Assembly (NCBI GenBank): GCA_018335655.1
Contig: JAGXRX010000037.1
Span: forward strand, 1 to 42,838
Source of the DNA: Erysipelothrix sp.
GTDB lineage: Bacteria > Bacillota_I > Bacilli_A > Erysipelotrichales > Erysipelotrichaceae
Direction of reading: 5' to 3'
DNA: 42,838 nucleotides
Of this stretch, positions 1 to 42,838 are shown in pieces. The position numbers and the translations under genes are program-made. The notes below the pieces were generated by a model, which was not told where the DNA came from, made no database searches, and worked only from the letters and a program-made list of their open reading frames with translations. Every line of letters starts with the position of its first letter. Positions within the stretch are counted from its first letter, which is position 1.

Positions 1-330
1 CAACTGGCATGTCGAAATATTCAACTACTTTGATAAAAGGCTCACTAATGCTTATACGGAGTCAATTAACAGCATTATTAGGCAGGTAGAGCGAATGGGC
101 AGAGGTTACTCGTTTGATGCCTTACGAGCCAAAATCCTTTTCAATGAGAAGCTCCATAAAAAGCGTAAGCCAGGATTTAATTCAAGTGCTTTCAATAAAG
201 CTATGTTATACGATACTTTCAATTGGTATGAAGTGAATGATCACGACATTACAGACAACTTTGGTGTCGATTTTTCCACACTTATTAAGAATTTGGAGAA
301 GGGTGATTTATAAGCCCTTTTCCACCATAA
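1..330 (+). mobile_element. Right end of an ISL3-family insertion sequence (partial)
   Basis: The window opens inside the transposase of an ISL3-like element, and the element must end shortly after the transposase stop at 313. The kinase-like reading frame on the other strand loses its family-like sequence over the same stretch (about 310-335), so the junction lies there. The exact terminal inverted repeat cannot be fixed because the left end is outside the window. Confidence 0.6.
2..313 (+). CDS. ISL3-family transposase, C-terminal fragment
   Basis: The frame is open from base 2 and has no start in the window, so this is the last ~103 codons of a larger gene. It reads NWHVEIFNYFDKRLTNAYTE, then SINSIIRQVERMGRGYSFDA. 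This is the conserved C-terminal end of the DDE_Tnp_ISL3 domain, where the last catalytic Glu sits in the T-NAYTES-IN segment. ISL3 transposases cut and paste DNA by a DDE mechanism. It faces the truncated kinase gene tail to tail and overlaps its reading frame, which is what insertion into that gene would produce. Whether the rest of the element is intact cannot be seen. Confidence 0.8.
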   Translation, partial: NWHVEIFNYFDKRLTNAYTESINSIIRQVERMGRGYSFDALRAKILFNEKLHKKRKPGFNSSAFNKAMLYDTFNWYEVNDHDITDNFGVDFSTLIKNLEKGDL

Positions 331-647
331 AATCCGAATACCCTAATTTTATTGGGAAATGCTTGTATAAGTTCATAGGCAAAATCAGGTTGTATATGAA
401 CTCCTTCGATTAAATAATTTTTCTTGAGTCCTGACAATGACTTAATCATGCCATACAAATATGGTTTTAGTGCATGACTAACAGTGATATCGCTCTTATT
501 GATATCAATAGATAATTGATCATTACCATAATGTAACATCATCATAATCAGGTCTGTTGAAATGACTCTCATATAATGTGTTTTGATGATGTCATCAGCG
601 ATAAGGGATTTTCCTGATTTAGCTATACCCGAAAGAATATATATCAT
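285..647 (-). pseudogene. P-loop kinase-like protein, 3' end lost to the ISL3 element
   Basis: The preferred start is the second ATG (647), because GGAG lies 5-8 bases before it. The protein begins with a nucleotide-binding P-loop, GIAKSGKS, near residues 7-14, followed by DLIM and a later IEGVHI strand. This resembles small adenylate-kinase-like or 2-phosphoglycerate-kinase-like P-loop enzymes. Only about 110 residues look genuine. The last ~10 codons run into the insertion sequence and overlap the transposase gene, so the enzyme lacks its C-terminal half. The substrate cannot be told. It is probably inactive. Confidence 0.55.
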
Positions 648-916
648 GTGCTTCTCCATTCAATATTTTGAAATAGTTAATATAGAATTCATGTTTTACT
701 AAACAAGTAATGACTGAACTTGATAAATTTTTGCATTTAATAATGTTATTTTAGCATATTGAGAAGATTTGACTTAATATTCTCTAATTTTCTTATTCAT
801 ATGTTAGTTCTAGTTTTAGTTTTAACCCTTGTTTCTTCTTTCCAATCCTAATTTTCTTGAACTTATTTTGCGTTGAATTAATTTATGATAAAATTACATA
901 GTCGGGGGGCAACCAT

Positions 917-1645
917 ATGCAATCAAAAACATTAATCATAATCATTGGATTGATATTAGTTATATTTTCGATTTCTCAACATAAGAATCAATGGTATGTG
1001 ACTACACAATCACCTCAAGGTGCACCAATTGTTGACAATGTTTTTTCGAGTGGAGCATCTGCTAATATGGTATTAGACCATTTATTCCAACGTCATGGTC
1101 AATTTCCTAATCTTCATATTCTTCATATGCAGGAAATAAAACTGGGGGCAACCACAGTATACATCACTCATTTTCAGCTCAATGGTGATTATGTTTATGA
1201 TTCTTTTAACGATACCACAACTTTAACAACTCGAACTGCAATGCTCATTGATGGAAGTCTACCAAAAAATAGCTTTGGTATCATTGGAATGAATGTGGAT
1301 GCTTCACGTTTTTCGTGTAACTACCGGTTGAAAGACTATGGACTAACTGCAAGTTATGAATCTTCAAATCAAGAATCATTTTCAAAACCTTTTAATCAAT
1401 CTTTCAAGGGAGAAGGAAATTTGATTAGTATGACTTTTCTTACTGATATTCTCATTCAACAAGGTTTTGACGATTTTGAGAGTGTCGGTGTTAAAGAAGT
1501 TTATGCTTATCAAACTGTGACTTGTGAGGGTATGAATAATATCAGTTCTTTAACTACTTTCTATGATCACGTCCCTTATAGTTTATTTATGCTAACTAAA
1601 AAGCGAGTTATGACCCATATATCTACTATTCAAACTTATCATTGA
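917..1645 (+). CDS. Hypothetical protein with N-terminal membrane anchor
   Basis: A 242-residue protein preceded by a strong GGGGGG ribosome site. Residues ~5-21 (TLIIIIGLILVIFSISQ) form a hydrophobic signal or anchor. The rest is polar and probably lies outside the membrane, with two Cys residues (FSCNYR, VTCEGM) that could pair. I do not recognise a family. The gene stands alone between the disrupted kinase and the first ssrA-like terminator copy at 1671, which would stop its transcript. It may belong to the same accessory region as its neighbours. Confidence 0.55.
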   Translation: MQSKTLIIIIGLILVIFSISQHKNQWYVTTQSPQGAPIVDNVFSSGASANMVLDHLFQRHGQFPNLHILHMQEIKLGATTVYITHFQLNGDYVYDSFNDTTTLTTRTAMLIDGSLPKNSFGIIGMNVDASRFSCNYRLKDYGLTASYESSNQESFSKPFNQSFKGEGNLISMTFLTDILIQQGFDDFESVGVKEVYAYQTVTCEGMNNISSLTTFYDHVPYSLFMLTKKRVMTHISTIQTYH

Positions 1646-1670
1646 ATTCCTAGAAGATAGTTTATATTTA

Positions 1671-1721
1671 AAGCAAACAACAACCGCCTTACAGCGGTTG
1701 TTTTGCATTTTGGTGGAGGTG
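1671..1721. repeat. Copy 1 of ssrA 3' end plus terminator (probable attachment-site scar)
   Basis: The block from AAGCAAACAA to TGGTGGAGGTG repeats the sequence just past and including the last ~11 bases of ssrA (6894-6944), with essentially one mismatch. It includes the hairpin ACCGCC-TTACA-GCGGT and the acceptor-stem end TGGTGGAGGTG, and then diverges. A copy of a tmRNA 3' end away from the tmRNA gene is the usual mark left by an element integrating there. It also serves as a terminator for the gene ending at 1645. Confidence 0.75.
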
Positions 1722-1923
1722 TATCTTACTTAATCTTACCTTGTAACAAAAATATTACCGATATTTATAAGAAAAATATAAGAGACGTCCATTCTCATAT
1801 ACTTTAAAGAGCATTAATAAAGTGGATTCATATTACTACGTTTGCTACATTCAATTTAATAATTAACATTGAAACAAATAGCTTAAGTGATTTTCATGTT
1901 ATTATATTATATGGTTTGAATCA

Positions 1924-1992
1924 GAATTTCATCGATTATTATTCCAGAATTTCATTGACTATAATTGCCGAATTTCATTGACTATTCTATAA
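1924..1992 (+). repeat. Three 23-bp tandem repeats over the ATPase promoter
   Basis: Units start at 1924, 1947 and 1970, exactly 23 bases apart. Each begins GAATTTCAT; the second and third share GAATTTCATTGACTAT, while the first has two changes. They overlap the promoter of the DUF4143 ATPase. Iterated sites of this kind usually bind a regulator; the ligand is unknown. Confidence 0.7.
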
Positions 1993-1993
1993 T
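1965..1993 (+). promoter_or_regulatory. Promoter of DUF4143 ATPase gene 1
   Basis: TTGCCG (1965-1970), a 17-base spacer and a perfect TATAAT (1988-1993) lie 28 bases before the gene start. The third 23-bp repeat fills the spacer, so a protein bound there should block RNA polymerase. Confidence 0.6.
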
Positions 1994-2020
1994 GGGAGCT
2001 ATAATTAATATGAGGACAAT

Positions 2021-3289
2021 ATGATGAGCAAAACCTATCTTAAAAGAGTTATTGATCAAAAACTTTCTCTTTATCTGCAAACATTTGGAGCAGTATTAAT
2101 TGAAGGTCCAAAATGGTGTGGCAAAACAACTACAGCCAGTATCTATGCTAAAAGTACTCTAAAAATGCAAGACCCCTCACAATTGAGGAATAATTTACAG
2201 ATTGCTGATGCAGCACCTCAGCTGTTACTAAAAGGTGCCACTCCACGTTTAATCGATGAATGGCAAATCGCACCTGTTTTATGGAATACGATTCGTTCTT
2301 ATATCGATGAGTCACAGGCTTCCGGCCAATTCATATTAACAGGATCTACAACTCCCCCAAATGATTCCAATAGACATACAGGAACCGGAAGATTTGGACG
2401 TTTATTAATGCGACCAATGAGTCTTTTTGAATCACTTGAGTCGACAGGTGAAGTTTCACTTAAGAGTCTATTCGAGAAAGCACCGTTTAATCCATGTAAA
2501 TCAAACTTAAACATAGAAATGATTGCTCAGCTCATATGCCGCGGTGGATGGCCACAATCTATAGATAAACCAGAAGATTCCGCATTATTAATGGCAAGAG
2601 AATATGTCAAGGCTATTACAAATGAAGAAATAAACACGCCTAATGGAGTTGTCAGAGATTCAATCAGAGTTCGATCTTTTCTTAGGGCATATGCTAGAAG
2701 CATCCAGACTCTGACAAAAAATACAACTTTACTTGAAGATATGAAAGCAAACGATATTTCAATTGACGCCGCAACCCTGTATGCATACTTAAGTGCTTTA
2801 CAGAAAATATTCGTAATTGAGGAAACCCCCGCATGGTCACCGAATATTAGATCAAGAACAGCCATTAGAACATCTAATAAAAAAGGGGTTGTAGATCCTT
2901 CAATAGCTGCTGCTGTTTTAGGACAGACAAAATCATCTTTATTGAAAGATTTTGAATTGTTCGGTCTTTTATTTGAGTCATTATGTATTCGCGACTTAAG
3001 AATATACAGTGATGATATTGATGGAATGGTAAGTCACTATCGTGATGATTATGGTCTTGAATGTGATGCAGTGATTCATTTAAATGACGGAAGATATGCA
3101 CTTATAGAAATAAAACTAGGTGGAAAAGAGGAGGATTCTGCAGCTAAACACCTCCTTCAGTTGGAGTCACTACTATTATCTAAGGGTTATCCATTGCCCC
3201 AATTCAAAATGATATTAACCGGAGGAGAACTTGGTTATCTTCGTAATGATGGTGTAATGGTTGTTCCAATTGGATGTTTAAAACCATAG
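2021..3289 (+). CDS. AAA_14 / DUF4143 (COG1373) ATPase 1
   Basis: 422 residues, the usual length for this family. Walker A is GPKWCGKTT (~29-37), the Walker B-like segment is RLIDEWQ (~75-81), and sensor 1 is ILTGSTT. A winged-helix-like middle is followed by the C-terminal DUF4143 domain, which has the restriction-nuclease-like pattern ECDAVIH then ALIEIKLG (D...ExK). The family is widespread, binds ATP and has no firmly known role; the C-terminal fold suggests DNA contact. The start has GAGG upstream; a second ATG follows directly. It sits with a DUF6933 gene inside a module bounded by two ssrA-end copies and has an iterated operator. It differs clearly in sequence from the other two copies in this window, so it is not a recent duplicate. 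Confidence 0.88.
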   Translation: MMSKTYLKRVIDQKLSLYLQTFGAVLIEGPKWCGKTTTASIYAKSTLKMQDPSQLRNNLQIADAAPQLLLKGATPRLIDEWQIAPVLWNTIRSYIDESQASGQFILTGSTTPPNDSNRHTGTGRFGRLLMRPMSLFESLESTGEVSLKSLFEKAPFNPCKSNLNIEMIAQLICRGGWPQSIDKPEDSALLMAREYVKAITNEEINTPNGVVRDSIRVRSFLRAYARSIQTLTKNTTLLEDMKANDISIDAATLYAYLSALQKIFVIEETPAWSPNIRSRTAIRTSNKKGVVDPSIAAAVLGQTKSSLLKDFELFGLLFESLCIRDLRIYSDDIDGMVSHYRDDYGLECDAVIHLNDGRYALIEIKLGGKEEDSAAKHLLQLESLLLSKGYPLPQFKMILTGGELGYLRNDGVMVVPIGCLKP

Positions 3290-3378
3290 CTTTCATGATA
3301 ATCAGTGGCAATATTTTTCTATACCTAAATCAAAACTAGATCAAAAAGTTGAATAAAATGAAGATTGGAGCAATAATT

Positions 3379-3978
3379 ATGATTCTATACGCAACTAAGC
3401 AAACAATCGATAGATACAAAATAAAAATGCCTCATCAAATGCACCATGTTTCTGAACTCGCTTCTAACCAAATTCTAAAAGAACAACAAGGAGATGCCCT
3501 TCTGGAGTGGGGTCTGAAATTGTTCTATTTTGATCGTCGAAAATGTATACAAGCCATGAATTTTGCGAGCAAACTTACTATTTTCCTTTTTGACGTGAAA
3601 ATTGATGACATGGAGTATGTTGCAAATAGCATAGCTCTCTATTTGATGGACTTGTACAAAACCGACAAAAGAATAGTATTTTTACTCGAGAAATACTTTT
3701 CACAATATTCACTCTGTACTTATTCGAAGCTTACTAATCGAAGCATTATTTCGTCATTAAATCGAAATCAATTGGATTTTGCTAATGATGGATATGCATT
3801 CTTCAATTACATAGAAAATGGCATTCTGCAAACTAGAAAAATAAATTATGATGTCAATTTTCATTGGTTAGTAACTCAATCAATTAACGGGAAGACAGAT
3901 TATCATTATTCTGGTGAACTTTTTAGAGCGTTGTTGCTTGATCGATACAAAAACGCATTACAGAGTGATAAAACGTGA
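3379..3978 (+). CDS. DUF6933 family protein
   Basis: The start at 3379 is chosen because GGAG lies 9 bases upstream; a longer frame opens at 3349. The ~199-residue product begins MILYATKQTIDRYK and contains LFYFDRRKCI and a late NRSIISSLN segment. This is the pattern of DUF6933 proteins, which are soluble and uncharacterised. It follows the ATPase with ~90 bases between, so the two may be co-transcribed. Its stop codon lies only three bases before the second ssrA-end copy, whose hairpin would end the transcript. No catalytic motif is visible. Confidence 0.6.
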   Translation: MILYATKQTIDRYKIKMPHQMHHVSELASNQILKEQQGDALLEWGLKLFYFDRRKCIQAMNFASKLTIFLFDVKIDDMEYVANSIALYLMDLYKTDKRIVFLLEKYFSQYSLCTYSKLTNRSIISSLNRNQLDFANDGYAFFNYIENGILQTRKINYDVNFHWLVTQSINGKTDYHYSGELFRALLLDRYKNALQSDKT

Positions 3979-3980
3979 TA

Positions 3981-4038
3981 AAGCAAACAAAAACCGCCTT
4001 ACAGCAGTTGTTTTGTATTTTGGTGGAGGTGAGGCGTG
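3981..4038. repeat. Copy 2 of ssrA 3' end plus terminator (probable attachment-site scar)
   Basis: The same block as at 1671 and 6894, again from AAGCAAACAA to TGGTGGAGGTG. Here the likeness to ssrA continues further (GAGGCGTGTCGG against GAGGAGAGTCGA in the true gene), so part of the tmRNA T-arm is preserved in degraded form. One stem base has changed (GCAGTT for GCGGTT), weakening the hairpin. It separates the two ATPase-bearing modules. Confidence 0.75.
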
Positions 4039-4259
4039 TCGGTCTTATCACTTCCTCATTAAGTTCAACCAATTGCACAAATATTCAGTAATTTCTCAAT
4101 TTATTAACTCTATTGATTATTCTCTAAAAATATAAGGTCTACCAATTTCATTATTTTTAACTGTTTTTTGCTGGTCTTAACCTATCTTTTTCAGAAATCT
4201 CTAAGACTTGGTATAATAATTATGTTGGATTTATATACATATCAGAAATGGGGCTCTAT

Positions 4260-5296
4260 ATGCTATCGATCATATATGATGAAATTTCAACACGTTTACA
4301 TCAAATTGAGTTTAAAACAATTTGGAATAATTTCAACCTCTATAAATTTGCCGTTTATAATGATTCAGAATGTTTCTTTGATGGCAGATATATATCAAAA
4401 ACAGATGAGTTTTTAGCTAATACATCGATTCTCTATCAAGGAGAGTTCATTGCTATCTGGAAAATTAACGAACCATTTGAGTCAATAGATTTTGACGAAC
4501 TAACCTCAAAAATTGTGCATGAAATGTTCCATGCCTTTCAACAACAATCACATGAAAACCGTTATCCCAATGAAATGGAAGCATTAATGCAATACACTTA
4601 TGATAGAACCAATCTATCCATAAAGCTGCAAGAAGCGCAATATTTGAATTCCTTTTTTATAAGTGGAAATAGGAGATCATTTGATGATTTTTTGAAATGC
4701 CGCAAACATCGACTTCAAACATTCCCATATGAAACGACTTACGAGTCACAAGTTGAACAGATAGAGGGAACTGCACAATATGTTGAACTATTAGCACTCG
4801 AACAATTGAATGAATCTAAAGGTCAGAGTGCTTGGAAACGTTTGTTTGAAAATACTCTAAATCCAAAGCTTACTTCCCTATCCGAGTAATATCATATGCG
4901 ATAGGTGCAACTGTTTTACGTTGTCTTTCGATGGGCGAGCTTTCTAGAATAACAAAGCCTTCATCTATCCCATTTTCTTTAACACTTTTAGAAGAAGTTG
5001 AGACAGAAGACATTAAACTTTCAGTTAACTCTCTTATAGACCATTACCTTGATACTTATAACACACGAACAAACCAAATCATTCAAGCAGCAATAATAAA
5101 AGATGACTGTTTACTTGAAGGTGAATATCCGCTTCTGGGGATAAATATTTATGATGCGCGGTGTCAAGGCCAATATCTAACCTCAACGTATTTCGTTATG
5201 GTGGAAGATCAAGGGGTTTCACGTGTCTTCAATGGGGATTTTGTTATAGAACTTAATGAAAACAACAAGGTAATACGATTGCTTAATCAAGCATAA
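4260..5296 (+). pseudogene. Zinc-metallopeptidase-like protein, broken by a frameshift
   Basis: Two frames, 4260-4889 and 4886-5296, give one continuous protein of ~345 residues if a single base is added near 4884 (TATCCGAG read as TATCCCGAG). The first part has the zinc-binding signature HEMFHAFQQ and a downstream EGTAQY helix that could supply the third ligand. The second part starts VISYAIGATV, a helix typical after the active site of such peptidases, followed by a small beta-rich tail. I do not recognise the exact family. The start at 4260 is weakly supported (GGGG upstream). The stop lies well inside the fold, so the product is probably inactive unless the shift is a sequencing error or is read through. 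Confidence 0.6.
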
Positions 5297-5469
5297 AAGA
5301 GACTTTACACATCGAAAATTAAAAGACGATTACAAATGACTCAATAAAAGAGTATTTCATGATACTGTTTCATATTTTTTCATTTTTCAGATTTGTCATT
5401 GAAGGAGAATAACCTAATTAACAATATGGGACTAGTTTTGATATTCACGTATATCACCATTCCATAAAT

Positions 5470-6723
5470 CTATAAATCTAAACTTTTTTCATTCAGTAAA
5501 AAATCTAGTAAACCAATTCTTAAATAACCATTTTCATCTTTAGTCGCAAGTTCTTTATTTCTAAGTACAATAATCTTTTTAAATGAATCATTTAAGCTAT
5601 TAAGTGATTTTAGTTCTTGTTTTTCTTTCTCTTCAGAATCCATTCTAAAAGCAGATTGAATATAATACTTTTGATCGCCTTTGTTACATACGAAATCAAT
5701 CTCTAGTTGTTTCCTAATACTTTTCCCTTCATTGTTTTTCGTGTTTAGTGTGACAACACCGATGTCCACAGAATATCCTCTTATTCTAAGCTCATTATAG
5801 ATAATATTCTCCATTATGTGATTCTCCTCCATCTGTCGAAAATTTAATCTAGCATTCCTTAATCCAATGTCAACGAAATAGTACTTCGAAGGTGTATTGA
5901 TGTACTTTTTTCCTTTTATATCATACCTGAGAGAATTATGAACTAAAAATGAATCTACAAAATAGTCCAAATAATTCTTAATTGTATGATTCGATATTTC
6001 AGTTTTCTTAACACTTTTAAAAGTATCAGATAATTTACTTGGATTGGTCAATGAGCCTATTGAGGAAGCAAGAAAATTGATTAATTCACCTAGCTCTGCA
6101 TCATTTCTAATTTCATATCTGTTGATAATGTCATTCAAATAAGTCTCACTAAACAAATTGATTAAAAAATCTTTCTTTTGCTCGGAACTTTTCATAAACA
6201 CAATATTTGGCAGTCCCCCATACAACATATACTCTTTCCACGCATCCTCTTTACTACCATTAAAAACAGATAAAAACTCAGAGAAGCTAAGCGGATAAAC
6301 ATGGATTTGGTCTCCTCTCCCCCTAAATTCGGTAATAATGTCGCTTGAAAGAAACTTTGCATTGCTTCCAGTGACATAAATGTCGCAATTTTTAATATGC
6401 ATTAACCCATTCAAAACATCTTCAAAATTTCCGACTAATTGGACTTCGTCCAGAAGGACATAGTACATATCTTCATCTTTTACTGTATCTTTAACAAAAC
6501 CATACAAGTAATCCGGTTTTCTAAACTCTTTATTCCCCCAATCATCTAAGGCTATTCTAATAATGTGATCATCCTTTATCCCCTCTTGAATAAGGTAATT
6601 ATAGAATATATTAAATAATAAATAGGATTTCCCACATCTACGGATACCTGTTATGACTTTCACGAGATGATTGTGTTTGCGTTGAATGATTTTATTTAGA
6701 TATATTTCTCGATTAATATTCAT
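5470..6723 (-). CDS. AAA_14 / DUF4143 (COG1373) ATPase 2
   Basis: 417 residues. Walker A is GIRRCGKSY (~26-34), Walker B is VLLDEVQ (~88-94), and sensor 1 is VTGSNAK. The middle helical/winged region is followed by DUF4143, with ENIIYNELRIRGYSV and the acidic EIDFVCNK strand of the nuclease-like fold. The short KNNEGKSIRKQ insertion lies just before that strand. The gene lies in the second ssrA-bounded module and is transcribed towards the broken peptidase gene. Its promoter is flanked by two identical palindromes (6740, 6815). Function is unknown for the family; proposals include DNA-linked ATPase or toxin/antitoxin-like roles. No clear terminator is seen downstream. Confidence 0.88.
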   Translation of the reverse strand: MNINREIYLNKIIQRKHNHLVKVITGIRRCGKSYLLFNIFYNYLIQEGIKDDHIIRIALDDWGNKEFRKPDYLYGFVKDTVKDEDMYYVLLDEVQLVGNFEDVLNGLMHIKNCDIYVTGSNAKFLSSDIITEFRGRGDQIHVYPLSFSEFLSVFNGSKEDAWKEYMLYGGLPNIVFMKSSEQKKDFLINLFSETYLNDIINRYEIRNDAELGELINFLASSIGSLTNPSKLSDTFKSVKKTEISNHTIKNYLDYFVDSFLVHNSLRYDIKGKKYINTPSKYYFVDIGLRNARLNFRQMEENHIMENIIYNELRIRGYSVDIGVVTLNTKNNEGKSIRKQLEIDFVCNKGDQKYYIQSAFRMDSEEKEKQELKSLNSLNDSFKKIIVLRNKELATKDENGYLRIGLLDFLLNEKSLDL

Positions 6724-6739
6724 ATCTATTTCCTTTTTT

Positions 6740-6753
6740 TGCGTATTTACGCA
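6740..6753. promoter_or_regulatory. Palindrome TGCGTATTTACGCA, proximal operator of ATPase 2
   Basis: A 14-base palindrome with perfect six-base arms, followed on the + strand by seven T. It lies between the promoter and the gene start, where a bound protein would block transcription. An identical copy is at 6815. The T run also allows a weak terminator reading on the + strand. Confidence 0.6.
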
Positions 6754-6768
6754 TTTTTTTGTAATTAA

Positions 6769-6779
6769 ATTATACCATG
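6769..6779 (-). promoter_or_regulatory. Extended -10 promoter of ATPase 2
   Basis: On the minus strand TGGTATAAT forms an extended -10 element 46 bases before the start codon. There is no good -35 hexamer, which suits the extended -10 type. Palindromes lie on both sides. Confidence 0.5.
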
Positions 6780-6814
6780 TTTTTTAGATGTTTTGATTTT
6801 ATATTTCAATATTA

Positions 6815-6828
6815 TGCGTATTTACGCA
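6815..6828. promoter_or_regulatory. Palindrome TGCGTATTTACGCA, distal operator of ATPase 2
   Basis: An exact copy of the palindrome at 6740, 75 bases away (about seven helical turns), again followed by seven T and G. The pair brackets the promoter, an arrangement that allows repression by DNA looping. Confidence 0.6.
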
Positions 6829-6896
6829 TTTTTTTGCAATAGATTTCAATTAATTTCAATTACCCGATAATGACCCTTCATAAAACATTTAAATAG

Positions 6897-6930
6897 CAAA
6901 CAAAAACCGCCTTACAGCGGTTGTTTTGCA
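6897..6930 (-). terminator. Terminator of ssrA
   Basis: On the minus strand AACCGC-TGTAA-GGCGGTT is followed by TTTG and further T, a few bases past the tmRNA 3' end. It can act in both directions. This hairpin is part of the block that recurs at 1671 and 3981. Confidence 0.75.
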
Positions 6931-6933
6931 TTT

Positions 6934-7282
6934 TGGTGGAGGTGAGGAGAGTCGAACTCCTGTCCAAGAAGTGTCTCACATTCAAAGTTCTACAGTTTAG
7001 TCATATCGCTCTAATCACCTCTTAAGGACATGACAAGCAAGAGATGATGAACTCACTGGGATTGTCGGGAACACGCGCTGAGCCAACTAGTGAACCTTAT
7101 TCTTTGTTTTTGATACACGTTCATAAGCCAAAGACCAACCTATGAGGTGCACGCTGATAGCAGTATTTAGCTAATTAAGCAGCGAAAGAAAGTCTGTTTC
7201 CAGATATTTTTTGTTGGCCTTTAGGTAGCCACACCACTGCCCTTTGAATCAAACAACGACCTGTCGAAACCATGACACCCCC
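6934..7282 (-). ncRNA. ssrA: tmRNA (transfer-messenger RNA)
   Basis: The 349-nt RNA begins GGGGGTGTCATGGTTTCGACA and ends with a T-arm (GGAGTTCGACTCTCC) and CACCTCC-ACCA. The 7-bp acceptor stem GGGGGUG/CACCUCC pairs fully with one G-U, and CCA is encoded. It rescues stalled ribosomes with SmpB, whose gene is ~4.5 kb away in this window. The tag frame ends GCT GCT TAA. By analogy with Bacillus and Staphylococcus, where the resume codon follows 'ACU', the tag is probably GNRLSFAA, read from GGA. This is short; the start of the tag is inferred, while the Ala-Ala end is seen. Its 3' end is the probable integration target for the modules at lower coordinates. Confidence 0.93.
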
Positions 7283-7294
7283 GTTTGCATGCAC

Positions 7295-7322
7295 ATTATA
7301 ACATAATTTATGTAAGTTTCAC
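7295..7322 (-). promoter_or_regulatory. Promoter of ssrA
   Basis: GTGAAA, a 16-base spacer and a perfect TATAAT (7300-7295), with the RNA starting 12-13 bases downstream at 7282. It is divergent from the lemA promoter. Confidence 0.6.
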
Positions 7323-7351
7323 GTCTCTTTAACATACTTGCATAAAAACAG

Positions 7352-7360
7352 TGATATAAT
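7352..7360 (+). promoter_or_regulatory. Extended -10 promoter of the lemA operon
   Basis: TGATATAAT, an extended -10 box, lies 24 bases upstream of the lemA start codon. No convincing -35 hexamer is present. Confidence 0.5.
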
Positions 7361-7384
7361 ACACTCAAAAGAGAGGTATTACCT

Positions 7385-7936
7385 ATGGAATTTCTCGTTA
7401 TTTTAGGCTTATTCGTCGTCGTGGGACTATTTTTGGTCTCTATTTACAATAAATTTGTACTGCTACGTAACCGTGTAGAAGAAGGTTTCTCTACTATGGA
7501 CGTATTCATGATGAAGCGTTATGACTTGATTCCTAACCTTGTGGAAACAGTCAAAGGGTATGCTAAACATGAATCTGAAACACTTGAGCGTGTAATTCAA
7601 GCTCGTAACATGGCAGTTAATGCTTCATCACCTGAAGATAAGATGAAAGCTGAAGGTGAGTTTAGTGGTGTGTTATCTCGTCTATTTGCTTTGTCTGAAG
7701 CATATCCAGATCTTAAGGCAAATCAACAATTCCTTGATCTACAAAACCAGTTAAAACTTATTGAAGATGATATCGCTCAATCACGTAAGTTCTATAATGG
7801 AACTACTCGTCAATATAATACAGAGATTGAAACATTCCCTAATAATGTAGTTGCTGGATTATTCAAATTTACTCGTAAGCCACTCTTCGAAGTTGAAGAT
7901 GCTAGTCAACGTCAAAACGTTAAAGTGCAATTCTAG
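7385..7936 (+). CDS. lemA: LemA family protein
   Basis: 183 residues, standard for the family. An N-terminal membrane helix (~3-22, LVILGLFVVVGLFLVSIYN) is followed by the conserved LRNRVEEGFSTMDV and KRYDLIPNLVETVKGY segments and a long helical bundle ending IETFPNNVVAGLFKF. LemA proteins sit in the membrane with the helical domain exposed; their biochemical role is not settled. They are often encoded next to DUF2207 or TPM-type proteins, as here. GAGAGGT is the ribosome site. It is the first gene of a three-gene operon whose own promoter lies divergent from ssrA. Confidence 0.93.
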   Translation: MEFLVILGLFVVVGLFLVSIYNKFVLLRNRVEEGFSTMDVFMMKRYDLIPNLVETVKGYAKHESETLERVIQARNMAVNASSPEDKMKAEGEFSGVLSRLFALSEAYPDLKANQQFLDLQNQLKLIEDDIAQSRKFYNGTTRQYNTEIETFPNNVVAGLFKFTRKPLFEVEDASQRQNVKVQF

Positions 7937-7974
7937 AAAGGGGACACCCTTTCTTTGTGCAATAGGAGAAATAT

Positions 7975-8370
7975 ATGACACAATTATTTTATAAGAAAAA
8001 CGCCTTGCCCGTTGCAACGTTATCATTTTTTCTTTCACTAGTTGTATTTGCTGTTGCTAATTATGTTTTGCTAGGCTATGAAAGAGAATTTGCTGTTGTA
8101 TTCGAGCTCACCCCGTTTGCTTTATATGCATCCATTGTAATTTATGGATTAATCATGACTCAACGTCGAATTGGATTCTCATTATTTCTAGTTGCGTTTC
8201 TAGTTGCGTGTGCACTGATGTTATTCTTCTTTTCTCAAAGAAATAATGCTTTCGCATCACTAACTGGTTCTCTCATGTATATATACACTATTCTAATTGG
8301 ATCAATTGTAAGTGTACTTATTGATCTACTTGTAACATGGACTAAGAAGAATAAGGTTACAAAAGAATAA
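7975..8370 (+). CDS. Four-helix membrane protein between lemA and DUF2207 gene
   Basis: 131 residues with four predicted membrane helices (about 12-36, 42-65, 72-94 and 101-122) and a Lys-rich end. AGGAGAAATAT precedes the start. I do not recognise a named family. Its stop codon shares one base with the start of the DUF2207 gene (TAATG), so the two are translationally coupled and probably act together at the membrane. Confidence 0.7.
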   Translation: MTQLFYKKNALPVATLSFFLSLVVFAVANYVLLGYEREFAVVFELTPFALYASIVIYGLIMTQRRIGFSLFLVAFLVACALMLFFFSQRNNAFASLTGSLMYIYTILIGSIVSVLIDLLVTWTKKNKVTKE

Positions 8371-10235
8371 TGTTTAGAAAAATATTCGTCTTATCATTGT
8401 TTTGGCTTGTATTGTGGATTAATCCTTTACATGCCAATCAAGACATCGTCGTCAATAATCATCATATTGATGTTCTCGTAAAAGAGAACGGACAGTATGA
8501 TTTTAAGCATACTCTGAATGTTACTTTCTCTTCTCCATATTATGGAATATTCGTTAATATCCCTCAAGCATATCAAATGAACTGGGATATTGATGGGGAA
8601 TCATTTGTTAGAGAGTATCTCTTCCCTCTTACAAATATCTCAATTGAAGCTACTCCTGGAATTATCGAGCGTTATCGTCAAGGTGTTAGATTATTGCTTG
8701 GTGAAGAAGGTGTCTATGTAAATGGACCTCAAACTTATGTTTACTCCTATACCATGAATACCCGAGATCTTAGACTTGATGGAAGACAACGTTTCTATTT
8801 AAACTTTATTGGAAGTGAATGGGAAATCCCAACTGAAAAGGTTTCCTTCAATGTTCAGTTTGAACAAAGCATTATTGGCTTAACTCCTAGTTTCTATGCT
8901 GGGGCCTTTAATACAAATACTGCCGTTTTCCCGCAACTTACCATTACATCGAATTCAATCTCAGGAACATTTGATCAATATCTCAATCCATTTGAAGCAT
9001 TTACGATTGATATGAATGTTCCAACTACATTCTTTAAGTTTACACCTCGTGTGGACTACACTTTTATTTCAATTCTATTCTCGTTAGCTTTGTTCATCTT
9101 GTTAGTTCTTGTATACCAAAAACATGGTAAAGATGATCCAGTCACTGAAGTTGTTGGTTGGAATCCTCCTAAAGGTTTATCCTCAGCCATGGTCGGTTAT
9201 GTCTTTGATGGGTTTGTAGATAATAAAGATGTCTTATCTTTAATTATCTATTGGGCAAGTCAAGGGTATATGACGATTGAAGAGATTGATAAGAACACTG
9301 TTAAGTTTACGAAATTAAAAGAACTTGATGAAGGCATTAAAGCTGAGAAAATCATGTTTGATGAGATGTTTAGAAATCGAGATAATGTGACAACAGCACA
9401 ATTGAAGTACAAATTCTATGATTCAATTGTTGCTGCACGATCAAATATTCTATCTCACTTCAAACATAATCCAGACATGAAGATTTATTCTTCAAAATCA
9501 ATTTTCTATCAATATCTATTTGCTGCATTATTATCATTCCCATTAGCGATCAATGTGTTTATAAGTGTATTTCAAACAACGTTATCCTTTGAAGCAGTTA
9601 TCTTTAGTATAATGCTGTTCATAGGTTCATTCATCTTACATATTATTAATGTTGTTATGGCTCGTCGTTCACCAAGTTATAAAACTGCGAGTAAGATTGG
9701 TAGAAACCTATTATTTATTATTGGTTCATTCATTATTACGATGTTCAGCTTACTCATTGTCTCAATGCATGAAGGCTTAACTATTTATGTCATCATGAAT
9801 GGTGTCTTATTCTTCCTAGGACTATGGCTCAACAACAAAATGGATAAACGAACACCACAAGGTAATGCTTGGTTAGGAGAAATCTTAGGTTTCAAGCACT
9901 TTATTGAAGTGGCTGAGAAAGCACGTTTGGAAATGCTTGTTCGTGAGAACCCAAGTTACTTCTATCATATTCTTCCTTATGCTTATGTCTTAAATGTTTC
10001 TGATGTTTGGTCTAAGCAATTTGAATCCATTGCGATTGATGCACCTTCTTGGTACATTGGTCCATCCTATACTAATTCCTACGTCATGATGCGGTCATTG
10101 AATCGTACCCTTGGCACCATGAATCAAACCATGACTGTTCCTGCTCCTTCCAAAGGAAAAGGCGGTGGTGGATTTGGTGGCGGAGGCTTCTCCGGTGGTG
10201 GATTTGGTGGTGGCGGTGGTGGTGGTTGGAAGTAA
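8370..10235 (+). CDS. DUF2207 domain membrane protein with Gly-rich tail
   Basis: 621 residues. Signal peptide 1-22 ending LHA; an extracellular DUF2207 beta domain (~25-220) starting with NHHIDVLVKENGQYDF; a membrane helix (~228-250); a cytoplasmic domain with LSLIIYWASQGYMTIEE, typical of the family; then four further membrane helices (~380-490). The tail is almost pure Gly with Phe/Ser (GGGGFGGGGFSGGGFGGGG) and ends GWK. DUF2207 proteins of this layout, with LemA partners, are common in Bacillota, and their function is unknown; roles in envelope quality control have been suggested. The Gly-rich tail is a family habit also seen in TPM-domain proteins. Confidence 0.9.
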   Translation: MFRKIFVLSLFWLVLWINPLHANQDIVVNNHHIDVLVKENGQYDFKHTLNVTFSSPYYGIFVNIPQAYQMNWDIDGESFVREYLFPLTNISIEATPGIIERYRQGVRLLLGEEGVYVNGPQTYVYSYTMNTRDLRLDGRQRFYLNFIGSEWEIPTEKVSFNVQFEQSIIGLTPSFYAGAFNTNTAVFPQLTITSNSISGTFDQYLNPFEAFTIDMNVPTTFFKFTPRVDYTFISILFSLALFILLVLVYQKHGKDDPVTEVVGWNPPKGLSSAMVGYVFDGFVDNKDVLSLIIYWASQGYMTIEEIDKNTVKFTKLKELDEGIKAEKIMFDEMFRNRDNVTTAQLKYKFYDSIVAARSNILSHFKHNPDMKIYSSKSIFYQYLFAALLSFPLAINVFISVFQTTLSFEAVIFSIMLFIGSFILHIINVVMARRSPSYKTASKIGRNLLFIIGSFIITMFSLLIVSMHEGLTIYVIMNGVLFFLGLWLNNKMDKRTPQGNAWLGEILGFKHFIEVAEKARLEMLVRENPSYFYHILPYAYVLNVSDVWSKQFESIAIDAPSWYIGPSYTNSYVMMRSLNRTLGTMNQTMTVPAPSKGKGGGGFGGGGFSGGGFGGGGGGGWK

Positions 10236-10257
10236 CCCCATTACTAAATACTGATTT

Positions 10258-10290
10258 AAAAAATCTCTACAATTAAGTGGAGATTTTTTA
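10258..10290. terminator. Bidirectional terminator between DUF2207 gene and ATPase 3
   Basis: AAAATCTC and GGAGATTTTT arms with a short loop, an A run on one side and a T run on the other, placed between two converging genes. Confidence 0.75.
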
Positions 10291-10309
10291 ATATAACTAA
10301 GGTAATGAT

Positions 10310-11581
10310 TTAATCCCTTCTCTTTAACAACCACTTCCATGAAGGAATAACTTGTATTGTAATGTCGTCTACTGTTATGGTGTCTTCTTGATCATAAGTA
10401 ATGATTATATTATTCTTAATTTTCATGAATTTTGAAATCTTAACAAGTGCATTAACTTCTCTTTCCTTTGTTAATAAATCATTTAATGAGTAACAAGCTT
10501 GAATCGCAGTGGATTTAGATGGAATCACAAAGTCCACTTCAACATTATCCTGATAATAGTAAACATTTTCTTGACCCTCGTTGCGAATAAGTTCAAGTGC
10601 AATGCAATTCTCAAGTAGTGCTGGATTAGCATCAATTAGAAATAGATTCAAAAGTCCAGTATCCATGAAGTAATATTTTGGAGTAGAGTTTTTATCAACA
10701 AATTTTGCCCCAAGATTACTTAGTGAGAATAGTAGATAAGACTCTTTACAGTATTCTATGTATTGAATAATTGTGGACTTTCCTACTTTATAACCAACAG
10801 ATTGAACAATATGTAGTAACCTAGAATACGAAATCGGTTGTCTTACAGATTCAGCAACTTTCTTCAACAGCACCTCTAAACCGCTTTTATTTGATATTGA
10901 ATATCTTGAAATAATGTCTCCAAGAAAAATCTTATTATATAGATTGCTTAAATAGTCTCTTTTATTGATTAACTCTGTAATCTCAGGAAATCCTCCAAAG
11001 TGTAAATACTCATCAAGTAATCCGAGTAGTATTGCTCGTGATTCAATTGAGTAAAATGTGCTATTTGTAATACGTACTTGTTTTGCACTTAAAAATTCAT
11101 CATAACTATATGGATAGACCAGAATAGCTAGATATCTACCTCCTAGAGTTCTTTCCATCTCATGACTAAGCATTTTTGAATTGCTTCCAGTAATGTAAAT
11201 AGTTCTTTTTTCATCCGCCATGCGACGAGCAAATTTCTCCCAACCACTAATGTTTTGAATTTCGTCAAGGAAGAAAATAGGTTCTTTTTGAAATAAGGTG
11301 TGATGGGCCTCAATAAGTAAATCGAAGTCATTAATATCAAAACCAATCAATCTTTCATCTTCAAAGTTTATATAAAGAAACTCATCCCACTCATGCCCCT
11401 TTTTAACCAGTTCATTCATGACTTGATATAATAAGAAAGATTTACCACTTCTTCTTATACCTGTGTAGATAACTGATAAATGATCAATTGCTTTTGTTTC
11501 TCTTGTTTTTATACTTAATTTTTTAATATTTCGAATACGATCAACAATTATTCTCATTATTATTTGTTTATCAATAGCCAT
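10310..11581 (-). CDS. AAA_14 / DUF4143 (COG1373) ATPase 3
   Basis: 423 residues. Walker A is GIRRSGKSF (~41-49), Walker B is FFLDEIQ, and sensor 1 is ITGSNSKML. The C-terminal DUF4143 domain has ENCIALELIRNEGQENVYYY and VEVDFVIPSK, the nuclease-like acidic strands. It is nearer to ATPase 2 than to ATPase 1 in motif wording, though plainly diverged. AGGAG precedes the start. It lies between the DUF2207 operon (converging, shared terminator) and smpB (same strand, ~156 bases away behind its own terminator), so it is a separate unit with its own promoter and three phased palindromes. The family's role is unknown. Confidence 0.88.
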   Translation of the reverse strand: MAIDKQIIMRIIVDRIRNIKKLSIKTRETKAIDHLSVIYTGIRRSGKSFLLYQVMNELVKKGHEWDEFLYINFEDERLIGFDINDFDLLIEAHHTLFQKEPIFFLDEIQNISGWEKFARRMADEKRTIYITGSNSKMLSHEMERTLGGRYLAILVYPYSYDEFLSAKQVRITNSTFYSIESRAILLGLLDEYLHFGGFPEITELINKRDYLSNLYNKIFLGDIISRYSISNKSGLEVLLKKVAESVRQPISYSRLLHIVQSVGYKVGKSTIIQYIEYCKESYLLFSLSNLGAKFVDKNSTPKYYFMDTGLLNLFLIDANPALLENCIALELIRNEGQENVYYYQDNVEVDFVIPSKSTAIQACYSLNDLLTKEREVNALVKISKFMKIKNNIIITYDQEDTITVDDITIQVIPSWKWLLKRRD

Positions 11582-11626
11582 TTGTGTTACTCCTATTGTG
11601 AGTGCAGAACCGTTTCAGGGTTGTTC

Positions 11627-11711
11627 TGTCCTGCGTGTAAGACAATAATAACATTATTTTGTCCTGTGCACAAGACAAAATGTGCATATTTTCGTCTTAT
11701 ACATAAGACGA
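11627..11711. promoter_or_regulatory. Three palindromic operators at exact 33-bp spacing before ATPase 3
   Basis: Palindrome cores GTCCTGCGTGTAAGAC (11628), GTCCTGTGCACAAGAC (11661) and GTCTTATACATAAGAC (11694) share the half-site GTCyT...ArGAC and start exactly 33 bases apart, about three helical turns, so all face the same side of the helix. The middle one extends to a 24-base near-palindrome with TTTTGTC/GACAAAA arms. A TATTAT -10 box (minus strand, 11650-11645) lies between the first and second, and the second covers the -35 position. This is an array for repression by a cooperatively binding protein. Confidence 0.75.
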
Positions 11712-11727
11712 CAATCTAAACAAAGGA

Positions 11728-11752
11728 AAAGCACGATTTATCGTGCCTTTTG
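11728..11752 (-). terminator. Terminator overlapping the 3' end of smpB
   Basis: GCACGA-TTTA-TCGTGC (11731-11746) with flanking A and T runs. On the minus strand it is followed by TTTTCCTTTGTTT. It spans the smpB stop codon at 11738 and ends the secG-rnr-smpB transcript. Confidence 0.8.
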
Positions 11753-12193
11753 TTTTGTCGCTTTCGCAATCATTCGTTTAGCATCTCGCTCTTTTTCAAC
11801 TTGACGTTTGTCATGAGCTGCTTTACCCATTGCCAAGCCAATTTCAACTTTAGCCAAACCATCTCTTAAATACATTTGTAAAGGTACAATCGTATATCCT
11901 TTAAGTTTAACCTTCTTCCCCCACTTATTAATTTCTGAGCGATGAAGTAAAAGTTTACGATCTCTTTCCTCTTCATGATTAAATTGGTTTCCATATTCAT
12001 ACAAGGCGATATTCATATTCTTTAGTACTGCTTGACCATCTTTAATTTGAATAAATGCATCTTTGAACTGAACTTTACCTAGTCGAACAGATTTGATTTC
12101 TGTCCCAGTTAAGGCAAGCCCTGCTTCAAGTTTGTCTTCTATGAAATAGTCATGATAAGCACGTTTATTGTTTGCTACGATTTTGTTACTCAT
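11738..12193 (-). CDS. smpB: SsrA-binding protein SmpB
   Basis: 151 residues, standard length. The OB-fold core opens with NNKRAYHDYFIEDKLEAGL and LTGTEIKSVR, continues with KLLLHRSEI, and ends in the basic tail that reaches into the decoding centre (KRDxKR..IAKATKQKAR type). SmpB binds the tRNA-like domain of tmRNA and brings it to stalled ribosomes; the ssrA gene is in this window. Start and stop overlap the rnr gene by four bases (ATGA), so they are co-translated. RNase R, encoded just upstream, degrades the rescued mRNA and associates with SmpB-tmRNA, which fits the pairing. Confidence 0.97.
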   Translation of the reverse strand: MSNKIVANNKRAYHDYFIEDKLEAGLALTGTEIKSVRLGKVQFKDAFIQIKDGQAVLKNMNIALYEYGNQFNHEEERDRKLLLHRSEINKWGKKVKLKGYTIVPLQMYLRDGLAKVEIGLAMGKAAHDKRQVEKERDAKRMIAKATKQKAR

Positions 12194-14280
12194 GGTTTCA
12201 CCTTGACGTGTTTTAAGTATTTAAAATCAATCGTTCTTGTGTCTTTATTTGCTCCAGTAACACTTACCACAACCTCATCTCCAAGAGAAAATGATTTGCG
12301 ACGACGCTCTCCAATGAGTCTCATGTTGACATGATCAAAGACATAGTAATCATCATGTAAAGTACTCATATGAATAAGTCCTTCCACACTATTAGGAATC
12401 ATAACAAAGAATCCAAAGGTTGTGACACTACTGATGATGCCTTCAAAGACATCTCCCACATGTTTAATCATGTATTCAGCTTTCTTCATATCTTCTACAG
12501 CACGTTGTGCTTCTACAGCTCTACGCTCTGTAAGTGAGCACTGTGTAGCAATCTTAGGCATAGCACGAAGATCATCTTGAAACATCTTCTCATCAAGTTT
12601 ATTGGAGAAAACATATTTTCTTAGCATACGATGAACCACAAGATCTGGATATCGACGAATTGGTGAAGTGAAATGGGTGTAATCTGCAAGTGCTAGTCCA
12701 TAATGGCCTAGTGGTTGTTCACTGTAGATTGCTTTTTTCATGCTTCGAAGCATGAGTGTGGAAATGGATGAAAATAATGGTGAGTCTTCAAAGGCATTAA
12801 GAACCTTTTGAAGTGCAGTTTGATGTACACCAGATTTGTTTATTTTTAGTGTCACACCATGAGTTGCTGCAAGCTTAGCAATGGTTTCTATTCGCTCTGG
12901 ATCTGGATCATCATGGACACGATATAGAGCTGGTAGTTGCATCGTTTTTAAGGTAAATGCTACTGCTTCATTAGCCGCAACCATGAAATCTTCAATGATA
13001 CGCTCAGATCTTCCACCTTGGCGTGCAACAATATCCACAACTTCGCCATCATTCATAATGAATTTAGATTCTACAGTATTAAAATCAAGTTGTCCCATAC
13101 GACGTTTGCGCTGATTAAGAGAATCTGAACATTTAAGTGCCAATGCTAAGAAATTTTTATAGTCTTCACTCTCTTCGCTAAGAAGTGTTTCATCACTTAT
13201 ACATGCATTAACGTATGTGTAAGATAAACGACGTTTTGAGTGAATCATTGAAGGATGGATTTGAATATCTTCAATCTGTCCTTGAGATGTTATGAGAAGT
13301 GAAGCTGTTAATGTATAGCGATCAACATCCGGATGAAGTGAACATACTCCATTGGATAATACTTCAGGAAGCATAGGTACTACCGTATTGGCTGCATACA
13401 CTGAAGTTCCTCGTGTATAAGCATCTTTATCAAGTGCTGTATTTTCGACCACATAATACGAAACATCTGCAATATGAACTTGAAGTCGAATACCTTTTGG
13501 ATCATCTTGTAGACTAATCGCATCATCGAGATCTTTCGCATCTTCACCATCAATGGTGACAACGAAGTGGCTGCGATAATCTTCACGTCCTGCTTCAAAA
13601 GGAACATTTTCTTTCACATGTTCAATATCTTTAAGCGTTTGCGCTGAAAAATCAATCGGCACTTTATGTTCAATGAGTAAACCTAAGATGTCCATTCCAA
13701 CATTTTTGGATGAACCTAATACGGTTTCTAGAGTAAATTTTAGCGGTTGATATGAATTAATACGAGCGATAATCATATCAAGAGATTTAACTTTTATGTT
13801 TTTAGGAATAATGATTGGATATCGTTTTTGCAGTTTTACGTCTAGAGGAAAAAATTCCCATCCTCGTTTTGTTAGGGTGATTGTTCCAACCATGGTTGTG
13901 GTATGACGCTCAATGACACGAACTACTGAAGTAAACTTCTCTCCATGATCCACTTTAACTTGGATTTGAACGATATCTCTATGCATAGCATCTTTAATAT
14001 AGCTTGCAGAAATAAACGTATCATCGTCTTGACCTTCAATACTGACATAACCATGTCCTTTTGTATTGATAAAAATTGAGCCTTTATATAGTCCTATGTC
14101 TTGAGGATTGATAATCTTTCCTTTGCGACTTAGGGCTAGATCACCTTGATCAATTAACTCATTAACAGTTTGCGACATTTCTTTTTCACTTACACCAAAA
14201 ACAAGTGCCCATTCTTGAATAGTTTTCTTAGCACTTTGTGGGTCAATAATGTTGTCGAATATCTGTTGAGTTTCTATCAT
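12190..14280 (-). CDS. rnr: Ribonuclease R
   Basis: 696 residues. Order: N-terminal winged helix (~1-55), cold-shock domains (~60-215), the RNB catalytic domain with the metal-binding DGEDAKDLDDAISL (~250-263), and a C-terminal S1 domain (~615-690) ending in a basic tail. It is a processive 3'-5' exoribonuclease able to unwind structured RNA. It is somewhat shorter than the enterobacterial enzyme, as in most Bacillota, because the Lys-rich tail is short. It follows secG by 31 bases and overlaps smpB, giving the common secG-rnr-smpB order. Confidence 0.97.
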   Translation of the reverse strand: MIETQQIFDNIIDPQSAKKTIQEWALVFGVSEKEMSQTVNELIDQGDLALSRKGKIINPQDIGLYKGSIFINTKGHGYVSIEGQDDDTFISASYIKDAMHRDIVQIQVKVDHGEKFTSVVRVIERHTTTMVGTITLTKRGWEFFPLDVKLQKRYPIIIPKNIKVKSLDMIIARINSYQPLKFTLETVLGSSKNVGMDILGLLIEHKVPIDFSAQTLKDIEHVKENVPFEAGREDYRSHFVVTIDGEDAKDLDDAISLQDDPKGIRLQVHIADVSYYVVENTALDKDAYTRGTSVYAANTVVPMLPEVLSNGVCSLHPDVDRYTLTASLLITSQGQIEDIQIHPSMIHSKRRLSYTYVNACISDETLLSEESEDYKNFLALALKCSDSLNQRKRRMGQLDFNTVESKFIMNDGEVVDIVARQGGRSERIIEDFMVAANEAVAFTLKTMQLPALYRVHDDPDPERIETIAKLAATHGVTLKINKSGVHQTALQKVLNAFEDSPLFSSISTLMLRSMKKAIYSEQPLGHYGLALADYTHFTSPIRRYPDLVVHRMLRKYVFSNKLDEKMFQDDLRAMPKIATQCSLTERRAVEAQRAVEDMKKAEYMIKHVGDVFEGIISSVTTFGFFVMIPNSVEGLIHMSTLHDDYYVFDHVNMRLIGERRRKSFSLGDEVVVSVTGANKDTRTIDFKYLKHVKVKP

Positions 14281-14311
14281 ATTTCTCCTTAAAGAAAAAA
14301 GGCCTATGGCC

Positions 14312-14539
14312 TTAAATTACACGAATCAAAATCACGAGCGCAAAGAAAACGAGTCCTAGAACCATCGTGATATTAGATATCACTTTTTCCGGTCCTCTTT
14401 CTTTCGCGTTAGCAAACAAGTTCAATCCACCACTTCCTGTAAAGGCACTGGATATTCCTTCTGATTTTCCACTTTGAAGTAAGGCGAGTACGATCAGTAA
14501 TCCTGATACGAGCATTAATAATACGTCGAGAATGAGCAT
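14312..14539 (-). CDS. secG: Preprotein translocase subunit SecG
   Basis: 75 residues from the ATG at 14539, chosen because AAAGGAG lies 7-8 bases upstream and because the family length is 70-80; a longer frame from 14614 runs through the promoter. Two membrane helices (~1-22 and ~53-74) are joined by the family's cytoplasmic loop SGKSEGISSAFTGSG with the LF motif. SecG assists SecYE-SecA protein export. Confidence 0.93.
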   Translation of the reverse strand: MLILDVLLMLVSGLLIVLALLQSGKSEGISSAFTGSGGLNLFANAKERGPEKVISNITMVLGLVFFALVILIRVI

Positions 14540-14564
14540 AACGTTCTCCTTTAATTGCCATAAC

Positions 14565-14593
14565 ATTGTATCACTATGGTGATTTAAAATCAA
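14565..14593 (-). promoter_or_regulatory. Internal promoter of secG-rnr-smpB
   Basis: TTGATT, a 17-base spacer and TACAAT preceded by TG (extended -10), ending 26 bases before the secG start and just after the eno terminator. Confidence 0.65.
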
Positions 14594-14608
14594 ATACTCT
14601 AATAAAGA

Positions 14609-14636
14609 AATCACGTCATCGTATGATGACGTGATT
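14609..14636 (-). terminator. Hairpin after eno
   Basis: A perfect 12-bp stem (AATCACGTCATC/GATGACGTGATT) with loop GTAT lies nine bases past the eno stop. The following minus-strand sequence TTTCTTTATT is only a moderate T tract, so some read-through into secG is possible. Confidence 0.65.
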
Positions 14637-14644
14637 GTTAAGAA

Positions 14645-16700
<2,056 letters not shown>

Positions 16701-16704
<4 letters not shown>

Positions 16705-17900
16705 GCTTTTTCCTTAATGACCGCAATACCCGGTAAGGTCTTGCCTTCCATGAATTCTAAGCTTGCACCACCACCGGTGGAGATATGTGAGAATTCATCT
16801 TTAAATCCTAATTGGATTGCTGCAGCTGCACTATCACCACCACCAATGACGGTCATAGCACCTTTTTGAGCAGCAATAGCTTTACATACTTCAAGAGTTC
16901 CATTTGCAAATGGAGCTAATTCAAAGACTCCCATAGGACCATTCCATACAACAGTTTGTGCACCTTCTAAAGCTTGTGCAAACAGTTTTACAGTTTCAGG
17001 TCCAATATCAAGTCCCATCCAACCATCTTCAATTTGATCATTGTTGACGACTTTGATGTTAGCATCAACACTGAATGCATCTGCCACAACATGGTCTACT
17101 GGAAGAATAATTTTTCCATTTGATTTTTCTAAGAATTCTTTCGCAAGATCAACTTTGTCAGCTTCAAGGAGTGAAGATCCAATGTTTAATCCTAATGCTT
17201 TTAAGAACGTATACGCCATACCACCACCAATAAGAACCTTATCAGCAATGTTTAATAGATTTTCAATCACTGCAATTTTATCAGATACTTTAGCACCACC
17301 GACAATTGCCACAAATGGCTTAGCAGGTTTTAAGATTGCTTTTTCTAAAGCATCGACTTCTTTTTCAACTAGGAATCCTAACCCACTCGGTAAAATCTCT
17401 GCAATACCATAGGTTGTTGCGTGAGCACGATGAGATGATCCAAAAGCATCAAACACAAACACTTCTCCAAGACTTGCCCAATACGCCGCAAGTTCAGGAT
17501 CGTTTTTAGATTCTCCTTTTTCATAACGTGTATTTTGAACAACAACGATATCACCACCGACGAGTGCATTTACTGCAGCTTCTAGAGCAGGTCCACGAGT
17601 TTCACTTACAAACGTTACAGGAGCATCTACAAGTTCACCTAAGCGAGCCGCTACAGGAGCCATATTGTTTTTAGCTTTATCTGACGCGGTTTTCTCAGGA
17701 TCTTTATGATCCACTTTTCCTAAATGAGACATGATGATCAATTTTGCTTTCTTTTCCAGCAAGTAATTAATCGTTGGTAAGGCTTGTACAATACGGTTAT
17801 CGTCCGTAATGACGCCGTTCTTGATTGGTACGTTAAAGTCAACGCGAACAATCACTTTCTTGTTCGACACATCCAAATCTCTGAGTGTCAATTTTGACAT
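16701..17900 (-). CDS. pgk: Phosphoglycerate kinase
   Basis: 399 residues. N-terminal RVDFNVP and MSHLGK (triose-phosphate site), central GGAKVSDKI hinge region, [20 protein letters not shown] and the C-terminal nucleotide-binding GGGDSAAA and [10 protein letters not shown]. It makes ATP from 1,3-bisphosphoglycerate. First gene of pgk-tpiA-eno; gapA, often upstream in Bacillota, is absent here. AGGAGG precedes the start. Confidence 0.98.
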
Positions 17901-17924
17901 AGTGTTTTCCTCCTAAGCGTGTCA

Positions 17925-17953
17925 ATTATATCATTTTAGCCGTTTTCATACAA
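17925..17953 (-). promoter_or_regulatory. Promoter of pgk operon
   Basis: TTGTAT (17953-17948), 17-base spacer, TATAAT (17930-17925) preceded by TG. It lies 25 bases before the pgk start. Confidence 0.75.
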
Positions 17954-17962
17954 TGAAAGTGG

Positions 17963-17978
17963 TGTGAATCTTTTCACA
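17963..17978. promoter_or_regulatory. Rex-type operator upstream of pgk
   Basis: TGTGAA-TCTT-TTCACA, perfect six-base arms, matches the Rex consensus TTGTGAAnnnnTTCACAA (flanked by AT-rich bases on one side). It lies nine bases upstream of the -35 box. Rex senses NADH/NAD+ and controls fermentation and glycolysis genes in Bacillota, so redox control of lower glycolysis is inferred. Confidence 0.7.
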
Positions 17979-17997
17979 TTGTCGCTTATAGTCGTTA

Positions 17998-18011
17998 ATG
18001 AAAGCGCTTAA
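17998..18011. promoter_or_regulatory. cre-like CcpA site
   Basis: ATGAAAGCGCTTAA matches the catabolite-responsive element pattern (TGAAAGCGCTTnnA). It lies about 45 bases upstream of the pgk -35 box, an activating position, and 27 bases past the end of the M24 peptidase gene. Confidence 0.6.
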
Positions 18012-18033
18012 AAAGAGCCTGAACTGGCTCTTT
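18012..18033 (-). terminator. Terminator of the AbgT-M24 operon
   Basis: AAAGAGCC-TGAACT-GGCTCTTT, with the minus strand continuing TTTTTAAG, directly after the M24 peptidase stop. Confidence 0.85.
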
Positions 18034-18037
18034 AAAA

Positions 18038-19231
18038 TTATTCGTCAATCTTAGAGAAATACTTTAGCTCACTTTTCAAAACATGCGGTGTGAGAGGTGT
18101 CAACAACTCATATCCATTCTTAGTGATTAATACCATATCTTCAATATTGAAGCCATTGTATCCTGTAATGTACATTGGATTTTCAACACTCAAAATCATC
18201 CCCTCTTCTAGTACACCCTCTTGATTGTTTGAAATGAATGGTGCTTCAGCAGTCTGTGGTCCCATAGAAATACTATGTCCTAAATGACCACGTTGATAGA
18301 ATGGAAATTCTTTTAAGGTATGCTGATAACCAATATTAAAGAGATCTTTAAAGGACAATCCAGGTCTTAAAGCATTAAGCATTAATGTGTGAGCTTCAAG
18401 TAGATTTTTTTTCACCTTAACTAGCCATGGATCGACGTCAGACATTAACCAACTGCGTGAGAAATCAGTGGTGTAAAACTTAGTTCCACCGTGAACTCCC
18501 CCATCAAATTTCACCACGTCCTTAGATGTGATGATTTTTGGTGAAGAATATCCAAGTTTTCCAGCATTAAATCCTGATCCAAAAGAAGACCATGTGGATG
18601 GATAAGCCTTCAGTGATTTTGCAACTTCAAGTGAGTAGATATCATAAAGATCTTGCTCACTCATCCCTTCTTCTATCATGTTCGCAACCTTATTTAAGGC
18701 TTGATCACTAATTGAAATGAGTGTCTTAAACCACTGTATTTCATCACTTTGTTTAATAATACGTGCTTTTAAAAACATAGACGATATATTAATGAATGTT
18801 GCCTTTGGTAGTCGCTCACTCATCTGAGAAAAGAATGAAACGGGTAAGGTGTCAAGTTCAACCCCAATACGAGATTCACTCAACCCCTGCGTTTCAAGCG
18901 TCGTCACGAGGTGATCTAATAGACTCATCCATGGTTTTGAAACGTGTTCATTATCAATCTCATCTTGAGTTCTATTACCAACCCAAGTACTAAAACTTAA
19001 GACATTAAACTCATCATGATTAAATGAAGGTGTCTCAAAATCCATTCCTATGAGTGTGGGTTTATCTTTTTTAGTTATGATTGCACAAGCAAACATAGGA
19101 TTTCTAGAAACAGTATGTTGGTGTGAAGAGAAGCCACTTACATAGGCAAAGTTTTCTGGAGACTGTGCTAATGCGACATCCACACCAAAGTCTTTCATCA
19201 TTGATTGAATTCTTTGATATTTGGGGTTCAT
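18038..19231 (-). CDS. M24-family metallopeptidase (Xaa-Pro aminopeptidase/dipeptidase-like)
   Basis: 397 residues: a creatinase-type N-terminal domain (~1-155) and a C-terminal pita-bread domain. The five metal ligands are present: Asp in KFDGGVHG (~243), Asp in YTTDFSRSW (~256), His in RGHLGHS (~316/319), Glu in LSVENPMY (~350) and Glu in FNIEDMVL (~364). M24 enzymes of this form cut short peptides, often next to Pro, with two metal ions in the cytoplasm. The classic GHGxG wording is altered to GHLGHS, so the exact substrate may differ. It follows the AbgT transporter by 15 bases and is under the same cysteine-type leader, so it probably cleaves the imported compound. Confidence 0.9.
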   Translation of the reverse strand: MNPKYQRIQSMMKDFGVDVALAQSPENFAYVSGFSSHQHTVSRNPMFACAIITKKDKPTLIGMDFETPSFNHDEFNVLSFSTWVGNRTQDEIDNEHVSKPWMSLLDHLVTTLETQGLSESRIGVELDTLPVSFFSQMSERLPKATFINISSMFLKARIIKQSDEIQWFKTLISISDQALNKVANMIEEGMSEQDLYDIYSLEVAKSLKAYPSTWSSFGSGFNAGKLGYSSPKIITSKDVVKFDGGVHGGTKFYTTDFSRSWLMSDVDPWLVKVKKNLLEAHTLMLNALRPGLSFKDLFNIGYQHTLKEFPFYQRGHLGHSISMGPQTAEAPFISNNQEGVLEEGMILSVENPMYITGYNGFNIEDMVLITKNGYELLTPLTPHVLKSELKYFSKIDE

Positions 19232-19246
19232 AGTTGGTCTCCTTGA

Positions 19247-20773
19247 TTAGTAAAGTAATCCTGCTCCTGGTCCTAATGGTAACCCAAGTAAGAACCACAC
19301 TACGAAGAGTAGTGTCCAACCTACTAAGAAGGCAATTGAATATGGAGCCATTGTTGTAATAAGTGATCCTACTCCAAACTTCATGTCATACTTTTGTGAG
19401 AAGGCCACAGCAAGTGGGAAGAAAGGCATGAGTGGTGAAATGATGTTTGTGGAGGAATCTCCAATACGATAGACGACTTGAGCAAGTTCTGGAGATAATC
19501 CTAAGCGCATAAACATTGGCACAAAGATTGGAGCCATAATAATCCATTTTGCAGAGTCTACCGCAATAAAGATATTAATGAATGCAGTAAGGATAATAAA
19601 GGCAATAATGAGTGGTAACCCAATGAAACCGATATTTTGAAGGAAGTTTGCTCCACTCACAGATAAGATAATACCTAAGTTTGAATAATTAAATGCACTA
19701 ACAAATTGAGCTGCAAAGAAGACTAAGACTAAGAATGAGGCAATGCCACTAATTCCCTTTACCATAACTTCAACAAGTTCTTTATCTGAAGTAATCGTCT
19801 TAGCACCAATTCCATAAAGTAATCCAGGTACAAAGAAGATTAAACTCATCACAGCAATAATTGATGACATAAATGGAGAAACTAGAATATTGCCTGTAGG
19901 ATTTAAGATTGCATTGCTAGGAAGGACAAGCATTAAGATAAGCCCTACAATCCCAACTAATCCAACAAGTGCAAAACGTAGTCCGCGTTTTTCAAGTGAT
20001 GCGATATCTTCTACTTTATCTTCATCATTAAAGGTATATTCACCTAAGCGTGGGATTACAATTTTTTCTGTAATGATGGTCCCAATAATTGTGATTAAGA
20101 AGGTAGAGACTACCATGAAATACCAGTTAGCAGTAGGTAGTACGGTGTAGTTGATATCAATGAAACGTGCTGCTTGTGTGCTTATACCCGCAAACATTGG
20201 ATCATTGGATCCTATAAGTAAGTTAGCACTCCAACCCCCAGATACCCCAGCAAAAGCTGCCGCAAGTCCTGCAATGGGATGTTTCTTAAAGCTTTTGAAG
20301 ATAATAGCACCTAGTGGCACTAAGACGACATAACCTGTTGAAGAAGCAACGTTAGACATGACTCCTAAGAAAACCACCGTAGCACTCACCATTGATTTTG
20401 GGGTGATAGCAACGACTTTACGCATTAATGCGCTGATTAAACCAGATCCTTCTGCCACACTCACTGCTACGATAATGGTGAATACAGTTCCTAATGCGAA
20501 GAATCCTGTAAAGTTGGAAATGACTGTTGTAAATAAATGACGAATACCATCCGCATCAAGAAGACTACGTGCTAATACTGTATTAACAACGACTTCTTGA
20601 GTTTGGGTATTAATGGTTTCATAAGTAACGCTAATCCCAAGTTGGGCTAAAAGCGCAGAAATGAGGACGATAAAGCCTGCTAGAATGACAAACATGGTTA
20701 CTGGATGGGGTAAACGATTACCTGCTTGTTCGATTCTATCTAATAGGGATTTTTTTCCTTGTTTGTTTGACAT
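19247..20773 (-). CDS. AbgT-family transporter
   Basis: 508 residues from the ATG at 20773, chosen because ATAAGGAG ends seven bases upstream; the longer frame from 20794 would read through that site. The protein opens LLDRIEQAGNRLPHPVTMF, the hallmark of AbgT, and has ~12-13 membrane helices with the conserved hairpin regions (GVMSNVASSTGYVVLVPLGA; IGDSSTNIISPLMPFFPL). Known AbgT proteins carry p-aminobenzoyl-glutamate inwards or export sulfonamides, driven by ion gradients. The leader region argues that this one is linked to cysteine supply, for example uptake of a Cys-containing or acylated dipeptide cut by the M24 enzyme encoded next. Confidence 0.9.
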   Translation of the reverse strand: MSNKQGKKSLLDRIEQAGNRLPHPVTMFVILAGFIVLISALLAQLGISVTYETINTQTQEVVVNTVLARSLLDADGIRHLFTTVISNFTGFFALGTVFTIIVAVSVAEGSGLISALMRKVVAITPKSMVSATVVFLGVMSNVASSTGYVVLVPLGAIIFKSFKKHPIAGLAAAFAGVSGGWSANLLIGSNDPMFAGISTQAARFIDINYTVLPTANWYFMVVSTFLITIIGTIITEKIVIPRLGEYTFNDEDKVEDIASLEKRGLRFALVGLVGIVGLILMLVLPSNAILNPTGNILVSPFMSSIIAVMSLIFFVPGLLYGIGAKTITSDKELVEVMVKGISGIASFLVLVFFAAQFVSAFNYSNLGIILSVSGANFLQNIGFIGLPLIIAFIILTAFINIFIAVDSAKWIIMAPIFVPMFMRLGLSPELAQVVYRIGDSSTNIISPLMPFFPLAVAFSQKYDMKFGVGSLITTMAPYSIAFLVGWTLLFVVWFLLGLPLGPGAGLLY

Positions 20774-20780
20774 ATTTTTT

Positions 20781-20803
20781 CTCCTTATGATCAATGATTG
20801 ATC
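20781..20803 (-). promoter_or_regulatory. abgT-type gene ribosome site with adjoining palindrome
   Basis: The Shine-Dalgarno ATAAGGAG (20788-20781) directly follows the palindrome GATCAATGATTGATC (20789-20803). The stretch TAAGGaG can pair with CACCTTA inside the Cys-rich leader ORF (20882-20876, and again 20908-20902), offering a route to sequester the site. Confidence 0.45.
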
Positions 20804-20854
20804 TGTATGTTGTGTTGATTGATTAGTTTATAGGCACAGGTAAAGTGCTTCATT

Positions 20855-20917
20855 CTAGCAACAACATCGTTTCCTTAAGGTGATATATATGGGTCTTCTA
20901 TTAAGGTGTGAATGCAT
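20855..20917 (-). CDS. Poly-cysteine leader peptide ORF
   Basis: A 20-codon ORF, MHSHLNRRPIYITLRKRCCC, ending TGT TGT TGC TAG. An unusually strong ribosome site (AAAGGAGG, nine bases before the ATG) shows it is translated. It lies after the T-box terminator and 81 bases before the transporter gene, within the same leader RNA. Three consecutive Cys codons just before the stop are the form of an attenuation leader peptide that stalls when Cys-tRNA is short; poly-Cys leader ORFs doing this are known from mycobacteria. Peptide function itself is not expected. Seen: ORF and ribosome site. Inferred: the sensing role. Confidence 0.75.
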   Translation of the reverse strand: MHSHLNRRPIYITLRKRCCC

Positions 20918-20954
20918 GGTATGTTTCCTCCTTTAATGGCTGTGAAGAAATAAA

Positions 20955-21208
20955 AAAGACTATCCCTCTAAAAAGAGGCGATAGTCTCGCGGTTCCACTC
21001 TTTGTTTAACTAATCTAGTTGATTAGTCCTTAACTCGGATACTTTCATATCCTAACGCTATAACAGGCGTTCCTGAATCCCTCTACATTATCGAAGGATT
21101 AGCTCAAAGATGCATTCGCAATGCTTTCACTTAAGATTCTTTCACCCGATGAATCTCTCTCTAAAAGTTTCGACACTGTTACTATTTCTTATCACAGCAT
21201 TTATTCAC
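20955..21208 (-). promoter_or_regulatory. T-box riboswitch, probably tRNA-Cys specific
   Basis: The T-box sequence GAGTGGAACCGCG (21000-20988) is followed by the terminator GACTATC...GATAGTC-TTTTTT. Stem I features include AGAGAGAGATTC, the GGTGAAAG loop region and the specifier segment GAA-TGC-ATC-TTTGAG, which aligns with the usual GAA-NNN-ACC-TTTGAG and places codon TGC (Cys) at 21114-21112. The antiterminator bulge reads TGGA, which pairs with UCCA, and tRNA-Cys has U before CCA. Both readings agree on cysteine; glycine tRNA shares the U but not the codon. When uncharged tRNA binds, the antiterminator forms and the transporter operon is transcribed. Confidence 0.85.
20958..20986 (-). terminator. 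T-box regulated terminator
   Basis: GACTATC/GATAGTC outer arms with CCTCT/AGAGG inner arms and an A-rich loop, followed on the minus strand by TTTTTTATTT. It competes with the antiterminator containing the T-box sequence. Confidence 0.85.
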
Positions 21209-21214
21209 GTTCCT

Positions 21215-21243
21215 ATAATAACTATTTAAAAGAAAGTTGTCAA
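21215..21243 (-). promoter_or_regulatory. Promoter of the T-box/AbgT operon
   Basis: A perfect TTGACA (21243-21238), 17-base spacer and TATTAT (21220-21215). The expected start near 21208 gives a leader of about 435 nt. Confidence 0.85.
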
Positions 21244-21534
21244 ACATTATGTTCACATGTTCTTTATTTATCCTTAAAGGTAATAGTACGTAAGTGAATT
21301 AAATACTCATGGCTTATCAAAACTTATATCATAACTTGGCATACTATTTCTTAATTCTGTAATTTATGCTTAATTATATCTTCTTAAAATCAAACTAGAC
21401 TTTGTATTCTCTTATCATAGGTTATTATGTATTTAAACAGAATGAAGCTTATAAAGGTATTTCTATGATTGTGTTTCACTTAGGATTATTCAAATCATTT
21501 GATATAATCAAAATATATGAAAGAAGGAACCATT

Positions 21535-21924
21535 ATGCTAGAAACGTATACCATAATATCGAAGCACTCCTTTGAAGACACAATTGCAAAACTTAAAGAA
21601 TCATTAATGTTAAATGGTTTTGGTACACTCTGTGCTATTTCTCTCAATGAACGTTTTGCCGCAAAGCAACTCTCCTATGATGATCAACTCATGATATTAG
21701 AAATTTGCAATCCACTTGAAGCTTACAATGCTCTCCTAGTTGACCCTAATATTATTTACTTTCTGCCATGCAAAATTGTGGTGAAAGCTAACAAGGAAAG
21801 CGTAACTGCTTCTATGATTAGTCCTACTGCTTTAATTGAACTCATTGGACATACTCATCTCAATGCTTTTGCTGTAAACATTCAAACATCGTTAGAAAAA
21901 GCGATGAACAGCTTATCATCGTAA
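21535..21924 (+). CDS. DUF302 family protein
   Basis: 129 residues from the ATG at 21535, chosen because GAAGGA lies 6-11 bases upstream; the frame also opens at 21517. The single domain shows the DUF302 pattern: a first strand and helix (HSFEDTIAKLKESLMLNGFG), then LMILEICNPLEAYNAL and the FLPCKIVV strand. DUF302 proteins are small alpha-beta proteins of unclear role, sometimes linked with thiol or metal handling. Cys residues here are in CAIS, EICNP and LPCK. An extended -10 (TGATATAAT) lies just upstream, so it is a single-gene unit. Confidence 0.8.
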   Translation: MLETYTIISKHSFEDTIAKLKESLMLNGFGTLCAISLNERFAAKQLSYDDQLMILEICNPLEAYNALLVDPNIIYFLPCKIVVKANKESVTASMISPTALIELIGHTHLNAFAVNIQTSLEKAMNSLSS

Positions 21925-22291
21925 TTGAATAGACAGCACTTACGTCATGTTAAATAGAATCATTGAGATTCTTTTCACTCTGACATCAAACTAATGCGAT
22001 GTTTTATATTTTAAGTGATCATGAGATATCATTTAATTGAAGTTCTAAGTAAAAGGTTTTCATGATACATAAAACAAATCAAAATGAGATGAGTTAGATA
22101 AACTCTACTATACCTGTTTATAAATATTACATTTCACAACAACTTAGTGTGATGCATATTCCTTTTGGTTTTCCTTTTAAGTTCTGAATCATAATGCACT
22201 CTTATATTTATTCTTCTTAATAATAGTTGTATAGATTGTTGATAAGACTCTGAGAATATGGGGCCTTATAACTGACATAATATTTAAACTC
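21925..22291. other. Gene-free AT-rich spacer
   Basis: Nothing convincing found: short, stop-rich frames only, no tRNA and no clear promoter, between the DUF302 gene and the terminator of the glycogen operon. Confidence 0.5.
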
Positions 22292-22337
22292 AAAAAAAGG
22301 GATTAGTTCTTCAAATGAATAACTAACCCCTTTTTTT
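22292..22337 (-). terminator. Terminator of the glgC-glgD-glgA operon
   Basis: An A7-GGGATTAGTT arm and an AACTAACCCC-T7 arm, 12-base loop, one wobble pair; symmetrical, so it works from either side. It lies 39 bases past the glgA stop. Confidence 0.85.
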
Positions 22338-22375
22338 AATTCCTAACTTTCTTCACTTACACTTCATATACATCC

Positions 22376-23800
22376 CTACAATGATTCGTATACTTTAGCA
22401 TACTGCTCACTTGATAGTGCCCAGCTAAAGTCTTCATTCATGGCATTACGTTGGGTTTGTTCAAACTCTGAAGGATAATGATAATACAAGTAAACAGACA
22501 TTCTTAAGACGTGATATAGGTCTGTCACTGAGAACTCTCTAAAGCTAAATCCTGTTCCGGTATTGGCTGCACTATTATATGGGGATACACTATCTTTTAA
22601 GCCACCCACTTCACGAACGAGTGGTAAAGTGCCATAGCGCATCGCAATCATTTGAGATAGTCCACAAGGTTCAAAAAGACTAGGCATGAGCAAGATATCA
22701 CATCCTGCATAAATCTCATGAGCGAAAGGTTCATTGTATCCTGCCACATAGGCAACACGTCCATAGTACTTCTCAACCATGTTTCTGAATCCATGTTCAA
22801 GATGGCCTTCACCTGATCCTAACACAACAAGCTGGACATCAAGTCCCATAATGTCACTCATCTGATCAAGGATAAGATGAATGCCTTTTTGCCATGTGAG
22901 GCGTGATACAACACCAAGAAGTAGTGTGTTTTCACTTACCTTAAGACCACATTTCTTTTGTAGAACAAGTTTATTTTTTACTTTGTTTTCTAGACTTTCA
23001 CTATCATAGTGATAAGGAATAAATGGGTCTTTACTAGGATCCCAAAAGTCGGTGTCTATTCCATTAAGTATTCCGAATAAATCATATTGTCTTAATCTTA
23101 AGACTTCATGAAGTCGCTCACCAAAGGCTAAGCCTAATATTTCTTGTGCATAACTTGGTGAGACGGTTGTAATCTTGTGAGCGTAAACTAATGCTGATTT
23201 TAGAAAGTTAACCCCATCATCAAATCGTATCGATCCATCATTAAGGATTTGATCTCCAAGTCCTAAACATTCTTTACCGACTGATAAAGGAAATTGTCCT
23301 TGATATGCTAGGTTGTGAATGGTAAAGACATGTTTGAGATTCTTATGGTTTGGGTGATGTTTATAGACGACACGAGATAATAACGGTATCATCCCTGCGT
23401 GCCAATCATGGGAGTGGACAATATCAATGTGTAGATTCATCTTTTCAATGAATGTAACACATGCTAAATTGAAGAATGAAAAGCGTTCACCATCATCTGG
23501 AAAGCCATATAATCCTTCTCTTTCAAAGTATCCTTGGTGTTGAAGGAAATAGAAATCAATACCTTCATGGGTTTGTTTGAGAATGGTGGCTTGTTGTTGA
23601 ATGCATGGGGTGCTCACCATAAAAGTAACGACTGGTTTAGCATCCACTAGCTTTGGTATGACGTTTAAATAAAGTGGAATAAAGACGCTGACACGATACT
23701 TGGATGTTAGTGCCTGTGGTAAAGATCCTACCACATCCGCTAATCCTCCTGTCTTCACAAATGGTAAACTTTCAGATGCCACAAACAAGATGTGTTTCAT
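22376..23800 (-). CDS. glgA: Glycogen synthase (ADP-glucose:glucan glucosyltransferase)
   Basis: 474 residues, a full GT5-family GT-B enzyme. N-terminal KTGGLADVVGSLP binds ADP-glucose and the glucan; HSHDWHAGM and FTIHNLAYQG follow; the C-terminal half has VSRLTWQKG, and the catalytic Glu lies in LLMPSLFEPCGLSQM. It extends alpha-1,4-glucan chains from ADP-glucose in the cytoplasm. Third gene after glgC and glgD, 14 bases downstream. No glgB or glgP is seen in the window. Confidence 0.96.
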   Translation of the reverse strand: MKHILFVASESLPFVKTGGLADVVGSLPQALTSKYRVSVFIPLYLNVIPKLVDAKPVVTFMVSTPCIQQQATILKQTHEGIDFYFLQHQGYFEREGLYGFPDDGERFSFFNLACVTFIEKMNLHIDIVHSHDWHAGMIPLLSRVVYKHHPNHKNLKHVFTIHNLAYQGQFPLSVGKECLGLGDQILNDGSIRFDDGVNFLKSALVYAHKITTVSPSYAQEILGLAFGERLHEVLRLRQYDLFGILNGIDTDFWDPSKDPFIPYHYDSESLENKVKNKLVLQKKCGLKVSENTLLLGVVSRLTWQKGIHLILDQMSDIMGLDVQLVVLGSGEGHLEHGFRNMVEKYYGRVAYVAGYNEPFAHEIYAGCDILLMPSLFEPCGLSQMIAMRYGTLPLVREVGGLKDSVSPYNSAANTGTGFSFREFSVTDLYHVLRMSVYLYYHYPSEFEQTQRNAMNEDFSWALSSEQYAKVYESL

Positions 23801-23814
23801 GGGCTCCTCCTTAT

Positions 23815-24930
23815 TTAAATGGAATCTCGCTTCGTCACATACAGTGGTTGAGTTTTTGATCCCTTTAATTCCTTAACATGTTTAATGGTTGCATACTTGT
23901 CTAAAACGACATGTTCAACATGGATTCCTGCACCAACGGTTGTTTGGTGAAGCAGGATTGAATTGATAACCACTGCACCTTCTTCTACAACAACTCCACG
24001 TCCTAAGACACTGTTAATGACAGTTCCTTTAATGACACATCCATTGGCAATAATACTACTTGAGACAATCGCCTTCTCACAATATGTCGTTGGTTCTGAG
24101 TCATTGGTTCTTGTGAGGATTGGCCAGTTAGAATTGAATAAACTGCGTAGTAATACTGGATTTAAGAATTCCATATGTGCTTGGTGGTAAGCTTGCAGTG
24201 AGTTAATTGCAAAGACATGTCCACGATGTGGAATTGCTTTCACAACTAAGCGATCAAGCTCATCACGAATCACGTTGTTGAACCAATACAGCGATGATGT
24301 TTGATATCCTTTTTTAATGAGTTTAATAAGTAATGATTTCTTAAGAATATATGTATCTAGAGATATCGTACGGTTTTTAATTTTTCCAAGGTTTAATCCA
24401 AGGCTTGATACACGTTTGTCTTTATCCAGTGTGAGTGTATCACAATGAAGGAATTTGTCTTTTGCTTGATCGGTTGCAAAGGATAAGATACTGACTTCTG
24501 CTTTGCTTCCAATATGCGTATTAAGTACTTCATCAAAATTTGTTGTGTAAATCATGTATGAAGAACTAACAATGACATATTCGTTCTTGTCTTCTTCTAA
24601 GAAAGAAATGTTAGACAGCATTGAGAATAAGTCGGTATTGTAGACTTTATTCAGAGTTTCTTGTTCCCCATAGAGTACTCTAATTTTCCCTTTTTTAGAG
24701 TTAATATTGTAATGACGTCCAGTTCCTAAATGTTCGTATACTGGGCGTGGTTTCTCTTTGACATGAACATGAATATGATTAAGACCTGAATTTGAGAAGT
24801 TTGAAATCATAAAGTCAACGAGACGATAACGGCCTAAAAATGAAATGGCTGGAATCGGACGATGAGCTGTTAGTCCTGCCACATCAACACTTGGATTTTC
24901 AAATAGAATGATTCCTAATGCACTAGCCAT
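23815..24930 (-). CDS. glgD: Glucose-1-phosphate adenylyltransferase subunit GlgD
   Basis: 371 residues from the ATG at 24930, which has GGAGGTGA just upstream inside the end of glgC; the two genes overlap by eight bases. It has the nucleotidyltransferase fold and a C-terminal left-handed beta-helix (~290-365), but the nucleotide-binding loop GGxGxRL of GlgC is replaced by [12 protein letters not shown]. It is therefore a non-catalytic, modulating partner of GlgC, as known for GlgCD pairs in Bacillus and Streptococcus. Confidence 0.94.
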
Positions 24931-26059
24931 GTTGTTCACCTCCATTAGCAATGAGTTGAATTGGTTGATCTGCTTTGACCACCATGCTCATTTCAGGGGT
25001 CACTTCACTATGTGGTCCAACAATGACACGCTCAAGTTTTGTGCCTGATCGAATGATTGCATCTGGCATGATGACACAGTCTTTAACAACCGCACCTTCT
25101 TCAATCGTGACATTGGTGAAGAGCACACTATTATGAACTGTTCCTAAGACCACAGATCCTTGATTAACATAACAGTTCTTAACATCAGCACTTTCACCAA
25201 TGATTTGTGGGAAAGCATTAACGTCTTGGGTGTAGATCTTCCAACTAGGATCGGATAAGTCGAGTTCATTACGAGTTGAGAGTAAGTCCATGTTAGCTTC
25301 CCATAAACTATCAATGGTTCCTACATCTTTCCAATATCCTTTGAATCGATAGGCAAACAAACGTTTATTATCATTAATGAGTGTAGGAATAATATCCTTA
25401 CCAAAGTCATGATTTGAGTTCACAACACTTAAGTCTTCAAGAAGAACTTTACGAAGTAATTTCCAATTAAAGATATAAACACCCATGGATGCTAGGTTTG
25501 ATTTAGGATGTTTTGGCTTTTCTTCAAATTCTACGATTTGATCATTGGAATCCGTATTCATAATTCCAAAACGACTTGCTTCTTTAAGAGTTACTTCAAG
25601 AACCGCAATTGTCACGTCAGCGCGGTTTTCTTTGTGAAAGTTATACATTGCTTCATAATCCATTTTGTAGATATGATCACCTGATAAGATAAGCACTGTC
25701 TCAGGATCAAAACTATCAATGAAATCGATGTTTTGAGTAATCGCATCTGCAGTTCCCCGATATAGACCAAATCCGTCAGACTTTTCACGCGGTGGCAATA
25801 CATAGACTCCAGATTCTTTGGTGTCTAGTCCCCAAATATGATCTTGGGCCACATACGAATTAAGTAAGACGGATTCATACTGGGTGAGAACACCCACAAT
25901 TTTTATGTCTGAGTTAGCGCAATTGGACAGCGGAAAATCAATGATTCGATACTTTCCACCATAATGCACGGCTGGCTTGGCAATTTTGCCCGTCAAATCT
26001 TCTAGACGAGTACCACGTCCCCCAGCAAGTATCATAGCTACCATGTTATTTTTTTTCAT
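24923..26059 (-). CDS. glgC: Glucose-1-phosphate adenylyltransferase, catalytic subunit
   Basis: 378 residues from the ATG at 26059, chosen for the AGGAG seven bases upstream; a longer frame to 26122 runs through the promoter. Motifs: [20 protein letters not shown] (nucleotide site), [30 protein letters not shown] and a beta-helix C-terminus. It makes ADP-glucose from glucose-1-phosphate and ATP, the committed step of glycogen synthesis. First gene of the operon. Confidence 0.97.
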
Positions 26060-26094
26060 AGCACTCTCCTGTTGACCATATTGTACCATGAAGA

Positions 26095-26129
26095 CCAAAT
26101 ATTTAGGACAGCGAGTTATCAATATTTGG
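26095..26129. promoter_or_regulatory. Inverted repeat in the glgC promoter region
   Basis: CCAAATATT (26095-26103) and AATATTTGG (26121-26129), perfect nine-base arms 17 bases apart, sit just upstream of an extended -10 (TGGTACAAT, minus strand) for glgC. The spacing fits a dimeric or tetrameric regulator across two helical turns. The regulator is unknown. Confidence 0.45.
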
Positions 26130-26269
26130 CAATAGTCTTAAGACAAAACACGCAATAAATGCACTAAAATGTGGGGTTCTTGGAAATTGAGTGTGTTTTG
26201 CACCATCTTTGAGTCCTGATTCACACACACTATTACCCTAAGCATGATTTAATGAGTTTAGGAGATACC

Positions 26270-26833
26270 ATGAAAAAAATAATAAGCCTTATCACGCTCA
26301 GTTTTTTACTTATTGCTTGTTCACCACAAGTTAGTGAAACAATTGATCCAACACCTGAAATTATTGATGCGTTTAGTGTTGAACCTTTTGCATCCATGGA
26401 TTTACCCTCCCAGTCTGTCTTTTATGATCTTGACTCACTCACAACAAGTGACATGATCATTCTCGCAATGAGAGATGAATATTTAGCATGTCATGAATAT
26501 GCCACAATACTTGAGGTTTATCCAGGATTAAATCCCTTTGCGTCCATTATTCAAAGCGAAGTTAAACACATCAATGCATTAAAACCTTTATTTGAAAACT
26601 ATGATATTGAACTAGTTAAGGATGAATCACTCAATTATGTGGTATTACCAACTGACCTTAAAGATGCTTTCTATATTTGTGTCGAAGCTGAGGTTAATAA
26701 CATTGCTATGTATGCTCTGTTTCTAGAGCGTGAAGACTTACCTGAAGATGTTCGCTCAGTGTTTGAAAATCTTATGAGTGCTTCCTATAATCATTTAAAA
26801 GCATTTTATAGAGCTTATGTGAATGCACAATAA
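26270..26833 (+). CDS. DUF2202 ferritin-like lipoprotein
   Basis: 187 residues from the ATG at 26270 (AGGAG upstream). A lipoprotein signal (MKKIISLITLSFLLIACS) with Cys at ~17 is followed by a short linker and the DUF2202 four-helix domain. Conserved acidic/His pairs of the ferritin-like fold are visible: MRDEYLACHEYATIL, IIQSEVKHINALKPL, CVEAEVNNIAMY and ASYNHLKAFYRAY. In some of these positions the usual Glu-x-x-His set is incomplete, so metal binding is probable but not certain. It should be anchored on the outer face of the membrane. It is a single gene, divergent from glgC. Confidence 0.85.
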   Translation: MKKIISLITLSFLLIACSPQVSETIDPTPEIIDAFSVEPFASMDLPSQSVFYDLDSLTTSDMIILAMRDEYLACHEYATILEVYPGLNPFASIIQSEVKHINALKPLFENYDIELVKDESLNYVVLPTDLKDAFYICVEAEVNNIAMYALFLEREDLPEDVRSVFENLMSASYNHLKAFYRAYVNAQ

Positions 26834-26838
26834 AAAAC

Positions 26839-26858
26839 CTTATTTCCAAGGAAATAAG
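26839..26858. terminator. Convergent terminator between lipoprotein gene and folT-like gene
   Basis: CTTATTTCC-AA-GGAAATAAG with TTTTTTA on the minus strand and an A run on the other side; it overlaps the end of the membrane protein gene and serves both converging units. Confidence 0.75.
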
Positions 26859-27688
26859 ATTGAGTCAAAGATGGTACGATGTAGGACTTTTTGAGTTGAG
26901 TGTATAAGTCCTTCCAGAAGTAATGCACTAATTGGAATCATAAAGGCTGCTTTAATCACACGAACAATGAAAGACAAGAATACAGGAATGTTATACATTG
27001 TGACAAGCCAGATTGGTGTTAATAATAATGAGACAATGAGTTCAACAAAGATTACACTTAATAAGGCAAAGACACGAACTTTTGTGACACTTTTATTAAC
27101 AAGTAATCCATGAAGTGAAATCATGAGTGCAAGCAAGATAGCCACCACAATAAGTTTTGTTTGATACGTAAGCATCATGACTTGTCCTGATATGGTCAGT
27201 GATGGTGTTATCCATAAGTAAATGATTGATGCCGCATTAATACTTAATAACGTTAAGTGAGCTAAGCGTACCCCATTCTTTAATGAAAGTCTTCGAATCA
27301 CTAAAACCATGATGGCTGGTATAAACCCCATAAGGACTTTATTAAGCATAAAGCCAAAGAAAGGATATTCAGTTGGAGTAATAATAAGTCCTACTATATC
27401 CGCCACGACTCCCGCTAAAACACCAAAGAATGGACCAAAGAGTGCTCCTACCATGATGAGTGGGATATGCAAGAAATCGATTCTAAAACTTGGAAACCCA
27501 AATAATGGGATCATAATTCCAAAGCGTTGTAAGACAACCGATAAGACGACAAGTAAGCTTACTGTGACTAAAACTCTTGTATTCCAATTTGGTTTCGCAA
27601 CAACATAGGCAATAATCCCAAGCACAACGATACTTATAACTGCTGTGGCTTGAACAATATTTGAAAAAAGTAACTCAAAGAGTGTCAT
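26840..27688 (-). CDS. ECF transporter S component, folate type (FolT-like)
   Basis: 282 residues. The family core reads RIDFLHIPLIMVGALFGPFF then GVLAGVVADIVGLIITP and PFFGFMLNKVLMGF, the pattern of FolT-type substrate-binding subunits of energy-coupling factor transporters. Unlike the usual ~180-residue proteins, this one has an extra N-terminal helix and three further C-terminal helices. S components capture a vitamin and work with the shared EcfA-A'-T module encoded elsewhere. It directly follows folC, which traps folates by polyglutamylation, so folate is the likely substrate. Confidence 0.8.
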   Translation of the reverse strand: MTLFELLFSNIVQATAVISIVVLGIIAYVVAKPNWNTRVLVTVSLLVVLSVVLQRFGIMIPLFGFPSFRIDFLHIPLIMVGALFGPFFGVLAGVVADIVGLIITPTEYPFFGFMLNKVLMGFIPAIMVLVIRRLSLKNGVRLAHLTLLSINAASIIYLWITPSLTISGQVMMLTYQTKLIVVAILLALMISLHGLLVNKSVTKVRVFALLSVIFVELIVSLLLTPIWLVTMYNIPVFLSFIVRVIKAAFMIPISALLLEGLIHSTQKVLHRTIFDSILFPWK

Positions 27689-27690
27689 GA

Positions 27691-28938
27691 TTATTCCACC
27701 TTTCTAATTCCTAACACATTCACTAACATATACGACAAGAAATACAGCGATCCACATACAATACCACTACCTTGTGAAGCACGCTCACACAAGTCATTAT
27801 ACGCCAATTGTGGGTCTTTTATAATATGAATAGAATCATCAATGGCTAAGATATTAGCGTCTTGTTTGCGATAGAAATCAAACTCAGTGACAGTAATAGA
27901 GTCTACATGAGGTTTTAATACTTTCAGCATACCTTCATGATCTTTACCAACAATCGCTGAGAATAAGACATGTATAGGCCTTGGTAGTAAGGATAAAGAA
28001 TCAACTAAAGCTTGCATCCCATTGATGTTATGAGCACCATCGATAATGATGAGAGGTTTCTCACTCACTCTTTGAAACCTTCCAAACCAGACTGTGTTTT
28101 TGAGTCCTAATGAAATCGTTTCATGAGTGATGTTTGGATAATCCTTCTTTAAACAATCCACTGCTTCGATTGCCAATGATGCATTGATACATTGGTATTT
28201 TGCATTCATTGATAAGGTGTATGTCATCCCATCTTTTTCAATGACTTGAGAGAAAAGATCTGCACTCACTTGTTTTGCTAGGCTTGTTTGAATAAAAGGA
28301 GCATTTCGCTCATGTGCTACACGTCTAAAAATATCATCAATGATTGCTTCTTGAGAATAAGAAATAATAGGTGTGTTCTCTTTAATAATCCCTGCCTTCT
28401 CAAAGGCAATAAGATCTAAGGTATCCCCTAAGAAATCCATATGATCATAGCCTATGGTAGTGATTACTGACACCAAAGGCATAATAACATTGGTTGCATC
28501 CAAACGACCACCAAGGCCTACTTCAAAGATTGCGATATCAACTTTTTGATCAATGAAATACCAAATCGCAATCAACGTATCAATCTCAAACATCGTCAAA
28601 GCATAAGTTTCCCACAAATGGGTTGTCATATTAATGTAGCGAAGTAAATCTTCATCACTCATGTCGATGCCATTGATTCGGAAGCGATCATTATGGTGCA
28701 TTAAGAACGGTGATGTGTAAAGACCTACTTTATATCCACTTTCTTTCATGATCTGGGCTATAAAACTTGAAGTACTTCCTTTACCATTTGTCCCTGCCAC
28801 ATGAACACATTTTAGCTTACGTTGAGGACTTCCTAAATCTAGCATGCATTGGTTAAATTTCTTTAATCCAAAAGTAGAACTAGAAGTTCTTTGATTTATG
28901 GTATTTAAAGCATCTTCTAAGGTATGAAAGTAGATCAT
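27691..28938 (-). CDS. folC: Folylpolyglutamate synthase/dihydrofolate synthase
   Basis: 415 residues. Mur-ligase fold: P-loop HVAGTNGKGSTSSF (~43-56), the folate loop LYTSPFL, FEVGLGGRLDATN, TIGYDHMDFLG, and the C-terminal IDGAHNINGM. It adds glutamates to folates, keeping them in the cell. The start overlaps ung by four bases, and its stop is two bases before the folT-like start, so ung-folC-folT form one unit. No other folate biosynthesis genes are present, in line with salvage. Confidence 0.95.
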   Translation of the reverse strand: MIYFHTLEDALNTINQRTSSSTFGLKKFNQCMLDLGSPQRKLKCVHVAGTNGKGSTSSFIAQIMKESGYKVGLYTSPFLMHHNDRFRINGIDMSDEDLLRYINMTTHLWETYALTMFEIDTLIAIWYFIDQKVDIAIFEVGLGGRLDATNVIMPLVSVITTIGYDHMDFLGDTLDLIAFEKAGIIKENTPIISYSQEAIIDDIFRRVAHERNAPFIQTSLAKQVSADLFSQVIEKDGMTYTLSMNAKYQCINASLAIEAVDCLKKDYPNITHETISLGLKNTVWFGRFQRVSEKPLIIIDGAHNINGMQALVDSLSLLPRPIHVLFSAIVGKDHEGMLKVLKPHVDSITVTEFDFYRKQDANILAIDDSIHIIKDPQLAYNDLCERASQGSGIVCGSLYFLSYMLVNVLGIRKVE

Positions 28939-29588
28939 TGATTATCGCTCCAATCAATCAAAGGGTAATGATGAGTAACACAAAATGCATTGATGTGTGA
29001 GAAAGGCTTTGAATTAAAGAATCCTCGATGGGAAGAAAGTGGTGAAGGATGAGCACTCATAAAAATTTCATGGTGCTTTGTATTAATTAGTGACCTAAAT
29101 CGTTGTGCATGATTTCCCCACAAGACATAAAGAATAGGTCTTGGATAATCATTAAGACTTTGAATTAAAAGCTCAACCCATTTTTCCCATCCTAAATCTT
29201 TATGAGAATGAGCCTGATGTGCTCTTACACTAAGTGTTGTGTTAAGAAGTAAAACACCTTGTCTTGCCCAATCACTTAAATCACTATTAAGTCGCACTAT
29301 TCCTAAATCATCATAAAGTTCTTTAAAGATATTTCGTAGTGAGGGTGGAAGTGATACTCCCTGTGGTACAGAAAAGGCTAAACCATGGGCACATCCTGGG
29401 GTATGATAAGGATCTTGTCCAAGGATGACAACCTTAAGATTATCGTAGTGACATGATTTAAACGCATTAAAAAGGTCATCATGTGCAGGATAAACAAGTT
29501 GTTTTAGGCGTTCTTGGTGGACTGATTCAAGAATTGATTCACACAAAGAAACGGCTTGAGGATTTGAGAATATCGGCCATGAGTTCAT
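28935..29588 (-). CDS. ung: Uracil-DNA glycosylase
   Basis: 217 residues, family 1. Catalytic loop GQDPYHTPGCAHGLAFS (Asp activates water), LLNTTLSVRAHQAHSH, and HPSPLSSHRGFF with the leucine-type loop. It removes uracil from DNA, starting base excision repair. It lies seven bases after the MFS transporter and overlaps folC. Confidence 0.96.
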   Translation of the reverse strand: MNSWPIFSNPQAVSLCESILESVHQERLKQLVYPAHDDLFNAFKSCHYDNLKVVILGQDPYHTPGCAHGLAFSVPQGVSLPPSLRNIFKELYDDLGIVRLNSDLSDWARQGVLLLNTTLSVRAHQAHSHKDLGWEKWVELLIQSLNDYPRPILYVLWGNHAQRFRSLINTKHHEIFMSAHPSPLSSHRGFFNSKPFSHINAFCVTHHYPLIDWSDNQ

Positions 29589-29595
29589 GACACTA

Positions 29596-30807
29596 TTATA
29601 GCGCAGTCGCCGTCGTTTGTCTTAAAACAGACGATGCCACTAGTGTTAAGCCAAGTGGAAAGATAGATAAAACAGTCACCGCAATCATAATAAAGTTTTG
29701 TGGAAAGACAAGTGACAATAACACTACAAATATCATTCCAGAGACACGTCCACTCGTTAAGCTAATCTCACGTGCAATAACCAAACTAAACATATTCTTA
29801 GTTCCCATATGTTCTCCAATGATACGCATGGAGATTTGTTGGAGGGGAACTACATAAAATGGACCTGCAAAGGATGCTAGTAAACCATAGATAATCGCAC
29901 CATTGAGTGTTGGTACATACACAATAAGAAGCAAGCTAAATGACATGATTGCTCCACCGAAGATAAAGAATTTAATCATGGTTTTGTGATTATTAAAGCG
30001 ACGAACTACTTCAAAGGCAATAATATTTATAAGTGCAAACAAAGCAAGCAAGCGTGAAAACACACTACCTGAACCCCCTGTCGCATTATAGATAAGTAAT
30101 CCAGTAATAACTAAAACTAAAGAATCACGAAGACCAAACATGAAGTGTGTTAAATGAACTAAGTTTAGATCCTTGTGTTTTGTAAAGATGGATATTTCTC
30201 TTACTTTAAACTGTGTAGGAAGTGGTGGTGAATCCACCTTTAACCCAAAATAGATAATGATAAACATGAACACAATAACAAGCTGAAAGATAAAGGTATA
30301 CCCCATCTGATCACTTGTAGTGAGTGTCAATATAAGGGTTGCAAGAAGCGGTGCAATAATCTGTGCAAAAGCATTCACCATTCCCATGACACTTAAGTAG
30401 GTATTTCGGGTTGCTTCACTGCTAATTAGTTGGTTAAGAGCATTCATCGAGAACCAAAACAAACCTTCTCCTAATCCAAACACAAAGGCTAAGACATAAA
30501 ACATAAACCATACACTACGTATTAATTCCTCTGCAAAAAGAACCCCTAGATACCCAAGGGTTAATAAACTTAGTCCTAAGACAAGTGCATAGACAATCTT
30601 ATATTTATTACTGAGTTTTGCCCCTAACATAAACGCAAATGGAAACAATCCAAAGCGAATAATGGTATACAAGGTCATGGTCACTAGTGATCCACTAATG
30701 ACATACAATACAACATTCACAAACACGCTGGCCAAAGACATGACAAAGATAAAGGTGCCATTAATGACCATCATGGCTATTTCATTATGGGTTAGACTTA
30801 GTTTCAT
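29596..30807 (-). CDS. MFS transporter
   Basis: About 403 residues from the ATG at 30807 (a frame also opens at 30837; neither has a strong ribosome site). Twelve membrane helices in two halves with the central cytoplasmic loop (~195-215, PPLPTQFKVREIS). I cannot assign a substrate: residues typical of sugar or drug subfamilies are not clear. It overlaps the preceding solute-binding-like gene by about 23 bases, so the two are translationally coupled. Confidence 0.8.
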   Translation of the reverse strand: MKLSLTHNEIAMMVINGTFIFVMSLASVFVNVVLYVISGSLVTMTLYTIIRFGLFPFAFMLGAKLSNKYKIVYALVLGLSLLTLGYLGVLFAEELIRSVWFMFYVLAFVFGLGEGLFWFSMNALNQLISSEATRNTYLSVMGMVNAFAQIIAPLLATLILTLTTSDQMGYTFIFQLVIVFMFIIIYFGLKVDSPPLPTQFKVREISIFTKHKDLNLVHLTHFMFGLRDSLVLVITGLLIYNATGGSGSVFSRLLALFALINIIAFEVVRRFNNHKTMIKFFIFGGAIMSFSLLLIVYVPTLNGAIIYGLLASFAGPFYVVPLQQISMRIIGEHMGTKNMFSLVIAREISLTSGRVSGMIFVVLLSLVFPQNFIMIAVTVLSIFPLGLTLVASSVLRQTTATAL

Positions 30808-32152
30808 AGTACGTTCTTTCAATGACCCAACGATCATACACTTTCATGAGTTGTATTTGAGCTTGGGCAGGAGTTAAGGTTTGATCTTTAAGTTGGTTGA
30901 GTGTTGGAAGCATATCTCCTGAAGTATAGAAATCAAATCCTAATACTGAAGGATAGTGAGGAAGTGCAAATAAAGGTGGAGACAACGTAAACTGAGCAGC
31001 CAATATCTTTTGTCGTTGAAGATCACTCATTTCAAATTCATCTATACGAGATGGATCAATCATGACTGCTTCTTTATCTTCAGTAATCAAAAGTTGTGTG
31101 AACGCATTACTTGTTAGTTTCTCCATCACAAGCTGTTTTAAAGCAGGTGAAGCACTCTCTTTAAATACCCATCCTTTGACTTGCGCTAAGGTATAAGGTT
31201 GATTACCATTGATAGTAGGCATGGGTGTTACCACATATGTTTGTTTTGTGACTGAGGCAATTGACTCTAAGTTAAGCCATGGAACCTTAACCGCAAACGG
31301 AGCAGTTCCTCCTATGAGTTCATTCTCATAGCGCCATGTTTGAATGTTTTGACCACTTAAATCCCATTGATGAGAAAAGATTGGTTGAGCTAAAGTTAAG
31401 GATTCTAGAAATAAAGAGGTGTCAAGTCCAGGTTGTGAAGCATCATCACTTGGATAAAGCTGCCAACCATTGCCTGTAAAGAATGAATAAAGTGACCAAG
31501 GTTCGACTAAGGTCAAAGGAAACATGGATGTTAAGCGCTTTTTACCAATCAGTGGTCGATTACCACGATACGATTCATTCGCTTCCATGATTTTTTCAAA
31601 TGAAGATAAAGCATTAAGTCGTCCATGCTCATCAACATCATTCACATCATATCCAAGTTGTGACAATAGTGTTGTGTTCATCACAAAGAGAGGACCATCG
31701 ATGGTTGTAGGGATAAAGGCAATGCCTTCATGATTGATTTCATCAAGGTGTTTAGAAGCATAATTAATTAGGTTAGGATTTACTTCTTCATAGTCAAAGA
31801 GAGTAAGATAGGGATACAGTGATCCTGCAGCTTGTTTATCCATCATTGCCACATCAATCGTTGAGTTTAGGAAAGTGAAAGCTAATGTTTCTTCGCGAAC
31901 AATAACTGTGATTGTTGCTGTGGAGTTAAGTAAGTAAGGTTCAAATTCTTGATCTAACCAGTCTTTTTGCGTTTGAGTCTCAACCGCAATAACAATGGAC
32001 TGATCATTGATATTCAAACTGCCATCTTCAAGAAAGCAAATGTTCTTTTTTGTTGAACAAAGTTGTCCTTTTGGAGAGAACAGCGAAAAGATCACAAAAG
32101 CTCCTGTGATCACTAAACCTAGAGATAGTAGTAGAAGTGTAAGTCTTTTCAT
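30785..32152 (-). CDS. Extracellular solute-binding-like protein (MalE-type), membrane anchored
   Basis: 455 residues from ATG 32152. An N-terminal hydrophobic stretch (LLLLSLGLVITGAFVIFSLF, ~5-25) has no lipobox Cys, so it is a signal anchor rather than a lipoprotein signal. The body follows the periplasmic-binding-protein cluster D layout: AFIPTTIDGPLFVMN, an LTSMFPLT region, WRYENELIGGTAPFAVK and the hinge segment VVTPMPTINGNQPYTL. Such proteins deliver sugars to ABC transporters, yet no permease or ATPase gene is present and the next gene is an MFS transporter. Confidence 0.75.
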   Translation of the reverse strand: MKRLTLLLLSLGLVITGAFVIFSLFSPKGQLCSTKKNICFLEDGSLNINDQSIVIAVETQTQKDWLDQEFEPYLLNSTATITVIVREETLAFTFLNSTIDVAMMDKQAAGSLYPYLTLFDYEEVNPNLINYASKHLDEINHEGIAFIPTTIDGPLFVMNTTLLSQLGYDVNDVDEHGRLNALSSFEKIMEANESYRGNRPLIGKKRLTSMFPLTLVEPWSLYSFFTGNGWQLYPSDDASQPGLDTSLFLESLTLAQPIFSHQWDLSGQNIQTWRYENELIGGTAPFAVKVPWLNLESIASVTKQTYVVTPMPTINGNQPYTLAQVKGWVFKESASPALKQLVMEKLTSNAFTQLLITEDKEAVMIDPSRIDEFEMSDLQRQKILAAQFTLSPPLFALPHYPSVLGFDFYTSGDMLPTLNQLKDQTLTPAQAQIQLMKVYDRWVIERTYYETKSNP

Positions 32153-32366
32153 CACTCACTATAATATAGGTTTATGGTTCGATTATCAAATCATTTCGGT
32201 GTGAAGTGATGTGAAAGCTAGAAGACGTATTTTTTTATAAATGAACAATGTTAGAATTGTTTACTCAATTGTTACTAATTACGTAATTATTTGTCTTAAA
32301 ACATTAAAAAGTTTCTACATCTGATATAATAAATCTAGCGAGATAGTTTAATAGTTAGGACTCATT

Positions 32367-32972
32367 ATGAAAAAATATCTAAGTGCATTATATCGTGAGG
32401 AGAATAACACACGACAGCAAAAAGTCGTTGGTTTACTTATCGGATTATTCTTCTTAAGTATCTTTACAGATATAACCTTTAATTCAATATTGATACCGTT
32501 TAGATTCATTCGTATTGGGCTTGGATTCTTTGTCTTTACCACTCTCGCGATTCATATCTATAAGCATCTCATGACTCTTGAAAACATATCAACATCAGCA
32601 CGATGGATTGCGTTAATCATCGCATTTGTGGTGGTTCAATGGGTTGGCGGTTTCGGGATGATGTCATTTAATATTCTCTATACTGGATTATTTGAGATAT
32701 TTGCCTTAGTTTATGGTGCACTACTTGTTAACCAGGTAATCACAGAAGAAACGGAGAAGACGACTATGAAAGATCAACGCTACGCCCCACCGGTATATAG
32801 AACTACTAATCAAGTTAATACCGATATGACTCCAAAGGTTCATACAACTTCTAAAGTGGAAGCTTCCACAACAGGAGCAACATCATGGTATTGTCCTTCA
32901 TGTGGAGAAAAGATACTGCAAAAGACAAAAAAATGTCCACATTGTAAAGAAAAAGTTGAGTTTTTTGATTAA
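32367..32972 (+). CDS. Membrane protein with C-terminal zinc ribbon
   Basis: 201 residues. Four membrane helices (~22-38, 44-66, 79-100, 105-125), a flexible Thr-rich linker, then a zinc ribbon with two CxxC pairs (WYCPSCGEKI and KKCPHCKEKV, ~175-195). Zinc ribbons of this kind are common on small Bacillota membrane proteins; no known function. AGGA upstream and an extended -10 (TGATATAAT at ~32324) define a single-gene unit ended by a strong terminator. Confidence 0.75.
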   Translation: MKKYLSALYREENNTRQQKVVGLLIGLFFLSIFTDITFNSILIPFRFIRIGLGFFVFTTLAIHIYKHLMTLENISTSARWIALIIAFVVVQWVGGFGMMSFNILYTGLFEIFALVYGALLVNQVITEETEKTTMKDQRYAPPVYRTTNQVNTDMTPKVHTTSKVEASTTGATSWYCPSCGEKILQKTKKCPHCKEKVEFFD

Positions 32973-32974
32973 TC

Positions 32975-33002
32975 CCACTTCATTGTATGAAGTGGTTTTT
33001 TT
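32975..33002 (+). terminator. Terminator of zinc-ribbon membrane protein gene
   Basis: CCACTTCA-TTGTA-TGAAGTGG followed by T7, two bases past the stop codon. Confidence 0.9.
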
Positions 33003-33193
33003 ATGTTTATTTCTGACTCTTTAGTTCTTAATTAATGAGTTGAACTAGAGTAAATAAGTATTAGAGATCCTAGTCTTGTGTCTTGGCTTCTGAAATTTGC
33101 TTAAGCTTGAATGAAATAGACTCAAAAAACAATCAGTAGTGATTGTTTTAAGAGTGGATATTTAGGATGACTGTTAAAGTATTTCTAAGTACT

Positions 33194-33523
33194 TTATGGT
33201 AAATAGTATTCAGTAGGTTTAAAGAGAATCGCAAAGAAATCAAAGAATAAACCAAAGCCAAATAGTCCTAAGGTTAAGGCATAAATAATACCCATAAATA
33301 CTTTACCTTCATAGAATTTATGTGCTCCTAAAAATCCTAGAAACAACCACAATAAAAATGTAACCCATTTATTAAAAGGACCACGTCCTACATGAACATG
33401 AATGTGTGTAGGTGAAGGTTGTGTATTGGACTCTAATGGTTTCCCACAACTTGGACATAAGCGTAATTCATGGGAGGTGTGTGATAGATTTGCTCCACAA
33501 TTTGGACAATATTGAATAGCCAT
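33194..33523 (-). CDS. Zinc-ribbon TM2 domain protein
   Basis: 109 residues. N-terminal zinc ribbon (YCPNCGANL and LCPSCGKPL, ~5-30), a His-rich linker (THIHVHVG), then a TM2 domain of two helices (FLLWLFLGFLGAHKFYEGK and the YALTLGLFGFGLFFDF segment). TM2 proteins are small inner-membrane proteins of unknown role. AGGAG precedes the start. Confidence 0.88.
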   Translation of the reverse strand: MAIQYCPNCGANLSHTSHELRLCPSCGKPLESNTQPSPTHIHVHVGRGPFNKWVTFLLWLFLGFLGAHKFYEGKVFMGIIYALTLGLFGFGLFFDFFAILFKPTEYYLP

Positions 33524-33568
33524 AGGATTCTCCTTTGAAGTATATTAACATATTCATCACTAAATTTA

Positions 33569-33597
33569 AAAGCAAGCCTAAAAGGCTTGCGTTTGTC
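33569..33597 (-). terminator. Terminator of the 33598 membrane protein gene
   Basis: GCAAGCC-TTTTA-GGCTTGC followed by TTTTAAATTT on the minus strand, directly after the stop codon. Confidence 0.85.
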
Positions 33598-34086
33598 TTA
33601 TGCTTCAACAACTTCAAGTTCTTCAAATTCCTCAGGAAGAGCTTTAAGTCTATTAACCGCAATAACTCCATTAATCAAGTAGTATAGAACCCAAACATGA
33701 AATAGTATGTCTAAAATCATAGAACCATTAAAGACAAAAATCATGGTGAATAAGTAAATCATGACTACGGTATCAAAGACATACATAATTAGCATGAATG
33801 TAAGCCAACCTGGTTTCTTATTGGATAGGAAGTATCCAAGAAAATAAACTAGAATAATAAATGAAGCTAATGCAATTCCAATAGTAAATAAAGCAGGATC
33901 ATTAAGTTCCATAGAGAAGTAATAACCAAAATCAAAGATAGTAAATGGTAAGAATGCTGAGAATGGTAACATAAATCTAAATTCAAACCAGTATGCAAGA
34001 ATGTTTACGATTGTGAATACTGCCATTAAAATTAAGTTCCCACGTGAAATCTGAATGCGGCGTTGCAAAGTTTGTCTTGTGCTCAT
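33598..34086 (-). CDS. Hypothetical membrane protein
   Basis: 162 residues from the ATG at 34086, chosen because AAAGGGG lies five bases upstream; a frame opens 15 codons earlier. Five hydrophobic segments are visible, with short charged ends (RQTLQRRIQISRG and the acidic EEFEELEVVEA tail). It fits no family I recognise with confidence. It may be co-regulated with the TM2 gene but has its own terminator. Confidence 0.65.
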   Translation of the reverse strand: MSTRQTLQRRIQISRGNLILMAVFTIVNILAYWFEFRFMLPFSAFLPFTIFDFGYYFSMELNDPALFTIGIALASFIILVYFLGYFLSNKKPGWLTFMLIMYVFDTVVMIYLFTMIFVFNGSMILDILFHVWVLYYLINGVIAVNRLKALPEEFEELEVVEA

Positions 34087-34333
34087 AATTCCCCTTTTTG
34101 ACATGATATTTTTGTCTAGCACAAGTATCATATCATAAGTGATTATTGAATTTAATCACTTTTTAATTATGATTACTTAATTAATTATTTTTCTAACAAG
34201 TTATTTTTTAGAAGTAATTAAAGCATTGAAAGATGATTGACTTAAGTCCTAAAATTTTTGGTTTTTCTATTGTTACTCTAAATGATTTAAGTTGAATTGG
34301 TAAACGAAATTTTAAGAAATGATTATAAAGACA

Positions 34334-34367
34334 AAAGACCTTTAAATTTCTATTCAAAGGTCTTTAA
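34334..34367 (-). terminator. Terminator of DUF937 gene
   Basis: AAAGACCTTT and AAAGGTCTTT arms with a 12-base loop, A- and T-rich flanks, about 20 bases past the stop. The remaining spacer up to 34333 shows no gene. Confidence 0.75.
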
Positions 34368-34387
34368 TATCTTGATTATTATAATGT

Positions 34388-34963
34388 TTACTTCTTAAAG
34401 AAATTCCCAAGGGTCTTTCCTAAATCATCCATAATGTCGCCATCTCCATCTGAATCAAGGAATTTTGTGGCAAGTCCCATGAGATCTTTTGAATTGGTTT
34501 GTCCTAGAAGACTTCCAAGTCCTGCTACTAAATTACCTTCTTTAACATCAACTTGCTTCTTTTGTTTTCCAAGTTGAGCAAGTAATAGAGGTGCAAATTG
34601 AGTGAGTAGTGTATCGACTTGAATCTTATTTAAGCCTGAACTTGCAGCTAGTTTATTCTCAACATTGGCTGTTTTATCCCCTAAGATATGATTTAGGATT
34701 TTGCCACCTTCTTTAAGGTCAACCCCTTTTAAAAACCCTAATACATCATCTGTATTATCATCTTGGTGTTGGTTTAGTGCTTTGTTCAGTGATGCAGCTC
34801 CTTTTTCAGTGCTTGCATTCTTAGACATGGCAGCAAGTAGTGTTGGTAAACCATCTTCTGCAAGTTTTTTAACTTGCTCAGGTTTTGCTCCTACAGTTTT
34901 TGAGAGTTGTTTTAAGGCGTCTTGATTCTCGACTTGATCTAAAAGTAGTTTTAAGATATCCAT
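34388..34963 (-). CDS. DUF937 domain protein
   Basis: 191 residues, soluble. Starts MDILKLLLDQVENQDALKQL with LSKTVGAKPEQVKKLAEDGL, a DUF937 hallmark repeated later as LAASSGLNKIQVDTLLTQFA. The end holds DSDGDGDIMDDLGKTLGNF, an EF-hand-like Asp-rich loop common in this family. YidB-like proteins of this class are of unknown function. It is the last of a run of small genes on this strand. Confidence 0.85.
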   Translation of the reverse strand: MDILKLLLDQVENQDALKQLSKTVGAKPEQVKKLAEDGLPTLLAAMSKNASTEKGAASLNKALNQHQDDNTDDVLGFLKGVDLKEGGKILNHILGDKTANVENKLAASSGLNKIQVDTLLTQFAPLLLAQLGKQKKQVDVKEGNLVAGLGSLLGQTNSKDLMGLATKFLDSDGDGDIMDDLGKTLGNFFKK

Positions 34964-34997
34964 GATTTCTCCTACTATGGTGTTTGTTTAGATAAGA

Positions 34998-35402
34998 TTA
35001 GTATTCTACGCCTCGTGGTAGTTCTTTTGCTTGTGCAATCCATCCTTCTACCATTTTGAGTGTAGGAAGTACGCGAACTAGTTTCTTTTGAGAATTTACT
35101 TCTATCATTTTCATCGTTAAGTTATCTGCTCTTCTTCCAGCAAGCTCTACAACTGTATCAACTCCTGCAGCTTCAAGTAGATCAGCATACTCTGCCCCTA
35201 CTCCTTTGATTCTAAATAGATCAATCATGTTAGTCCATTCAAGAATTAGTTTTTCACTAATGCCTGATTTTTCAGCTAATTCTCTACGGCCTTTTTTGGT
35301 GGCTGCGACTTCAAAGAACTTCTCAGTAGACTTTATTCCAATACTATTCAGCTTCTCTTCGTAAACTGGTCCAATTCCTTCAACAAAACTTAGTTTTGGC
35401 AT
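34998..35402 (-). CDS. DUF4332 helix-hairpin-helix protein
   Basis: 134 residues. Two helix-hairpin-helix-like units: LSFVEGIGPVYEEKLNSIGI and LFRIKGVGAEYADLLEAAGV. DUF4332 proteins are thought to bind DNA non-specifically, by analogy with the HhH fold. GGAGG upstream. It lies upstream of the DUF937 gene on the same strand. Confidence 0.85.
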   Translation of the reverse strand: MPKLSFVEGIGPVYEEKLNSIGIKSTEKFFEVAATKKGRRELAEKSGISEKLILEWTNMIDLFRIKGVGAEYADLLEAAGVDTVVELAGRRADNLTMKMIEVNSQKKLVRVLPTLKMVEGWIAQAKELPRGVEY

Positions 35403-35588
35403 AATCTTAGCCTCCTTTAAGTTAAATATACTCCTGTTTAGAGGATTTTTAAATAATTTTACTTAAAGATTTTGTGAAAGAAAAACTTGGTTGTGCTTGG
35501 AAATTTTGGTTAAAAAGTTGGTTAAACAGTAGATAGTGTTAATAAGCATCCTTTTACCAAGAATAGTGACATATTCTTGGACTACTAG

Positions 35589-36023
35589 TTAACTTGCATG
35601 AACCTCATATCTTTTACTATAAAAATCAATGGTTTCAAGTATTAGTTTTTCAAGGGCTTCTTGATTGATGTCTGAGAGCTTGTTGATATAGAGACATGCT
35701 TTACCACGTTTAAATTTACCAAGACCCTCTAGCAAATATTCATGTTCTGGGCTACCAGAAAACACATAAAGTGATATTGCAGCTTTACGAGGTGAAAACC
35801 CTACTAACAACCAATCTCCTTCTTGAGTACTTCGATCTGATTTATAGTGATAACTACCAAAACCAATCATTGAAGTTCCCCACATTTTAGGTGGATGTCC
35901 AGAAAGTTTTTCCATGATTTCAATAAGTTTTAAACTGTCTTCTTGTTTTTGATCTGTATTTGCAAAGCTTTTTATAAACGATAATACATCCCCATCGTGT
36001 TGTTTTGTTTTGAGTTCTGCCAT
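35589..36023 (-). CDS. DUF1801 domain protein
   Basis: 144 residues. The family pattern is complete: LIEIMEKLSGHPPKMWGTSM, IGFGSYHYK, WLLVGFSPRKAAISLYVF and GKFKRGKACLYINKLSDI. DUF1801 (YdhG-like) proteins are small, soluble and of unknown role, often found near DUF4287 proteins as here. Confidence 0.9.
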   Translation of the reverse strand: MAELKTKQHDGDVLSFIKSFANTDQKQEDSLKLIEIMEKLSGHPPKMWGTSMIGFGSYHYKSDRSTQEGDWLLVGFSPRKAAISLYVFSGSPEHEYLLEGLGKFKRGKACLYINKLSDINQEALEKLILETIDFYSKRYEVHAS

Positions 36024-36081
36024 AATTACTTTCTCCTTTTTGAGGTTGATTTAATAAGTATGATAGATTCTTTGATTATTA

Positions 36082-36639
36082 CTATTTTGATTGCTCATAG
36101 GCTTCTTTAATCCATAAAATAAGTTGACTATCTACATCACTTATATCTTTAACTTTCACGATATACTGACACATACTTCCTTTAGGTTGTTCTTCTAGTC
36201 TTTCATGGTTAACTAAGTCTTTAGCATTGATTCCAACTTCCATTCTTGAGTTTGACTTAGGTCCAATCATTGCGAACTGCTTCTTTCTCTTTAAACTCAC
36301 ATATCCCTTTTTAGGTAATACTTCAAATTCACCAAAGCTTTCAATCACATTAATGAGCTGTTCATGAATCATTCTAAATTTAGCTTTTTCTCCACTATAA
36401 ATTTCATCAAGTAATTGATCTTGTGTTTTACCATCAGCGATACTTGATCCATCTGACTTCATGACATAGTGTGTTAGTGTGTTAGCAAATCCATAACTTA
36501 ATCCAAGTTGATCAATAAAAAGTTTTCTAACATCACTGTGTTTTTGTAGTTTACTTTCTAAATAGAGTTTATTGATTTCTGCTTCTGTTTTTCCTGTCAA
36601 TTCTTTCATCTTCTCGAAAAAACTTGTTTTCTCATCCAT
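36082..36639 (-). CDS. DUF4287-DUF5655 protein
   Basis: 185 residues. The N-terminal third matches DUF4287 (KMKELTGKTEAEINKLYLES, DQLGLSYGFANTLTHYV); the C-terminal part matches DUF5655 (LPKKGYVSLKRKKQFAMIGP, MEVGINAKDL). No catalytic site is evident. GGAGG lies before the start. It is the first gene of the DUF1801/DUF4332/DUF937 run. Confidence 0.85.
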   Translation of the reverse strand: MDEKTSFFEKMKELTGKTEAEINKLYLESKLQKHSDVRKLFIDQLGLSYGFANTLTHYVMKSDGSSIADGKTQDQLLDEIYSGEKAKFRMIHEQLINVIESFGEFEVLPKKGYVSLKRKKQFAMIGPKSNSRMEVGINAKDLVNHERLEEQPKGSMCQYIVKVKDISDVDSQLILWIKEAYEQSK

Positions 36640-37349
36640 TACACTTTCCTCCTAGTGAGATTTAGAAATGAACTGAATATTATGGTATGGTCTTTTCTTA
36701 TTAAGGTTATTGTAACTTAAGAGAGATGCAAAGACAAAGCATAAGACTGGTCTATTGCTAACGAGTTATCAAATATTTATTGTGAGGACTATTCTTCATT
36801 TGTGATTATACGAGATATGAAGTTACACCCTACTGAGTGAGAGGTGACACATTATTAATTTCTTATTCAATCATACTTATTAGTGTGTAATTGACCGGTT
36901 ACACTGTAAAGATAAATCTGCGAGTTAGGAACCAATAACAGAAGAGTTCAATTATGATTTTAAAAAACGATGAAGTTTACAGATGAGTTAAGAACAATTC
37001 GTTAAACTATAACATACATGAAAGAAATACAATTGACTGATCACGGGACTATGAGCCCAATGAACATAGATTATTATTGGATTAGAGAATATGGAAATTT
37101 TGGATCATTTAAAGCAGTTGATAATCGAATCGATGAAGAGAATGAGCCAATTTCAGAATTCTAATTGAACTTAAAGAACAACTCTCATCATGCAACTACT
37201 GATTCAATCACCATCGAATCCATTCGACATTAAGATACTTAAGTCCACTCTAATACTAGGAAAAAACAACTAAGCAATTTTTCTAGAAAGTGACATCTTT
37301 CCACAAGATCATCTTTACATTTTTATTGGTTTAATTGATACTATAAATA
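36640..37349. other. 710-bp region of mostly decayed sequence
   Basis: No full-length gene. The only notable item is a 48-codon frame (37018-37164, + strand) containing YYWIREYGNFGSFKAV, which looks like a remnant or a very small protein; see its own entry. Several stop-rich stretches suggest gene decay. Confidence 0.5.
37018..37164 (+). CDS. Possible small ORF or gene remnant
   Basis: 48 codons, MKEIQLTDHGTMSPMN start and EENEPISEF end. No good ribosome site is visible before the ATG. The aromatic-rich middle looks like part of a larger globular protein. I cannot name a family. Confidence 0.25.
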   Translation: MKEIQLTDHGTMSPMNIDYYWIREYGNFGSFKAVDNRIDEENEPISEF

Positions 37350-37649
37350 ATGAAATTAATCCTTGGAACTTTTTATGCAATTTATATTTTGCTAAATACT
37401 ATAAGTATTGGTTTTCTGCATCCCGGAAGAACAGATAGCGGAGGAGGACATCATTGTTATACAAATTGTTCAAAATGGGGTTATACACAAGGTGAATATC
37501 ACTATCATGATTCAAATACTAGCAATCCTAAAAATCCCACGTCAAATATCCAAATTGATAATAATGATAATTCTGCTACAGATTGGTTATTATGGTTCAT
37601 ACCTTTGTCAGGATACTTAGCTTGGGTAATATTCTACAAAAAAAAGTAA
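37350..37649 (+). CDS. YHYH domain protein
   Basis: 99 residues. An N-terminal signal or membrane helix (ILGTFYAIYILLNTISIGF), then the YHYH motif block HPGRTDSGGGHHCYTNC and GEYHYH, a polar linker, and a C-terminal membrane helix (WLLWFIPLSGYLAWVIFY) ending KKK. The motif, rich in His and Cys, is known from secreted and phage-related proteins and may bind metal; no function is settled. There is no clear promoter or terminator nearby. Confidence 0.75.
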   Translation: MKLILGTFYAIYILLNTISIGFLHPGRTDSGGGHHCYTNCSKWGYTQGEYHYHDSNTSNPKNPTSNIQIDNNDNSATDWLLWFIPLSGYLAWVIFYKKK

Positions 37650-37790
37650 CAAGATAATTATCTCGATACTTTTCTTAAATCATTATTGACAAAGCAATTT
37701 CAAATCTATCAAGGCAATTAAGCAAACCCTCATAGCATAGTATTATCTACATGCGCTATAATAACGAATCTTCGAATCAAATCTAGCTAA

Positions 37791-38270
37791 TTAATTACCT
37801 GAACTGTTAATTGAACATCTCTTAATCCAGTTTATCCATTTTCTTACAGTTGATGATCTGCGTTTATATATTTCTTCACTATCAAAAACAATCTCGAATT
37901 TTTTCATTAGAGAAATAATTTCGTCTTTTTCAAGTTCACTCCCTAAATATTTCTCAAAGAAGTATATGTATCTAAACACTGGTTTCTCCGTTATAATATG
38001 GCAAAATAGAACTTCTTGATTTACAATATTTTCACTTCTCAACTCTTTACCAAGTTCAGTGAAATTTTTATCGTCATCAATCAATCCTAAATATACACAC
38101 GCAGACATATAATACATCACTTGTCTTTCGGTAATATTACCTAGCAAAATACTTAAATACATTTTGTCTTTTAGTTTTTCGACTTTATTAATATTCACTA
38201 TTCTCACAATCTTCTCAAAATCATCAGCTTGCGGAAAAGGTGTTCTAGTATCTTCGGTAATCTTTTCCAT
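37791..38270 (-). CDS. Small helical protein of restriction-type module (DUF7226-like)
   Basis: 159 residues, all-helical, with a winged-helix-like start (ITERQVMYYMSACVYLGLI, then FTELGKEL) and a C-terminal IYKRRSSTVRKWINWIKR segment. This pattern resembles small domains (DUF7226 type) found beside or fused to restriction enzymes; the assignment is tentative. Its start overlaps the methylase gene by 26 bases, and GAGGT precedes it. It may give sequence recognition or control to the module. Confidence 0.6.
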   Translation of the reverse strand: MEKITEDTRTPFPQADDFEKIVRIVNINKVEKLKDKMYLSILLGNITERQVMYYMSACVYLGLIDDDKNFTELGKELRSENIVNQEVLFCHIITEKPVFRYIYFFEKYLGSELEKDEIISLMKKFEIVFDSEEIYKRRSSTVRKWINWIKRCSINSSGN

Positions 38271-39093
38271 AAATAATTACCTCTTTTTCCTTTCTTCTTG
38301 ATTTATTGCTTGAACCAATCAATCTTTGAACCTCAATTTTTTTAATAGTATATCTTTGATCATTAAACAAAGTATTTACAAATTCTGTATCATTATTACT
38401 TATAATCACTTTACACCCAATATCAACTAAGCTATCACAGCATTTTCTTAGTCTTTTAAGATCATCTCTCGTGAAACCATTCGAAACATATGATGTAAAA
38501 CCTTCTTTTTCGTAATCATATGGAGGATCAAAGTAAATTACATCTCCAGTTTCGGCTGTTAAAACTGCAGACTCAAAGTCACCTAATGTTATTTCAATTT
38601 CATTTGAATTAAGATACTCACTAATTCTTAGAATTCTATCTTGTGCTACAATATCTGGATTCTCATATTTCCCCATCGGAACATTAAAAAAACCTTTTGA
38701 GTTGACTCTATATAGCCCGTTATAACATGTTTTATTTAAGTAAATAAACCTTGCAGCTTTTTTAATGTCATCATAGTTTGAATAATCCACTCTTCTGTCA
38801 AGTGCTCTAATTGAGGTGTAGTATTCAAGTGAATGATTTTTCTTATGTTCTTCTAGTAAATTAATCAATTTTAATGGATTATCTCTGATCTGTATATATG
38901 TATTAATTAATTCTGGATTATAATCATTAATTGAACATCTTGAAAGTTCAAGATTTAAAAACAATGATCCTCCACCAACAAAAGGCTCATATAGTTTGTT
39001 TCCTGTTTTTGCTAGTTCATCTTTATTGATATACTCGAAAATTAAGGGCAATAGTTTTCTTTTGCCGCCTGCCCATTTAAGTAATGGATTCAT
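38245..39093 (-). CDS. Dam-family adenine-N6 DNA methyltransferase
   Basis: 282 residues, D12 class. N-terminal LKWAGGKRKLLPLI and PFVGGGSLFLNL (S-adenosylmethionine site), the catalytic DPPY (in IYFDPPYDYEKEGFTSY), then the SNNDTEFV and RLIGSSNKSRRKEKEVII end, typical of DpnII-A and Dam. It methylates adenine, often in GATC; the site here is not predictable from sequence alone. It lies nine bases after the DGQHR gene and overlaps the small helical gene, so the three form an operon, in the manner of a restriction-modification system. Confidence 0.93.
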   Translation of the reverse strand: MNPLLKWAGGKRKLLPLIFEYINKDELAKTGNKLYEPFVGGGSLFLNLELSRCSINDYNPELINTYIQIRDNPLKLINLLEEHKKNHSLEYYTSIRALDRRVDYSNYDDIKKAARFIYLNKTCYNGLYRVNSKGFFNVPMGKYENPDIVAQDRILRISEYLNSNEIEITLGDFESAVLTAETGDVIYFDPPYDYEKEGFTSYVSNGFTRDDLKRLRKCCDSLVDIGCKVIISNNDTEFVNTLFNDQRYTIKKIEVQRLIGSSNKSRRKEKEVIIYGKDYRRY

Positions 39094-39102
39094 ATCTAAC
39101 TC

Positions 39103-41355
39103 CTATTTCTGAAGAATCTCCAATACAGCCAAAATATTGTCAAAATCAGATTTTGACATTTTTAGCTTCCTTTCAACTTTATTCTCTAGTTTTTGTAGTG
39201 AACCTAGAAATGTAATAAATTTAATCTTTGTTATTTTATCTTCTTCACTATTAGTGTTTATCACATTTGACAATTTAGTTGACCAATTGTTTGCGTAATC
39301 TATTAGCTGAATATAGTCTTTAAATGACATCAAATCCCAAAATGATATGTCATCAGACTTTACATCTTTCTTAAAGGCTTTAACAACCCTTCTTTGCATA
39401 AGATCAATCTGCAGATTTTCAGGGAAAAAGTTTTCAAACCATTTGCTTTCAGAGAAGACAGTACTTAACTTAACTGTTAGCAACTCTCTAGCTTCGTGTA
39501 AATGTGATATCACATCTTGTGAATAATCAACACAATTCTCTTCAATATAATTCATCAAATCTGAATTAACAAATGTATCGTCTGTTTGATTAACTGCAAC
39601 TTGTAATTCTCTCCAAGAAACTGTTTTTGCAGATCCTCCTTTAGATGTTTTAATTTTTTGCTTAACACTGTCGTCCATGTTATTTAGGGTACTACACAAT
39701 GAATCAATATGGCTTGAGCATAAAATGAAAACTTCTTGCCAATTAGTTGTACTCGTTTTTTTACTTCTTTCTAAAGCCAAATTAAATATATCATCAAAGA
39801 TACGAATTAGTGCGAAAATCATATTGTTGATTGTTAAACATCCGTCACTACCTTTATCCCATTCTTCTTTACATTGTGATTGGATAATTGAAAAATATTC
39901 TAATAACATCGGGTATATATTTTTCAGAGTATCGTCATTATTGCCAAGTGCGATGGTTCCATGCCTAACAACAGTATTATTCTTATATTCATTGAAAAAT
40001 TTGGTTTTACTTAGTGCATCTCTAATATATTCTAAGGTGATACATCTATCTCTTGTAACACTATTTTCCCCTGTAACAATTCTCCCAAATAAAGCAGATT
40101 TCCTTTCTTCTCCTAATCTCTGGCCGATATCTAGCATTATTGCCATATTTCTTTCAGCAAGCTTTTCAGAGTTCCATTTCAAATCAATATTTAATGTATT
40201 TCTCAAGCTTTTTGGCACTGCTTTTTGATTTTCGTTTATATCCATGAACATTTTCAACTGACTATCTTTGTCCAAATCTAAAAATGCAACAACTGGTACA
40301 GTATTGTTATCTGCATACTTACTTTCGGAATAACCATAAAGCCTATGCTGTCCATCAATAACATAAGCAGATTGATATGTTTGAGGCAAATACAGGACAC
40401 CGATTTTTGATATTGAATTTTCTACTTGTAAATCAGATCTCTCGAATTTCAAACTTCTATCCCCCGTGTCTAATGAAACAATCAAAGAGTTAGGGAAATA
40501 GTTGCCTTCATCTATATATTTTCTTACTGCCTTTAATCGTTCCTTTTTAATCAATCTTTGATATGTTGGCATCATTTGATGATTTGCTTTATTTCTATGT
40601 AAAACATATGCTAGTTTCAGTAGTTTTGATGGCTCAATCGAAAATGAATAATAGGTTAATCCCCCCATTTTCCCTTCTATTGCAGGAACTCTATTATCCA
40701 TTTCTTTGATTTTCTCTTTTGTGAAAAGAGTTGATAAGAGTTGATACTTAGCTGCTTTACCCAGATGATTAACTAATTGATTAAAGTAAAGGATAGCATC
40801 GTGATCAAAATTCGCGATTCTGAAATCTTTCATTCTAGTTCTATCTTGGTCACCAATAATAAAGTTCTTTGTAGCAAGTATATATTTATACTTCTTATCT
40901 CCAAATTTTTGTTTTAATTCGTTAAATAGATTGCCTTTATATCCATTTATACTCTCGAGTTCATTTTTCCAAGTTGCTACTTTACTTATATTTACTGAGG
41001 ATTTACACTCAATAAGTAAGCAGACTTCGTCATCAACTGCAATTACATCGATCTGTTTAGTTAATCCAGGTTGATCCTTAGAGTAGGAAACTTTGAAATT
41101 GCGAGTAGAGTTTAAAGTTGTGAACCCCATTTTATAAAACAACATCCAGACCTCATCTTCAAACGAATCTCCTGTTTTTTTATTCCTCTTCATTATGGCA
41201 GTGCCATTCTTATTTAATTTCTGAATAGCCCAACCACTTTTTTCTTTTGAAGAAATATCATCGTTAAGAACAAATGTAGTCTCAAAATCCTTTTGTCTAT
41301 CCTTCGCAATATTGTGTAAATCTTCTCCACTTACTAAGTCATTCCAATTTGTCAT
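39103..41355 (-). CDS. PD-(D/E)xK nuclease-like / DGQHR domain fusion protein
   Basis: 750 residues from the ATG at 41355, chosen because GGGGAG lies 5-10 bases upstream. Residues ~70-130 hold a nuclease-like core: EDEVWMLFYKMGF, QIDVIAVDD and LLIECKSS (D...ExK). A central DGQHR domain (~250-420) has the motif YVIDGQHRLYGY and VPVVAFLDLDKDSQLKMFMD INE-type text. The C-terminal ~300 residues are helical and unassigned. DGQHR domains occur in DndB and related proteins that act with DNA modification. Together with the adenine methylase downstream this looks like an uncommon restriction enzyme, though cleavage is not proved. Confidence 0.8.
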   Translation of the reverse strand: MTNWNDLVSGEDLHNIAKDRQKDFETTFVLNDDISSKEKSGWAIQKLNKNGTAIMKRNKKTGDSFEDEVWMLFYKMGFTTLNSTRNFKVSYSKDQPGLTKQIDVIAVDDEVCLLIECKSSVNISKVATWKNELESINGYKGNLFNELKQKFGDKKYKYILATKNFIIGDQDRTRMKDFRIANFDHDAILYFNQLVNHLGKAAKYQLLSTLFTKEKIKEMDNRVPAIEGKMGGLTYYSFSIEPSKLLKLAYVLHRNKANHQMMPTYQRLIKKERLKAVRKYIDEGNYFPNSLIVSLDTGDRSLKFERSDLQVENSISKIGVLYLPQTYQSAYVIDGQHRLYGYSESKYADNNTVPVVAFLDLDKDSQLKMFMDINENQKAVPKSLRNTLNIDLKWNSEKLAERNMAIMLDIGQRLGEERKSALFGRIVTGENSVTRDRCITLEYIRDALSKTKFFNEYKNNTVVRHGTIALGNNDDTLKNIYPMLLEYFSIIQSQCKEEWDKGSDGCLTINNMIFALIRIFDDIFNLALERSKKTSTTNWQEVFILCSSHIDSLCSTLNNMDDSVKQKIKTSKGGSAKTVSWRELQVAVNQTDDTFVNSDLMNYIEENCVDYSQDVISHLHEARELLTVKLSTVFSESKWFENFFPENLQIDLMQRRVVKAFKKDVKSDDISFWDLMSFKDYIQLIDYANNWSTKLSNVINTNSEEDKITKIKFITFLGSLQKLENKVERKLKMSKSDFDNILAVLEILQK

Positions 41356-41813
41356 ATTTCTCCCCAGAACTTTCAATTACTTTGAACTATATTTTTTTCT
41401 TATTATCAATTAATCTAGTCACATTTCATACTTTATAGTAAAAAACCGAAACCGTTATTCAATATTCGAATCGACCAAAATATTACCCTATTTTGAGTTT
41501 GACTAGTCAGATGTGAAGTCACATTATAATATTAACATTAATTTCCACGTCAACCTCATTTATTTCGACTTTTATATACTTCATTCGAATAATCAAACTT
41601 CTTTATGATCTTCTAGTATAATAATCAACACGAAATTTCTAAGATTTGCAAAGATAGATCTAATCAATATAATTGCGTGTTACTCAACTCTATATTTTTT
41701 TCCTCAAACTACTGTTAACTGTTTTATAGAAACATCCATACAGCAAAAAGTTTTGAAGTTTAGTTTTTATATATTTATTGTTCATTTAGCTTGACTGAGT
41801 ATATTTTAGGATT
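41356..41813. other. 458-bp upstream region of the methylase module
   Basis: No gene. It holds a palindrome ATGTGAAGTCACAT (41511-41524), next to GACTAGTC (41501-41508), and a related CTAGTCACATTTC (41415-41427). These could be regulator sites for the module, whose control over restriction genes usually needs care. No convincing promoter was found. Confidence 0.4.
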
Positions 41814-42584
41814 CTACAGAATATTCTCTTTTTCTTTTTCATTTATAGTTTTAAACAATTTCAAACCTTTCCAAAATTCATAGCCGTTTTCCGAATATCC
41901 ACTACAAATGCTAGCCGCTGCAGATGGAGATTTAAATGCAACATCAGTTATAAGTCTTGCTTCTCTTTCACTTATTAAAAGTGACTTACCATCATTTAGA
42001 ATACTATCAAAAATTGAATTATATCTCTGATAGAATCTTCCTTGATCAGCCCAGTCTTTTGATGATTCTATTGGTCGACAAATAATTGAGCCTGATGCAA
42101 GCATAAAAACACTTTCGAGTATAAATAACTCAGCATCTTTTTTCTTACCAGCCTTAAATTTTTTGATTTTTGCAACACTTGATCTCTTATCCAAGAATTT
42201 TATCCCATTTGCTTCTAGTAGGAATTTAATCTGATGAGCATAGTTGTTGTAGGTGACTTTAGCAAAGTTATTTATAACAGGATCTGATTTACTTTGAACA
42301 TTGTCAAGTGAAAAATATGTTTTCTTGAATTCTTCAATAAAGAAGTATTCAAGAAAATTGATAATTGAATGATCAAATCTATTATAGTCTGAAACGATAA
42401 GAATGCAATAAGACCAAAAGTCTTTTTTCTTAATATGATTCTTAATTCGATCAACACCTGTAGTGGATTGAACTATATATACAGTTTGATCATCATTATC
42501 ATTGAATAAAAAATAGATAGCATAATTCTTAGAGTTTTCAAGTTGAAGTACTCGGTTAATATTATCTTTAGTAAAGCAAAAGCC
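41814..42584 (-). pseudogene. GIY-YIG nuclease / DUF4357 protein, N-terminus removed by IS3 element
   Basis: The frame is open from the insertion-sequence end (42584) to the stop at 41814, about 256 residues, without a usable start at its beginning. It reads NYAIYFLFND...VYIVQSTTGVDRIKNH and DFWSYCILIVS, then FLEYFFIEEF, which is the GIY-YIG domain. This is followed by DUF4357 with FMLASGSIICRPIES, FKSPSAAASICSGYS and NGYEFWK. Proteins of this family normally have ~20-30 more N-terminal residues. The YIG part reads YIV, an unusual change. A TTG at 42194 could start a DUF4357-only product, but nothing supports that. It is probably inactive. Confidence 0.8.
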
Positions 42585-42838
42585 TGGTACTATGTCAAGA
42601 AATCGGACAGTTTAAACATAGAGTAGGAGCTGCTTTGACTTATAGTACATCTCTTCAAACTGCTTTGGTGATAAGTAGTTGATCGATCCATGAATTCTTT
42701 GATTGTTATAAAAGATTTCAATATACTCAAACACCGCTCTTCGCACTTCATTAATATTTCTAAACTTGATTCTACTTAACCACTCTCGTTTAATCAACGC
42801 ATGAAATGATTCAATCGGTGCATTATCCCAAGGATTAC
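42585..42838 (-). mobile_element. IS3-family insertion sequence, transposase 3' end (partial)
   Basis: The element's outer end is taken as TGGTACTATGTCAAG at 42585, since IS3 elements start with TG, and the GIY-YIG frame resumes family likeness just past it. The other end lies beyond the window. The inverted repeat partner cannot be checked. Confidence 0.7.
42612..42837 (-). CDS. IS3-family transposase OrfB, C-terminal fragment
   Basis: The open frame enters from the right edge and ends at 42612. It reads NPWDNAPIESFHALIKREWL, the region with the catalytic Glu of the DDE integrase (rve) domain, then FYNNQRIHGSINYLSPKQFE, the standard IS3/IS150 C-terminus. The upstream part, including OrfA, is outside the window. 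Confidence 0.92.
   Translation of the reverse strand, partial: NPWDNAPIESFHALIKREWLSRIKFRNINEVRRAVFEYIEIFYNNQRIHGSINYLSPKQFEEMYYKSKQLLLYV

Follow-up and report, generated by a model that had tools for sequence, protein, structure and literature searches.

Nearly all bacteria possess ssrA, the tmRNA gene, which often serves as an insertion target. In Dehalococcoides, islands lying in tandem between repeats of the ssrA 3' end occur with and without an integration module, and those without it were suggested to be CIMEs, i.e., cis-mobilizable elements (PMC3146451). CIMEs, as described for ICESt1-related Streptococcus elements cited in that paper, have flanking att sites and neither integrase nor transfer genes, and are expected to accrete in tandem. 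For tRNA genes, additive flexible genomic islands have been reported in Alteromonas (PMC5217437) and in Methylophilaceae, in the latter as small cassettes with repeats of the tRNA tail (PMC10872708), and integron cassette arrays without integrase are named CALINs in PMC11389934.

Here we analysed a stretch of 42,838 nucleotides (the window) of Erysipelothrix sp., which starts at the first base of the assembled contig (contig 37), within the end of an ISL3 transposase. Beside its ssrA gene lies an interval that, in our opinion, is probably a tandem array of two CIME-like cassettes, both lacking an integrase and acquired by site-specific insertion at the ssrA 3' end.

The array shares with the Dehalococcoides islands the tandem arrangement between ssrA 3'-end repeats; however, part of those islands carry the DsiB serine recombinase module and the units of the window carry no recombinase. 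The units here are also mostly 1–4 kb, with no recombinase in the array units examined, the core is the acceptor-stem/CCA end and not the T-loop, a terminator is included in every boundary, the host family is unrelated and the cargo consists of ATPase/defence-like, toxin-antitoxin, metal or sugar genes. As in CIMEs, direct repeats of the attL/attR type flank the window units at a specific site, and the ORFs of both units encode neither an integrase nor transfer genes of their own (Pfam, PHROGs, NCBIfam, PADLOC); unlike in the CIMEs as cited there, mobilization is here a proposal drawn from sequence and a partner ICE or IME was not found in the window's genome. The additive tRNA islands are similar in having the last ~20 nt of an RNA gene repeated before and between small cassettes of varied size and content, but in our case the target is ssrA, a terminator is part of each boundary, frequently together with a conserved arm, and one unit crossed genera. 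CALINs resemble the array as series of small cassettes that have no enzyme of their own and are set apart by sites of a single type, similar to one another within each genome, whereas the boundary sequences here, which contain the ssrA tail, appear to be mimics of it instead of attC, and the target is ssrA instead of attI. Integrase, replication, packaging and capsid-interference genes, as carried by PICI-like phage satellites, were not matched in either window unit. The Dehalococcoides and the additive tRNA islands are close precedents, of which the present array is a variant; it is distinguished by the very small size of the units, the absence of recombinase genes in those examined, boundaries that each include a terminator and in many cases an arm, and the intergeneric transfer of one unit.

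Three copies of the ssrA tail bound two small units

The features of the locus are listed below (window positions, strand in brackets).

346–1670, chromosomal flank past the array, in synteny with the congener G001; includes a 242-aa ORF (917–1645) and a truncated P-loop kinase
1671–1721 (-), copy C: core (1711–1721) and terminator, distal edge of the array; alignment and pattern search
1722–1750 (-), putative distal arm of unit 1, CAAGGTAAGATTAAGTAAGATA ahead of the core; weakly like the G119 and G138 arms
1722–3980, unit 1, measuring 2310 bp from core to core and encoding a DUF4143 ATPase and a DUF6933 protein
2021–3289 (+), AAA_14 + DUF4143 ATPase of unit 1, 422 aa; PADLOC PDC-S01 candidate
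3349–3978 (+), DUF6933 protein of unit 1, 209 aa; PADLOC PDC-S63 candidate
3981–4031 (-), copy B: core (4021–4031) and terminator, boundary of units 2 and 1; alignment and pattern search
4032–4058 (-), attachment arm of unit 2, AAGTGATAAGACCGACACGCCT ahead of the core; common to arms in G030, G162 and G102
4032–6893, unit 2, located between copies A and B and measuring 2913 bp from core to core: DUF4143 ATPase, broken gene and distal arm
4248–5296 (+), split gene of unit 2, 213-aa and 121-aa ORFs; tblastn, two frames, G124 and G004 homologues
5470–6723 (-), AAA_14 + DUF4143 ATPase of unit 2, 417 aa; Pfam PF13173/PF13635, PADLOC PDC-S01 candidate
6894–6944 (-), copy A, forming the left edge of unit 2: ssrA 3' core (6934–6944) and intrinsic terminator; alignment and pattern search
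6934–7282 (-), ssrA (tmRNA) gene, the insertion target; ARAGORN and Rfam RF00023

The three copies have in common a core, the 11 nt with which ssrA ends (minus strand, CACCTCCACCA), and each unit is bounded by this core plus an intrinsic terminator, recognised in each copy by reading the sequence. Core and terminator form a 50-bp block found, in the same orientation, at 1672–1721, 3982–4031 and 6895–6944. Its 38-bp heart was retrieved by pattern search at 1684–1721, 3994–4031 and 6907–6944 (0, 2 and 0 mismatches, respectively), with 0 matches in dinucleotide shuffles. BLAST identity of the other block copies was 98% (1672–1721) and 93% (3982–4041), and no fourth copy was found by BLAST in the window's own genome, the sole extra match being a chance one of 19 bp. 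Alignment, pattern search and BLAST agree with the initial annotation, which had described a block of about 50 bases covering the ssrA end and terminator in three similarly oriented copies with few mismatches.

That annotation had also placed a DUF4143 ATPase and no integrase in each of the two intervals, estimated at about 2.3 and 2.9 kb, and the core-to-core lengths and the family searches gave the same picture. Exactly one DUF4143/AAA_14 protein is encoded in each inter-copy interval, the two sharing merely 23% identity, and Pfam, PHROGs, NCBIfam and PADLOC retrieved no recombinase or transposase from the ORFs of either unit. None of the PF00589 matches of the genome is on the window's contig. 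PDC-S01 and PDC-S63 are candidate single-gene models, and the defence role they might imply for the DUF4143 and DUF6933 proteins is a lead, a guess and not evidence. The stop codon of the DUF6933 gene immediately adjoins copy B. In the split gene of unit 2 the frame changes near 4860–4890, while elsewhere the full-length homologues are encoded in one uninterrupted frame (about 354–388 aa).

The same junction in related genomes

Comparison genomes, mostly drafts or MAGs with contig breaks at several arrays, are indicated by G numbers, G000 being the window's genome and G001 a congener. Between G001 and the window, the ssrA side is conserved (86% nt), as is the far side (window 346–1721 versus L013 10219–11607, 82.6% nt). 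The junction in G001 holds a different unit of 2952 bp, coding for an AAA_21 ATPase and an RloB protein with best scores to AbiLi and AbiLii, respectively; unit 2 is absent from the corresponding position, and the homologue of copy C is the distal edge of the unit that G001 carries. In G150 and G066 (genus g8) the site is empty, with ssrA and its terminator followed by a conserved 299-aa gene. A 2316-bp unit is placed exactly at the core in G119, of the same genus, and when this unit is deleted in silico the sequence aligns straight through the G150 junction (88.9% over 1537 bp, 1 gap). As seen in these alignments, relatives carry other units or none at exactly this junction; empty sites and other cargo, for which the initial annotation had suggested looking, are both represented, by G150 and G066 and by the AbiL-like pair of G001.

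The G119 unit corresponds to unit 1 of the window, the ATPases being 93% and the DUF6933 proteins 86% identical (aa). The background identity between the two genomes is 77% for tmRNA (nt), 78% for LemA and 69% for SmpB (aa), and 39% for a neighbouring membrane protein. Because the unit-1 proteins are more alike than the tmRNA and the neighbouring proteins, unit 1 has evidently been transferred horizontally between genera into the identical site. Just the DUF6933 gene of unit 1 is retained in G012.

Arrays and boundary arms across the family

Core repeats of this kind were found in nine genomes (G000, G001, G119, G138, G121, G100, G102, G162 and G030) of five genera (g1, g8, g20, g21 and g26), a lower bound, many contigs stopping near ssrA. 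Unit size is mostly 0.9–4.4 kb, with one unit of 10.5 kb, and no recombinase gene is present in any unit examined. A three-unit array is carried by G121, and arrays are also found in G102, G030, G138 and G162. Five clear sites are present on contig 10 of G030, where the cargo includes the unit-1 gene pair, bounded by arm-core sites, the 10.5-kb sugar operon unit, a lipoprotein-like unit and an AlbA_2 gene; this array is presumably linked to ssrA, which sits on a separate contig. In G162 the sugar operon and AlbA_2 units are directly at ssrA, in an order differing from that of G030, and the units common to the two genomes have diverged unequally (82% and 97%). Cargo in G102 comprises metal-related genes (by reading), an HTH protein and a RhuM/Fic pair, and G100 has a 1-kb unit with a Phd/YefM-like antitoxin.

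The boundaries in G030, G162 and G102 consist of an arm of ~27 bp (usually ending in CACGCCT), the core and the terminator, for a total of about 80 bp, with unrelated sequence on either side. An arm-core profile built from ten sites, all of genus g26, and searched over 1.04 Mb of fetched DNA, found one convincing site in the window, at 4021–4053 (-), i.e., the middle copy (E 2.5e-7), as well as a site in G138 (genus g8); the g26 arm alone, without the core, matched window positions 4032–4053 (E 0.0012). The letters of this arm are GATAAGACCGACACGCCT, and the terminator at the other end of unit 2 reads AAATGCAAAACAACCGC. The extra bases at the middle copy had been read in the initial annotation as degraded T-arm sequence; since they match arms near unrelated cargo in another genus, they more likely represent an attachment arm borne by the unit. 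Similar arms extend for about 90 bp in G121, although the cargo beside them differs, and conserved arms not derived from ssrA recur next to the core with unrelated cargo across genera. Some unit ends, by these profile and alignment matches, bear a conserved arm. The putative distal arm of unit 1 is identical to the G119 arm at 19/30 positions, and the window's distal copy was not retrieved with a profile made from the two arms of G119 and G138; the match of the unit-1 arm to other arms is thus not secure.

At the proximal end, most units have a plain host-like terminator, without a second recombinase half-site. Terminators resemble each other within a genome; in G001 and G121, proximal terminators differ from distal ones, the common part being the 11-nt core and a few bases. 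Two pattern matches, in G203 and G217, were rejected as att sites, the match not continuing into the CCA-plus-terminator block.

Recombinases at ssrA and a candidate helper

Tyrosine integrases adjoin ssrA in G072, G125 and G172. In G030 the adjoining gene encodes a large serine recombinase (Resolvase, Recombinase and zinc-ribbon domains), 80% identical to one on contig 250 of G001. This G001 contig starts with an ssrA tail unlike that of G001's own ssrA, and may be a contamination.

In the serine-recombinase element of G030, the sequence after ssrA is TTTATATCCCTGTGTAA, and the array arms of the same genome (TTACACAGGGATAAG...) match its reverse complement over 13 bp, a length reached by 2/100,000 shuffles. 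By base counting, the dyad centre of this match is the arm-core boundary. The arms of the G030 genus resemble a left attP half of a large serine recombinase, as if the attP were split over two junctions, and an arm match to the ssrA-adjoining element was obtained in G030 and G162 only. A helper step is suggested by this single inverted match, which comes from G030 and not from the window's genome. Other arms also matched other half-sites in inverted orientation, over 9–10 bp, but these matches were discarded as too short to trust, since a match of at least 10 bp occurs in about 0.2% of shuffles before correcting for the number of comparisons.

Searching G000 with PF07508 gave zero matches, and a helper recombinase for the window's genome was not found. 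Among 272 family and 315 order genomes the serine recombinase was limited to G001 and G030, and it was rejected as a general helper. A dedicated resident integrase common to the array genomes was likewise rejected: in seven genomes only Xer-type enzymes were common, a weak negative in that the neighbouring ORF was taken at some loci. As to a phage carrier, two of the unit genes, the att block and the arm were all without match in IMG/VR contigs.

Discussion

The exact boundaries, the restored ssrA and the empty sites are most simply explained by site-specific recombination at the core. Every insertion would restore ssrA, put the unit's own terminator beside it and push the previous terminator outward, the recombinase being possibly provided by another ssrA-targeting element, such as a phage, an IME or an ICE. 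Accretion seems the likeliest route of mobilization: an ssrA-targeting element would integrate beside an array, excise via a farther boundary taking one or more units with it and, on leaving the next host, drop the units there. Serine integrases, in their standard reactions, recombine attP with attB to enter and attL with attR to leave, and with these reactions an element could excise using any downstream boundary of like type. Accretion would account for the plain host-like proximal terminators, which simple insertion does not.

It seems unlikely that the units move chiefly by homologous recombination, with circular or linear DNA that bears the core-terminator block of ~50 bp crossing over at the identical block beside ssrA, and no site-specific recombinase. 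The block is 50–60 bp long and nearly identical within a genome, as are alike its terminators, and the missing half-site at most proximal ends would fit such exchange, but the short common part of the G001 and G121 terminators is insufficient for efficient exchange, and arms of non-ssrA origin would not be expected to recur by unrelated cargo across genera. We give equally little credit to the possibility that both units are dead remnants of integrase-bearing islands, which lost the integrase after insertion and were never mobilized in integrase-less form. The frame change in the unit-2 gene, the lone DUF6933 gene of G012 and the entry of integrase-bearing elements at this site in relatives would all be compatible with decay; however, unit 1 is found integrase-less and at near-identical length at the G119 ssrA, and again in the G030 array between arm-core sites, and identical, independent integrase loss in three genera is unlikely.

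The intrinsic terminator read in each copy could also point to a dispersed terminator-like repeat unrelated to integration, an explanation we regard as highly improbable: instead of being scattered around invariant content, the copies are only three in the genome, all at this locus, their enclosed content varies among relatives and empty sites exist. The variable content, the empty sites and the finding of unit 1 in another genus rather sustain what the initial annotation had proposed, namely integration scars at the ssrA 3' end enclosing accretion remnants or helper-moved units.

Beyond the array of CIME-like cassettes in the window, a broader and more tentative possibility is an integron-like system with ssrA as its platform, in which arm-core-terminator sites of ~80 bp would separate enzyme-less cassettes of 1–3 kb. 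These cassettes would be reshuffled, exchanged between genera and mobilized by recombinases, of the serine type and perhaps of others, belonging to elements that visit ssrA. Should small enzyme-less cassettes indeed gather at ssrA and ride visiting elements, this would be a route of spread requiring neither integrons nor integrases of their own, for cargo such as defence-like, toxin-antitoxin, metal and sugar genes. It would offer a simple search rule, namely to look downstream of ssrA for repeated copies of its tail and terminator, and would tie enzyme-less islands to a specific serine recombinase in a testable way.

DUF4143 genes and arm-core-like sites

A third AAA_14/DUF4143 gene lies in the window at 10310-11581 on the minus strand, inside the region 10238-11718, where no copy of the ssrA core (the last 11 nt of ssrA) was found. 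It is flanked on one side by smpB and on the other by a gene for a glycine-rich membrane protein. The congener G001 is devoid of this gene, the flanking matches being there ≈170 bp apart. A DUF4143 and DUF6933 gene pair is also present at a non-ssrA location in the relative G162 (G162:C122, locus L148, 1033-3036), again with no core copy nearby. In G030, a relative with a five-site array, an additional arm-core-like site was detected on the minus strand of a different contig, G030:C20 (L143, 9723-9756; E 3.7e-5), and the genes near it include an AAA ATPase similar to DUF4143 proteins.

Other features of the window

At the contig start (2-659), the end of an ISL3 transposase adjoins a P-loop kinase-like gene coding for 124 aa, versus 206 aa in G001, so that the gene seems to have been truncated by the ISL3 insertion. 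For the window tmRNA, ARAGORN reported the tag peptide ANKKYLETDFLSLLN (7175-7201), apparently in the wrong frame, since these positions on the minus strand read GNRLSFAA-stop, the tag given by ARAGORN for the relative G002. One further RNA feature was annotated:

20971-21204, minus strand, T-box leader (Rfam RF00230)

ssrA-associated elements in relatives

Contig G001:C250 (L017) starts with an ssrA 3' end (nt 1-33) unlike that of G001's own ssrA and followed by a serine-recombinase element; the contig may be a contaminant or come from a second strain. In G138 (genus g8), peptidase/lysis-like genes that look phage-derived (G138:C48, L065, 182-4405, reverse strand) lie upstream of the array's first core site and hint at a prophage at this ssrA-core site.

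Follow-up and report, generated by a model that had tools for sequence, protein, structure and literature searches.

The leader peptide of rtpA is reportedly provided with tryptophan codons, as described by Chen and Yanofsky in 2003 and 2004. In Bacillus subtilis, rtpA (also called yczA), which encodes anti-TRAP, is controlled by a tryptophan T-box combined with tRNA-dependent ribosome stalling at the level of translation (PMC11255114). A different arrangement is found in the cat, erm, and tlrB attenuators, where a stalled ribosome opens a hairpin that sequesters the Shine-Dalgarno sequence (SD) (PMC6851288). Poly-Cys leader ORFs, on the other hand, are known in mycobacteria and their relatives (PMC1262725), and the mycobacterial ones of Canestrari et al. 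2020, as cited in PMC9094748, are leaderless.

The locus considered here lies in a 42,838-nucleotide stretch of DNA from Erysipelothrix sp. (contig JAGXRX010000037.1), called the window. Its minus strand carries, in series, a promoter, a tRNA-Cys T-box, a terminator, a 20-codon ORF with a strong SD, a gene for an AbgT-family transporter, and a gene for an M24 peptidase. We tentatively propose, at a probability that falls a little short of even, that this is a two-stage cysteine sensor in which a cat/erm-like attenuator responding at hungry Cys codons came to stand behind a T-box through the move of that T-box from a biosynthetic to an import operon. The elements are as follows.

21215-21243, minus strand: promoter-like TTGACA-17-TATTAT, from a consensus scan (11/12; a consensus match only)
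20971-21204, minus strand: T-box leader of the tRNA-Cys type, full length (cmscan RF00230, 112.8 bits, E 2.6e-24)
21112-21114, minus strand: specifier codon UGC after the conserved GAA (GAAUGCA), from covariance model alignment and position check
20994-20997, minus strand: T-box bulge UGGA, complementary to the U-CCA of tRNA-Cys, from covariance model alignment and position check
20952-20987, minus strand: intrinsic terminator overlapping the antiterminator, hairpin AGACUAUC..CCUCU/AGAGG..GAUAGUCU with a U run
20927-20934, minus strand: SD of the leader ORF, AAAGGAGG, from the sequence
20855-20917, minus strand: leader ORF, MHSHLNRRPIYITLRKRCCC and stop, from the ORF list
20876-20880, minus strand: candidate anti-SD CCUUA at leader codons 13-14, predicted partner of the AbgT SD in the minimum-energy fold
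20858-20869, minus strand: Arg17 (CGA) and Cys18-Cys20 (UGU UGU UGC), with CGA-UGU invariant in four genomes
20807-20817, minus strand: downstream strand CAACACAACAU, predicted partner of the Cys codons in the minimum-energy fold
20789-20803, minus strand: small hairpin GAUCAA-UCA-UUGAUC directly upstream of the AbgT SD and shared with genome G003, from sequence comparison and fold
20781-20787, minus strand: SD of the AbgT gene, UAAGGAG, from the sequence
19247-20773, minus strand: AbgT-family transporter gene (PF03806, E 2e-175)
18038-19231, minus strand: M24-family peptidase gene (PF00557)

The AbgT protein has the solved relatives 4r1i and 4r0c, and its top NCBIfam match is TIGR00819, "antimetabolite efflux", with a score under the cut-off of that model. 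The M24 peptidase gene begins after a gap of 15 nt and probably represents a partner gene of AbgT, judging from synteny, because it also follows AbgT in three relatives of the genus and in three sister-genus loci. In G003, the alignment of this gene (L033:2145-3228) falls into two pieces 4 nt apart, which suggests a frameshift or an assembly error. On the other side of the T-box, a DUF302 gene (21517-21924, plus strand) separates glgA from the T-box in the window, and glgA adjoins the T-box in G002 and G004. Elsewhere in the window, a tmRNA gene with several weakly paired helices was found at 6934-7282 on the minus strand (RF00023, 120.1 bits) and SmpB is encoded at 11738-12193. The search of a plasmid collection gave no match.

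The score of the T-box exceeds the gathering score of RF00230, 93 bits, and the model placed the specifier at UGC. The tRNA-Cys gene of the same genome gives an anticodon GCA and a 3′ end ...GGAACC-U-CCA, and both contacts of the T-box thus fit tRNA-Cys. An earlier reading of this DNA made from its letters (the sequence-only reading) had assigned the specifier TGC and the bulge TGGA to tRNA-Cys and called for a check with a covariance model, and its assignment was borne out by both the alignment and the tRNA. At the level of sequence, we therefore regard the Cys T-box as established with very little doubt. The hairpin and U run of the terminator overlap T-box sequence, as is expected of a terminator that competes with an antiterminator. 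Among the seven other T-boxes of the genome whose gene start was read, the gene begins 16-37 nt past the T-box, as against 197 nt here.

The intervening sequence is occupied by the leader ORF. The ORF list and its SD, AAAGGAGG, agree with what the sequence-only reading had described, that is, a 20-codon ORF with a strong ribosome site that ends in Cys-Cys-Cys-stop. It is the only small ORF in the window with three consecutive Cys codons. Because 40 Markov-1 random windows of the same dinucleotide make-up each contained about 1.1 Cys-Cys-Cys ORFs, such a run is unremarkable by itself; none of the random ORFs had an SD, and it is the combination with the SD that is remarkable. The Cys run is preceded by Arg-Lys-Arg (20867-20875, minus strand; RRR in G003), which fits the R/K-X-R/K motif of macrolide arrest. 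Just one Rfam match, at chance level, fell within the leader ORF region. Two further candidates were discarded. A second small ORF, MKHFTCAYKLINQHNIQINH (20791-20853, minus strand), begins 1 nt past the leader stop and has its own stop beside the AbgT SD, and as a conserved coupling ORF it is contradicted by the absence of its start codon in G003; an overlapping AUG inside CGAUGUUG reads AUG-UAG in G004.

AbgT was found in four of six genomes of the genus, and all four have the T-box, the leader ORF with a strong SD, and AbgT in series. In each of them the strong SD, the AUG, and Arg17-Cys18 (CGA-UGU) are kept, and the ORF is 18-23 codons long. The sample for these comparisons is small, four genomes in three lineages, with the following leader peptides.

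Window: MHSHLNRRPIYITLRKRCCC
G003 (UBA6182): MHSHLNRRPTFITLRRRCCCC
G002 (S1C1392): MILLLIHHQLLYRGSERC
G004 (CROMO_A_155): MKSLFKKPFLWWNIGDRCSLNIH

The peptides cannot be aligned across lineages, and at codons 2-16 only 12-16 of the 45 positions match between the three lineages (27-36%), which is background. Against this, nucleotide shuffling produced a run of six identical columns common to the three lineages in 6 of 400,000 trials, and codon shuffling gave a p value of 0.0028 for first Cys codons that share an index, although both figures presuppose saturated divergence and could be inflated by common ancestry. Between the window and G003, 58 of 66 nt are identical in the leader ORF, compared with 49 of 73 in the spacer behind it, and the ORF of G003 contains one additional in-frame Cys codon. 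As CGA-UGU is invariant at the nucleotide level, conservation of the codons and conservation of an RNA element are inseparable. The sequence-only reading had let its case depend on close relatives keeping the ribosome site and the Cys codons of the small ORF; the SD and Cys18 are indeed kept in all four, but a run of Cys codons (three and four) exists in two of them and the other two have a single Cys. A search for poly-Cys leaders behind the T-box motif GTGGAACC, which covered 395 genomes from the class and 392 from the phylum in samples that overlap and neither of which includes G003, returned the window as its sole T-box match, and the other GTGGAACC matches had no T-box continuation in the stretch shown. 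By these comparisons of sequence, the leader ORF is conserved in the genus and is no accident. It is probably functional, and we consider a regulatory role fairly likely.

What that role might be was approached by folding the RNA of the four genomes between the leader AUG and the start of AbgT. In every minimum-energy fold, the AbgT SD pairs with leader-ORF sequence shortly before Cys18, and it does so through unrelated sequences, while the Cys18 region falls within the inner helix. The predicted anti-SD/SD pairings are given below.

Window: CCUUA/UAAGG
G003: CCUUAAGA/UCUUAAGG
G002: CUUCUUUAU/AUAAAGGAG
G004: UUCUUUG/CAAAGGA

When a ribosome was modeled with codon 18 in its A site, mean SD accessibility rose from 0.26 to 0.34 in the window, from 0.35 to 0.47 in G003, from 0.02 to 0.52 in G002, and from 0.14 to 0.43 in G004; the fractions of shuffles (300 per leader) that equaled this opening were 0.107, 0.057, 0.003, and 0.050, respectively. 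The structural support from these models is modest and varies with the segment folded; it is clear for G002 and moderate for G004, and the window and G003 have weak support. Omitting the region upstream of the leader AUG abolished the opening in G003 (0.32 to 0.27) and left it in G002 with larger footprints only. Ordinary genes span a range of free SD accessibility that includes the values of the window and G003. The leader stop is 68 nt from the AbgT SD in the window and 67 nt in G003, and the distances in the remaining two genomes are 26 and 18 nt. For G002 and G004, the SD becomes about as accessible in the model with a terminating ribosome as with a stalled one.

These elements could be assembled into a two-step cysteine-starvation switch for the AbgT and M24 operon, in which translation attenuation resembling that of cat and erm is stacked on a T-box, a proposal that we consider evenly balanced between right and wrong. 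In the first step, uncharged tRNA-Cys would bind the T-box via UGC and UGGA and transcription would pass the terminator; the family and specificity of the T-box are those found above, and its behavior is what we infer from the T-box class. The second step points to translation rather than transcription because no second intrinsic terminator was found between the leader ORF and AbgT on the minus strand. In the read-through mRNA, the AbgT ribosome site would be held in a hairpin whose 5′ arm comprises leader-ORF sequence immediately before Cys18 together with the Cys codons themselves. With plentiful charged tRNA-Cys, ribosomes would complete the leader and depart, and the hairpin would re-form. 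With scarce charged tRNA-Cys, a ribosome would wait at the Cys codon or codons, the arm would stay open, and AbgT would be translated. This specific SD-sequestering hairpin, as it is modeled, has in our estimation an even chance of being the mechanism.

The origin of such a leader can be considered from the sister genera. Of 316 genomes of the order, 8 carry the signature GAAUGC...UGGAACC, all of them of the same family and with GAA-UGC plus UGGA. In three sister-genus genomes the Cys T-box is followed by a gene for a SAM-dependent methyltransferase and then by one of the cystathionine synthase/lyase type, and a fourth has the latter gene immediately after the T-box; the sister-genus Cys T-box loci with operons of these types are L018, L020, L021, and L022. 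This context is consistent with Cys specificity, as would be expected for the control of cysteine supply. Over the segment that runs from the T-box bulge up to and including the leader SD, the window agrees at 66 of 73 nt with the leader of the mcc-type operon in the sister-genus genome G012, where the homologous SD serves the methyltransferase gene. By this alignment, the SD of the leader ORF is homologous to that of the mcc-type operon. PF01053 had no match in the six genomes of the genus, of which one is 99% complete, but at least one match in each of the four sister-genus genomes tested. The absence suggests that the genus has lost the methionine-to-cysteine route; CysK is retained. No T-box was found before the AbgT homologues tested outside the genus, including the sister-genus orthologues L036-L038. 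Judging from the present-day arrangement, the simplest account is probably that an ancestral Cys T-box that had belonged to a methionine-to-cysteine type operon was joined to the import operon, and that the old gene start became the leader ORF.

The same homology could be taken to mean that the T-box alone regulates the operon, with the leader ORF surviving as a remnant of the mcc-type gene start, translated without a regulatory role and with incidental Cys codons. The absence of PF01053 from the genus and the lack of alignable peptides across lineages would agree with a vestige, but the SD, AUG, and CGA-UGU are fixed among flanking codons at background identity, all four genomes retain an ORF 18-23 codons long, and conservation is higher in the ORF than in the spacer, so that we think this explanation unlikely. 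A somewhat slimmer probability goes to the idea that translation of the ORF acts without the proposed hairpin, through coupling, mRNA decay, or Rho-dependent termination following changed RNA exposure. The modest structural statistics and the lack of a second intrinsic terminator leave room for it, and Rho-dependent models have been proposed for actinobacterial cys leaders (PMC1262725). The spread of stop-to-SD distances, however, does not favor simple coupling, and the folds of all four genomes predict, each with its own sequences, that the SD pairs with the ORF.

Two explanations that borrow the whole mechanism of a described leader appear far less probable. Occlusion of the Rtp type as in anti-TRAP, for which a precedent with the same two parts in the same order exists (PMC11255114), would require a ribosome at the leader stop to block AbgT initiation and a stall at Cys codons to relieve the block. 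The stops of the window and G003 lie beyond a ribosome footprint from the AbgT SD, with those of the other genomes nearer, and we judge this very unlikely. More improbable still is a leader of the macrolide-arrest type that senses an antibiotic at Arg-Lys-Arg in the window or RRR in G003, the arrest motif described in PMC6851288, although AbgT proteins are annotated as antimetabolite exporters, in keeping with the subthreshold TIGR00819 match. G002 (GSERC) and G004 (IGDRC) lack the motif before Cys18 but keep Cys18 itself, and the upstream Cys T-box points to cysteine.

If the two-step cysteine switch proves true, the combination of a T-box with a leader-peptide attenuator for one amino acid would not be peculiar to the tryptophan system of Bacillus, and such a stacked design could come about anew for a different amino acid and with another kind of second step. 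The locus would also provide a traceable birth of a leader ORF from the start of a displaced gene. Moreover, AbgT and the M24 peptidase would be predicted to import a cysteine-containing substrate, a function to which AbgT was not found assigned in the literature searched.

Comparison with the known systems places the locus among several of them. It shares its T-box family, specifier, and bulge with the Cys T-boxes of the mcc/ubiG-type operons in sister genera, but those operons have no leader ORF and their first structural gene directly follows the terminator. As in the mycobacterial leaders, a run of Cys codons in the window closes a short leader ORF that precedes a sulfur-related operon. 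The sequence-only reading had rightly stated that such poly-Cys leaders are known in mycobacteria (PMC1262725); the leaders described by Canestrari et al., as cited in PMC9094748, have leaderless mRNAs and none is reported with a T-box, whereas the ORF studied here is led by an SD and lies behind a T-box. A Cys version of a leader ORF behind a T-box did not appear in a limited search of open-access papers. The same reading had supposed that no sensor combining a T-box with a leader ORF was described in Bacillota, which is mistaken given that rtpA of B. subtilis is one (PMC11255114). Its claim of an undescribed regulatory system thus has to give way to that of a known kind of system in a version that differs from rtpA in amino acid, targets, and second step. 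With cat, erm, and tlrB, the locus shares a short SD-led leader ORF, predicted to be translated and present upstream of the target in all four genomes, before a predicted SD-sequestering hairpin, but the proposed trigger is a hungry Cys codon behind a T-box in place of an antibiotic, and the R/K-X-R/K motif is missing from the putative stall site in G002 and G004. With rtpA, it shares a T-box followed, past the terminator, by predicted control of translation through the same amino acid. The amino acid here is, however, cysteine instead of tryptophan, and the targets are a transporter and a peptidase, where rtpA encodes an inhibitor of an RNA-binding protein. In none of the four genomes does the leader stop adjoin the target SD as in rtpA, and in two of them it is too far away for direct occlusion, the place of which would be taken by the predicted SD-sequestering hairpin.
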